Shown here in pieces: positions 1 to 39,397 of a DNA stretch of 39,397 nucleotides. The stretch spans positions 1-39,397 of the IMG/VR virus record IMGVR_UViG_3300005337_000014. One strand, written 5' to 3'. How positions within the stretch are numbered: the first letter of the stretch is position 1; the number at the start of each line of letters is the position of its first letter. The position numbers and the translations under genes are program-made. The notes beneath the pieces were generated by a model. It was given only the letters and a program-made list of their open reading frames with translations. It was not told the DNA's origin and searched no databases. This stretch comes from a virus.

Positions 1-100
1 ACAAGCGAGGCCCACCCATCCGGCAACGGACATCAGGATGAACGTAGAAAATATCCATCGTGCAGGTAAGGCACGTTTTGTAGTGTAACCCTGGCGCGAT
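1..100. repeat. Terminal direct repeat, left copy (circle join)
   Basis: This 100-base stretch is identical to 39298-39397. A single acetyltransferase reading frame continues through it when the two ends are joined, so the most economical reading is a circular or circularly permuted genome whose assembly was opened here with a 100-base overlap. It lies inside a gene, unlike the intergenic terminal repeats of T7-like phages, so I do not treat it as a packaging end. Confidence 0.95.
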
Positions 101-310
101 GAATCCGACGAAGTATCCAACCAATCGGCCCATCTCGCGCAACGTCACTAATACTACCTGTCCGGCTGCATCTCTCTGTAGATAGATGTCGTATTGAGGA
201 TCAAGTGGCACATATTCCTTATTAAGTGCCAGCTCCTCATAATGAAGAGGGAAGAGCGGCTTAAGCTCTTCGAGGCGCTCGGTCAAGGATTCGACTTGCG
301 CTGTAATCAT
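1..310 (-). CDS. GNAT-family N-acetyltransferase, N-terminal part (continues at 39297-39155)
   Basis: The gene starts at ATG 310 and runs off the left edge of the window; the remainder is at the right end. Joined, it gives a 150-residue protein. This part holds about the first 100 residues: an N-terminal helix, beta strands around residues 50-75, and the start of motif A (FYVHPDVR, about residues 87-94). GNAT enzymes move an acetyl group from acetyl-CoA to an amine; the substrate here is unknown. The start overlaps the stop of the upstream beta-hydroxylase gene as ATGA, so the two are probably translationally coupled. The position, among virion genes, suggests modification of a phage or host protein late in infection (inference). 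Confidence 0.85.
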   Translation of the reverse strand, partial: MITAQVESLTERLEELKPLFPLHYEELALNKEYVPLDPQYDIYLQRDAAGQVVLVTLREMGRLVGYFVGFIAPGLHYKTCLTCTMDIFYVHPDVRCRMGGPRL

Positions 311-849
311 TGCATCTTGATGTCAATGATGAGGTGCAGGCGGTCGGTTGCACTGTTGTTCCATACTTCATGCTCGATGCTGTTGTCAAACCAGTAAATA
401 TCACCAGGCGCCATTTGAACAGTTTCGTCGCCGCACCGGAATAGGGAGCCGGGAGCGCTATCTAGAACAATATGAAACCGATCATAGTAGGCCGCATGCG
501 AGCCTCCATCCACATGCGGATCGATCTTCTTTCCTGGCGCCAGCCTCGTAATCAAGCACCGTCCAAGCCTCTCACCTTGCACATGCGCCATCAGGCTCAT
601 GATCAGTGGGCGAGCCTCTTTCAGAACTCCATAAGCCGGGTAATCGATGGATTCATGCTCATCGATGATTTCCTCAACCTTCTCGGGAAGGCGATTGAAA
701 CGCAGCCAAATATCGCTCACCTCTTTGTGAGGCGTCTCGGGATGGGTAGTTCTCAGCGTATTTTTGTCCCACAGATCAGGATGGCGAACAAGGGCCAAAA
801 GAAGTGGTCCAACGTTGGCGCCAGAAGCGATTCGATGGAAGTTCTTCAT
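307..849 (-). CDS. Aspartyl/asparaginyl beta-hydroxylase-like Fe(II)/2-oxoglutarate oxygenase
   Basis: The 180-residue protein carries the jelly-roll oxygenase signature: an HxD-type metal site (PHVDGG, His112 and Asp114), a downstream metal His (His160 in SIEHEVWNN) and a basic 2-oxoglutarate ligand (Arg170 in DRLHLIID). Arg124 in YYDRFHIVL fits the conserved Arg before the HxxL strand. The length matches single-domain bacterial and phage AspH-family proteins. The family hydroxylates Asp or Asn side chains in proteins; no substrate is indicated. It sits between virion genes, with ATGA overlaps to the 109-residue protein before it and the GNAT gene after it. Confident on family, not on target. 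Confidence 0.85.
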   Translation of the reverse strand: MKNFHRIASGANVGPLLLALVRHPDLWDKNTLRTTHPETPHKEVSDIWLRFNRLPEKVEEIIDEHESIDYPAYGVLKEARPLIMSLMAHVQGERLGRCLITRLAPGKKIDPHVDGGSHAAYYDRFHIVLDSAPGSLFRCGDETVQMAPGDIYWFDNSIEHEVWNNSATDRLHLIIDIKMQ

Positions 850-1175
850 GAAATCTCAATCCCGCTTGCGATAAGCGTCAAAGCCAACCCGAAAGCCTGC
901 AAAGTTGCCCCGGGCGGTATAACTTGGTTGACCAACTCTGGACAGGTGTAGGTAACGTTCGCAGCAATGCTCAGGTTGTTTATGATGGCGTTCGTTGCGC
1001 CAGCAACCCCACCGCTTGGAACCAGGTAGACGGTCGCCAGAACTGCGCCGGCAGTCGTATTGCAGATCGACGCAGCCTTGATGATGGTATTGGTGTTCGA
1101 TGGTGCCGTGTAGTAGACGGCAGCGGCTGCAGTCAGGGCTGAGCCTGCGACAAGTCGGCGGGCAGTGGTTGTCAT
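846..1175 (-). CDS. Small hydrophobic, beta-rich protein of the tail region, unknown
   Basis: The 109-residue product is rich in Ala, Thr, Val and Ile with alternating hydrophobic strands, as in small head-decoration or tail-accessory beta-sandwich proteins. No enzyme motif is visible. The N-terminus (RRLVAGSALTAAAAVYY) could look like a weak signal sequence but also fits the first strand of such a fold. Both ends overlap neighbours by ATGA (stop of the 108-residue gene at 1172-1174, start of the hydroxylase at 849). A virion role is inferred from position only. Confidence 0.8.
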   Translation of the reverse strand: MTTTARRLVAGSALTAAAAVYYTAPSNTNTIIKAASICNTTAGAVLATVYLVPSGGVAGATNAIINNLSIAANVTYTCPELVNQVIPPGATLQAFGLALTLIASGIEIS

Positions 1176-1498
1176 CGAGAAAAGGCTCCAAAGACTTCTA
1201 CATCTGAAATTCTCTTGCCAATCTCGCCGCTCGGAACATCAGCAACAGAGAACGCATGTGCCATGCTCTCAAGAGCATCGGCAAGCTCAGAAACTGAAGC
1301 AGACGACGAGTCAACAAAGGCGATTTCATTCCTGATCGCAGTCAAGGCCGAATCGAATGCCGCATTCCCTGTTCCAGTCGACCCTCCGACACGGCGAAAC
1401 AGGTCTTGGAAGAAGAGAAACCAAGACCTGCCAATCAGTCCAGTCGTTGGATCGATAATCGGCTCTCGATCTGATGGGACTCTGAAAATATCGCTCAT
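1172..1498 (-). CDS. Small protein after the gp10-like tail gene, unknown
   Basis: The start is placed at ATG 1498 because it overlaps the gp10-like stop as ATGA; a longer frame would overlap that gene heavily. The 108-residue product opens with a compact motif (SDREPIIDPTTGLIGRSW followed by FLFFQDLF), then a Ser/Ala-rich helical stretch that could form a coiled coil. Phage proteins with a similar ID-P-TG-x-I-x-R-W-FLFFQ opening are often found next to tail genes and are usually unnamed. A virion or tail-assembly role is inferred. Confidence 0.8.
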   Translation of the reverse strand: MSDIFRVPSDREPIIDPTTGLIGRSWFLFFQDLFRRVGGSTGTGNAAFDSALTAIRNEIAFVDSSSASVSELADALESMAHAFSVADVPSGEIGKRISDVEVFGAFSR

Positions 1499-2925
1499 GT
1501 TGGGCAGGGCGTCACTTCGGCAGTTGCTCCGATTATCGCTACTTTTATGGATGCGACGATACGAACTCTGAAAACTCGGTCCCTGCTTCGGCCAAGACGG
1601 CGCCACCTAGCACGGGTCCGGTACTGACCAGCTCTACCAATCGGAACCCAGTATTCGTTGCTCCACGTATGACCGCCGTCATCAGACCACTGCAGCATGG
1701 CTTGGGGGTCAATGCTCTCGAAGCCAACACCAAGCCCTACGCCTGTTTCCATGTCGATCTGCATCGAGTGAAACAACTGCTGCCTCAAGTCGTTTGACAG
1801 ATGGGGACAGGATCGAATACGAGCGATTGGCAGAAAGTTGTCCGTGTAGGTATCAAGCTTCAGCCTGTACAGCTGGTTAACCTCCCAGTCGCCGACGATG
1901 GTGTCGCCGTCGAATTCCATCTGGTAAGCGCCCCTGATTCGATTCAAGGTCCCAAAATCAGGGTCCATGTAGGCTCGCTCATGCCAAAGTCCTGTTGATG
2001 CGTCAAAACACCATGTCTTATTTGCAGACGGGAAGCTAAGAACGTAGAAGGTGTGGCCCTCTTGCTGGTATGAAAATGAAATAGCGTCACTTGTCGTGCC
2101 ATAACTGGCAATTGCAAATTCAATGGCGTGATTGCTGACGCGCTGAGCCTGGCTGTAACCAGCTGCCTTCAGGACAATGCCGCGCCCGCGGTCATCACCA
2201 CCAAGCCAGTAGATCGTGTTATCCATCTTTGATAGGGACGATGGAGCGTCTATCCCGGTCTCCATTTGGCCGCCTTGGATTCTGGCGAATGGGTCCGTGT
2301 TATCCCCGGTAAGCACCCAAGTTTCAACACTGTTCGGCCCAAAAAGCCACACTTCAGAGTGGTTGACGACAAGCGCAGATATATTGTCAGGAGAGCTTTC
2401 TGCTGTGTAGAAGTTGAGGGCATCTATAACGATGCTATATGGCTCCGTGTACTGCCACTGCCCAGTATTTGCCTTGTTCCAAACAAAGCGACCAGCAACG
2501 AATCCGACGAAGTCAGCACCAACAAATCCAGGATCAATGATCGGGGCCAGTGTCATGGCGACAGGATCGATGAAGTACCCATTGCTACCGGTGACGAGCA
2601 TGATTGTCGTTCCGTTATCGCTCATCCTGGCCGGCGTGGAATTTCCGTCGATGACTCCGATCAGATCATCCGTGCCGAGCCTGTTGATTCTCCATACCCT
2701 TTCACCAAGAACCGCAATCGCCAGGTTCTCATTGAACCTGTACAGACCTCTCGTGGCGCCACCGGAAAGAATCTTGTATTGCTCCGTTCCCGGAGTGCCA
2801 ATCAGCATGGCTGCGCTCTTGCTGGCGCCGCTCTCGCTCCTTTCGACATACAGGTTCACGGACTGCTGACAGTCGAAGTTAACCGACCTTGACTCATATG
2901 CAGGCCCGACAAAATTGAACTGCAT
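1495..2925 (-). CDS. Tail protein, P22 gp10-like (packaged-DNA stabilisation)
   Basis: The 476-residue protein begins FNFVGPAYESRSVNFDCQQS, typical of the gp10-like family that forms part of the short tail hub beneath the portal and gp4 ring, retaining packaged DNA. The rest is beta-rich with repeated short blades (for example NTIYWLGGDDRGRG, HTFYVLSFPSANKTWCFD), consistent with that family. The length is close to P22 gp10. The start overlaps the gp4-like stop as TGATG and the stop overlaps the next start as ATGA. Gene order gp4-gp10 matches P22. Confidence 0.85.
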   Translation of the reverse strand: MQFNFVGPAYESRSVNFDCQQSVNLYVERSESGASKSAAMLIGTPGTEQYKILSGGATRGLYRFNENLAIAVLGERVWRINRLGTDDLIGVIDGNSTPARMSDNGTTIMLVTGSNGYFIDPVAMTLAPIIDPGFVGADFVGFVAGRFVWNKANTGQWQYTEPYSIVIDALNFYTAESSPDNISALVVNHSEVWLFGPNSVETWVLTGDNTDPFARIQGGQMETGIDAPSSLSKMDNTIYWLGGDDRGRGIVLKAAGYSQAQRVSNHAIEFAIASYGTTSDAISFSYQQEGHTFYVLSFPSANKTWCFDASTGLWHERAYMDPDFGTLNRIRGAYQMEFDGDTIVGDWEVNQLYRLKLDTYTDNFLPIARIRSCPHLSNDLRQQLFHSMQIDMETGVGLGVGFESIDPQAMLQWSDDGGHTWSNEYWVPIGRAGQYRTRARWRRLGRSRDRVFRVRIVASIKVAIIGATAEVTPCPT

Positions 2926-3635
2926 CAGTTCCCCGCAATGAAGTCGGCGTAACTCTGATACGTCCAGTCCGTCAGCATCGGATCAGCATAGGACATCGTT
3001 GGTCGCTTGTTGTTTCTCTTGATTGCTGCCTTGCTGCTCTTGGCAATGTCAATGACATGCTGAAGAACGGGAAGACCAAACTCCGCTGCAAGATCGACGG
3101 CCAGACAGTAGCGAATGGCACGCGAGTAACCGGGCGGGTAGCTCAGTGACTGAGCCGTGCTCGCGAGGGCCGTGAATTGTGTATTCGACGTGATGGTGAC
3201 AGTCGTCGCCTGCATGGGCACCGGCCAAAACGTCAGAGTACCAAGTGGGAAATCGGGGTCGTACTTGACGAAGCAGGGGATGATGTTCGGCTGAGTCTTC
3301 AGCTCGATCAGACTGTATCGCTTGTCGTCAATCTGCTCTAGCGGGTAATCAATACCTTGATACCGCGTGAACATGCATTCAATGGATGTCGGACGCACTC
3401 CGGCGAAAGTGCCGGCCGGGCCGATGGTGTAAACAGCCGTATTCGGCGTGAACGTGAAAGTTTGGTCTTGAGTCGAGAAAACCGTGAGATTCTCGATGCT
3501 CCACGTCTCAAGCATGTCATTCAAGACACGCAGAGAGTCGATTGACTCATCGGCTGTCGGCGTTTCACCTACGGCAATCGCGTTGATGAGCCGCATTGAA
3601 CTCTTAATGAGATCGAGAGCCACTATGGTTGCCAT
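2925..3635 (-). CDS. Head-tail adaptor, P22 gp4-like
   Basis: The 236-residue protein has the gp4-family layout: a helical N-terminus (LRVLNDMLETWSIENL around residues 28-43), a beta-rich middle with YTIGPAG-type turns, then a long C-terminal helix and a tail ending YADFIAGN. Gp4-type proteins bind the portal after packaging and start tail assembly. It is longer than P22 gp4 (166 residues), as is common in related phages. It lies just downstream of an intrinsic terminator at 3645-3672 and its stop overlaps the gp10-like start. Confidence 0.8.
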   Translation of the reverse strand: MATIVALDLIKSSMRLINAIAVGETPTADESIDSLRVLNDMLETWSIENLTVFSTQDQTFTFTPNTAVYTIGPAGTFAGVRPTSIECMFTRYQGIDYPLEQIDDKRYSLIELKTQPNIIPCFVKYDPDFPLGTLTFWPVPMQATTVTITSNTQFTALASTAQSLSYPPGYSRAIRYCLAVDLAAEFGLPVLQHVIDIAKSSKAAIKRNNKRPTMSYADPMLTDWTYQSYADFIAGN

Positions 3636-3644
3636 TTCAGCTCC

Positions 3645-3672
3645 AAAAAAGACCAGCCCCGAAGGGCCGGCC
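3645..3672 (-). terminator. Intrinsic terminator between the coat-distal gene and gp4-like gene
   Basis: On the minus strand a 9-bp stem (two G-T wobbles) with a TTCG tetraloop is followed immediately by six T residues (3650-3645). It lies in the 49-bp gap between the 130-residue gene and the gp4-like gene, so it would reduce transcription into the tail genes and lower their dose relative to coat and scaffold. No matching tract is present for the plus direction. Confidence 0.85.
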
Positions 3673-3684
3673 TAACTTCCAACT

Positions 3685-4077
3685 TCAGAAGGCAATCATG
3701 TAGCTGACTTCGGTCGCCGCAGTCGCCGCAGCGGTGACCGTGATGGTCACGACACCGGCTGCAGCGCTCACGCGCTCAACGCGCAGGGCGGTCGCATCAG
3801 CGGCGGCTTGGCTGACTTGCGCGAATCCCTTCGAGTTGATCGTGATGTTGGGATTGGTGATGGTGACGGTCGCCGCGCCAATCGCAACCGAAGCCGTGCC
3901 CAACAGGATGTTGGACATGACATTCGGGGACGGGGTGGTGCTTTGAGCGCCCGGGGTGATGGGGCCAGCCGAAGACGCTGCGAGGCCTTGAGCAATCAGC
4001 GCTGCCTCAAGTTCCGCAGTGAATTCGACGATAGTGCCGGCTACGAAGCCGTTGTATGCACGGTTCAGGACAATCAT
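3685..4077 (-). CDS. Small capsid-region protein, possible head decoration
   Basis: The 130-residue protein has an N-terminal piece (NRAYNGFVAGTIVEF, then a helix), a Pro/Ser/Thr linker (about residues 38-52), and a C-terminal beta-rich domain with repeated short T/V/I strands ending SYMIAF. This looks like a small decoration or virion domain. It follows the coat gene in transcription order but is separated from it by an HNH gene on the opposite strand. A purine-rich site (AAAAGGAA) precedes the ATG. Function is inferred from position. Confidence 0.75.
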   Translation of the reverse strand: MIVLNRAYNGFVAGTIVEFTAELEAALIAQGLAASSAGPITPGAQSTTPSPNVMSNILLGTASVAIGAATVTITNPNITINSKGFAQVSQAAADATALRVERVSAAAGVVTITVTAAATAATEVSYMIAF

Positions 4078-4101
4078 GATGGTTCCTTTTGGGATAAACT
4101 T

Positions 4102-4122
4102 GTCGAGCTGGCCTAGCTCGAC
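4102..4122. repeat. Perfect inverted repeat upstream of the 130-residue gene
   Basis: GTCGAGCT and AGCTCGAC form an 8-bp perfect stem around a 5-base loop. There is no T tract on either side, so it is not a standard terminator. It lies in the leader of the 130-residue gene and close to the start of the HNH gene on the other strand, so it could be an RNA processing hairpin, a protein site, or a boundary of the HNH insertion. Confidence 0.6.
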
Positions 4123-4187
4123 GGAGCGAACAGATGATTCATCCCCATCTTGGCCGGCACCTCTGGGATGCCTTTGATGGGGCTTGA

Positions 4188-4646
4188 ATGAACGACGAAA
4201 TCGCGCAGCTGCGCCAAGAATTTCACTACGACCCGACGACTGGCAAGCTCTGGAAGCTTGTCGGGCACAACACGGGGCATGGCTATCAACGAGTCACGAA
4301 TGGAGTCGGAATATTTTTCCAATCCCATCGCCTTGCTTGGGCCTTGACACACGGGAAGTGGCCTGATGGGCACATTGACCACATCAACGGAGACAGGCTT
4401 GACAACCGCCTTGAGAATCTCCGTGACGTTCCGCAAGAAACAAACCAGCAGAACGAACGGAAGGCGCGAAAGAACAGCAAGAGCGGGCTTCTTGGCGCCT
4501 CTTGGAACAAGGCAATGAAGAAGTGGACCGCTAGGATTCACTTCAATGGCAAGCACCATTTCCTTGGTTACTTTGAGACTGCAGAAGCTGCTCATGCTGT
4601 TTATCTTGATGCCAAACGAACTAGTCATCCGGGTTGCACTATCTAA
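4188..4646 (+). CDS. HNH homing endonuclease with AP2 DNA-binding domain
   Basis: The 152-residue protein has an HNH nuclease core (HRLAWALTHGKWP, then HIDHINGDRLDNRLENLRD, about residues 47-80) and a C-terminal AP2-type domain (about 99-146: GLLGASWNKAMKKW, then FNGKHHFLGYFETAEAAHAV). Such proteins are free-standing homing endonucleases of phages that cut DNA and spread by recombination. It is on the + strand against the direction of the capsid operon, wedged between coat and the 130-residue gene, which marks it as a mobile insertion. It belongs to the same family as the gene at 22958-23512. Confidence 0.9.
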   Translation: MNDEIAQLRQEFHYDPTTGKLWKLVGHNTGHGYQRVTNGVGIFFQSHRLAWALTHGKWPDGHIDHINGDRLDNRLENLRDVPQETNQQNERKARKNSKSGLLGASWNKAMKKWTARIHFNGKHHFLGYFETAEAAHAVYLDAKRTSHPGCTI

Positions 4647-4647
4647 T

Positions 4648-4676
4648 TCTGGTTCAGATGCGCGCCCAGCACCAGA
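4648..4676. repeat. Inverted repeat between convergent HNH and coat gene ends
   Basis: TCTGGT and ACCAGA form a 6-bp stem with a 17-base loop that exactly fills the gap between the HNH stop (+) and the coat stop (-). It may act as a weak bidirectional terminator or mRNA 3' stabiliser; there is no long T tract. Confidence 0.35.
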
Positions 4677-5888
4677 TCACACGGTGTAATACTTGGTCGA
4701 GAGTTCGGGATAGGTTGCTGCCCAGCCAAAAAGTACGTCCAATCGCATAATGGAATTGTCGTTCACGCCGTCATAGAACTCCGTGACCTTCAGCGTGAAG
4801 CCCTTGTAGGACTCCTGCGCCACATCGATCACGCCCTTGCCGCCCGGAGGCGCCCACATCGGAACCATCGCCAGCGTGAAGGCATCCTTGTGATAGCCGA
4901 CATTGCAGGCGTAGGAGGTCGATGCAGCACCTTGGATGACGTACGGCTGGGCAGTCGTCGGCGAGGCGCTGACGTTCTGGAACGGGCCGGAAGTCACGAT
5001 GGCAGGACTGATCGGGATCGAGGTCGCGCCCACCAGAACATCAGCAGTCACCACGAAGTTCGCCAGCACACCAGTCGAGACACGCGATTGCGGGTTGACC
5101 GCAAACACGCCCGGAAGGGTGATGGTCGTGCCGCGGGTCAGCGTGCCGCCAGCAACAGCCACCACCGTGACGGACGAGCCAGTTTGGTTCGCGCCGTTGA
5201 TGTTGGTTGCAGTCGCTGCACCGTTGGTGTGAACGTCAACGTTCTGATCCATGCCCGGGTCAATGCCGAACGCATTGGCGAACATGCCGTTGCGGTACTG
5301 CTTGTCAAGCTGGGTCGAGTTGTTGAACATGCCAGCAAAGCCGCGCAGCAGGCCTGCATTCAGCGCCGGATTCATGATCAGCGAACGATTCATGTCCCGC
5401 GGAGCTGCCATGTCGTCCAAACGACGCTGAATGTCCGTGATGGCGCCAACAGCCAGATCCTGCGTGGTCGGAACCGCGCCAGTCGGGTTCAGCGTGTTGT
5501 ACGTGCTGAAGTGAGCCAGTTGCAGGCCTTGACGGTCGATTTCGTTGACAACCGTTGCCATCGCAGCCTGCAGCTTCTGCTCCAGTTGCTGCAGAGACAG
5601 GGTGCGCTCGATGCTGGTGAAGTTCAGATCGCAGCCACCTTGCTGAAGGACCAGCGGGACGGTGGTTTCGACTGTTGCTTGCGGCACTGCGACGCGACCA
5701 GCGCGGTACGTATAGCGCGGCGGCTTCTTGATGTTGATCGTCTGGCCGGGGGAGTAACCACGAGACTGATTCGAGGTGAATTCAGCTTCGTAGTCGCGAT
5801 TGACGTTCTTCGAAAACGTCAGCATGTTCTCCAGAATCGCGAGGGCTTCCTTCGCGACGATGGAGCAGGTTACAAGAGTGTTGCTCAT
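4677..5888 (-). CDS. Major capsid (coat) protein, P22 gp5-like
   Basis: The 403-residue protein matches the P22 coat family in length (P22 gp5 is 430) and layout: an N-terminal arm (ALAILENMLTFSKNVNRDY), an E-loop region (GYSPGQTINIKKPPRYTYRAG), a spine helix (QLEQKLQAAMATVVNEIDRQ), a variable insertion domain in the middle (about residues 220-310, Thr/Val-rich), and a conserved end (FTLKVTEFYDG, then LDVLFGWAATYPELSTKYY). It forms the HK97-fold icosahedral shell around the scaffold. The gene lies directly after scaffold, as in P22. Confidence 0.92.
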   Translation of the reverse strand: MSNTLVTCSIVAKEALAILENMLTFSKNVNRDYEAEFTSNQSRGYSPGQTINIKKPPRYTYRAGRVAVPQATVETTVPLVLQQGGCDLNFTSIERTLSLQQLEQKLQAAMATVVNEIDRQGLQLAHFSTYNTLNPTGAVPTTQDLAVGAITDIQRRLDDMAAPRDMNRSLIMNPALNAGLLRGFAGMFNNSTQLDKQYRNGMFANAFGIDPGMDQNVDVHTNGAATATNINGANQTGSSVTVVAVAGGTLTRGTTITLPGVFAVNPQSRVSTGVLANFVVTADVLVGATSIPISPAIVTSGPFQNVSASPTTAQPYVIQGAASTSYACNVGYHKDAFTLAMVPMWAPPGGKGVIDVAQESYKGFTLKVTEFYDGVNDNSIMRLDVLFGWAATYPELSTKYYTV

Positions 5889-5909
5889 TTCAAGACCTCA
5901 ATTGGTTGG

Positions 5910-6707
5910 TTACTTTGCCCAACGAGCGCCCTGCTTTTCACGGAACGACTTGTATTCCTCCATCGACATCTTTCGAGGATCGGTGGTAACGGTCGTGCCA
6001 GTTCCTGCAGTTGGCTTCATCGGAGCGGGTGCCTTCGTAACTGGTTTTGCAGGCGTGGTGAGTTGAGCTTCAAGCCTCCCGATTTCTCGGTCAGCCTCCC
6101 GAATCGACATGCGAGACAGCTTTTCAGCAATCTCAGGATGCTTTGCCAAGTGGTAGACCAGCTCAGGCCCTTTTTCGCTCTCTAGAATCGCTTCCCCGAC
6201 ATGCGGTGCAATCGGGATATCAGCGGCTCCTACGACGGCGTCATAGTCCTGAATCGTTGCCTTCACAGTCGATTGGCGTTCCGCGAATGTTTGTTGTCGC
6301 GTTTCCGTCAATCGGTGGTCAGCAGCCTGCGCGGCCTCAGCATCTCGTTTGCTGATCGCCTCGTTGACTTTTTGATCGGTCTTCCAGTCTGTCAAAGCCT
6401 CCACATAGGCGCCGTAGTCTTCGAACTTGTCCGGAGTAGGTTTTGCCACCGGTTCATTCTTGACTTCGGGTGTCGCGCGCTGCTTCCAGTAGGCCGCTTC
6501 GCGCTCTGCTTCGTGTCGTGCTCGGGTCAACTCATCAATACGAGACTGAACCGGACTCTTGAACTTGCCCTTTTCATCTCGGGGCAACTCTTGAGATTCA
6601 GCCTCCAGAGCAGGCGGATCAGTTGCTTCGGTTTTTACCTCTGCGGGCTGCTCCTCTTGAACCAATGGTTCCGTTACGGTCTGCTCTACTGCTACTTCTT
6701 CAGGCAT
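5910..6707 (-). CDS. Scaffolding protein, P22 gp8-like
   Basis: The 265-residue, highly charged, mostly helical protein has an acidic N-terminus (residues 1-45 rich in Glu and Pro), central coiled-coil helices (SRIDELTRARHEAEREAAYW), a Pro/Ala/Thr-rich linker (about 215-240) and a basic C-terminal helix (MEEYKSFREKQGARWAK) like the coat-binding helix-turn-helix of P22 scaffold. It directs procapsid assembly and leaves before DNA packaging. Position between portal-side genes and coat supports the call. Confidence 0.88.
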   Translation of the reverse strand: MPEEVAVEQTVTEPLVQEEQPAEVKTEATDPPALEAESQELPRDEKGKFKSPVQSRIDELTRARHEAEREAAYWKQRATPEVKNEPVAKPTPDKFEDYGAYVEALTDWKTDQKVNEAISKRDAEAAQAADHRLTETRQQTFAERQSTVKATIQDYDAVVGAADIPIAPHVGEAILESEKGPELVYHLAKHPEIAEKLSRMSIREADREIGRLEAQLTTPAKPVTKAPAPMKPTAGTGTTVTTDPRKMSMEEYKSFREKQGARWAK

Positions 6708-6807
6708 GGTTTTCCCACGATTTGAGGCCTCGATACTGTCGAGTACAGTTGTTCGCCCTGTTGCGCCTTATCCGCGGGGACTATCGCGGGGCGTGATTTT
6801 CAAAGCG
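6708..6807. other. Leader of the scaffold-coat genes with small inverted repeats
   Basis: This 100-base gap is the longest within the head genes. It contains ACTGT/ACAGT around a 5-base loop at 6735-6749 and an overlapping CTCG/CGAG pair, plus a direct repeat of CGCGGGG about 10 bases apart near 6773-6790. I find no convincing promoter. The hairpins could set mRNA processing for the highly expressed scaffold and coat genes. Confidence 0.3.
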
Positions 6808-7026
6808 TTATAACACTTCCTGCTGTAATTGTACCGTTGTTAGCGCTACAGGAGCCGTAGAGAAGTGTGCGTTCTGTGGCGCAGACAGGAATGAATCCGT
6901 GTCGCTTGCCTGAAGCGATTGAACCAAAGATCGCCCGTAATCATCCGAAACTGTGTTCGTCGAACCAACCGGAAGAAGAATCCCGGCAGCGTTGAAGACG
7001 TTCGGGCGAAGAATGGTCACGCGCAT
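6808..7026 (-). CDS. Small head-region protein, unknown
   Basis: The 72-residue product starts directly after the stop of the preceding gene (no gap). It reads as a compact beta-rich protein (ILRPNVFNAAGILLPVGSTNTV) with a helical C-terminal end. Short proteins of this type are often found just before scaffold in podoviruses and are unnamed. No motif supports a function; a virion role is possible from position. Confidence 0.7.
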   Translation of the reverse strand: MRVTILRPNVFNAAGILLPVGSTNTVSDDYGRSLVQSLQASDTDSFLSAPQNAHFSTAPVALTTVQLQQEVL

Positions 7027-7761
7027 TTAGAGCTGCACTTCCTGCCCAGGTCGGGCCGTGAATGTTGGGGTTCCAACGTTGTTTTCCGTTACCAACTGAA
7101 CCCATGCGCCAGCCGGAACGATACCGGACAGATTTCCAGTCACGTTTTGCGTCAATGCAAGGCCGATAGTCAGCGTCCCAGTTTGACCATTTTGGAAGCG
7201 TACAAGCTCTTGAGTCCCAGTCGAGCAGCCGCTATTCGTGTAGGTGCGAAGGTACACGGTGCCCTGCTGACCGGTCGTCAAGCTCAGGGATGTCGATACA
7301 TCAACGGCATACGAAACCTGCGCATCGCGAGAACTGCTGATCTGGAAACAGGTATTCAGCGCTCGCGTGGTGTAGTTGAAGCTGCGCGCCACAGGAGTTG
7401 GCGTAGTTCCCAGTGAGCCATCGCCACGGACATACTGCGAAGTTGTCCCGGTAGGTGTATTGAGTTTGCCTGAGAGCGCAGATGTAAGCCCGCTCACTTG
7501 GCTTTGCGAGATTGATCCGACATCAAGCGTTGTGCCATTCCAGGTGAAACTCGACCCCATCGAGCCAATCTTTGGCTGAGAGATGTTGCCGTCATACACA
7601 AGGAAATAGCTGTCCGTGATGACGGTCGGCGTGAAGTACCTGCCATAGAAGAAGACGCCCGTTGGGTCAGCCTGCATGATGTATGAGCCATACGGTGGCA
7701 GGTTTTGCGCTTGGCAAGCAAAAGTGATAAACGCAACCAGTGCAAACAGAATCCTCTTCAT
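7027..7761 (-). CDS. Secreted or virion-associated protein with signal peptide and tail-fibre-like segment
   Basis: I place the start at ATG 7761, which has a purine-rich site (AGGGAGAG) at good distance; an upstream GTG at 7767 overlapping the portal stop is too close to that site. The 244-residue product opens with a classic signal sequence (KRILFALVAFITFACQAQ), followed by a tail-fibre-like motif (QVSGLTSALSGKLNTP, about residues 84-99) and a beta-rich C-terminal domain with repeated Thr/Val strands. A signal peptide on a protein between portal and scaffold is odd: it may be exported to the host envelope, or the sequence may serve another purpose. Confidence 0.75.
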   Translation of the reverse strand: MKRILFALVAFITFACQAQNLPPYGSYIMQADPTGVFFYGRYFTPTVITDSYFLVYDGNISQPKIGSMGSSFTWNGTTLDVGSISQSQVSGLTSALSGKLNTPTGTTSQYVRGDGSLGTTPTPVARSFNYTTRALNTCFQISSSRDAQVSYAVDVSTSLSLTTGQQGTVYLRTYTNSGCSTGTQELVRFQNGQTGTLTIGLALTQNVTGNLSGIVPAGAWVQLVTENNVGTPTFTARPGQEVQL

Positions 7762-7763
7762 CT

Positions 7764-9890
7764 TCACTCTCCCTGTTGATTGTCTTTTTGCATATCTGAT
7801 CCAACCTCGCCAGCCAACACCGGAGGCGGTTGCATCTTCTGAATAAGGAGCTGGATCATTCCCTTCAGCTCTTCAACGTCTTGTTTGCCTTCATTCTGCA
7901 GGCGGACAATTTCAATCTTGGCTGCATTATCCTCTTGTGCCTTCTGCAAATCCATTTGTCCCTTAAGCTGAACCTGCTGGATACCGCTTTGGGCATCCTG
8001 TAGCTCTTGGCTCATCATCTTCATGTGCTCATCCATCTGAGCCATCATGGCTCCAGCCTGCTCAGCAGGAACCGGCCCTTGTGGCGTTTGCACCATGTTT
8101 TGCGACTCACCATCCTCGTCACCAAGGATCTCGGCTGGGATCGTGCGCTTGATTCGCGCAGCAATACCTTCAGCACCAGGCCAGTCCATTGCCTGCACAA
8201 CCTTGTCACCGGCGATGTCCATCAACTTGGGCCAGCTCTGACCGAAACTGATCATCGCTTCCGCAGCCTCCTGCCTGAGAGTCGTGTAACTCGGCCCCGT
8301 CGTGATAGTCACGTCATATTTGCCGACTGACAGGTCATGCATTGCAGTTTCTACCGCTCCAGTCTCAGGGTCTGGCTGACCTTTCTGATACTGCTGGTTC
8401 ACCATCACATGTTCCGGTGTTTCGTCCTCCCCAAGGATGCGAACAGCACGAGGTGTGTCATAGATGCGCGGAATCATCCACAGCAGGCATCGCCCAGCAT
8501 GTCGCATCGTGATCTTGAGGTTGTCGGCGTAGTGGTACTGAGCCGTGTCTCCTTCGCGCTGCTGGGCCAGCTCCTGCTTCCCGCTGGTGGCGCTGCCTCG
8601 CGCCCCGATGGAGGCGTCGAACAGCCCCATCGTGGCTTTGATGTTGTCCCGAGCATGCGCAGCCATCGCCAGCACACCAGACGGGACATCGGCCATCGGC
8701 TGGCGCTGCGGAGGGGGCGCAAGGTTGCCATTCAGGTCGACCGGCTTGTATTCGAGGTAGGAGAAGCTGCGATTGTTCGCCGTACCCCATTCATCCTCAT
8801 GATTCTCAAACTGCCCTTCTGCCCCGATGTAAGGAGTCTTTGGGCGCAAGCTGACCTCTTCAGTCGCGCTAGTCATCCAGAAGTTGTACATCCGCGCCGG
8901 GTCTTTGGCATGACGGATCAGGCCTGATCGGTAAACTTTGCCATTGATGTCGAGCTCATCGCCGTAGACGGGGAACACAGGAATCCAGTTGCAAGGGATC
9001 TCTGTACGCTCAAGCACCTCATTGGCCGTGATCTTGTAGACGCAGACCTTGCGGCGCTCGCTCTTGCGCTTCTCCGGCTTGATCCCGGAAAGCTTGAGCA
9101 AATCCTTCGTGCCGGCGTCCAGCTCGTCCTCATACATCACCGTGCCATCAGGCAGGCGGATGAGGGTGGCTTCCTTGCATTCAACTCTGAAGTAACGGGC
9201 GACGCGGACCATTTCATCCGTCATCCAGCCAGTTGCCGTGTCACCGATTCCCGAACCGATGCCTTGAGTAGTCAGGTCAGCCTCCGGGTACTCCTGCCGG
9301 AACTGCGCCTTCGGGACATCCTCGCTAATCACGCACTGGCGCATATCCGAGCCATCGGGCTCGACGTGATAGCCCATGTATACGGTGAACTGGTTCCGAA
9401 TGCGACGGAACTTGATCACCTGATCGAAAGAGGTATCGGACTCGTAGTCCGTGTAGATCTCGAAGTACCCTGCGCCACTCGCTGCGGCGCTGGAGGCCGC
9501 AGTAACGTAGGCGACCTCGGCATTCGAGTCGTATTCGATGTGCCGGATCATCCCCTGCATCACCTCGGCCGTCTCGACATCAGCATCGTCGTCGACCGGA
9601 TGCACCTTGATTCCTGGCTTGTTCTGCCGCAGGTCGTTCGTGACCTGATGCAACATCGCCGGAAGCGTGTTGATGGTCAGGCAAGGCCGCGACTCAGCCT
9701 TTCTCAGTGCCCGAATGTTCTCAGGCCACTGACCATCGCCTTGAAGGAACTGCAGGTCATCCAGCGCTTGAGCACGGTTGTCGCTGTCCGTGGTTGAGCA
9801 CAGGCTTAGGAATTTCGTCGCCTCTGCGATAAGCGCAGCATCATCCCCGGGCGGAGCCTGCTTATCGTCATCAAGGTAATCAGGCGTCAT
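7764..9890 (-). CDS. Portal protein, P22 gp1-like
   Basis: The 708-residue protein is close to P22 gp1 (725). It has the family's N-terminal region (LQFLQGDGQWPENIRALRK, then LTINTLPAMLHQVTNDLRQN), the beta-rich wing and clip (QFTVYMGYHVEPDGSDM), and a Gln-rich C-terminal coiled-coil barrel (from about residue 620: repeated QM, KMMSQELQDAQ, QVQLKGQMDLQKAQ). It forms the dodecameric DNA channel at one capsid vertex and is the docking site for terminase and gp4. The start overlaps the GNAT stop as ATGA. Confidence 0.93.
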   Translation of the reverse strand: MTPDYLDDDKQAPPGDDAALIAEATKFLSLCSTTDSDNRAQALDDLQFLQGDGQWPENIRALRKAESRPCLTINTLPAMLHQVTNDLRQNKPGIKVHPVDDDADVETAEVMQGMIRHIEYDSNAEVAYVTAASSAAASGAGYFEIYTDYESDTSFDQVIKFRRIRNQFTVYMGYHVEPDGSDMRQCVISEDVPKAQFRQEYPEADLTTQGIGSGIGDTATGWMTDEMVRVARYFRVECKEATLIRLPDGTVMYEDELDAGTKDLLKLSGIKPEKRKSERRKVCVYKITANEVLERTEIPCNWIPVFPVYGDELDINGKVYRSGLIRHAKDPARMYNFWMTSATEEVSLRPKTPYIGAEGQFENHEDEWGTANNRSFSYLEYKPVDLNGNLAPPPQRQPMADVPSGVLAMAAHARDNIKATMGLFDASIGARGSATSGKQELAQQREGDTAQYHYADNLKITMRHAGRCLLWMIPRIYDTPRAVRILGEDETPEHVMVNQQYQKGQPDPETGAVETAMHDLSVGKYDVTITTGPSYTTLRQEAAEAMISFGQSWPKLMDIAGDKVVQAMDWPGAEGIAARIKRTIPAEILGDEDGESQNMVQTPQGPVPAEQAGAMMAQMDEHMKMMSQELQDAQSGIQQVQLKGQMDLQKAQEDNAAKIEIVRLQNEGKQDVEELKGMIQLLIQKMQPPPVLAGEVGSDMQKDNQQGE

Positions 9891-10252
9891 TGGGTTGCAG
9901 TTGCGATGTGAGTTGCGAGGAATCTCGAAGTTGCACCAGCCATGCGAGCCATCAGCAGCGGCTCAGCCTGGATCGGAGCGAATCCAAACCGTGTGTACCA
10001 GTCTTGCAGGTTGCCATTACCGATCTGCTCATCCGAGTAGCCTTGAACGTGCAGCAGCAGAACCAATCCTGCTTCGTCAGCCTCTTGACACAGTTGCTCG
10101 ATCAGCTTGGTTGCAAAGCCTTGTCTGCGCTGCTCAGGAGGCACGTAGACGTGGCTGATTTCCCTGATGCCGTCTCGCATGTGCTTCGGGATTTGAATCG
10201 AGCTGCCGACCTTGCAGGTAGCCGCACCAAATACTCGTTTGCCTAGTTTCAT
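9887..10252 (-). CDS. GNAT-family N-acetyltransferase between terminase and portal
   Basis: The 121-residue protein contains GNAT motif A (SHVYVPPEQRRQGFATKLI, about residues 33-51; the Q/RxxGxG/A acetyl-CoA loop reads RRQGFA) and motif B (LQDWYTRFGF, about 82-91). It is at the short end for the family and has a reduced N-terminal beta region. Acetyltransferases at this spot in terminase-portal operons are known in phages; the target is unknown. It starts 2 bases after the terL stop and overlaps the portal start by ATGA. It is unlike the second GNAT at the circle join in sequence. Confidence 0.8.
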   Translation of the reverse strand: MKLGKRVFGAATCKVGSSIQIPKHMRDGIREISHVYVPPEQRRQGFATKLIEQLCQEADEAGLVLLLHVQGYSDEQIGNGNLQDWYTRFGFAPIQAEPLLMARMAGATSRFLATHIATATQ

Positions 10253-10254
10253 AG

Positions 10255-11658
10255 TCAGCCTAGCCAGCCTCCATTAACGTATTGCTGCTTCGCTCTCGGC
10301 TTTGTGTTGCTCGGAGTACGAATGAACTCCAGCCCGCGCCCGATCAAACTCATCACATCCACCGAGTCGTCATGCTTCCCAGCCGGGAAACGAATCATCT
10401 GACTCAGCACATCACCCTTCCATGCCGCATTCTTCGGGAAGAACACTTTCCCCATGCTCGCAACGCCCTGGATGCTTCGCGCACGAGTTGCCTTGTCCGA
10501 AACACTCGGCAACCATTCGATTCTGCAGAATGCATTTCTCTGCGTAAGTCTGGACATCATGAATGGCTCAATAGCCCTTCGAATTGGCCCAGCCTCACCA
10601 AACCAACAAGACGGCTTGTGCTTGACGATCAGATCGCATTTCTTGTCGATCCAAACATCTGATGACGTTTGTCCTCGCCACCAATCAAGCACATAAATAT
10701 TCTTGTTGAAGTCTACACCAAACACTCCGTGCTCTGTGTAGTCACCATCTCCATCAGTCACGGCGTAATCACTCGCGCCGTAGACGGTTAGTTTCTCCGG
10801 CAGTTCGTCATAGTCTCCAAACCAATCGAGTTTGAAGTAATCGCCTTCGTCTGGAATAGGGTTCTGCTGGTACAAGGCATTCCAATCGCGTGCCGGTAGA
10901 ACTGATCGAATCTGCTCCAAACGCTCCAAAGGATACCATTCGGGCCACAAAGCCTTGTCGTCCTTGATAGCAGGAAGGCTCAGGACCTCCCACTTATCTC
11001 CACCCCCATCCTGCTCGTACAGCAATCGCCCCGACAGATCATCGTCATGCCATCGTGTGTTGATGACGATCACAGCCCCACCAGGCATCAGGCGCGTGTA
11101 AGCCGTTGAGGTGTACCAATCCCACACCGTCTTGCGCTGAAGCTCACTGTCAGCCTCCTTGCGGTCTTTGAATGGGTCATCAATCAGCAGTATGTCTGCG
11201 CCTCGGCCGGTGATCGCAGTTCCAACGCCAGCAGCGACATACATCCCGCCTCCGTTCGTATGCCATCTGTTCGCCGCCTTGGAATCCTCAGCGAGATCCA
11301 CTTTGAACAGGTTTTGAAACTCAGGACTTGCGACGATGTTTCGCACCTCACGGCCAAAGTCGTTCGCCAAATCACTGTTATAGCTGGCTGCGATGACCTG
11401 CTTGCTTGGGTTTCGACCGAGGAACCACGCAGGGAAACGCCTGGATGCCAGCTCAGACTTCCCGTGGCGGGGCGGCATGCAGATCATCAGCCGCTTGATC
11501 TCACCCCTTGCTACAGCCTCCAGCTTCTCCGCAATCATCGTGTGATGCGGCGCAGCTTGGTAGGCACTGTTCGTGTAGCCAGTGAAGGCTAGAAGCCCCT
11601 CCCGGGACCTCCTGCGAGCCAACAGCTCAGCTGCCGCTGCCTGCCGCGATACTTGCAA
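10255..11658 (-). CDS. terL: Large terminase subunit (packaging ATPase and nuclease)
   Basis: The 467-residue protein has a Walker A-like P-loop (MPPRHGKSE, residues 61-69), Walker B with catalytic acid (ILLIDD, 156-161), a coupling-motif region (VIVINTRWHDDD, 196-207), and a C-terminal RNase H-fold nuclease with acids at Asp297 (ASDYAV), around Glu356 (GEAG) and Asp430/Asp431 (KHDDSVD). It drives DNA into the procapsid and cuts concatemers. It overlaps the small terminase gene by 32 bases and is followed by GNAT and portal. Confidence 0.95.
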   Translation of the reverse strand: MQVSRQAAAAELLARRRSREGLLAFTGYTNSAYQAAPHHTMIAEKLEAVARGEIKRLMICMPPRHGKSELASRRFPAWFLGRNPSKQVIAASYNSDLANDFGREVRNIVASPEFQNLFKVDLAEDSKAANRWHTNGGGMYVAAGVGTAITGRGADILLIDDPFKDRKEADSELQRKTVWDWYTSTAYTRLMPGGAVIVINTRWHDDDLSGRLLYEQDGGGDKWEVLSLPAIKDDKALWPEWYPLERLEQIRSVLPARDWNALYQQNPIPDEGDYFKLDWFGDYDELPEKLTVYGASDYAVTDGDGDYTEHGVFGVDFNKNIYVLDWWRGQTSSDVWIDKKCDLIVKHKPSCWFGEAGPIRRAIEPFMMSRLTQRNAFCRIEWLPSVSDKATRARSIQGVASMGKVFFPKNAAWKGDVLSQMIRFPAGKHDDSVDVMSLIGRGLEFIRTPSNTKPRAKQQYVNGGWLG

Positions 11659-12061
11659 GCTCTTCCTCGCTCATTTCCTTGGCAACCGCGATACGTCCAC
11701 TGTGGTTCAGGTCCAACTTGTCTCCGTAGACCTTCGGGCGCAGCTTCCCAGCCATCCACTTCCGAGCATCGATCCGAATACGAGAGCGGGCCACAACTTC
11801 CTGATTCGTACTGATATTGCCGTCAGCATCAACAAACGTGTCGTTCTTGGATTCGTCTGCAATATCCAGAATCTCGTCAAACAACGCATCAGCCTGGACT
11901 TCGCGCGCGCGTGCGTAACGCTCCGCAAACCCTCTGTCGGCAGCCAAAGCCTTGAACACCGTGCTAGAAGCCGGCATGTCAGAATCCTTGAGGATCGAGC
12001 GCAAGCTTCTACCCTCTGCGATCTGATCACAGATGTAGTCTGATGCTGCTTGCGAGATCAA
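11627..12061 (-). CDS. terS: Small terminase subunit
   Basis: I choose a TTG start at 12061: it overlaps the upstream stop as TTGA and has a perfect GGAGG site 5 bases before it, while the ATGs further upstream would overlap the previous gene. The 144-residue product has an N-terminal HTH-like region (CDQIAEGRSLRSILKDSDMPASSTVFKAL is the span 10-38), a helical core with EILDIADES, and a C-terminal acidic end. The motif set (RIDARKWMAGKLRPKVYGDK) is typical of small terminases paired with this TerL type. It recognises phage DNA for packaging. Confidence 0.88.
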   Translation of the reverse strand: MISQAASDYICDQIAEGRSLRSILKDSDMPASSTVFKALAADRGFAERYARAREVQADALFDEILDIADESKNDTFVDADGNISTNQEVVARSRIRIDARKWMAGKLRPKVYGDKLDLNHSGRIAVAKEMSEEELASIAAGSGS

Positions 12062-12246
12062 TCTGTCCTCCGCTTCACCTTTGCAAGAAGCGCGATAGGC
12101 ACCAAACCGAGAAACAGCCCAATGCATGTGCATGTCAATGCGGTGATAGCCGCCTCTCCAAGGCTGATGCGAGTTGACAGAACTGCCGTGATGAACAGAA
12201 AGCATGCCGATCCGAGAATCGCTGCAAGCTTGAGTAGTTCTTTCAT
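12058..12246 (-). CDS. Small membrane protein, two predicted membrane segments
   Basis: The start at ATG 12246 overlaps the H-NS-like gene's stop as ATGA. The 62-residue product has two hydrophobic segments (LLKLAAILGSACFLFITAVL, then LTCTCIGLFLGLVPIALLA) and a basic end (KVKRRTD). It resembles small two-span phage inner-membrane proteins, but lies far from the lysis genes, so a holin call is not supported. Its stop forms a TTGA overlap with terS. Confidence 0.75.
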   Translation of the reverse strand: MKELLKLAAILGSACFLFITAVLSTRISLGEAAITALTCTCIGLFLGLVPIALLAKVKRRTD

Positions 12247-12425
12247 TTCGACTCCTTCATCCACTTCGGTTTTCCACCCCGACCCGTCCACTTCTCACCA
12301 TTCGGCCCGAAGAATTTCGGCTCCAGCTTCTTCCCCTTGAGTGGGCTTGCTTGGTAGTCCTTCAGAGTCAATCCATGCTCTCGGATGATCTTCTGTACTT
12401 CGGTGATGGCTTCTTCTTTCGTCAT
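12243..12425 (-). CDS. Truncated H-NS-type DNA-binding protein
   Basis: The 60-residue product consists of a short helix (EEAITEVQKIIREHGL) and an H-NS C-terminal DNA-binding domain: FFGPNGEKWTGRGGKPKWM matches the family core (roughly Y-x-P-x-TGE-x-W-x-GRG-x-x-PKW). The coiled-coil oligomerisation domain of full-length H-NS is missing. Such a protein could bind AT-rich DNA and compete with or modulate host H-NS silencing (inference). There is no clear ribosome site before the ATG; a possible -10 (TATACT, 12439-12434) lies only 8 bases upstream, so the mRNA may be leaderless. Confidence 0.8.
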   Translation of the reverse strand: MTKEEAITEVQKIIREHGLTLKDYQASPLKGKKLEPKFFGPNGEKWTGRGGKPKWMKESK

Positions 12426-12433
12426 GTGGGGAT

Positions 12434-12439
12434 AGTATA
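12434..12439 (-). promoter_or_regulatory. Possible -10 element for the H-NS-like gene
   Basis: The minus strand reads TATACT in the 37-base gap upstream of the H-NS-like gene, one mismatch from the sigma70 -10. No good -35 is found at 16-18 bases. The closeness to the ATG would give a transcript starting at or near the start codon. Weak on its own, but this is one of the few gaps in a chain of overlapping genes. Confidence 0.35.
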
Positions 12440-12462
12440 GCGGATTACCTCAACAGCATCCA

Positions 12463-12654
12463 TTATGATGGGAATATCCGATCAACTTGCCCTAGCAGCT
12501 TGCCTGTTTCCTTGAGCGCATCGAGCTGTAATTGAGCGTGCGCATGACTGATTGCCCATACGGTAGCTGTGAAATCGCCGTCAGGGCTGTCAAATTCGAT
12601 GGCGTACAGATTCCACTTGCGGCCCTGCTCGTCTTTGTATTGATGTTCCGTCAC
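12463..12654 (-). CDS. Small unknown protein
   Basis: The 63-residue product starts at GTG 12654, overlapping the upstream stop as GTGA. It appears as a single small alpha/beta domain (RKWNLYAIEFDSPDGDFTA is the central strand pair, then a helix AHAQLQLDALKETG). I do not recognise the family. It is the last gene before the gap that holds the H-NS promoter candidate. Confidence 0.7.
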   Translation of the reverse strand: MTEHQYKDEQGRKWNLYAIEFDSPDGDFTATVWAISHAHAQLQLDALKETGKLLGQVDRIFPS

Positions 12655-13046
12655 CGGCCCCTCCGCTGAATCGCTGGGCGCTTCGCCTTCATCGCAGCCT
12701 CAAGCCGAAGCGTATCGGCTCGGGTCCACGCCCTGGGAAGCGGCTTCAGGCCCGGATGCATGAACACCTCTGGATATACAACCGTCTTGTTCTCGGGTCG
12801 CGAGTCGACGTAGTGAGGAACCTTGCCTTTCGGCATCGTGTGCGCAATCACCAGCTTCGGCCGCTCAGGCACGAATACCAGCTTCTCATGCACCACGGTA
12901 GCAGGACGGTCCTTCAGCTCCTCTAGGCACGATTCCATCAGGCTGTATGCGCCTTTCATCCACGCCACAGCGCTGGCTTGCGTGTCGCAGCTACGAAGCG
13001 TCTTCAGCTTCTTCTCAATCTCCGAGACTAGTTCATCGCGATCCAT
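12651..13046 (-). CDS. Unknown protein of the leftward small-gene chain
   Basis: The 131-residue product has a helical N-terminal half (residues 1-46, MDRDELVSEIEKKLKTL onward) and a basic, Pro-rich C-terminal half ending KRPAIQRRGR. The basic tail suggests nucleic-acid contact. The gene overlaps the upstream 58-residue gene by 14 bases and the downstream gene by GTGA. No family recognised. Confidence 0.7.
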   Translation of the reverse strand: MDRDELVSEIEKKLKTLRSCDTQASAVAWMKGAYSLMESCLEELKDRPATVVHEKLVFVPERPKLVIAHTMPKGKVPHYVDSRPENKTVVYPEVFMHPGLKPLPRAWTRADTLRLEAAMKAKRPAIQRRGR

Positions 13047-13209
13047 GCTGTACCTTCATGCTTCTGCATCGATATCCGAGGCGCCACATGTCGACCCACT
13101 TCCTATCGTTCACGGCAGCAAAAGCCTGCCTTAGGTCGCGGCGAGAGGTTCCATAGAACGTTGGGACAATCGCGCCTTTTGGATCGACGATGCAAACTAA
13201 CGGCTTCAT
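13033..13209 (-). CDS. Short unknown protein (58 residues)
   Basis: This gene was found by following junctions: its ATG at 13209 overlaps the upstream stop as ATGA and its stop lies 14 bases inside the next gene. The product is a mixed alpha/beta sequence starting KPLVCIVDPKGAIVPTFYG, with a basic middle and C-terminal end. Function unknown. Without it the chain would have an unexplained 160-base gap. Confidence 0.65.
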   Translation of the reverse strand: MKPLVCIVDPKGAIVPTFYGTSRRDLRQAFAAVNDRKWVDMWRLGYRCRSMKVQHGSR

Positions 13210-13349
13210 CGCCTACTCGCCTCCCGAATCCACGCCCAGTAGTGCGCATCTTGAATCCACCCATTGCAGGCATGGAGCGGAACTCCGTATTCGTTGAAGC
13301 CGGGCTCATCAGCCTCAATACGGACACCCGGGAACTTGTATGCACTCAT
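13206..13349 (-). CDS. Short unknown protein (47 residues)
   Basis: ATGA overlaps at both ends support this short frame. The product (opening SAYKFPGVRIEADEPGFNEY, ending with an aromatic-rich stretch GWIQDAHYWAWIREASRR) reads as a small folded domain with several Trp and Tyr residues. Function unknown. Confidence 0.65.
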   Translation of the reverse strand: MSAYKFPGVRIEADEPGFNEYGVPLHACNGWIQDAHYWAWIREASRR

Positions 13350-13546
13350 CTCTGCCCAGCCTCCCACGTCTGATATGCCGCCAGTGCCCTAGTCGTCTCA
13401 GCGTCCGGGTAGTGGTGGGATTTCCTCAGCTCTGTCAGCAGTTGTTGCGCAAGGAATTGCATCAGGTCTTTCTCGGGCCAGATTGGTGTATCGACGATGA
13501 ATCTGTTGCGCTCGCGCTGTTGGGCCATTTCTTCGATGACGTTCAT
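13346..13546 (-). CDS. Small unknown helical protein
   Basis: The 66-residue product has ATGA overlaps to both neighbours. It is mostly helical (NVIEEMAQQRERNRFI, then FLAQQLLTELRKSHHYPD, then TTRALAAYQTWEA). I do not recognise the family; similar short helical proteins occur in the accessory region of many phages. Confidence 0.7.
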   Translation of the reverse strand: MNVIEEMAQQRERNRFIVDTPIWPEKDLMQFLAQQLLTELRKSHHYPDAETTRALAAYQTWEAGQR

Positions 13547-13698
13547 GGAATCGGCTTCTTTCGATAGGAGTTGAGCAGCCGCAAGGCGCTTGATGGCGTG
13601 CTACCGAGGTATGCGTTGACGGCATCCGGGCGGCTTTTCGCGCGCCACAGACGGTGATCTCCCATGTTGATGGGCACGATGTGTGGCTTCCGCTTCAT
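13543..13698 (-). CDS. Short basic unknown protein (51 residues)
   Basis: The start at ATG 13698 overlaps the nuclease stop as ATGA. The product is basic (KRKPHIVPINMGDHRLWRAK, ending YRKKPIP). No motif recognised. Its stop overlaps the next start as ATGA. Confidence 0.6.
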   Translation of the reverse strand: MKRKPHIVPINMGDHRLWRAKSRPDAVNAYLGSTPSSALRLLNSYRKKPIP

Positions 13699-13985
13699 TC
13701 CATTCCTTTCGGCCTTCCAGCCAGCAGTATCATCACATCCTCTACGCATGTGATGATGTGGACATCCCACATTCCGTGGAATACCTCTTGTGCCGGGGTT
13801 AGTTTTCTCCGACTCGGTGACTTTGCACCATCCTTCACCTCAACAAGCATCAGTTTGTGATGGTATTGGATGAGCAAATCCGCAAGCCCTCCGCCTACCG
13901 CTGAGAGATCCTTCACCAGCGCACCGCAGGCGATGAAGGCTCCCTTTACGAGGGCGTGATTTGCGTCCACCCTGCGCGCTCTCAT
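13695..13985 (-). CDS. VRR-NUC-type nuclease
   Basis: The 96-residue protein shows the VRR-NUC pattern: an N-terminal helix, then AVGGGLADLLIQY (Asp in the GGxxD segment, about residue 36), then the catalytic LVEVKDG (Glu/Lys, about 48-54), and KLTPAQEVFHGMW with the conserved Q-x-x-F/W helix. This is a PD-(D/E)XK-fold nuclease family; stand-alone phage members are thought to act on recombination or replication intermediates. The start at 13985 overlaps the upstream stop as ATGA. Confidence 0.82.
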   Translation of the reverse strand: MRARRVDANHALVKGAFIACGALVKDLSAVGGGLADLLIQYHHKLMLVEVKDGAKSPSRRKLTPAQEVFHGMWDVHIITCVEDVMILLAGRPKGME

Positions 13986-14236
13986 GACTCTTCTTTGATC
14001 GAATTCCACCACTTACGAAGCACGTCAGGATCGTGATAGACGTTGGAAGTGGTGTGGGCTGTATGGTGGAAAACGCCAGGCGGCGACCCACATGAAGCCA
14101 TCTTTCCGCGAAGAGTCAAGACAGAAACACCAAATTCTTCCGCCATTTCTTTCGTTGTCTTTAGCGGCTTTCTAGGCTTTTTCGTAGGCTTGCTATATGT
14201 CATATAGCAATTCTTTGACGTTCTAGTCGTACTCAT
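13982..14236 (-). CDS. Small HTH protein, possible excisionase/MerR-like fold
   Basis: I choose ATG 14236, which has GAGGA 4 bases upstream and does not overlap the preceding gene. The 84-residue product has a basic N-terminus (KPTKKPRKPLKTT) followed by an HTH-like segment (TKEMAEEFGVSVLTLRGKM) and an aromatic C-terminal end (DVLRKWWNSI). This resembles small winged-HTH phage DNA-binding proteins. Regulation or DNA transactions are possible; not certain. Confidence 0.65.
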   Translation of the reverse strand: MSTTRTSKNCYMTYSKPTKKPRKPLKTTKEMAEEFGVSVLTLRGKMASCGSPPGVFHHTAHTTSNVYHDPDVLRKWWNSIKEES

Positions 14237-14249
14237 ACCATCCTCGTCT

Positions 14250-14417
14250 TCATGTTGCGCGCTGCAGTTGCTCATACAGAAGTGCCTGTAGGTGGTCAAC
14301 CAACGGTTGATAACTGGCACAGCCTGTCCCGGTTTGGCGGATGCGGACATAGGCCCACTCGATTGCCGCCGCCAACTCATCGTTGTTGAGCTGGAATAGT
14401 TCGCGCTCAGCATCCAT
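14250..14417 (-). CDS. Short unknown protein (55 residues)
   Basis: The start at ATG 14417 overlaps the upstream stop as TGATG. The product is helical and acidic at first (DAERELFQLNNDELAAAIEW), then YVRIRQTG and a second helix. Function unknown. Confidence 0.6.
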   Translation of the reverse strand: MDAERELFQLNNDELAAAIEWAYVRIRQTGTGCASYQPLVDHLQALLYEQLQRAT

Positions 14418-14863
14418 CACATCCTCGCCCATGCATGCGCCAACAGAACGCCAATCATGATCCCGCCAACAATCGCCAGCGCCAGCGCAAAGCCCATGTT
14501 GTCGCTCGGCATGCGGCGCTGTAGCCATTCGTCGAGTGTCAGCCGGCCCGGAAGTGGCGACAGAATCTCATGATCACCTGAGGCCAGCGGCCAGTTGGAG
14601 CGAGGATCGTGCGCCAAGCCGAGAGGCATCGCGGCGGCTGGGTTGTTCCGCATGCTCAAGTCTGTCTTGGTATGACATTCGCTAGATGTAAGTGCTGCAA
14701 TATCCTCAAGTCTGCAATCGACGAAGCCTTTTCCTTCGACCCATCTTTGGGTAAAACAGTTTTCAAAGAAAACCCTACTGCCTTGAATGATCTGCGGCTC
14801 AGGCAGGTAGTCGTCGTATGCGCGGCCTTGATTCGATCCGTAGTCAATCTTTGCCATGGTCAC
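14417..14863 (-). CDS. Unknown protein with C-terminal membrane segment
   Basis: The 148-residue product starts at GTG 14863 (GTGA overlap) or ATG 14857. It has a soluble N-terminal part with several Cys residues (CFTQRW, DCRLED, SECHTK) and a C-terminal hydrophobic segment (FALALAIVGGIMIGVLLAHA, about residues 124-143), suggesting a tail-anchored membrane protein. No family recognised. Confidence 0.65.
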   Translation of the reverse strand: MTMAKIDYGSNQGRAYDDYLPEPQIIQGSRVFFENCFTQRWVEGKGFVDCRLEDIAALTSSECHTKTDLSMRNNPAAAMPLGLAHDPRSNWPLASGDHEILSPLPGRLTLDEWLQRRMPSDNMGFALALAIVGGIMIGVLLAHAWARM

Positions 14864-15423
14864 TCCGCGTGCGTGTTGGTTCGTGTCGGATTTGTCGGGC
14901 TCACACCATAGGTGTATTTCGTCGACGCCGTGAATCTCGGCTCACCGGGCAAATACGCCGGCCCGCGTGCTGACGATTTTATCGTGACAGTCGCAGGGAA
15001 TGCGGGTTTCTGCTTCGGTGTTACCTTGTAATCTCTCGGTTGTTTCTTCGGAAGCTTCCTCACAGCCAGCCCGGCCGCAATGTCCTCCTCGCGCTTCTTC
15101 GCCCGATAGTCCGCCAGGCGCTTGTTGCGCTTCTCGTTCCACTCCGGGCTCAGCTTGCGCTTTTCGTGCTTCTTGCGGTTCAGGATCGACTTGCGCAGCT
15201 TCACGTCTGCAGCCCATGCCGCTTGAGCCTTGATATGAGCCGCCTCGTCCGTGTGGTAGTGAGCGCCGTTCGAGCACTTGAAGCTCAGAACCTTGCCAGC
15301 CTTGCGCAGGGCGTACGCAGCAGCAGAGACAGCCCGTTGCGTGTGGCCGAGTGCCGTGAGGTCGGCTGTCATGGCGCCTCCGTCACGGGCTGCGAGCTGA
15401 AGGATTGTTTCGGTGAGAGTCAT
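14860..15423 (-). CDS. Winged-helix-like DNA-binding protein with long basic tail
   Basis: The start at ATG 15423 overlaps the upstream stop as ATGA. The 187-residue product has an N-terminal winged-helix-like domain (about residues 1-60: LTETILQLAARDGGAMTADL, then a recognition-like helix QRAVSAAAYALRKAGKV), followed by a very basic helical stretch (KLRKSILNRKKHEKRKLS, then RNKRLADYRAKKREED) and a Pro/Thr-rich tail. It probably binds DNA or RNA; related phage proteins are uncharacterised. Confidence 0.7.
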   Translation of the reverse strand: MTLTETILQLAARDGGAMTADLTALGHTQRAVSAAAYALRKAGKVLSFKCSNGAHYHTDEAAHIKAQAAWAADVKLRKSILNRKKHEKRKLSPEWNEKRNKRLADYRAKKREEDIAAGLAVRKLPKKQPRDYKVTPKQKPAFPATVTIKSSARGPAYLPGEPRFTASTKYTYGVSPTNPTRTNTHAE

Positions 15424-15632
15424 TTCGGAGCCCTCGCAAGTCCGCGCCATGCCTTTTCTTGGGCGGCACCTTGATTCCATCGTCTGTTCCGGCTCGCCTC
15501 TTCGATGGAGCCGTTCTGATTCGACCACTCCTTGCCATCGAACCATGCATAGCCATCGCCGAACCAGCTCGTCCGGTAAACGCCCTTGCGCTTTGGCTTC
15601 ACCCACGGATCAAACCACGGTGTCAGTTTCAT
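15420..15632 (-). CDS. Small unknown Trp-rich protein
   Basis: The 70-residue product has ATGA overlaps at both ends. It is rich in Trp (WFDPW, SWFGDGYAWFDGKEW, RRWNQGAAQEKAW), with the GYAWFDG-x-EW pattern seen in a common unnamed phage family. No function is assigned. Confidence 0.7.
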   Translation of the reverse strand: MKLTPWFDPWVKPKRKGVYRTSWFGDGYAWFDGKEWSNQNGSIEEASRNRRWNQGAAQEKAWRGLARAPK

Positions 15633-15934
15633 TCCACCCTCCGAACAACGTCATACACCGGCTGATTGAGCTGGAAGCCCTCCGGTACAGGCAGCCAGAT
15701 TGGGCGATTGCCCGTTCCTTCGTTTGCGTTGAAAACTGCTCCGACAACCATCGACCGCTGCAGAAAGTTGCGTAGATCCGTCAGACTCCCAAGCCCGAGC
15801 TTCGTGGCGATGATCTTGCTGTGGTTGTCGATGGTGCTGCCTCGGACTCCACAGATGCGAGCGATCTCCTTGCTTCGCTTGCCGGCACCGATCAAGTCGG
15901 CGATCTGCTGCTGGCGGCTTGTGAGGCCATTCAT
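15629..15934 (-). CDS. LuxR-type HTH regulator, DNA-binding domain only
   Basis: The first 58 residues of this 101-residue protein form a LuxR/GerE-type HTH: LTSRQQQIADLIGAGKRSKE, then IARICGVRGSTIDNHSKII, then ATKLGLGSLTDLRNF. The usual N-terminal sensory or receiver domain is absent; a C-terminal beta-like stretch replaces it. It is likely a transcription regulator that binds without a signal domain. ATGA overlaps with both neighbours place it within the long leftward operon. Confidence 0.82.
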   Translation of the reverse strand: MNGLTSRQQQIADLIGAGKRSKEIARICGVRGSTIDNHSKIIATKLGLGSLTDLRNFLQRSMVVGAVFNANEGTGNRPIWLPVPEGFQLNQPVYDVVRRVE

Positions 15935-16131
15935 TCGTCAATCTCCGCATAGGACATGATTGCAGGCTTGCGCAAGCTCCACGTGAGGCTCCGTGGGTAG
16001 TAGCCGTCCATGTAGCCACGCTGCCATTCGGATTCGACTTTCTCGGGGCGCACGCCCATGCGGGCTTGGTTGCGCTCCTCGAAGGCCTTGCGCTCGCCGG
16101 CTGAGAAGCCGCGTTCATAGTCGGTTGTCAC
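15931..16131 (-). CDS. Small unknown protein
   Basis: The 66-residue product starts at GTG 16131 in a GTGA overlap. It opens with TTDYERGFSAGERKAFEERN and has a second GY-type motif (EWQRGYMDGYYPRSLTW), the charged G-x-x-A/D-G repeats of a common phage accessory family. Function unknown. Confidence 0.7.
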   Translation of the reverse strand: MTTDYERGFSAGERKAFEERNQARMGVRPEKVESEWQRGYMDGYYPRSLTWSLRKPAIMSYAEIDE

Positions 16132-16406
16132 GAAATCTCACCACGGATGACGCGAACCGGAAACCCGAACTGCCTCAGAAGCTCATCGCTCCAGATTTCG
16201 AGGTCTTCGGACATGATGCTGCGGCCGTGCTCGTAAAGCTCCGTCCATCGCCGAGTCGGCCACGCACCGACTGAGTCAGGGTCCCATCCAAGGGCTTGCG
16301 CCTCGGAATATTGGAAATCCTCAAACCCCATGAGCAGCGCCAGACCATCCGGACTGCTCCAGATGAAGTCCTGTTCGCTCTTGCTCAGCTTGTTGTCGGT
16401 GCTCAT
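16128..16406 (-). CDS. Small acidic unknown protein
   Basis: The 92-residue product is acidic and aromatic (SPDGLALLMGFEDFQYSEA, then WDPDSVGAWPTRRWTELYEH). No family recognised. It follows a 17-base gap after the upstream gene and overlaps the next start by GTGA. Confidence 0.7.
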   Translation of the reverse strand: MSTDNKLSKSEQDFIWSSPDGLALLMGFEDFQYSEAQALGWDPDSVGAWPTRRWTELYEHGRSIMSEDLEIWSDELLRQFGFPVRVIRGEIS

Positions 16407-16423
16407 GCTTTCCTTTCAGTAGC

Positions 16424-16660
16424 TCACGCTACGGGGTTGATTTGTGCGTCGATGGCTGCATCCAGCTCGTCAGGAGTGCACCAGTAGCGGAATTCCATCA
16501 GCGACCGCTGTTCGTTGCGAAGGATGCTGCGACCTCCGATGTCAGGGAGCTTCGACAACTGGCGCTCCACGATGCCGCTTGTGAGCCATCGATACCGTGC
16601 GGCGTCACGCTCCATTGCCTCAAGGCTGGATTCGAGCTTTGTCAGTTCTTCGTCGTTCAT
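16424..16660 (-). CDS. Small unknown protein of the RYRWL-containing phage family
   Basis: The 78-residue product has an N-terminal coiled coil (LTKLESSLEAMERDAARYRW) and ends with an acidic helix (TPDELDAAIDAQI). The ERDAARYRWL...DELDAAID layout is shared with the protein at 20084-20371 and is widespread in phages without an assigned role. It follows the replication-type gene after 8 bases. Confidence 0.72.
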   Translation of the reverse strand: MNDEELTKLESSLEAMERDAARYRWLTSGIVERQLSKLPDIGGRSILRNEQRSLMEFRYWCTPDELDAAIDAQINPVA

Positions 16661-16668
16661 CTCTCACC

Positions 16669-17076
16669 TCACGCTACACGTTTCAGGACTGATTGCCGGG
16701 CTTCCGCCAGGCGCTTCCGGGTTGCCTCTTTGGACGCTTCGTCTTGAACAGGGATCGGCGCTGAGTGCTCCTCGATCCACTTCCGGCTGCTCTCGATTGC
16801 CTTGCTCTCGACTGGCTCAGGGATGTCTGCCCCGTCCCATCGCTGTTGGTTCAGGTAGACGAGCGGGGCCGGAATGAACGCGCCACCGTCCTTCAACCAA
16901 TCGGCCGTTGTCTTGAGCCAAGCTACGTGCTTCAGGATCGTGTCTGCCTGCGTGTCGTGGTAGCGCTTGAGCCAGACTTTCAGGCACGCAGACTTGCCTC
17001 CCTTGCGGCTGTAGCGGCCTTGGTTGCGGGGCCAGATTGACCAGAAGTTGTCGAATGGGGTCGCGGCGTCATCCAC
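16669..17076 (-). CDS. Replisome-organiser-like C-terminal domain protein
   Basis: The 135-residue protein matches the C-terminal domain found in phage replication initiation or helicase-loading proteins: FDNFWSIWPRNQGRYSRKGG, then ACLKVWLKRYHDTQADTIL, then FIPAPLVYLNQQRWDG. The DNA-binding N-terminal half of complete replisome organisers is absent. It may recruit the host helicase to phage DNA (inference). It is the only replication-initiation candidate in the genome and overlaps the upstream gene by 8 bases. Confidence 0.72.
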   Translation of the reverse strand: MDDAATPFDNFWSIWPRNQGRYSRKGGKSACLKVWLKRYHDTQADTILKHVAWLKTTADWLKDGGAFIPAPLVYLNQQRWDGADIPEPVESKAIESSRKWIEEHSAPIPVQDEASKEATRKRLAEARQSVLKRVA

Positions 17077-17527
17077 GGAGATCCTCCAGAGTCAGAGCTT
17101 TCCGCACAGGAGGCGTCTTGTCATCCTCTCCCGCCCATGTGGTCTTTCTCTTTCTGCGTCGCGTCTCGCACTCTATGCAGTGGTCCGTCCCGGCAGTCCC
17201 GAGCCACCGAAGGATATGACTCCGACCTTCATAATTTCCGCAGTCGCATCGCACAACCCAGCGACCACTGGCGTTTTTACCGGTCGGCTGGTCTTCTGCA
17301 AATCCGACAATCGTCAGTCGATCACGGCGGCGACCGACCAGGTTGCGAAGCTCTTTCGGGGCCGCCTTAGGAAGCTCTTTCGTTCGCAACACCTCGGCTG
17401 AGAAGGCGTTGTCATCCCATACTCTCGGGAGCGGTCGCCACTGGTTTTCAGGCTTCGCCTTCTTGATGACTCGGGCAGCAACCCGATCGATCGGCAAATG
17501 GTTCTGCAAAAGCTTCACTCTTTCCAT
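17069..17527 (-). CDS. Zinc-ribbon-containing unknown protein
   Basis: The 152-residue product ends in a region with four Cys that could bind zinc (VVRCDCGNYEGRSHILRW, then TDHCIECETRRRKRK, about residues 92-125), preceded by a beta-turn block (GRRRDRLTIVGFAED). Proteins with this RC-x-CG-x-YE...C-x-x-C pattern are common in phage genomes and probably bind nucleic acid. It sits directly before the replisome-organiser-like gene. Confidence 0.72.
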   Translation of the reverse strand: MERVKLLQNHLPIDRVAARVIKKAKPENQWRPLPRVWDDNAFSAEVLRTKELPKAAPKELRNLVGRRRDRLTIVGFAEDQPTGKNASGRWVVRCDCGNYEGRSHILRWLGTAGTDHCIECETRRRKRKTTWAGEDDKTPPVRKALTLEDLRG

Positions 17528-17530
17528 GAA

Positions 17531-17809
17531 TCACGCCTCCTCAGTCGGGTTCAGGATGGCGCGCAGCTCCCCCATGATGCGTTCCGCCTGCTTCGCATCT
17601 CCGGGGCTGGGCGTCGTGATCTCGGCGAACTGCAGGAGATGCAGCAGGTCGGCAATCCTCCACCGGATTGCTAGCAAGATCCGATACTCACTGTTCATCT
17701 CCGGTGTCTCAACTACCTTTTCGCACCGACACCAACGACCCGAAAGATGATGAAAGCCAAGGCTCAGCGACCTCATGCCGCCACACTTTTCGCATGGGGC
17801 CGCAATCAT
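17531..17809 (-). CDS. Small protein with N-terminal Cys cluster
   Basis: The start at ATG 17809 overlaps the upstream stop as ATGA. The 92-residue product opens with a putative zinc knuckle (PCEKCGG, then HHLSGRWCRCE) and continues as helices. No family assignment. A 3-base gap separates it from the next gene. Confidence 0.65.
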   Translation of the reverse strand: MIAAPCEKCGGMRSLSLGFHHLSGRWCRCEKVVETPEMNSEYRILLAIRWRIADLLHLLQFAEITTPSPGDAKQAERIMGELRAILNPTEEA

Positions 17810-18096
17810 TGCGCAACCGCCTCGGCGCAATCAACCGGCTGCGACCAGTCCCTGACGTAGTCGAGCGCGGTCTTCACCTGTTCTGCCGAGGCAAATCCGA
17901 TCACCTCGCCGTCGCGCTCCACCTCTTCCCATGTGTAGTTGTCGTGAAACCACGTGTGGGTTTCGTCTTCCCGCATCTCGGGCGGCTCATCACCCTCCTG
18001 AGCGCAATAGGCGGCGTAATCGGCATGCACCTTCTCGATTGGTACGAAGTAGATCCGACCGCATGGCGCCTTGATCTTGTAGCCTTTGATATCCAT
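17806..18096 (-). CDS. Small unknown acidic protein
   Basis: ATG 18096 overlaps the upstream stop as TGATG; a GTG at 18099 is an alternative. The 96-residue product has a beta-rich first half (IKGYKIKAPCGRIYFVPIEK) and an acidic region (EGDEPPEMREDETHTWFHDN). No family recognised. Confidence 0.7.
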   Translation of the reverse strand: MDIKGYKIKAPCGRIYFVPIEKVHADYAAYCAQEGDEPPEMREDETHTWFHDNYTWEEVERDGEVIGFASAEQVKTALDYVRDWSQPVDCAEAVAQ

Positions 18097-18329
18097 CACT
18101 TAGCCTGCCTTTCTCTGTCAGCCTTCCATGCAGCCTCTAGCGTCTGTTGCGTCGGAGCCTGCATGTAGGCACGCCAACGCCAGTTGTATTCTGCTTCGTT
18201 GATGGAGTGCATCAGTCGTTGCATGTCAGCATCGACAGCGTCAGGCTTCATCGTGAAAAATTCGATGATCTGCTTCACTAGCCTATAGACAATGAAACCG
18301 CCAAAAAACAAGATCACTGCATCGATCAT
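18096..18329 (-). CDS. Small membrane-anchored unknown protein
   Basis: ATG 18329 overlaps the upstream stop as ATGA. The 77-residue product starts with one membrane-like segment (IDAVILFFGGFIVYRLVKQI) followed by a soluble helical tail. Function unknown. Confidence 0.68.
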   Translation of the reverse strand: MIDAVILFFGGFIVYRLVKQIIEFFTMKPDAVDADMQRLMHSINEAEYNWRWRAYMQAPTQQTLEAAWKADRERQAK

Positions 18330-18505
18330 GCTTGCTCCAGTAGTTGACTGACGCGCATGCATTCCGCTTCAGCTTCTTGCATTCGCTCCCACACATTGGG
18401 GCTGATGTAGCCTTGACGGATGACGTTTTCGACGCACTCGTCAGCAAGTCTCAGCGCTTTGTCGTGTGCTTCAAGATGCATCCGTAGGAGTTCAAGTCTG
18501 TCCAT
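18326..18505 (-). CDS. Small helical protein, tandem paralogue 2
   Basis: The 59-residue product (LELLRMHLEAHDKALRLADE, then ECVENVIRQGYISPNVWERM) aligns to the upstream 66-residue protein: over 38 ungapped residues about 10 are identical, including Cys, Val, Tyr and Glu positions. The two are likely a tandem duplication. The genes overlap by 14 bases. Confidence 0.68.
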   Translation of the reverse strand: MDRLELLRMHLEAHDKALRLADECVENVIRQGYISPNVWERMQEAEAECMRVSQLLEQA

Positions 18506-18692
18506 GTTTTTCCATGCTCCGATTGGCCGATATGCACTCTTCAAGCTTTTCTAGAAGTTGTTCATGCAAACCGTTGTCAACATAGCTGTTTAGCATGACC
18601 CTGCTCACACAGTGAGATGCGATTTCGTGCAGCTCTAGATGAAGGTCTAGAAGATGGTTCCAGTTCGCGTCTGGCTCTAGAGGATGCGTCAT
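18492..18692 (-). CDS. Small helical protein, tandem paralogue 1
   Basis: ATG 18692 overlaps the upstream stop as ATGA. The 66-residue product (LLDLHLELHEIASHCVSRVM, then YVDNGLHEQLLEKLEECISA) is the homologue of the next gene's product. Both have a short helix-turn-helix shape with two matching Cys residues. Function unknown. Confidence 0.68.
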   Translation of the reverse strand: MTHPLEPDANWNHLLDLHLELHEIASHCVSRVMLNSYVDNGLHEQLLEKLEECISANRSMEKHGQT

Positions 18693-18940
18693 TTTTTCTC
18701 CAGTTGAAGCGTATCGCCTTGGAAGCTGATCCAGTGATCGCAGCATGAACTGTGATTTGTGATGAAGTCACCTGCAGTGCACGTCGCCTGGAGAATGACG
18801 AGGAATTTCTCACCGTTTGCCGCCGTCTGTTGGCGATGCTCCTTCGGCTTGAAGTGGACACAGTTACCGCAGTGCGGAGGGCTCTCTTCGAAGCCCATTT
18901 CGCGTTTTGTGTATTTGCGCTGACCTTTTGTCATGCTCAT
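18689..18940 (-). CDS. Cys-rich small protein, probable metal binding
   Basis: The 83-residue product has a Cys pattern CGNCVHF...CTAGDF...SCCDHWISF, which fits a small zinc- or iron-binding fold seen in unnamed phage proteins. The N-terminus is basic (TKGQRKYTKREMG). ATG 18940 overlaps the upstream frame's stop as ATGA; ATG 18934 is an alternative start. Confidence 0.7.
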   Translation of the reverse strand: MSMTKGQRKYTKREMGFEESPPHCGNCVHFKPKEHRQQTAANGEKFLVILQATCTAGDFITNHSSCCDHWISFQGDTLQLEKK

Positions 18941-19206
18941 CTCTTATCCTCATGCTTCTTGGTGATCGGTTGAGGGGCGAAGCAAAGCCAACCCTGTATG
19001 AGTTGTCTAAGCTTCTCTGCTTCCCGGAGCCACGGCATCGGGGCATCGAACAGGTCGATCCAAAGCGCCTGTCTTGCGATCCTTCTGCCAGCTTGGACTG
19101 ACACCCAACGGGCGACCACATTCCGCCAAAACCCGTCCAACAGCCTGTTGCCATGTGCTGCGTAGCTTCCCGGCCATGTCGTCCAACACGGGAGCCAAGA
19201 ACGCAA
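18937..19206 (-). CDS. Doubtful open frame downstream of the pseudoknot element
   Basis: An 89-codon frame opens at TTG 19206, directly after the structured element, and ends in an ATGA overlap with the Cys-rich gene. The overlap suggests the end of this frame was once a real gene, but the start is weak and an alternative ATG at 19038 would give only 33 residues. A competing 111-codon frame (GTG 19342 to 19007) crosses the structured element. The region may be the remnant of a gene whose 5' part was replaced by the element. Confidence 0.35.
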   Translation of the reverse strand: MRSWLPCWTTWPGSYAAHGNRLLDGFWRNVVARWVSVQAGRRIARQALWIDLFDAPMPWLREAEKLRQLIQGWLCFAPQPITKKHEDKR

Positions 19207-19207
19207 A

Positions 19208-19310
19208 AGCCCTCAATCTGCTGCGTTCCGTGCTGGCGAGCGAAGGGACTTTCGTCCCACGGAGCGCATGAGATTGAGGGCTCATGACTTTTGTCCTACG
19301 CTCGCCAGCA
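19208..19310 (-). ncRNA. Pseudoknot-capable structured element
   Basis: On the minus strand two perfect 12-bp inverted repeats interleave: TGCTGGCGAGCG (19310-19299) with its complement at 19242-19231, and AGCCCTCAATCT (19282-19271) with its complement at 19219-19208. This order (B-A-B'-A') is an H-type pseudoknot. Inside the A stem are a second stem of about 11 bp (19268-19258 with 19232-19222, one G-U) and a 5-bp hairpin with a GAAA tetraloop (GGGAC-GAAA-GTCCC, 19258-19245). The A' strand is followed by TTTT, as in an intrinsic terminator. B' and the inner stem share two bases, so some pairings may be alternative states. No family recognised; a mobile palindromic DNA element is the main alternative. 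Confidence 0.6.
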
Positions 19311-19356
19311 TTGGATGTAAGAAGCATAGTCGATGTAGGCACAGTCTTGCAAGATG

Positions 19357-19764
19357 TCAGTTGGAGAAATTTCCGGCACTTTTACCGGATTGATCAGTGT
19401 GCCCGGCCTCGACTGGCTTGATGTCGATCCGCGTTGAGGAAAGAGCACTTCCGACGAAGAACTTGTGGTCGTACTGCCAAGCATGCATGGCGCCTGAACG
19501 GAAGCAGCAGTCCATCCTCATCTGACCATACGGGCGACCGGCGCAGACGTATGGAGCAGGAGACACCCATTCGATGTCGTCAGGAGCCGCCGCGATCTCG
19601 ACTGGCTTGCCTTTATTGACGCCGATCACATAGATGATTCCCCACCCGCTGTCGTGCTTCCGGCGACTGTGCAGCAGCATGATTGAGTCGTAGTTGCTTG
19701 AGGATTGCCAGTTGCGGGTCGGCAGCGCCAACAGTTCCGCTCGGCTGATTTCATTGAGGCTCAT
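19357..19764 (-). CDS. Unknown protein with Cys and aromatic residues
   Basis: The 135-residue product has a globular alpha/beta look (NYDSIMLLHSRRKHDSGWGI, then IYVIGVNKGKPVEIAAAPDD, then MRMDCCFRSGAMHAWQYDHK). I do not recognise the family. It starts 11 bases after the upstream gene with AAGGA before the ATG. Its stop is followed by about 400 bases that hold the pseudoknot element. Confidence 0.72.
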   Translation of the reverse strand: MSLNEISRAELLALPTRNWQSSSNYDSIMLLHSRRKHDSGWGIIYVIGVNKGKPVEIAAAPDDIEWVSPAPYVCAGRPYGQMRMDCCFRSGAMHAWQYDHKFFVGSALSSTRIDIKPVEAGHTDQSGKSAGNFSN

Positions 19765-19775
19765 GTCATGTCCTT

Positions 19776-20087
19776 TCAGAGACGTAGGGAGCGGCCAAAA
19801 TCTTCCGCTGATTGCCGAAGGCTGTTGGATGCGTCGTTTGACTGGATGATCCAGTAGCAGACCTCCCGGACTGCCAGGCGCGCGTCAGGACGGCTCGCAA
19901 ACCAGTTGGAAAGCTCGCGGCAGTCGTCCTGCAGCAGCCCGGCCGGCCATCCGGTTTTGCCGCCCTGCTCATCCGCCTCCAGAACGCGCTGAATCGGCTC
20001 CAGAAGCTCCGAAACAGCCTCCGGGGTGATTTGGTAGGCCAGCGTCGTGCGGACGTGCTGGAGGGCCTGTAAAGCGGATTGCTTCAT
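19776..20087 (-). CDS. Unknown helical protein
   Basis: The 103-residue product is mostly helical (ALQALQHVRTTLAYQI, then VSELLEPIQRVLEADEQGG, then CRELSNWFASRPDARLAVRE). ATG 20087 overlaps the upstream stop as ATGA. No family recognised. Confidence 0.7.
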   Translation of the reverse strand: MKQSALQALQHVRTTLAYQITPEAVSELLEPIQRVLEADEQGGKTGWPAGLLQDDCRELSNWFASRPDARLAVREVCYWIIQSNDASNSLRQSAEDFGRSLRL

Positions 20088-20371
20088 GCTTTCCTCGCTT
20101 GGTCGATGGCTTCATCCATAGCTTTGCTGCTGTCTTCGTCGTTGTTAAGCGGCCGGCCATCGAATGGAACGTGAATGGTGAAGAAATTGCCGCCTGAGTT
20201 TCTATTCCGCGTGTAGTCAAAGTTGATCTCGCCGGGCGCCTTGTCTCGCATCCAGTGATACCGTTCGGCATCGTCCAGCACGCGCTCAAGTTGAGATGGA
20301 TTGAAGGGGGCGCTACGCCCTTTCTTGCCCGCCTTGAGAAGCTCTCGCAGGGCTTTGATGTCTTCGTTCAC
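20084..20371 (-). CDS. Unknown protein of the ERYHWMRD phage family
   Basis: The 95-residue product starts at GTG 20371 (GTGA overlap). It has a helix, then LDDAERYHWMRDKAPGEINF, an FTIHVPF strand, and a final acidic helix (MDEAIDQARKA). This AERYRWLRD...DAAIDxA pattern is widespread in phages of Proteobacteria and has no assigned role; it is also seen in the gene at 16424-16660. Confidence 0.75.
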   Translation of the reverse strand: MNEDIKALRELLKAGKKGRSAPFNPSQLERVLDDAERYHWMRDKAPGEINFDYTRNRNSGGNFFTIHVPFDGRPLNNDEDSSKAMDEAIDQARKA

Positions 20372-20568
20372 TTGATCTCCTCAATCAGTTTCTTCGTCTG
20401 CACCCAGGCATTGATTTCCTGTACCGCTTCGTTCGCCGTCACTGCAGCCTGCAGGCGCAAGAGCGTTACTTCCGCGGTCGGCTCCTCCTTCGTGAGACGG
20501 TTCAGGATCTTGATCTGGCGGTTGAACTTCTCTAGGCTGATGTCGAGAGGGGTGGGCGCTTGTGTCAT
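20368..20568 (-). CDS. Small unknown coiled-coil protein
   Basis: ATG 20568 overlaps the lipoprotein gene's stop as ATGA. The 66-residue product is helical (ISLEKFNRQIKILNRLTKEE, then LLRLQAAVTANEAVQEI). No family recognised. Confidence 0.68.
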   Translation of the reverse strand: MTQAPTPLDISLEKFNRQIKILNRLTKEEPTAEVTLLRLQAAVTANEAVQEINAWVQTKKLIEEIK

Positions 20569-20765
20569 GGCTTCATCCGCGCGCACAGAGGATCGGAGTC
20601 CGGCTGGCGCTTGATGAAAGACACGTCACCCACTCCGGGGCGAACAAAGAGGGCCTCGCCAGCAAGTGAGCAGACGACACGGTTATCCGCCGACCCGAGA
20701 TCGGGCGAGCTTCTGCCGCAGCCAGCCATGGCGAGTGCGGCGACGATGATTGCGATTGATTTCAC
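20565..20765 (-). CDS. Small predicted lipoprotein
   Basis: The start is GTG 20765, overlapping the upstream stop as GTGA. The 66-residue product has a lipoprotein signal: hydrophobic core (IAIIVAALAM) followed by a lipobox ending AGC, then a short Ser/Asp-rich linker and a small domain with two Cys (VCSLAGE, PLCARM). It would be exported and lipidated. Phage lipoproteins of this size can act in superinfection exclusion or be o-spanin-like, but it is distant from the lysis genes. Confidence 0.72.
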   Translation of the reverse strand: MKSIAIIVAALAMAGCGRSSPDLGSADNRVVCSLAGEALFVRPGVGDVSFIKRQPDSDPLCARMKP

Positions 20766-21046
20766 TTGAATCTCTCCATGCTTGAAAGAGCTGCAGTCAG
20801 CTCGGGTACGGTGGCGCGGACCTTCTTCGCCGTTGCCATCGCAGACTTCATCGCAGCAACCCATTCGCGAGTTGTCTGGATAGATCCGTTCTGAACGCAT
20901 GCAGGAGGCTTGCGGCACAGGACGCCGATGCGAAGGCAAAGCTCGGCTTTCTCTTCGGCGATGGTGGGGCGAAGATTCTTGACGTCCTTGAACTGCTTGC
21001 GCTCCGGTTCCGGCAGTCCGCCGATCATGTCGATTTGCTTGCTCAC
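20762..21046 (-). CDS. Unknown protein of the leftward chain
   Basis: The 94-residue product starts at GTG 21046 (GTGA overlap). It has a charged N-terminus (PEPERKQFKDVKNLRP), a Cys-containing middle and a C-terminal coiled helix (AMATAKKVRATVPELTAAL). No family recognised. Confidence 0.68.
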   Translation of the reverse strand: MSKQIDMIGGLPEPERKQFKDVKNLRPTIAEEKAELCLRIGVLCRKPPACVQNGSIQTTREWVAAMKSAMATAKKVRATVPELTAALSSMERFK

Positions 21047-21264
21047 AGTATTCTCCCTTTCACCTGATAGAACCAGTCTCGGATTTCCTTCGGCGGATTG
21101 GAGGACCTAAGCCATGACAGAACAAGCGGCATGTCAACGATGTCCGACATGGACACGATGGCGCCTATGTCTTCTTGACCGCGACCCTCCAGTTCCTCGA
21201 TGAGTCCATCGGTGTCGATCTCTGATAGATCGATCTCAACATCAGTGTTGACTGTGACCTTCAC
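21043..21264 (-). CDS. Small acidic unknown protein
   Basis: The start is GTG 21264 in a GTGA overlap. The 73-residue product opens KVTVNTDVEIDLSEIDTDGL, a strand followed by an acidic helix, a pattern common in phage accessory genes, and continues with a helical C-terminal half (VLSWLRSSNPPKEIRDWF). Function unknown. Confidence 0.7.
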   Translation of the reverse strand: MKVTVNTDVEIDLSEIDTDGLIEELEGRGQEDIGAIVSMSDIVDMPLVLSWLRSSNPPKEIRDWFYQVKGRIL

Positions 21265-21425
21265 TTGACGGCCTCCGCGTGTTGCACACTCCAGTCAGCC
21301 ATTGAGTCGGCTCCATCCCAATGGTCCCGCTCGTTGTAGACGAAGTGAGGCGCTTCGGGATGCTCTACGGGCTTGGCTTCTGCCTTTGCGAGGAGCTGTG
21401 CTGCGAGGCTGTGAAGGGTCAGCAT
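21261..21425 (-). CDS. Short unknown protein (54 residues)
   Basis: This frame was found by following junctions: its ATG at 21425 is interlocked with the upstream stop and its stop overlaps the next start as GTGA. The product begins LTLHSLAAQLLAKAEAKPV and has an aromatic, acidic end (FVYNERDHWDGADSMADW). Function unknown. Confidence 0.6.
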   Translation of the reverse strand: MLTLHSLAAQLLAKAEAKPVEHPEAPHFVYNERDHWDGADSMADWSVQHAEAVK

Positions 21426-21742
21426 GACTTACCCTCCTGCGCAAGGATCTGCTTGCGAAGCTGGTCGGCCTGACGCTCGGCATCCGCCAGACGAGACTTC
21501 TTCATGTCGAGCGTGTCAATCGTATGCCACGTGAACGACCCAATGTCGCAATTGATCTCTTCATCAGAGGGAACAAAACCGTCTCTGACGAAATGCAACA
21601 ACAAGCATCGATTGCATCGGGGATAGTTTCCGGATGACGAGCCGTAGCCGTTGACCGCCTTCTCGTCGGAGCAGGATGTGCGAGAGTGGTCTGTGACCAT
21701 GTTGTCCAGCATGAACAGGGCAATCTTCTTGTTGACGATCAT
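21419..21742 (-). CDS. Cys-containing unknown protein
   Basis: The 107-residue product has a Cys-rich middle (YPRCNRCLLLHFVRDG) that may bind a metal, and a C-terminal helix (SRLADAERQADQLRKQILAQ). A strong GAGGAGG site lies just upstream of ATG 21742, which also overlaps the previous stop as ATGA. No family recognised. Confidence 0.7.
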   Translation of the reverse strand: MIVNKKIALFMLDNMVTDHSRTSCSDEKAVNGYGSSSGNYPRCNRCLLLHFVRDGFVPSDEEINCDIGSFTWHTIDTLDMKKSRLADAERQADQLRKQILAQEGKSC

Positions 21743-21879
21743 TTCTTCACCTCCTCAAAAGCAAACCACAGCTCCCACACCGATTCACCGAAGAACTCAG
21801 TGACCTCAGGCAACGGTCCAATGTCGAACGGGTCGTAGGGGATGGGTTGGAGCGTTGCTCCTTGGGATGCTGATCTCAT
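21739..21879 (-). CDS. Short acidic protein (46 residues)
   Basis: This short frame has ATGA overlaps with the HTH gene before it and the Cys-containing gene after it, and AAGGAAGA upstream of its ATG. The product (RSASQGATLQPIPYDPFDIG, then an acidic aromatic end) has no recognised family. It may also work as a coupling leader for the downstream gene. Confidence 0.65.
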   Translation of the reverse strand: MRSASQGATLQPIPYDPFDIGPLPEVTEFFGESVWELWFAFEEVKK

Positions 21880-22064
21880 TTTTCTTCCTTCGTATCGTCG
21901 TAGGCAAGCAGCGCCATTTCAACTAGGCGCAGCGTTGATGGGTTCGGGTTGCCATCTCCGGCCCTGATCCTGTCCAGCGTGCGCCGCGGAATCTTACTTT
22001 CGCGGGCGAACCGAGCAAGGTTCTTCAGCGCCTTGAGCTTCTGTTGGGTGGTTGGTTGCTTCAT
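21876..22064 (-). CDS. Cro/C2-like HTH regulator
   Basis: ATG 22064 is preferred over the TTG at 22100. The 62-residue product is a single five-helix HTH domain: QQKLKALKNLARFARES, then IPRRTLDRIRAGDGNPNPST, then LRLVEMALLAYDD. It is the first gene of the leftward operon and lies beside two inverted repeats that overlap promoters, so it is the likely repressor acting on both directions (Cro-like). A long-acting CI partner was not found. The possible -10 (TATGAT) ends 6 bases before the ATG, so its mRNA may be leaderless. Confidence 0.82.
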   Translation of the reverse strand: MKQPTTQQKLKALKNLARFARESKIPRRTLDRIRAGDGNPNPSTLRLVEMALLAYDDTKEEK

Positions 22065-22070
22065 GTCTTC

Positions 22071-22100
22071 ATCATAGAACATGAATGCGCCACATGGCAA
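22071..22100 (-). promoter_or_regulatory. Leftward promoter with operator
   Basis: TTGCCA (22100-22095) and TATGAT (22076-22071) are separated by 18 bases, each one mismatch from the sigma70 consensus. The inverted repeat GCCA-CA-TGGC at 22089-22098 overlaps the -35 hexamer, so a bound repressor would block it. It would drive the HTH gene and the leftward chain. Confidence 0.6.
22089..22098. promoter_or_regulatory. Operator copy 1 (GCCA-CA-TGGC)
   Basis: A 10-base inverted repeat GCCA/TGGC with a 2-base centre overlaps the leftward -35 element. The same core recurs at 22147-22156, 58 bases away and in the same phase of the rightward promoter spacer. It is the likely binding site of the HTH protein encoded at 21876-22064 (inference). 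Confidence 0.6.
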
Positions 22101-22134
22101 CTGTTTATTTTTCAGCTGTCGTGCAAAAAGTCAC

Positions 22135-22163
22135 TTGCAAGACGTTGCCACATGGCATACATT
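22135..22163 (+). promoter_or_regulatory. Rightward promoter with operator in its spacer
   Basis: TTGCAA (22135-22140) and TACATT (22158-22163) are spaced by 17 bases. The inverted repeat TGCCA-CA-TGGCA fills most of the spacer (22146-22157). It would drive the rightward early genes beginning at 22201. Each hexamer has two mismatches, so strength is uncertain. Confidence 0.5.
22146..22157. promoter_or_regulatory. Operator copy 2 (TGCCA-CA-TGGCA)
   Basis: The second copy of the control-region inverted repeat, one base longer on each arm than copy 1, lies between the -35 and -10 of the rightward promoter. Two similar sites across two divergent promoters form a simple switch. Confidence 0.6.
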
Positions 22164-22200
22164 ATCTACATCGGATCAGCAAACACAGACGGAGCACGAA

Positions 22201-22440
22201 ATGCAAGCAACCAAGTTCACCCGCCCGAGCAGCCTTCAAGGCCCGGCTGACCTGTATGAACAGCTCCTGGCGCTGAAGAATGGTTTCTCGAACGGCAGCA
22301 CCCTCGGTCACTACAGCATCACCAAGGCGCAAGCGAAGGCCGCCGGCATCACCTGGGAATTCGTTGTCGCGTCTTGCGAGGTGCTGGGCTTGAAGCTGGA
22401 AAACCGCCACGGCTGCCACGGTCACAGCATCAGCCTCTGA
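22201..22440 (+). CDS. First rightward gene, unknown
   Basis: ATG 22201 has GGAG 8 bases upstream. The 79-residue product has a helical N-terminal half (LQGPADLYEQLLALKNGFSN) and a KAQAKAAGITWEFVVASCEV segment with an HTH-like turn, ending His- and Cys-rich. It may be a regulator of the early operon, but no family is recognised. Confidence 0.7.
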   Translation: MQATKFTRPSSLQGPADLYEQLLALKNGFSNGSTLGHYSITKAQAKAAGITWEFVVASCEVLGLKLENRHGCHGHSISL

Positions 22441-22446
22441 TCCACC

Positions 22447-22460
22447 GGCCCTTCGGGGCC
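22447..22460 (+). other. TTCG-capped hairpin after the first rightward gene
   Basis: GGCCC-TTCG-GGGCC gives a perfect 5-bp stem with a stable tetraloop 6 bases after the stop of the first gene. There is no T tract. It could be an attenuator, an mRNA 3' stabiliser or a processing site between the first two early genes. Confidence 0.5.
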
Positions 22461-22492
22461 TGACCAACCACTACCTACTGGAGATCAACCAA

Positions 22493-22705
22493 ATGAGCAC
22501 GCAGCGCGAGTGGTTCCGCGACACGGAGACGAATCAACATTTTCTCTCTGTCGATGGGGACGCCTCATGGCTTGTCTACAAGACTCCAGCAGGCGACTAC
22601 GCCCTCACGCTGCACAGCGATGCTGAAGGTCACGGCGACGATGTCGACTACTTCGACAAGCTGCGGCAAGCCAAACGCGAAGCTGAAAAGCGTGCCACCT
22701 ACTGA
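22493..22705 (+). CDS. Small unknown protein
   Basis: The 70-residue product is a compact alpha/beta sequence (NQHFLSVDGDASWLVYKTPA, then GDYALTLHSDAEG, then a helix). GGAG lies before its ATG at 22493. Function unknown. Confidence 0.7.
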   Translation: MSTQREWFRDTETNQHFLSVDGDASWLVYKTPAGDYALTLHSDAEGHGDDVDYFDKLRQAKREAEKRATY

Positions 22706-22724
22706 CCCTCTACCAAGGACAACC

Positions 22725-22958
22725 ATGACCGACGATCTGAAAGAGCGCCTTGAGGGGCTCGCTATTTGGCACAGTAGCAATGCGAACGATGCTCTACTGA
22801 ATGGCTCGCGAGCATTCCATGCGCGCTCCGCAGCCGACATCCGTGCTGCCATCGTGAGCGCAGATGATGCGACCAAGAACATGCTTTGTCTTCGGGCGTT
22901 CAAGGCAAAGGACCGCCGCTTTACTGGCGAAGGCCCGACAGGATTCGGTGAACTCTGA
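22725..22958 (+). CDS. Small unknown helical protein
   Basis: ATG 22725 follows AAGGAC. The 77-residue product is helical (DDLKERLEGLAIWHSSNAND, then SAADIRAAIVSADDATKN). Its stop overlaps the HNH gene start as TGATG. Confidence 0.68.
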   Translation: MTDDLKERLEGLAIWHSSNANDALLNGSRAFHARSAADIRAAIVSADDATKNMLCLRAFKAKDRRFTGEGPTGFGEL

Positions 22959-23512
22959 TGCAAGACAAGGACGCGATTGCCAAGAAGTCCCGCGATAGGC
23001 GGGAAGCCAAGAAGTCGATGCTTACATACGAGCGCCTGATTGATGTTCTTGTGTACGAGCCAACGACCGGTGATGCGTTCTTCAGGTCTCGTAGTGGGAA
23101 GCTAAAGAAGGCTGGCTGTCTTGACTCGTTCGGCTACGTGATTGTTCGTATTGACTACAACGGATACAGGCTTCATCGGCTCGCTTTCCTCTACATGAAC
23201 AAGAGGTGGCCGGAAGAAGAGGTTGACCACATCGACGGCGACAAGGGAAACAACAGATGGCTCAACTTGCGGGATGTGAATCGCTTCCTGAATATCCAGA
23301 ACTGCGATAAACCGAAGGGGAAAAGCAAGTCGGGCTATAGGGGCGTCTACGTGCACAAGAACAAATTCTTTGCCCGTATCAGCGTCGGTAAAGACGGCAA
23401 GAGAAAGACCATAAATCTTGGTCTGCACGACACGCCGGAAGAGGCCAGCTTCGCATACACGGAAGCGCAGAAGATTTATCACCCAGGATTTGTACAGAAG
23501 GACGCATCATGA
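22958..23512 (+). CDS. HNH endonuclease with AP2 domain, second copy of the family
   Basis: The 184-residue protein has an HNH core (YRLHRLAFLYMNKRWPEEEV, then DHIDGDKGNNRWLNLRDV, about residues 70-107) and an AP2 domain (SGYRGVYVHKNKFFARISV, then TINLGLHDTPEEASFAY, about 125-170), ending HPGF. It is the same architecture as the gene at 4188-4646 but clearly divergent. It is a probable homing endonuclease, here co-directional with the early genes and coupled to both neighbours, so it may be carried without disrupting them. Confidence 0.88.
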   Translation: MQDKDAIAKKSRDRREAKKSMLTYERLIDVLVYEPTTGDAFFRSRSGKLKKAGCLDSFGYVIVRIDYNGYRLHRLAFLYMNKRWPEEEVDHIDGDKGNNRWLNLRDVNRFLNIQNCDKPKGKSKSGYRGVYVHKNKFFARISVGKDGKRKTINLGLHDTPEEASFAYTEAQKIYHPGFVQKDAS

Positions 23513-23964
23513 CCACCCGCACCCTCCTCACAGCCCTTGCCGTGCTGCTTGCCATTGCGCTGTTTCAGTGCGCGCAGGGGGCCGAGTTCGGGCTTCACGT
23601 TCACAGCATCCACGTTCCGGCGAAGGACGGAGACAACAATTCGAACTGGGGCCTGTACGGTCGCACTGACGACGGCCTGACGTTCGGTGGTTACCGCAAC
23701 ACGCTGAACCGGGACAGCTTCTACATCGGCCAGACGTTCAAGTTCTTCGGGCCGGTGGACATGACTGTCGGGGCGATCACCGGGTATGACTCGAAGGCTC
23801 ACTTCTGCGTCGGCGACAACTGCCTTGACGTGCTAGCCCTCGTCGCGCTGTCGATCAAGTCGCCCGTCAGCATCATGGGCGCAACACCGCGTATCACCCT
23901 CGTGCCGGGACACTTGGTCAAGGCTCGGACGGTGGTGCATTTTTCTACGGAATGGAGATTTTGA
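23509..23964 (+). CDS. Exported small beta-barrel-like protein
   Basis: The 151-residue product has a signal peptide (TLLTALAVLLAIALFQCAQG, cleavage near AQG-AE) and a beta-rich mature part with alternating aromatic strands (NWGLYGRTDDGLTFGGYRNT, then FYIGQTFKFFGPVDMTVGAI, then TPRITLVPGHLVKARTVVHF) ending in Phe, as in outer-membrane barrels. Exported small barrels of phages can alter the cell surface to block other phages; that role is inferred. ATGA overlap with the HNH gene; followed 2 bases later by the next gene. Confidence 0.75.
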   Translation: MTTRTLLTALAVLLAIALFQCAQGAEFGLHVHSIHVPAKDGDNNSNWGLYGRTDDGLTFGGYRNTLNRDSFYIGQTFKFFGPVDMTVGAITGYDSKAHFCVGDNCLDVLALVALSIKSPVSIMGATPRITLVPGHLVKARTVVHFSTEWRF

Positions 23965-23965
23965 A

Positions 23966-24208
23966 ATGAAGCATCCCATGGCAGAGATCAACGACGGCGG
24001 CCCGGCGTTCCCGGTCCAAGACGCGGCAAGCTGGCAGGCACACGGCATGTCGCTGCGTGACTACTTCGCCGCGAAGGCGCTTGCCGCACTGATCAGTATT
24101 GGCGGGAATGGCACCTCATTCGGACCCGAATCGAAGGATAACAACGAGCGGTTTTCATCGGTCGCCTACATCATGGCCGACGCCATGCTCAAAGCGAGGG
24201 CAGCATGA
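23966..24208 (+). CDS. Small unknown protein of the GGPAFP...LRDYFA family
   Basis: The 80-residue product carries NDGGPAFPVQDAASWQAHGM followed by SLRDYFAAKALAALI, a motif set found in many unrelated phages and prophages. No role has been established. GGAG precedes ATG 23966. Confidence 0.8.
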   Translation: MKHPMAEINDGGPAFPVQDAASWQAHGMSLRDYFAAKALAALISIGGNGTSFGPESKDNNERFSSVAYIMADAMLKARAA

Positions 24209-24543
24209 ACGACACCACCCGAAACGCCCACATCGCCGAGCGCCGCAGCATGTTGCGCACTGAGCTGACTGTGGAGCTGCTGGCGGCATTCGCGAACGGC
24301 GAGGGGATGCTGCGAGAGTTCCGCAGCGACGGCGGCGGCAAGCGTGCGGATCGCGTCATCGAGCGCGAGTTGTTCGGCGTCCTCACCGACCTGCTGGACG
24401 AACGCAACGGCGCCGGCATGAACGCGCTGATCAATGTGCTTCAACACAGCTGCTGCCCTGAGGTCGCATCCCTGCGCCTCTTGCTCGCATCGATCTACAG
24501 CGAGCGGGCGGACGACATTGCGGACATGGAGCACGACGAATGA
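24205..24543 (+). CDS. Unknown helical protein
   Basis: The 112-residue product is helical and charged (RSMLRTELTVELLAAFANGE, then RVIERELFGVLTDLLDERNG, then VASLRLLLASIYSERADD). ATGA overlaps at both ends. No family recognised. Confidence 0.7.
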   Translation: MNDTTRNAHIAERRSMLRTELTVELLAAFANGEGMLREFRSDGGGKRADRVIERELFGVLTDLLDERNGAGMNALINVLQHSCCPEVASLRLLLASIYSERADDIADMEHDE

Positions 24544-24812
24544 ACGACCAACAATACGACAACGCGCTGCACATGATGGAAGTGCTTGGCGGCAGCTTCG
24601 TGAAGTCGCTGGCTCACTGCTACTTGATGGCGGACAGCGAGAACGCGAAGAAGCTGAAGAAGGCGTTCAAGCAGTACTTCCACGAATATGAAGTGCAGTT
24701 CGGGCGCTGGAAGCTGAATCGGCCGAAGCCGCACTGTGCAGGACATGAGCGCTACGCATCCGACTGCGGCGCCTGCTACCACATCAACGCAAACAGGAGC
24801 ATTGGATCATGA
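24540..24812 (+). CDS. Unknown protein with C-terminal Cys/His motif
   Basis: The 90-residue product has a helical N-terminal part common in phages (QQYDNALHMMEVLGGSFVKS, then ENAKKLKKAFKQYFHEYE) and a C-terminal segment with Cys and His (HCAGHERYASDCGACYH) that could bind zinc. ATGA overlaps at both ends. Function unknown. Confidence 0.72.
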   Translation: MNDQQYDNALHMMEVLGGSFVKSLAHCYLMADSENAKKLKKAFKQYFHEYEVQFGRWKLNRPKPHCAGHERYASDCGACYHINANRSIGS

Positions 24813-25204
24813 CCATCGCCATCCTAAAGACCGAGCCCTTCCAGCCCCTCGGCCCGGCCATCCCGAAGCCTGCTCCTGCTGCACCCCAGTCGCGCGAGAT
24901 CAAGCCTGGCATCTGGCAAGCGCCGGACGGGAAGCTGCGGACCGACTTCGCGACAGGGCAATCCGTTGCGCCGGCACAGAAGGCTGCTCCTGTGGCTCCG
25001 CTGCCGACTTTGCCGAATGCGCTGTGTGACGGTTGGATTTCCTTCAAGCCCGGGTTAGATATCCCGTGCGGCAAGATCGACATTCGATTCAATGACGGCG
25101 AGGAGTGGTACGCCGAAACATCAGAAGCGGCAGACCCGAAGTCATGGTCATGGAAGCAGTCGTATGGCGGGGACAACATCGTCGCCTACCGCCTCATCCC
25201 ATGA
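24809..25204 (+). CDS. Unknown protein with GDxxVAYR-type domain
   Basis: The 131-residue product has a Pro/Ala-rich first half and a C-terminal domain about 55 residues long (CDGWISFKPGLDIPCGKIDI, then YGGDNIVAYRLIP). This W-I-x...V-x-Y-R-D-G-E...GDIVAYR domain is very common in phage early regions and unassigned. It sits upstream of the microprotein and recT. Confidence 0.75.
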   Translation: MTIAILKTEPFQPLGPAIPKPAPAAPQSREIKPGIWQAPDGKLRTDFATGQSVAPAQKAAPVAPLPTLPNALCDGWISFKPGLDIPCGKIDIRFNDGEEWYAETSEAADPKSWSWKQSYGGDNIVAYRLIP

Positions 25205-25263
25205 CCCGCCGCAACTTCTGGCGCCGCTTGTGGCGGTGGATCTGCGCCCCCTCACCTTTCTGA
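25201..25263 (+). CDS. Short Trp/Arg-rich microprotein upstream of recT
   Basis: A 20-codon frame begins in an ATGA overlap with the previous stop and ends 10 bases before the recT start. Its product (RRNFWRRLWRWICAPSPF after Met) is strongly basic and Trp-rich. It may be only a coupling leader for recT; a membrane-active peptide is another possibility. Shortness makes the call uncertain. Confidence 0.4.
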   Translation: MTRRNFWRRLWRWICAPSPF

Positions 25264-25273
25264 AGAACACACC

Positions 25274-26260
25274 ATGAGCAACATCGCTCTCATCGAAGAC
25301 CTGGTTCTCAGCGCAAGGCCTCAGTTCGAAGCCGTCACGATTGACCGTAGCATTGGCTTCGACCGTGAGGCAGGCTTCGCGATTCAGGTGCTGGCCGGCA
25401 ACGAGTTCGCGCTGAAGACGGCGCTGACGAACAAGGCGAGCGTCATCGCAGCGGTGTCCAACATCGCTGCCGTTGGTCTGAGCCTGAACCCGGCGAAGAA
25501 GCAGGCCTATCTCGTGCCGCGGGACGGGAAGATCTGCCTCGACATCTCGTACATGGGCCTGCTGGATCTCGCGATCGACAGCGGGTCCATCAAGTGGGGG
25601 CAGGCTGAGCTGGTGCACCAAGCGGATCAGTTCCACCTGAACGGCATCGACAAGGCGCCCACGCACCAGCGCGACCCGTTCAAGGAGGACCGTGGCGAGA
25701 TCGTCGGCGCCTACGTGGTGGTCAAGACCGCGGATGGCGACTACCTGACGACAGCGATGAAGCTGGCCGACATCCTCACGATTCGCGACCGCTCCAGCGC
25801 GTGGAAGAACGGCCAGAAGGGGCCATGGAAGACCGACCCGGGCGAGATGATGAAGAAGACCGTCATCAAGCGCGCCTACAAGACCTGGCCGAAGACGGAC
25901 CGCCTCGATACAGCCATCCACCACCTGAACACCGATGGAGAGGAGGGACTCGACGAATCCGAACTGACGCCGATCGACCAACCGAAGAACTTCGGCCTGA
26001 CGCCGGAGCGCGCCAAGGTCGTTCGGGCGGCGGCCAATGCATCGCTGCAGAAGTTCAACGAAGGCGACGAGATGGGCGCCTACGAGGAAGTCAGCTGGAT
26101 CGACGACAACGAGGAGAAGCTGGCGCTGTGGTCCGTCCTGAAGCCTCACAGCGCCCTTCGCTCGGCAATCAAACGGCTTGCACTCGCCGAAGTTGCGAAA
26201 CAGGCGGAGATCGACAAGCTGAAGGCCGACGCCACCGACGTGACGCCGAAGGGCGAGTAA
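25274..26260 (+). CDS. recT: RecT-family single-strand annealing protein
   Basis: The 328-residue protein has the RecT core: an N-terminal segment, then NKASVIAAVSNIAAVGLSLN and PAKKQAYLVPRDGKICLDIS (about residues 54-98), a GEIVGAYVVVKTADGDY strand pair, and the conserved ending of the core with WKTDPGEMMKKTVIKRAYKT (about 195-215). The C-terminal 100 residues are acidic and helical. RecT proteins coat single-stranded DNA and anneal complementary strands in phage recombination. No RecE or YqaJ-type exonuclease is adjacent, so it may use a host or unrelated nuclease. Confidence 0.92.
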   Translation: MSNIALIEDLVLSARPQFEAVTIDRSIGFDREAGFAIQVLAGNEFALKTALTNKASVIAAVSNIAAVGLSLNPAKKQAYLVPRDGKICLDISYMGLLDLAIDSGSIKWGQAELVHQADQFHLNGIDKAPTHQRDPFKEDRGEIVGAYVVVKTADGDYLTTAMKLADILTIRDRSSAWKNGQKGPWKTDPGEMMKKTVIKRAYKTWPKTDRLDTAIHHLNTDGEEGLDESELTPIDQPKNFGLTPERAKVVRAAANASLQKFNEGDEMGAYEEVSWIDDNEEKLALWSVLKPHSALRSAIKRLALAEVAKQAEIDKLKADATDVTPKGE

Positions 26261-26595
26261 TGCCCAGCTTCTTCAAAGACCCGCCGCCAGTGCGCTCCAA
26301 GACTCTGCGCGAGGCTTACCGGCTCATCCCTTGCCAGTGGGAGGGGTGTGGCATCGATGACTCCACGGTCGCATGCGCTCACAGCAATTTCACGCAGTAC
26401 GGCGGCAAGGGTGGCGCACGCAAGGCTAGCGACAACTTCGGTGCGTCGCTCTGCTCTGTGCATCATTTCCAGCTTGATCAGGGTAATCGGCTGTCATACG
26501 AAGAACGGCGCGACGGCTGGCATGCAGCGCACCTGAGAAGCGTGGAGCTGCTGACGAAGCGCGGACTGTGGCCGAAGGGGGTTCCGCTGCCATGA
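26260..26595 (+). CDS. HNH-like zinc-binding nuclease-type protein
   Basis: ATG 26260 overlaps the recT stop as TAATG. The 111-residue product has CQWEGCGIDDSTVACAHSNF, then ASLCSVHHFQLDQG: a Cys/His arrangement like the YbcO/DUF1364-type HNH proteins encoded near phage recombination genes. It may nick or process recombination intermediates. Close to the NinB-like gene, as in lambdoid nin-type regions. Confidence 0.72.
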   Translation: MPSFFKDPPPVRSKTLREAYRLIPCQWEGCGIDDSTVACAHSNFTQYGGKGGARKASDNFGASLCSVHHFQLDQGNRLSYEERRDGWHAAHLRSVELLTKRGLWPKGVPLP

Positions 26596-27017
26596 CCTAC
26601 CGCACCGTCAAATTCCTCCACGATGCTCAGCAGGGCCACGAGGTGCTGCTGCGCCTGTGGACCGAGGTAAAGCCGTACCTGCTGGCAGGGCAAAAGCTTG
26701 AGGTGCGGGTGAAGCCAGAGGCGCGCAGCACGGCAGAGAACGCGCTACTGCATGCGCTCATCAGCGAGATCGCAGCGCAGAAGGAATGGGCCGGCAAGAA
26801 GCGCGATGCCGAGATCTGGAAGCGCCTGCTTGTGGCGAGCTGGTGCCGCGTGCATGGCGAGGCTGTCGAGATCCTTCCGGCGCTGGACGGGCATGGAGTG
26901 GACATCGTTCCGGCGCGGACGAGTCAGCTATCGAAAGCGGAGTGCGCCGACCTCATAACCTTTGTGCAGGCATGGGCCATCGACAACGGGATTGAGCTGC
27001 GCGATCCACAGATGTAA
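26592..27017 (+). CDS. NinB-like recombination protein
   Basis: The 141-residue product matches the lambda NinB/Orf family layout: an N-terminal strand pair, EVRVKPEARSTAENALLHAL in place of the usual KTRSxxQNAKLHAL-type motif, then ISEIAAQKEWAGKKRDAEIW and a C-terminal helix. NinB helps load recombination proteins onto single-stranded DNA. It overlaps the HNH-like gene by ATGA and follows recT, which supports a recombination module. Confidence 0.78.
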   Translation: MTYRTVKFLHDAQQGHEVLLRLWTEVKPYLLAGQKLEVRVKPEARSTAENALLHALISEIAAQKEWAGKKRDAEIWKRLLVASWCRVHGEAVEILPALDGHGVDIVPARTSQLSKAECADLITFVQAWAIDNGIELRDPQM

Positions 27018-27023
27018 CGGTGC

Positions 27024-27052
27024 TTGTCGCGTATGTTCTTGCGACATATACT
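27024..27052 (+). promoter_or_regulatory. Internal promoter with inverted repeat
   Basis: TATACT (27047-27052) is a good -10; TTGTCG lies 17 bases upstream as a weak -35. An inverted repeat TGTCGC/GCGACA (27025-27030 and 27041-27046) spans the promoter, making a likely operator. The downstream cluster encodes a ribbon-helix-helix protein, a fitting candidate to bind it. Confidence 0.55.
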
Positions 27053-27087
27053 AAAAGCTCACATCAACCACTCACCGGAGAATCATC

Positions 27088-27318
27088 ATGGCAGACAACG
27101 GCGGCGGCAAGAACAAGAAGTACGGTCGCAACAAGCTCTTCGCGGATCGCTACAAGCGAGAGGGCCGCTACGAGAAGAACAAGGCGAAGTCCCTCGCGCG
27201 GCATCTGAAGCGCATGGGCCTGCCGCCGTCGTATCGTGGCTGCTACACGCCCCCGGGCGGCCCCGCCATCGGCTCGCGTCCGTTCTTCGAGAAGAACTAC
27301 GCGGATCGTCATCAGTGA
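27088..27318 (+). CDS. Small basic protein, unknown
   Basis: The 76-residue product is very basic (GKNKKYGRNKLFADRYKREG, then RYEKNKAKSLARHLKRMGL) with a Pro/Gly-rich end. A site (CGGAG) precedes ATG 27088. It belongs to a common unnamed phage type and probably contacts nucleic acid. First gene after the internal promoter. Confidence 0.72.
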   Translation: MADNGGGKNKKYGRNKLFADRYKREGRYEKNKAKSLARHLKRMGLPPSYRGCYTPPGGPAIGSRPFFEKNYADRHQ

Positions 27319-27449
27319 AGCGCACGACGATCTTCCTGACGGAGCAGATGATTGCCAAGCTGCAATCTCGCTCCGATCAGACGGGCCTCACGATGGCGGA
27401 CCTGATTCGTCGGGCTATCGAAGCTTTTCTCAAGAAGGAACAGAAATGA
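27315..27449 (+). CDS. Ribbon-helix-helix (CopG/Arc-like) regulator
   Basis: The start is GTG 27315, overlapping the upstream stop as GTGA. The 44-residue product is a minimal RHH domain: a basic strand (KRTTIFLTEQ), helix 1 (MIAKLQSRSDQTGL), turn, and helix 2 (TMADLIRRAIEAFLKK). RHH dimers bind short operator repeats. It lies 290 bases downstream of a promoter with an inverted repeat, so autoregulation is plausible. Confidence 0.8.
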   Translation: MKRTTIFLTEQMIAKLQSRSDQTGLTMADLIRRAIEAFLKKEQK

Positions 27450-27676
27450 AGAACACCAGAACTTCCGGATTGCTTGCCATGTCGCTCCTGCTCGCTGCGG
27501 GAATCACTGCGCCAGCGCTTGCGACTGCTCGGATGATGGATCGTCTGCGTCCGACATTCCGTCGTTACACGCCAAAGAATCGCTACCCGGAGCAATCGAA
27601 GCGGCAGGCCAATCGCCGCTACCGCCGTGCTCAAGGCGGTCCGGGGCTGGATTCGAACAACGATCCGCGCAACTAA
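27446..27676 (+). CDS. Exported small basic protein
   Basis: The 76-residue product has a signal peptide (SGLLAMSLLLAAGITAPALA, cleavage after ALA) and a strongly basic mature part (RLRPTFRRYTPKNRYPEQSK, then RQANRRYRRAQGGPG). It would act in the periplasm or outside. Role unknown. The start overlaps the RHH gene's stop as ATGA. Confidence 0.72.
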   Translation: MKNTRTSGLLAMSLLLAAGITAPALATARMMDRLRPTFRRYTPKNRYPEQSKRQANRRYRRAQGGPGLDSNNDPRN

Positions 27677-27682
27677 ATCAAA

Positions 27683-27747
27683 CAGGGGCGCATCCCGCAC
27701 GCAGCGAGGGGAATAAAGCCGCGTCGAGTCGAAAGGCTCGGCCCCTG
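27683..27747 (+). ncRNA. Folded RNA element, possibly C4-antisense-like
   Basis: CAGGGGC (27683-27689) pairs perfectly with GCCCCTG (27741-27747). Inside are a hairpin of about 6 bp with one bulged A (27693-27710) and a 6-bp hairpin with a GAAA tetraloop (CGAGTC-GAAA-GGCTCG, 27725-27740), joined by a GAATAAAGC linker. It lies between two genes, 18 bases before the 98-residue gene's ATG. The shape recalls the C4 antisense RNAs of P1/P7-type phages, but I compare from memory only and no target pairing was found. A riboregulator of the downstream gene is the alternative. Confidence 0.5.
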
Positions 27748-27765
27748 ACCTACATGGAGAAAATC

Positions 27766-28062
27766 ATGAGCACCCGAACCCTTGAAGAACGATTCAATGC
27801 CTTCGATGATGATTACCTCGAATTCGAGGCCATCGAATCTCCGCGTCATCGCTGCGCCGACCTCTGCGCCTTCCTGATGCTGGCCGACATGCTGCCTGAT
27901 CTGTCGGGCAACATCATCACTGCATCGAAGCACGATGAGTTTTATCTCGGCGTTGACTGCGAGCATCTGAACCTGATCGCGACCGACGACCAACTGCGCG
28001 ACCTCGCACGCTGCGGTGTTCGCTACAGCGCCGAGTATGACGCTCTCTGCATGTTCTCCTGA
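27766..28062 (+). CDS. Unknown protein downstream of the folded RNA element
   Basis: ATG 27766 has GGAG 8 bases upstream; an ATG at 27754 is less well placed. The 98-residue product (LEERFNAFDDDYLEFEAIES, then LCAFLMLADMLPDLSGNIIT, then IATDDQLRDLARCGVRYSAE) is of a family common in lambdoid phages of Proteobacteria with no assigned role. Confidence 0.75.
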   Translation: MSTRTLEERFNAFDDDYLEFEAIESPRHRCADLCAFLMLADMLPDLSGNIITASKHDEFYLGVDCEHLNLIATDDQLRDLARCGVRYSAEYDALCMFS

Positions 28063-28072
28063 AGGAAGCACC

Positions 28073-29059
28073 ATGAGCAAGCTGACCCTGCTGCAGGCGA
28101 CGGCACCGCGCCGCATCTTCCTGCAGATCGACGACCACGAAGGCGGCCACGATGAGTCGTTCCCGGACGACACCGAGGGCGTCACGTGGTGCGCCGAGCC
28201 AGCGCAGGCCTGCGAGGTCGCCTACGTCCGCGAGGATCTCGCTGCTGCACCTGCTGGAGTGGCAGAGCCGGTGGGTGAGGTTCGCCGAGTCCATCCGGGT
28301 GGCCGCACTCGGAATATCGGCGTCGATGTTGCCGAGCTGTTTCCGGGCGCCGCTGTCCGCCCCGGAGACAAGCTCTACGCCGCCCCCACAGCGCAGCCCC
28401 AGCCGCAACCCGATGCGCCGACAGACTGCTTAGGGCCTGCGAAGTGCGAGCGCTCGATGTGCATGCAGACCAACCACTGCCAGATCGAAACGCCAGCCCG
28501 GCTCGTGGTGCTGTTCGACGACCGCCCGCAGAACCAGCGGATCGCCGAGGCAGAGGAGCGCATGCGCAACCCGGCGCCGCTGCAGTTCGAGGATGAGTCG
28601 GCGCAACCAGAGGCGCCGGCCGAGCCGAGAGCGCTGGCAGAAGAAGCATTGAAGTCGATGCACGAGCTGACTGCGTGGGCGCGCCGGGAGCGTCCGACCT
28701 ACTACGTCTCTCATCGGCTGACTGTCGTCATCGACGCGCTCAACAAGCTCGCCACTCCCGCACCAGCAGCCCCCGCCGAGCCGAGCGCGCTTCCGCTGCC
28801 TCACCCCGGCCTGCCGGAGGTGTCCGCCGCGCTCGACGCAGTGCTGGCTGAGTACAACTACCCGGCCAACCCGAAGAACGCCGCACGGGCCGGCTGGGTT
28901 GCTGCGACACGCTGGCTCTCCAACCATATCGCCCAGCAGCCGGCAGAGCTGACGGTGGATCAGGTCGACGAGATCATCCGCGCCGCTGGCCTTTGCGTCG
29001 ACGGCCGGATGCGAGCACTCGTCCGCGCGGCCATCAAGGCACAAGGGGGCAGCCAGTGA
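28073..29059 (+). CDS. Large low-complexity unknown protein
   Basis: The 328-residue product mixes folded segments with Pro/Ala-rich linkers (PTAQPQPQPDAPTD, then QPEAPAEPRALAEEALKS, then PAPAAPAEPSALPLPHP). A Cys cluster lies near residues 120-138 (CLGPAKCERSMCMQTNHC). The last 80 residues contain a compact helical domain (VSAALDAVLAEYNYPANP onward). It looks like a phage early-region mosaic protein; function unknown. Confidence 0.72.
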   Translation: MSKLTLLQATAPRRIFLQIDDHEGGHDESFPDDTEGVTWCAEPAQACEVAYVREDLAAAPAGVAEPVGEVRRVHPGGRTRNIGVDVAELFPGAAVRPGDKLYAAPTAQPQPQPDAPTDCLGPAKCERSMCMQTNHCQIETPARLVVLFDDRPQNQRIAEAEERMRNPAPLQFEDESAQPEAPAEPRALAEEALKSMHELTAWARRERPTYYVSHRLTVVIDALNKLATPAPAAPAEPSALPLPHPGLPEVSAALDAVLAEYNYPANPKNAARAGWVAATRWLSNHIAQQPAELTVDQVDEIIRAAGLCVDGRMRALVRAAIKAQGGSQ

Positions 29060-29063
29060 GCGC
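29043..29063 (+). repeat. 21-bp direct repeat, copy 1 (gene junction)
   Basis: An exact 21-base repeat starting AAGGGGGCAGCCAGTGAGC also occurs at 29255-29275. It covers the last codons and stop of the 328-residue gene and the GTG start and ribosome site of the next gene. The distance between copies is 212 bases, the length of one gene. Confidence 0.85.
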
Positions 29064-29271
29064 CATGGACAACGTGATTTGCGAATGCTGCTACGTGGTC
29101 CACGGTTGGATGCGGTCCTGCAATTGCGCCGACGGCCCGATGAGGACTGACCCCGAAAACCCGTTCGGATTCGTGTGGCCGAGAACGAACACGACCATGG
29201 ATCGGAACGAGCGGCAGGACTGCACCGGCGCGACACCTGCAGCACCTCAACAGAAAGGGGGCAGCCAGTGA
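29056..29271 (+). CDS. Small Cys-rich protein flanked by direct repeats
   Basis: The start is GTG 29056 (GTGA overlap) or ATG 29065. The 71-residue product has a CxCC...CxC pattern (VICECCYVVHGWMRSCNCAD), likely a zinc site. It is bounded by two identical 21-base repeats that carry the start and stop signals, so it looks like a removable cassette. Function unknown. Confidence 0.65.
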   Translation: MSAMDNVICECCYVVHGWMRSCNCADGPMRTDPENPFGFVWPRTNTTMDRNERQDCTGATPAAPQQKGGSQ

Positions 29272-29275
29272 GCGC
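29255..29275 (+). repeat. 21-bp direct repeat, copy 2 (gene junction)
   Basis: The second copy of the 21-base repeat, at the end of the Cys-rich gene and the start of the next. Both upstream proteins consequently end GGSQ and both downstream proteins begin MSA. Confidence 0.85.
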
Positions 29276-29513
29276 GCCGCACACGCCCGAGACGCCAGCG
29301 TTTGCAGTCGGCGACAAGGTCACGGCGCTGATCAGTCTGGACAACGACCTATGCGAGGAAGGCATGGGCATCGAGCACTGCGCCAGCAAGGGCGACACGC
29401 TGGTAGTGCGCAGGGTGTACTTCGGCTTCCTGAACTGCATTAGCGTGTCGCACGAGCACATCACCGACCGTGCATTCTGCGTCGCGCCCAATGAGATCGA
29501 ACGCCATGGCTGA
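29268..29513 (+). CDS. Small unknown protein
   Basis: The start is GTG 29268 (GTGA overlap). The 81-residue product looks like an SH3- or OB-like beta domain (AFAVGDKVTALISLDNDLCE, then GDTLVVRRVYFGFLNCISVS). No family recognised. Confidence 0.7.
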   Translation: MSAPHTPETPAFAVGDKVTALISLDNDLCEEGMGIEHCASKGDTLVVRRVYFGFLNCISVSHEHITDRAFCVAPNEIERHG

Positions 29514-29694
29514 GCAGCACACGCCGACCGCATGGAGGGCAATTCCGCCAGACAGCCGCTTCACGACTTGGCGTGTGATGCGCTTCGTCGGGGACGGCAA
29601 AGAGTGGCTGCGCAACGAGGGTGGCAAGGTGCGCCACTTTCGAACCGAGGCCACTGCCCGCGCAGCCCTTCAGGCCACAGGAGACAAGCCGTGA
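29506..29694 (+). CDS. Small unknown protein
   Basis: ATG 29506 lies 8 bases inside the end of the previous gene. The 62-residue product has a beta-rich core (RFTTWRVMRFVGDGKEWLRN) and an Ala-rich helix (RTEATARAALQATG). Function unknown. Confidence 0.68.
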   Translation: MAEQHTPTAWRAIPPDSRFTTWRVMRFVGDGKEWLRNEGGKVRHFRTEATARAALQATGDKP

Positions 29695-29843
29695 CTGCTG
29701 ACTTGACCATCATCAACTGCGCGATCTTGCTCGCGAACATCGCCGTCCTCGGGCTGAGCATCAAGCTCTACACCGAGATCCTGAAGGACGCATCGCAGAA
29801 CAGGCGCACCACGCAGCAGACCACAGGAGGCGGGAAGCCATGA
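29691..29843 (+). CDS. Short membrane protein (50 residues)
   Basis: The start is GTG 29691 (GTGA overlap). The product has one hydrophobic segment (LTIINCAILLANIAVLGLSI) and a polar Thr/Gln-rich tail. A single-span membrane protein is likely; function unknown. Confidence 0.65.
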   Translation: MTADLTIINCAILLANIAVLGLSIKLYTEILKDASQNRRTTQQTTGGGKP

Positions 29844-30058
29844 GCGCACTGACGGAGAAAGAGCGCAGCGACATTGCCGAGATCCTTGAGCGACGCGCCA
29901 ACGAGATCGCCGGCTTCAGCGATGACTACCGCCGCAAGCCGGACCACTATGGCAGCGTGGAGCTGGCGTTGTCGCGCGAGATCAATCGCCTGCGCACTCT
30001 GGCCGAGCGCGTGAGCCCGGCCGACCCGGAGAACGAGGATGACACCCATGACCACTGA
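29840..30058 (+). CDS. Small charged helical protein
   Basis: The 72-residue product is a charged helical hairpin (EKERSDIAEILERRANEIAG, then GSVELALSREINRLRTLAER) with an acidic tail. ATGA overlap at the start. Function unknown. Confidence 0.7.
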   Translation: MSALTEKERSDIAEILERRANEIAGFSDDYRRKPDHYGSVELALSREINRLRTLAERVSPADPENEDDTHDH

Positions 30059-30827
30059 CACTGACTCGCGCGTAGCCGAAGCGATGCGGCTGCACAAGGT
30101 TTCAACGAGATCGCACCACGTGTGGCAGACGCTGCGAGCGCTCGGCGAACAAGACGAGCGCGCCCAAGCCGCAGTCGATGACCACACGGCCCTGATGACC
30201 TACCTCGCCGCGGAGTTCGACAAGGTGCCCTGCATCGCCTCCGATCCTCGCTGCCCCTGCAACGACGGAGACGCGTGCAACTACGTCGCAACGAATTCGA
30301 CGCCGGCATTCGAGGTGCCCCACCCCGATGCAATCCAACTCATCAGCATCGCCGACCTGATGCCGACGCTCTCGGGGGCCGACCCCGCGATGCTCACGAA
30401 CGTCGGCCACTACCTGCGCGGCCTGTCCGACCGGGTCAAGGCGCTGCCCGTGGCGAGGACTGGGCCGCTGCGGGTTGCAGATGAAGCGGAGAGCGGGGCT
30501 GTGGAGGCGGTGCCGCAGGAGTTGAAACTTCCGCATCGTGACTGCCCGCCGACGTGGCCCGCCAGCCCCAGCATGAGCAAGTCGTGGCAGACCGCCGCCG
30601 CAGTCGCTCGCGAGGCTCCATCCGGCCGCACCGTCGTCGACTCTGCCGTCATCCTGGCAATCGACAAGCGGCTGTCGGAGGCGTTCGCCGAGCTGCAGGA
30701 GGCGCGGAAGATTGTGCAAGCGCTCGAATGCTTGTTCTCGCCATACGCAACCGATTCAACACAGCGCGACTGGATGGACAGGGCCGCAGCCATGACCAAG
30801 GAGAAGCCGAATGGGCGCCCTGAGTGA
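30048..30827 (+). CDS. Unknown protein with Cys cluster and helical ends
   Basis: ATG 30048 with GAGG 9 bases upstream is chosen; ATG 30039 is possible. The 259-residue product has an N-terminal helix region, a Cys cluster (CIASDPRCPCNDGDACNY, about residues 65-82), a variable linker, and a C-terminal helix (AILAIDKRLSEAFAELQ region). The pattern is seen in mosaic early-region phage proteins. Function unknown. Confidence 0.7.
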   Translation: MTTDTDSRVAEAMRLHKVSTRSHHVWQTLRALGEQDERAQAAVDDHTALMTYLAAEFDKVPCIASDPRCPCNDGDACNYVATNSTPAFEVPHPDAIQLISIADLMPTLSGADPAMLTNVGHYLRGLSDRVKALPVARTGPLRVADEAESGAVEAVPQELKLPHRDCPPTWPASPSMSKSWQTAAAVAREAPSGRTVVDSAVILAIDKRLSEAFAELQEARKIVQALECLFSPYATDSTQRDWMDRAAAMTKEKPNGRPE

Positions 30828-31107
30828 CGACAACCTCGGGAGGATGCAGCGAGACTCCGACTGGGAGTCGCCGAGGTTCTGGTACGAGGCATTCAACAAC
30901 ACCTACCACCAGATCCCGCCGCGGTGCGGTTGGGGGATGACGGCCCTCGTGCCGCAGGAGATCTACCGAGCGTGCGATCGATTGACCCGGGAGCTCAACG
31001 CGATGCCCGACCGGCAGGCTGCGTACGACCTCGCGAAGGTGCATCCGTGGTACGTCGAGAACGAATACAACAAGAGCGCGGTGTGGACCGTCAGGAAGAG
31101 CCAATGA
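30811..31107 (+). CDS. Unknown protein near the end of the rightward operon
   Basis: ATG 30811 overlaps the previous gene by 17 bases. The 98-residue product is rich in aromatics (WESPRFWYEAFNNTYHQIPP, then HPWYVENEYNKSAVWTV). No family recognised. Confidence 0.7.
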   Translation: MGALSDDNLGRMQRDSDWESPRFWYEAFNNTYHQIPPRCGWGMTALVPQEIYRACDRLTRELNAMPDRQAAYDLAKVHPWYVENEYNKSAVWTVRKSQ

Positions 31108-31277
31108 CCGTCGCCGACGAAGCGGCTCTTCGAAAAGCCCTGCAGCAGATCGTCGACTTCCCGGCGAAGCTTGATGATCACAAGCCAAGCGCCTTGGATC
31201 TCATCCTGCACCACTGGGAGACGGTCTGCGAGCTGAAGAGGATCGCGGCGGAGGCTTTGAAACAGGACGGCGACTGA
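31104..31277 (+). CDS. Short unknown protein (57 residues), last rightward gene
   Basis: The start overlaps the previous stop as ATGA. The product is helical (ADEAALRKALQQIVDFPAKL, then LILHHWETVCELKRIAAEAL). Function unknown. The tRNA promoter lies inside the end of this gene. Confidence 0.65.
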   Translation: MTVADEAALRKALQQIVDFPAKLDDHKPSALDLILHHWETVCELKRIAAEALKQDGD

Positions 31278-31285
31278 CCTACAAT
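31257..31285 (+). promoter_or_regulatory. Strong candidate promoter for the tRNA
   Basis: TTGAAA (31257-31262) and TACAAT (31280-31285) are spaced by 17 bases, each one mismatch from the sigma70 consensus. Transcription would start near 31292, where a 7-bp hairpin (GGTTGGG-CGAT-CCCGACC, 31293-31310) and a 5-bp hairpin (TCTGC-GAA-GCAGA, 31315-31327) precede the tRNA. Confidence 0.7.
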
Positions 31286-31329
31286 CACACCGGGTTGGGC
31301 GATCCCGACCGAAATCTGCGAAGCAGAGT

Positions 31330-31402
31330 GCTCTGGTAGCTTATGGAAAGCAAGCGGCTTTGTAAACCGCTGACGGGTGTTCGATTCACTCCCGGAGCAC
31401 CA
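31330..31402 (+). tRNA. tRNA, probable anticodon TGT (Thr), unusual anticodon arm
   Basis: The cloverleaf closes: acceptor GCTCTGG with CCGGAGC (one G-T), T8-A9, D stem GCTT/AAGC with A14, G18-G19 and A21 in a very short loop, T stem GGGTG/CACTC with TTCGATT loop, discriminator A and an encoded CCA. The anticodon stem AGCGG/CCGCT closes a 9-base loop (CTTTGTAAA) instead of 7; a C-A pair would reduce it to 7 with anticodon TGT. The variable loop is only 3-4 bases. It is a real tRNA gene or a diverged one; decoding of ACA is inferred. Confidence 0.82.
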
Positions 31403-31421
31403 CCCTCAAATGACGGGAGTC

Positions 31422-31446
31422 AGTGAGGGAACCTACTCCCCTCACT
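31422..31446. terminator. Hairpin between convergent operons
   Basis: AGTGAGGG and CCCTCACT form an 8-bp perfect stem with a 9-base loop between the tRNA (+) and the stop of the Rz gene (-), covering that stop codon. There is no T tract, so it is a possible bidirectional or Rho-assisted terminator. Confidence 0.5.
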
Positions 31447-31855
31447 CCGGCCGGCACACCCTTCTCACGTAGTCCTGCAGCTTCGTCAGGTTCACGGCGA
31501 CTTCGGTAGCGGCGTCGGCTTGGTGCTCAAGATCCGTTCGAGTTCCGTCCGGAATGACAGCGGCGGCGGGCTCATCAAGCTGGCTGCAGGCGGTGGCGGC
31601 GGGGCTGCGGGTGCTGGACAGCTTGCGCAGCCGATCAGCAGAGCTGGCAGCAGCATCAGCGAAAGCCGCACGGTCTTTGAGTAGCTCATCGGTGACCTTT
31701 CCGTTCTCGATGTTGTCGGCGTGCTCTTTGGCCTGCTGGGCTTCCAGGCGGTCGCGCTCGTTGGATGCATGCCGCCAGTCGTTCACCCGCCAGCCGCCCA
31801 TGAAGCCCAGCGCGATGCCGGCCAGCACGATTGCAAGCTTGGCGCTTAGGCCCAC
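31442..31855 (-). CDS. Rz: Inner-membrane spanin (Rz-like)
   Basis: The 137-residue product starts at GTG 31855, inside the end of the lysozyme gene. It has an N-terminal membrane anchor (LAIVLAGIALGFMGGWRV) followed by a long charged coiled-coil periplasmic part (RLEAQQAKEHADNIENGKVT onward), the classic i-spanin plan. It acts with the embedded Rz1 lipoprotein to disrupt the outer membrane at lysis. Confidence 0.88.
   Translation of the reverse strand: MGLSAKLAIVLAGIALGFMGGWRVNDWRHASNERDRLEAQQAKEHADNIENGKVTDELLKDRAAFADAAASSADRLRKLSSTRSPAATACSQLDEPAAAVIPDGTRTDLEHQADAATEVAVNLTKLQDYVRRVCRPE
31492..31689 (-). CDS. Rz1: Outer-membrane spanin lipoprotein (Rz1-like), nested in Rz
   Basis: An out-of-frame gene inside Rz starting at ATG 31689 encodes 65 residues: a signal sequence with lipobox (LMLLPALLIGC), then a Pro-rich stretch (CPAPAAPPPPPAA). 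This is the usual nested o-spanin. It would be lipidated, sorted to the outer membrane and bind Rz. Confidence 0.88.
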   Translation of the reverse strand: MSYSKTVRLSLMLLPALLIGCASCPAPAAPPPPPAASLMSPPPLSFRTELERILSTKPTPLPKSP

Positions 31856-32277
31856 TCGCCAATCTCCATCTGATGAGCGAGGCGATTCACCCGCTTCGGC
31901 GTCTGCTTACCCCACAGACTCTGTCGCATGCCTTCTGCCGCAGTAGCCCAGCGCTCGTCTCGGATGGCACCAAGCGTGTTCTTGAAGCCAAGTAAGCCCT
32001 TGATACCAAGCTGGAACGCCATACCGATCAGCACGGCCTTGCGTGGCTCGTTGAGTCGGCCGAACCAATCAAGCGTGGCGGCGACCTGTGCAGACTTTTC
32101 CCCGATGTCCGCATCGAGCTGGTCGCTGACAAGTTCGTTCGTCCAGTGCAGTCCTTGAAAAACCTCCGGCCCGGTGTGGCCGACCCCGATGGTCCACGGG
32201 GCGCCACCAGTCAGTGGGTCTGGATAGGCGTCATTTTTCCAGCCCTCGAACTCAATGAGCTGATCTCGCAAGTTCAT
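31846..32277 (-). CDS. Endolysin, T4-lysozyme-type muramidase
   Basis: ATG 32277 overlaps the upstream stop as ATGA. The 143-residue product has the T4-type catalytic triad layout: Glu in LIEFEGWKNDAYPDPLT, Asp in the YPDP turn, and Thr in APWTIGVGHTG. It has no signal or SAR segment, so it needs a holin to reach the peptidoglycan. Followed by Rz with a 10-base overlap. Confidence 0.92.
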   Translation of the reverse strand: MNLRDQLIEFEGWKNDAYPDPLTGGAPWTIGVGHTGPEVFQGLHWTNELVSDQLDADIGEKSAQVAATLDWFGRLNEPRKAVLIGMAFQLGIKGLLGFKNTLGAIRDERWATAAEGMRQSLWGKQTPKRVNRLAHQMEIGEWA

Positions 32278-32570
32278 CGCCTGCCCCTCATGATCTGCCG
32301 GTTGATCGACTGGAGACGGTCCTGACGCGATCCGCGCATGGCCTCGCGGGCGTAGCTGGCGAGCATCAGGGCCGCTCCGACACCAGCCACCACCCACGCG
32401 CGCAGGTTCGCGTCGCTGTCGTTCAGGAGGTGGTAGCCGTTCGCGAGGATGCCCAGCACCAGCAGCGCCAGACCGAAGTCGAATAGCAGCGGGAAGCGCC
32501 ATCGCTTCGTCACGATGAGCCAGCACAGGAAGGCGGAGGCGGCCACGAAGGCCAGTCCGAGGATGATCAT
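32274..32570 (-). CDS. Three-span membrane protein of the lysis cassette, holin candidate
   Basis: The 98-residue product has three hydrophobic segments (IILGLAFVAASAFLCWLIV; LFDFGLALLVLGILANG; LRAWVVAGVGAALMLAS) and a basic tail (RQDRLQSINRQIMRGRR), the class I holin topology. It sits directly before the endolysin with ATGA overlaps. Holin or antiholin function is inferred; two other membrane proteins compete. Confidence 0.75.
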   Translation of the reverse strand: MIILGLAFVAASAFLCWLIVTKRWRFPLLFDFGLALLVLGILANGYHLLNDSDANLRAWVVAGVGAALMLASYAREAMRGSRQDRLQSINRQIMRGRR

Positions 32571-32890
32571 GGTGACTTGCTCCAGAACTTGCTCAGCAAC
32601 TCCCCGAAAGTCGTCTCCGCGACGTAGGTCCACATCTTGCCCAGCAGGTTCAGCCCGATGAACCCACCGAGGAAGCCGAACGCCGTTGGCGCCGACTTCG
32701 AAGTGATCGCGAGGGACTCCAGCGCGAACGGCACCAAGTACCACGCCACCGCAAAGCCGCCCGCCAGACTGAATGCCTTCTGCTTCCACGACATTCCGGG
32801 CATCCACCGCAACGACAGCAGCGACCCCAGCATGCCGGCAAAGCCAGGCTCCTTCGACAGGTCGGACGCCCAGCTCTGAAAGTCGCTCAT
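32567..32890 (-). CDS. Two-span membrane protein of the lysis cassette, holin candidate
   Basis: The 107-residue product has an N-terminal amphipathic part (SDFQSWASDLSKEPGFAGML) and two hydrophobic segments (FSLAGGFAVAWYLVPFALES; APTAFGFLGGFIGLNLLGKM). A similar SDxQSWxSDLSxEPGFxGML start is found in phage holin-like proteins. Overlaps both neighbours by ATGA. It is the likelier holin of the three membrane proteins here. Confidence 0.75.
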   Translation of the reverse strand: MSDFQSWASDLSKEPGFAGMLGSLLSLRWMPGMSWKQKAFSLAGGFAVAWYLVPFALESLAITSKSAPTAFGFLGGFIGLNLLGKMWTYVAETTFGELLSKFWSKSP

Positions 32891-33258
32891 TTCTTGCCCC
32901 TGATTTTGTCGAGAAACATGACGGCGATGACAGCCGCGATTCCGATCCCAAGCCAGTACGCATCCTGCCCACAGAGCCCGCTGAAGGCCGGCACGACAGG
33001 CGCAGCCTCTAACCCCGCAGCCAAGCGGCACACAGCCGTCTGACCCTCTTCAACCGCGCCCCACAGGCATGCAAGTGCCACTGCAGAGCTTCGAGACAGC
33101 AACCCAACCACAAGGAAAAGAGCAACGCCCTCAAGTCCCCGCATGGCGTAGAAGATGGCTCTTCCGGCTCGCTCGTGGTCTGCGTAGAACGAGGCCAGAG
33201 GGTCATAGCCGTAGTGCGTGAGCGCGACCATGCAGAGGATGATTGCCGCCAGCCTCAC
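32887..33258 (-). CDS. Membrane protein of the lysis cassette, unknown role
   Basis: The start is GTG 33258, overlapping the microprotein stop as GTGA. The 123-residue product has three or four hydrophobic segments (LAAIILCMVALTHYGY; GLEGVALFLVVGLLS; AYWLGIGIAAVIAVMFL). It may be an antiholin or another lysis helper. Assigned by position only. Confidence 0.65.
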   Translation of the reverse strand: MRLAAIILCMVALTHYGYDPLASFYADHERAGRAIFYAMRGLEGVALFLVVGLLSRSSAVALACLWGAVEEGQTAVCRLAAGLEAAPVVPAFSGLCGQDAYWLGIGIAAVIAVMFLDKIRGKK

Positions 33259-33356
33259 TTCTGAATTTCGCCTGGGCCTCCGCCACCCATGACGACAGGG
33301 CCGCGCCCGCGCAGTGCGTTGAACAGGTCGACGAAGTACGCTTTGATCTTGGTCAT
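33255..33356 (-). CDS. Short microprotein (33 residues) after the tail spike
   Basis: ATG 33356 has a good GAGGA site 5 bases upstream and the stop forms a GTGA overlap with the next gene. The product (KIKAYFVDLFNALRGRGPVV, then a Gly-rich end) is a short basic amphipathic helix. It opens the lysis cassette. Function unknown; too short to compare. Confidence 0.6.
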   Translation of the reverse strand: MTKIKAYFVDLFNALRGRGPVVMGGGGPGEIQK

Positions 33357-33364
33357 GGAAATCC

Positions 33365-35146
33365 TCAGATGAAGGTTGCGAGTTCTTGGCTGACCGTGGC
33401 TGCACCAGCGGCAGTAACGCCACCGTCGATCACCATCGTTCCGGCCGCGTAGTCGACAGAGCGGACGTACACAGCCCCTGCCGGCACCGTCACGATCCGA
33501 TCTCCGCCGTTGAAGGCGTAGCAGTCGGCCAGCGTGGTGAAGGTGAACACGCTCCCGGCCACTGTGCCGTTCTTGGCCGGGGATGGCGTGTCATAGAACC
33601 GGCCGGCCGTGCTGGCGTTCATGCGCGTGATCGAGCCGGCGAGTTGCTTCAGCCCGCCCGGATACCACATACCAGGACTGACGGTGCAGTTCTGCGCACC
33701 GAAGATCAGGCCTTGGTACGGGATCGTCATATTGCCCCACGTGACGGATGCAATGCCGAGCGATCTGAATCCGGTATGCACCTCTTGACCTTGGCTAAAC
33801 GATCCACTTTGGGTTCCTCTTTCATAAGAGGTAGGGTATAGGTCTGACGGGACATACAGGGCGCAGCGAGAAACAGCCGTATAGAACGACGGTTGCATAT
33901 AAATGCCCTGCACAGCCGTAAGACACTTAACCGCAAACTGCACCGTGGAGAAATAGCACTTCTCAATCGTAACATCTCGCAGGCGACCATCCGCAGATCC
34001 GCCCAGCTTGATTGCTATGCCGCTTGTGCTTCCTTCGAAGTAGCCGCCAATGCGAACGCCAAACACATTGTCGATGCGAACCTCATTGCCGTCGAATGAC
34101 GGCTCATCCGTGATTTGTATGCCCACTCCATGCGGGTTTGCACCAGACGCCATCGCGTCCGACCATGAGGTGTCGCCAATGATCATCGCAGCCGTCACCG
34201 CAGAATCCCACGTGCCACCGCGAATCGACAGCGCATTGATCTCAAGGCTTGTGCTGCGCGCGTAGGCCCCGAAGTTGACGTTGCACAGTTGCGCGCTGCA
34301 GCGGTCATATGTCTGGCTGTAGCTGCGCGCGACGATGCCGTAATTCAGGGTCGTTACCTTGAAGTCTCGACACACCGAATCTTCGCAGTCGTTGCGGATG
34401 CCGCTGACGTTCGCCGCGCGCAGGGGGCCGCTTCCTGCGACCCTCAACCCGACGAAGCGGCGGCCGACACCGAACCCGGCTGATGCAAGGATGATCGCAA
34501 ATCGGTTGTAATCATTGGCAGCGCCGCCGATTGCAGTAGTAGGCGTGAATATTCCTTCGCAGTAAACGTCGCAATTAAAAGTTACCGTCGATCCTATTTT
34601 GTACGTCGTAGACGTATATGGGATATACAGCGGCACACCGAGAGCCCCAAGCGTATTGAGTAGCGCGGCATCGTCATTTGAGCCATCTCCCGTTACTCCA
34701 ACTTGACGCACGTTTATGCTCGCACGTTTGTTCCATTCGTGCAGGGTTAGTGCTACCGCTCCCGCGATGTCATCTCTCTTTACGCCGACAAGCGCATCAC
34801 CTTTTAGCGGGTCCGTCGTATTGGCAAGATCAGACCTGAGCTGAGTAACCAAAGATGACGACGCATCGATAAGGGTATCCGTGCTGACAATGTTGTCGAC
34901 AGTCCAGATGGTGGCTCCGGCAGCATCCGTCAAAACGGCCTTGTACGCACCTTGCCAGAATATCGTAGCTTCCCCTCGTCCATCGAGGATAATCGGATTC
35001 GTGTTCTGAGAAATGCCGCCTGAATTCACATAGGTCGGCCTCGGGTTGCTTGTCCCTGCGTCGTACGTGAAAAGCTTTCCGCCAACAAGAGGAAGGCCAG
35101 CACTATCGGCGAAGGATTGTTTCCCCTCTGGCATCAGGACGGCCAT
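33365..35146 (-). CDS. Tail spike with head-binding domain and beta-helix
   Basis: The 593-residue protein starts with a P22-tailspike-like head-binding domain (LPLVGGKLFTYDAGTSNPRP, then IILDGRGEATIFWQGAYKAV, about residues 1-105), then a linker and a right-handed beta-helix that begins like pectate-lyase folds (VGVTGDGSNDDAALLNTLGA, about 148-167). It ends with a Thr/Val-rich beta domain. It probably binds and degrades a surface polysaccharide; active acids are not identified. AAGGA lies 6 bases before the ATG. Confidence 0.88.
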   Translation of the reverse strand: MAVLMPEGKQSFADSAGLPLVGGKLFTYDAGTSNPRPTYVNSGGISQNTNPIILDGRGEATIFWQGAYKAVLTDAAGATIWTVDNIVSTDTLIDASSSLVTQLRSDLANTTDPLKGDALVGVKRDDIAGAVALTLHEWNKRASINVRQVGVTGDGSNDDAALLNTLGALGVPLYIPYTSTTYKIGSTVTFNCDVYCEGIFTPTTAIGGAANDYNRFAIILASAGFGVGRRFVGLRVAGSGPLRAANVSGIRNDCEDSVCRDFKVTTLNYGIVARSYSQTYDRCSAQLCNVNFGAYARSTSLEINALSIRGGTWDSAVTAAMIIGDTSWSDAMASGANPHGVGIQITDEPSFDGNEVRIDNVFGVRIGGYFEGSTSGIAIKLGGSADGRLRDVTIEKCYFSTVQFAVKCLTAVQGIYMQPSFYTAVSRCALYVPSDLYPTSYERGTQSGSFSQGQEVHTGFRSLGIASVTWGNMTIPYQGLIFGAQNCTVSPGMWYPGGLKQLAGSITRMNASTAGRFYDTPSPAKNGTVAGSVFTFTTLADCYAFNGGDRIVTVPAGAVYVRSVDYAAGTMVIDGGVTAAGAATVSQELATFI

Positions 35147-35164
35147 AATTAATCCTTGTTGTTC

Positions 35165-35305
35165 ATGAATGAAACGATGTCGTACACCGAATTCGTGTTT
35201 CTGAAGGCGCTTTTCATCGTGCTGGCCGCATTTGTTTGGGGGCTGTACAGAGGCTTTAGCGGTCGGCCGCTATCACCGGAGCGGAGCGGTAGCCAGCCTG
35301 AATAA
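35165..35305 (+). CDS. Short membrane protein antisense to the late operon
   Basis: A + strand frame of 46 codons (ATG 35165, alternative ATG 35177) lies in the 109-base gap between the ejection-protein and tail-spike genes and overlaps the end of the former. The product has one membrane segment (FLKALFIVLAAFVWGLYRG) then a polar GRPLSPERSG tail. The pattern EFxFLKA...FVWGxxxGxxGRxL resembles short proteins of other phages. No good ribosome site is visible. P22 keeps its sieA immunity region at the matching place. Confidence 0.45.
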   Translation: MNETMSYTEFVFLKALFIVLAAFVWGLYRGFSGRPLSPERSGSQPE

Positions 35306-36974
35306 GGCTTTGGATCGTCTGCGACGGTGGTAGTTGTGGCGGCTGAATCAATCGGTTCTGAGCGAAGTCGGACAGGATCATCTTTCTGGCAGCAGGACGA
35401 GCAAGAACGCCTGCCAGCATAAGGGGGTTCCCAGTGGCCGCGGAAATGCCGCCACTGGCCGCCCAATCAAGTGGACTCATCTGCGGCAGGCTGCCCATCA
35501 TCTCAACAGGTTGAGAGGCCTTTGGGAACCGTGATGCAAAGTCGGCGATGTTCTTTAGTTCGCCAGAAAGCGGCTTTCCTTTCGCTAGCTGAGACGCCAG
35601 CTTTCGTGCATCAACAGTGCCGCTCGTTGGATTCAATGCCTTCTCAACCGTGTAGGTCTTGGCAATCAGCTTTCGTGCATCTCGGAATCCGTTGAGGAAG
35701 TCAGCCGGGACGCCAAGGCCAGTCAAATGGTCATCCAACGCGTCTTCAATGACGCCAGAGGCATCCTTCAAGGCCTTGCCAAGTGATTTGTCACCTTGCG
35801 CATAAGCTGTATCTGCTTGAGAGCGAAGATCCTTGATCTTCTCGACAGCACTTGCCGAATCGAACTGCTTGCTTCGCAGGGATTCAATCTCGGCGATGAG
35901 CGGATTCGGCTTGGCATTCGGAAAGCCTGCCGCTGCAAGCTTCGCCGGGGCAATGATTTTGTCTAGCGCTGCCTCATACTTCGGGCCCGGGGTAACAGTG
36001 CCCGTCAACCCAACGGCCTCGTAAGCCTGCCCCGCCTGCGCGCGAACGTTCTTCAAAACATCGGGCGTGATCTTGGTATCAGCAGGCAACCTCAAGGCCG
36101 TGGCGGACAATGCATTCGTTACGTTCTGATTCTTGGCGCTGGCGTTCTGCGCTGTCGTGAGTTTTCCTGCGAAGCCTTCAGCAAGGCGATTCAGGGCCGT
36201 TGGCCGCACTTGCGTTGGCGGGATGACATACCCCTGTCCACGAGCCGCCTGAACGGCTGCGGCTACATCCGCAGGTTGCTCAGGGCCGCGGAAGAACTGC
36301 CCGATCTTGTTCCCGGCTGCGCCAGCTACCTTCACTGCTGCAGGAAGTGCTCCGCCAATGACCGCGCCCATGCCGGCTTGGCTTGGGTCAACAAGACCGG
36401 CAGATGCGCCGCCCGTGATCGCGCCACCAGCGACACGAGGAAGCATGCCGGCGCCATTGGCCGCCATGCCACCAGAGCGGATTGCCTCAACAAGGCTCGG
36501 CGCAGCCATGCCGGTCCGGCCGGCAACGTTCGCAATTGCTCCGCCGACACCAGCGGTTCCCGCGATCTCGCCGCCGATCTTGCCACCCTTGAACGCGAGC
36601 GACTCAGGATTAGCGCCCCAATCCTGCAACGTTTGCGTCATCGCTTGCCGGCGCTCTTCGTTGCGGCTGATCGGCTGCTGTCCAGTGACTAGCCCGGTCA
36701 GATTTGGATCTCGGTCGCCTTGAATCAGATCGGTCGCCTTATCGATGGGCCACATCAGAGTTGCGCCAATGCTGCCAGCTCCGCGAACGAGGCCTGCCGC
36801 CAAGTTCTGACGGAACGTGCCTTTCGACCGCTCTTCTTCAGCCTTGCGTACGGCGAGCGTCTGAGCGGTAGGTTTTGCTTCCGATTCCTGATATTTCGCC
36901 CACGGCCCCGCCTCGGCCGGAGCGGCAACTTCAACAGGCTCAGCAGCGGCCGAGTATTTTTCCCAAGGCTTCAT
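35256..36974 (-). CDS. Ejection protein, P22 gp16-like position
   Basis: The 572-residue protein starts with PWEKY/PWAKY repeats, then Gly/Ala-rich hydrophobic stretches (about residues 120-225: GGEIAGTAGVGGAIANVAG and similar), typical of internal ejection proteins that leave the virion and form a channel across the cell envelope. A helical C-terminal half follows. The ATGA overlap with the upstream ejection gene and the gp7-gp20-gp16 order support the call. Confidence 0.78.
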   Translation of the reverse strand: MKPWEKYSAAAEPVEVAAPAEAGPWAKYQESEAKPTAQTLAVRKAEEERSKGTFRQNLAAGLVRGAGSIGATLMWPIDKATDLIQGDRDPNLTGLVTGQQPISRNEERRQAMTQTLQDWGANPESLAFKGGKIGGEIAGTAGVGGAIANVAGRTGMAAPSLVEAIRSGGMAANGAGMLPRVAGGAITGGASAGLVDPSQAGMGAVIGGALPAAVKVAGAAGNKIGQFFRGPEQPADVAAAVQAARGQGYVIPPTQVRPTALNRLAEGFAGKLTTAQNASAKNQNVTNALSATALRLPADTKITPDVLKNVRAQAGQAYEAVGLTGTVTPGPKYEAALDKIIAPAKLAAAGFPNAKPNPLIAEIESLRSKQFDSASAVEKIKDLRSQADTAYAQGDKSLGKALKDASGVIEDALDDHLTGLGVPADFLNGFRDARKLIAKTYTVEKALNPTSGTVDARKLASQLAKGKPLSGELKNIADFASRFPKASQPVEMMGSLPQMSPLDWAASGGISAATGNPLMLAGVLARPAARKMILSDFAQNRLIQPPQLPPSQTIQSLIQAGYRSAPVIAADR

Positions 36975-38398
36975 TTCTTCTTCCAGCTTTCTGGCTTGCT
37001 CGGATCTCCACCAAGATAGACATAGCCGTCCTCAACGGCGCCAGCTTTCGGGCCGGACGACTGGCCGCGAGCCTTGCTCATGATTTCCGGAACCTGCTTG
37101 GCTCCAGGTCCTGCGCGAACCTTGAGGGACTCGATGTAAACAGGGATTGCGTCCATCTTCTGCCTGATGACCTCGTCACTGTCCCCAAACTGCGGGGTCA
37201 GTTCGGTAACTTTCTGGCGCGCCTCCGACTCATTCACGCCTGCGCCGGTAGCCGCACGCAAAAGAGCCTCACTCATGGATGAGCTGGCTTGCATGTACTT
37301 TTGACGATCAGCCCCTTGCAGTTGATTGCCAAGAGCGCCTAGACCCGGGATCCTCCCAACCGCATCAGCAATACCCGGTTTTGCCGCCCCAGGATTTCCA
37401 GCAATCGCCGCCTGCATGTTGTCGAATGCATTCGTTGCCTGGCTGAGCCAGCCCGTCGCCTTGCCTTGATCCTCGGTGAGCTTTGTTGCGCCCATGCCCT
37501 TCGGACTGAAACCCTGTACAGGACGGATGCCGCCCTGTTTATCCTGCTGGACGAGCATCGGTTGCCCATCCGGGCCGGTGACCTCGAATGGCTTGCTCAA
37601 GGCGGCAGAATTCGATTCTCTCGCCCGTGCATCGGCCATGTTCTGCCCGCGCATCGTTACAGCCTGACCAGCTCGCGTCGTAGCCGCCCCAAGATCTTCA
37701 CCCGGCGTAGTGACGCGCTGAACGCTCAAGCCGGCGCCATCAGGGTTCGTCAGCGGGTTCTTATCTGCGAAAGTGATCTGTTTCCCGTTGTTGATCTCAA
37801 CACGTTGCGGCATCAGAGCTTCAAGACGCTTCGTCGCATCCATCGTCTGCAGTCCTTGCTGCAGCAGGAATTGCCGAAGTCCCTGAGGGCTCCCGGGAAG
37901 GCTGCGCACCATTTGAGCGCCTTGCTCCGGCTGCAGGACGCCTTGATTGACAAGGTTGCTGACGGCTCCGATGACATCTTGGTGCGAGACATTCGGATTC
38001 GACAGAAGAGAGGAAATCGTGCCCCCTGCGATATCAAGGCGCTGTTTCTGTGCCTTGACTTGCGACTCGTCCGTCTGAGCCCTGATATGCCCGACATCGG
38101 CTTGTGACTTGTCGAGGTCCGCAAAGCTCTTCTGCAAGCCTGGAATCCGTGCGCCAAGGCCACGCTGAGCTGCGCCAGAGATCAGCGCACCCCGGTCAAG
38201 CTGCCCGCCTGTCGCAGAGGATCTATAGAGGTCGGCAAGCGTTTGCTGTTGCTGCTTCTCTTGTTCATAGTCCGCAAGCTGGTTTGCCTGCATTTGTTGC
38301 TGGGCGGCAAGACTCTTTAGGGAAAGCGCTTTCCCGTAGCTCTCCAGCGGGTCGCGGATCTGCTGGCCTTGAAGGATGATGCTCGGATCAAGTGCCAT
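36971..38398 (-). CDS. Ejection protein, P22 gp20-like position
   Basis: The 475-residue, Gln/Ala-rich helical protein begins LDPSIILQGQQIRDPLESYG and has long coiled-coil stretches (SLAAQQQMQANQLADYEQEK onward), a disordered Gly/Pro middle, and a C-terminal helical domain (about 330-430) ending with YVYLGGDPSKPESWKKK. It is a likely internal head protein ejected with DNA. It lies between the gp7-like and gp16-like genes. Confidence 0.78.
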   Translation of the reverse strand: MALDPSIILQGQQIRDPLESYGKALSLKSLAAQQQMQANQLADYEQEKQQQQTLADLYRSSATGGQLDRGALISGAAQRGLGARIPGLQKSFADLDKSQADVGHIRAQTDESQVKAQKQRLDIAGGTISSLLSNPNVSHQDVIGAVSNLVNQGVLQPEQGAQMVRSLPGSPQGLRQFLLQQGLQTMDATKRLEALMPQRVEINNGKQITFADKNPLTNPDGAGLSVQRVTTPGEDLGAATTRAGQAVTMRGQNMADARARESNSAALSKPFEVTGPDGQPMLVQQDKQGGIRPVQGFSPKGMGATKLTEDQGKATGWLSQATNAFDNMQAAIAGNPGAAKPGIADAVGRIPGLGALGNQLQGADRQKYMQASSSMSEALLRAATGAGVNESEARQKVTELTPQFGDSDEVIRQKMDAIPVYIESLKVRAGPGAKQVPEIMSKARGQSSGPKAGAVEDGYVYLGGDPSKPESWKKK

Positions 38399-38400
38399 AT

Positions 38401-39150
38401 TTACCCCAGGTATTGCCCCATGTCTTCGTTGCCGTAATAGTTGCCAGAGCCCCAGCCACTAGAACCAGATGCCGCAGAAAGACCGGCCCCCGATGGGGAC
38501 CACCCACTTTTGCCGAGCTGGCTAAGCTGGTAGTAGCTCTGCAGGTTGTTAAGGCCGCCTGTAAGAGCATTTCCTTGTCCGATTGCGCCGGCTGCAGACG
38601 CATTCCCAGCCGCAAGCTGGTTTCCGCTGACCTGATTCGCCATGTTCGCGCCAGCCGTTCCGACGTTGTTCGTTGCGGTCTGGCCGATCCCTGCAACAGT
38701 CGCAAGCCGATTGAAGCGCTGCGAGCGGTCATTGTTGAATCGGTCGTATGCCTTCCCATACTCACCAGACGCATAGTCCTGTCCGTACTGACTGAGCCGC
38801 TTGAGCGTTGCCCCACTCATCAGACTTCCTCTGGCTGCGGCGGACCCTTGAACACTACCTAGCCCCTGATCCAGGCGGAACTGATAGCCAGGATCTCTCT
38901 GAAAGTCTGCTAGCGTGAAGTCGCGATTGAAGTCGCCGCCAGCGCCAAGCTGCCCGTTGATCTGGCCTAGAGCACCAATGCCGGCCTCACGCCACGGGGC
39001 TTGATCCTCGCGTGTCTGGTTGTATTGGTAAAGCTGAGTATCGCTAGCCTCACGGGCCGAATCACGCTGAGCATCCGCGGCTTTCCCTGCGGACTTGCTG
39101 CCAATAACAGCTCCGACAACTCCGGTCCCAATGACGGCGGCTGCGACCAT
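38401..39150 (-). CDS. DNA transfer/ejection protein, P22 gp7-like
   Basis: The 249-residue protein opens with a hydrophobic Gly/Ala segment (AAAVIGTGVVGAVIGSKSAG), then helical repeats with the motif QLYQYNQTREDQAPWREAGI, DPGYQFRLDQGLGSVQGSAA and RGSLMSGATLKRLSQYGQDY, which mark the family of phage DNA-transfer proteins. The C-terminal end is Gly/Ser-rich. It forms part of the conduit for genome delivery. GGAG lies before ATG 39150. Confidence 0.88.
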   Translation of the reverse strand: MVAAAVIGTGVVGAVIGSKSAGKAADAQRDSAREASDTQLYQYNQTREDQAPWREAGIGALGQINGQLGAGGDFNRDFTLADFQRDPGYQFRLDQGLGSVQGSAAARGSLMSGATLKRLSQYGQDYASGEYGKAYDRFNNDRSQRFNRLATVAGIGQTATNNVGTAGANMANQVSGNQLAAGNASAAGAIGQGNALTGGLNNLQSYYQLSQLGKSGWSPSGAGLSAASGSSGWGSGNYYGNEDMGQYLG

Positions 39151-39154
39151 TTTG

Positions 39155-39397
39155 TTACTCCAACATCATTGAATAATAAGTCTCGACCTTCGAGAAGCCC
39201 AAAACTTCGAACAATCTACTTACATCAGCATGATTCTTTGAACCAACAAACCAGCGCTTGACGCCACGGCGATTCAGCTCCGCCTTCACGGCCTTGAACA
39301 AGCGAGGCCCACCCATCCGGCAACGGACATCAGGATGAACGTAGAAAATATCCATCGTGCAGGTAAGGCACGTTTTGTAGTGTAACCCTGGCGCGAT
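39155..39397 (-). CDS. GNAT-family N-acetyltransferase, C-terminal part (continues from position 310)
   Basis: The frame enters from the circle join and ends at TAA 39155. This part holds the acetyl-CoA loop of motif A (RCRMGGPRL), its helix (FKAVKAELNRRGV) and motif B (RWFVGSKNHADVSRLFEVLGF, split over 115-137), ending YYSMMLE. The full protein is 150 residues. The next gene on the same strand, the gp7-like ejection gene, starts 4 bases later. Confidence 0.85.
   Translation of the reverse strand: MAPGLHYKTCLTCTMDIFYVHPDVRCRMGGPRLFKAVKAELNRRGVKRWFVGSKNHADVSRLFEVLGFSKVETYYSMMLE
39298..39397. repeat. Terminal direct repeat, right copy (circle join)
   Basis: These 100 bases equal 1-100. Removing one copy leaves a 39,297-bp circle in which the acetyltransferase gene is intact. 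Confidence 0.95.

What the first reader, a model, noticed from the sequence alone, without database searches (positions are those of the whole stretch)
19208..19310. Interleaved inverted repeats forming a probable pseudoknotted RNA in the leftward operon
Two perfect 12-bp inverted repeats interleave in B-A-B'-A' order on the minus strand, with an inner stem of about 11 bp, a GAAA-capped 5-bp hairpin and a T tract after the last strand. Two interlocking 12-bp perfect stems in about 100 bases are very unlikely by chance. The element sits in the only large gap (about 400 bases) in a chain where nearly all genes overlap. It does not fit a simple terminator. Possibilities: a regulatory or decoy ncRNA, an operon-splitting RNA, or a mobile palindromic element.
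Basis: partly seen in the sequence, partly recalled or inferred. Interest (0 to 1): 0.78.

Follow-up and report, generated by a model that had tools for sequence, protein, structure and literature searches.

The report
New large structured RNA in phages
The odd knot of inverted repeats is the front end of a roughly 365-base non-coding RNA that diverse phages share, whose shape is strongly conserved while its sequence drifts, which matches no catalogued RNA family, and whose job is unknown.

Summary
The interleaved 12-bp repeats at 19208-19310 (minus strand) are real (0 of 1000 shuffles) and form the 5' domain of a ~365-nt RNA, about 19316 to 18953, behind its own sigma-70-like promoter (19352-19323). 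Seventeen distinct members were found: the window, 15 other IMG/VR virus contigs and one isolated phage, Xanthomonas phage Kintu, where it lies in an unannotated gap. Fifteen of 17 keep a perfect B-A-B'-A' pseudoknot whose arm sequences mostly differ between members. The 3' domain has strong compensatory change (28 of 46 pairs changed on both sides, 0/500 shuffles), two further pseudoknots, and two purines identical to each other in 17/17 members through five inferred co-changes. G-U outnumbers A-C 87 to 18, so the folded strand is this one and the element is RNA. It is not in Rfam 15, and no homologue turned up in bacterial genomes. Downstream genes are unrelated, and in two members neighbouring genes lie on the opposite strand, so a gene-specific leader is unlikely. 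I favour a free-standing, early-transcribed structured RNA acting in trans. Its partner and function are unknown. A promoter-proximal cis-acting nascent RNA is the main rival.

The parts
19323..19352 (-). sigma-70-like promoter, TTGCAA-N18-TATGCT; predicted start near 19316
   Evidence: best-scoring site in the upstream stretch, p=0.01 against random windows of the same record; a promoter-like site was found upstream in all 17 members (p 0.01-0.11), mostly at a fixed distance from the RNA. Inferred, no transcript data.
18953..19316 (-). the whole RNA, ~365 nt (5' end inferred from promoter, 3' end from end of conservation)
   Evidence: nhmmer and alignment of 17 members; absent from Rfam 15
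19299..19310 (-). B arm of 5' pseudoknot
19271..19282 (-). A arm of 5' pseudoknot
19245..19258 (-). GAAA-capped 5-bp hairpin inside the A stem
19231..19242 (-). B' arm; in many members it lies in a hairpin with a loop of about 6-7 nt that pairs with B
   Evidence: 15/17 members have perfect B/B' complementarity; hairpin read from the sequences
19208..19219 (-). A' arm, followed by TTTTGC (the arm's last T included in the T run)
19168..19193 (-). hairpin H3 whose loop holds the conserved GGACGAC motif
   Evidence: stems visible in single sequences; columns poorly aligned, only 39% paired
19152..19178 (-). PK2: loop-loop pairing 19178-19175 with 19155-19152
   Evidence: 94% of cells paired, 3 of 4 pairs changed on both sides
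19141..19160 (-). hairpin H4
   Evidence: 97% of cells paired, 3 of 4 pairs changed on both sides
19075..19135 (-). PK3: H5 (19135-19131/19113-19109) crossed by H6 (19120-19114/19081-19075), with hairpin H7 (19103-19099/19090-19086) inside
   Evidence: 88-93% of cells paired with two-sided changes
19051..19071 (-). hairpin H8
   Evidence: 4 of 4 pairs changed on both sides
19018..19041 (-). CCGATGCCGTGGCTCCGGGAAGCA, the most conserved stretch; direct-repeat copy 1
18968..19004 (-). conserved core AGGGTTGGCTTTGCTTCGCCCCTCAACC (18995-18968) with hairpin H10 (19004-19000/18994-18990)
18953..18965 (-). TCACCAAGAAGCA, 3' end; direct-repeat copy 2, changing together with copy 1 in most members
18689..18940 (-). 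next gene (83 aa, unknown), starting 13 nt after the RNA; not part of the RNA
   Evidence: no PHROG match

Best explanation
The repeats are the 5' domain of a free-standing phage non-coding RNA of about 365 nt. Host RNA polymerase probably transcribes it from its own sigma-70 promoter (inferred). It folds into a variable, pseudoknotted 5' domain, where a loop pairs with an upstream segment across a long stem, and a conserved 3' domain with two more pseudoknots (shown by covariation). The 5' knot probably protects or organises the RNA, while the nearly invariant motifs of the 3' domain (GGGUUUURGCG, CGAUGCYGYGGCUCCG, AGGGUURGCUUUGCU, UCACC) probably contact a conserved host factor or form a tertiary core (inferred). 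It most likely acts in trans as a structured RNA rather than by controlling the gene behind it. Its 3' end is probably made by processing, as no terminator is evident there (inferred).
For: Seventeen members. The 5' pseudoknot is perfect in 15/17 with mostly different arms. 3' domain: 86% of cells paired against 32-47% when slid, 117 cells with two-sided change, 0/500 shuffles. WC 548, G-U 87, A-C 18, so this strand is the RNA. Promoter-like site upstream in all members. Downstream genes unrelated: exonuclease VIII, ERF, O-like replication protein, HNH, terminase small subunit and others. In L030 and L036 neighbouring genes are on the opposite strand. One copy per record searched. Kintu and L031 share the locus, while the Kintu relative S72 carries only the 5' domain there.
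Against: No transcript data exist here. In most members the RNA is followed by co-directional genes, often with a start codon within ~35 nt, as a leader would be. L010 has lost B/B' complementarity and L036 has a diverged 5' domain. The 3' end is inferred only from where conservation stops. Nothing here shows action in trans directly.
Confidence: 0.6

Rival explanations
1. A promoter-proximal nascent RNA that modifies the RNA polymerase transcribing it, as HK022 putRNA does, letting any genes behind it be read through terminators.
For: A promoter-like site lies just upstream in all members; downstream genes are unrelated, as expected for a gene-blind element, and mostly co-directional.
Against: Several times longer than put (own knowledge: ~70 nt); L030 and L036 have neighbouring genes on the other strand; the most conserved part is the 3' domain.
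Confidence: 0.2
2. A transcription attenuator or operon splitter: the A/A' stem with its U tract is a terminator and B/B' pairing modulates it.
For: A/A' is a strong stem followed by a short T run in most members; S72 has the 5' domain alone directly before a gene.
Against: T run weak; the program did not call this stem a terminator on the minus strand; B/B' and A/A' can form together; a strongly conserved ~230-nt RNA domain continues downstream.
Confidence: 0.07
3. A guide RNA for a DNA-acting protein (bridge RNA, omega RNA or tracr-like); the covarying direct repeats would be two guides for the same site.
For: Two copies of a 6-7-mer and of TTRGC covary by identity.
Against: No IS110, TnpB or reverse transcriptase in 12 carrier records with working controls; the IscB search was empty but its control did not ring. 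HNH genes common but not universal.
Confidence: 0.06
4. A packaging or multimer-forming RNA, like phi29 pRNA, in which loops B and B' pair between molecules.
For: Loop-loop pairing conserved; terminase genes within ~7 kb in several members.
Against: Distance to terminase varies widely; carriers include podovirus-like (window) and siphovirus-like (Kintu) phages; B/B' of 7-15 bp fits intramolecular pairing; the Kintu relative S72 has the 5' domain only.
Confidence: 0.05
5. A DNA element (mobile palindrome or origin), not RNA.
For: Palindromic arms; variable locus between Kintu and S72.
Against: G-U to A-C 87:18; one copy per record; no chromosomal homologue in a pattern scan of 84,980 species or in 768 genomes, though the latter was a weak test.
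Confidence: 0.02

Closest known systems
GOLLD and ROOL RNAs (PMC12286853)
   Same: Large pseudoknotted phage-borne ncRNAs of unknown function with loop-loop contacts; GOLLD also has a conserved 3' and less conserved 5' region.
   Different: No match to any Rfam model; ~365 nt rather than 600-800; no tRNA island nearby.
HK022 putRNA (PMC9378689)
   Same: Phage RNA just behind a promoter, indifferent to which genes follow.
   Different: Much larger, multiple pseudoknots, members with oppositely oriented neighbours.
phi29 packaging RNA (pRNA)
   Same: Phage structural RNA with conserved loop-loop pairing.
   Different: No Rfam match, no fixed position by packaging genes, different size.
IS110 bridge RNA
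   Same: Two segment pairs repeated within one RNA in the order a-b-a-b.
   Different: No IS110 recombinase in carriers; the segments are nearly invariant, not reprogrammed.

Membership tests
Any Rfam 15 family | covariance-model match | tested here: not met
   No match over the RNA of the window at gathering score, and only one chance-level hit at E<=5; none in five other member loci or over the Kintu RNA
GOLLD/ROOL | match to family model | tested here: not met
GOLLD/ROOL | often near tRNA islands | tested here: not met
   one lone tRNA-Thr 12 kb away in the window; none in 15 other loci
GOLLD/ROOL | homo-oligomeric RNA cage | not testable with these tools
   needs cryo-EM or native gels
HK022 put-like antiterminator | promoter-proximal position | tested here: met
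   (promoter itself inferred)
HK022 put-like antiterminator | suppresses termination in cis | not testable with these tools
   reporter assay needed
phi29 pRNA | match to the Rfam pRNA family | tested here: not met
IS110 bridge RNA | IS110 recombinase in the carrier | tested here: not met
   control rang in 4 genomes
TnpB reRNA | TnpB in the carrier | tested here: not met
   control rang
IscB omega RNA | IscB in the carrier | tested here: inconclusive
   no hit but control did not ring
Retron or DRT ncRNA | reverse transcriptase in the carrier | tested here: not met
   control rang
Intrinsic terminator | stem, short loop, T run | tested here: not met
   A/A' stem not called by the scan on the minus strand; 51 nt between A and A'
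Protein-coding gene | conserved open frame | tested here: not met
   stops and non-triplet length changes across members; PHROG search empty

The most novel reading that the evidence does not exclude
A new class of phage RNA machine whose 3' core holds two near-identical segments that interact or swap with a shared partner, possibly a self-assembling or switching RNA-only complex unrelated to GOLLD and ROOL.
Probability: 0.25. Interest if true: 0.85.

Novelty: categorically new. Interest (0 to 1): 0.72.

Why it matters
Large structured RNAs kept by compact phage genomes are few, and their functions are mostly unsolved. This one is uncatalogued, is supported by unusually clear covariation including three pseudoknots, and occurs in a cultured phage (Kintu), so expression, structure and deletion can be tested directly. 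The loose category (large phage ncRNA of unknown function) has precedents; the family and architecture have none that I could find.

Tried and rejected
Rfam at gathering and permissive thresholds: nothing credible. An 89-aa gene in the gap: rejected, frames break in relatives. Genome-collection pattern scan: 14 hits, about the number expected by chance by my own estimate, none with the rest of the RNA. A weak model hit in Bradyrhizobium (24.5 bits, against at least 64 bits for members) was treated as chance. rRNA mimicry: the 23S GTPase-centre resemblance I noticed is not significant. Alternative pairing of the direct-repeat copies with GCTTTGCTTC: cells 88-90% paired, but the energy model favours neither helix, and L030 keeps the repeat without that complementarity, so it stays unexplained. 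Literature searches found no description. HNH association: not universal.

Full report
Observation. On the minus strand the window holds B (19310-19299), A (19282-19271), B' (19242-19231) and A' (19219-19208), all perfect 12-mers in B-A-B'-A' order, as described. Dinucleotide shuffles never came near it (0/1000, observed 24, maximum 16), and the fold is far more stable than shuffles (z -5.0).

Extent. A search with the putative 89-aa ORF brought two virus contigs that matched at the DNA level well beyond a protein pattern and carried the same knot with different arms. Patterns from the conserved stretches raised the family to 16 distinct virus-contig sequences including the window, and blastn with the most divergent one found Xanthomonas phage Kintu, where the RNA lies in the unannotated gap between an adenine methyltransferase and an HNH gene. 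The conserved unit runs from just behind a promoter-like site to TCACC-N-RGAAGCA, about 365 nt in the window.

Evidence that it is RNA. In the 3' domain 46 named pairs are 86% paired over 17 sequences against 32-47% for slid controls; 28 pairs have two-sided changes, 117 cells, none of 500 shuffles reaching these values. The alignment was made by sequence alone, but I chose the helices from it, so the slid controls flatter the structure somewhat. One helix is a loop-loop pairing (PK2, 16 of 17 sequences) and another crosses a hairpin (PK3). H3 is poorly aligned (39% paired), and the H9 helices are not supported by folding. G-U exceeds A-C 87 to 18, which fixes the strand. The 5' pseudoknot was found mechanically in 15 of 17, with B/B' of 7-15 bp and A/A' of 10-14 bp. 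L006 and L008 share the same B. Exceptions are L010, which keeps A/A' but has lost B/B', and L036, whose 5' domain has diverged.

Transcription. The best sigma-70-like site in the 130-nt stretch upstream scores p 0.01-0.11 against random windows of the same record in all 17. In most members it ends 124-142 nt before the ACGAC position, and 172-190 nt before it in the L007/L014/L031/Kintu subtype, which has an extra 5' hairpin with a TGTGGCA loop (hairpin read from the sequences). L013 and L032 depart from this spacing. This is inference from sequence, not a transcript.

Context. The genes that follow are unrelated between most members; three (L007, L010, L032) share an O-like replication gene. 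L030 has a repressor-like gene on the other strand abutting the 3' end, and L036 is flanked by predicted genes on the other strand. Carriers include a P22-like podovirus (window: portal, terminase and head protein) and a siphovirus-like phage (Kintu). Each record searched holds one copy. Stenotrophomonas phage S72, 83-93% identical to Kintu around the locus, has only a subtype-II 5' domain there, followed by a pyrophosphohydrolase-like gene, and no 3' domain.

The odd feature. Two purines, one in GGTTTTRGCG and one in AGGGTTRGC, are identical to each other in all 17 members; parsimony needs five changes at each, and the same five serve both. A 6-7-mer after GGCTCCG and its copy at the 3' end change together (GAAGCA, AAAGCA, AGAGCA, GAGGCA, GGGACT), with small mismatches in L014 and Kintu. 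Both copies could pair with the GCTTTGCTTC between them, but folding does not support it. I leave this unexplained.

Known families. No Rfam match in the window or other members; no tRNA island; no IS110, TnpB or reverse-transcriptase partner. The IscB test is inconclusive. GOLLD and ROOL are the closest in character (PMC12286853), put RNA the closest in position (PMC9378689). Absence from bacterial genomes rests on one exact-pattern scan and two model searches that scored few candidates per genome, so it is not proof.

Verdict. A real, uncatalogued RNA family (my confidence in that part is about 0.97). Function is open; a trans-acting structured RNA is favoured, a cis-acting nascent RNA is the main rival. 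I rate it categorically new because no known family that I tested takes it in; the loose category of large phage ncRNAs is not new.

Noticed in passing
L045 (Stenotrophomonas phage S72) 3638-4087: A ~450-nt gap behind the gene that replaces the Kintu HNH gene folds moderately well (z -2.6) and contains no member of this family; it may be another structured RNA.
   Followed up: partly
L045 3030-3200: The 5' pseudoknot domain alone, with the TGTAGCAG hairpin of subtype II, sits directly before a start codon; the A' arm ends a few bases before the ATG.
   Followed up: partly
L044 5890-5930: The terminator before the Kintu RNA shares ~38-40 nt with about 200 other phage records, mostly Vibrio phages.
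   Followed up: no
window 31330-31402: Single tRNA-Thr (TGT) on the plus strand.
   Followed up: no
window 4326-4448 and 23165-23281, plus strand: Two HNH_3 endonuclease genes, both related to an HNH gene in L031's phage; one lies in the structural region.
   Followed up: no
L010, upstream of the A arm: Instead of a B complementary to B', there is a hairpin GCTG-CTACCA-CAGC whose loop nearly repeats the B' loop CTACTA.
   Followed up: no
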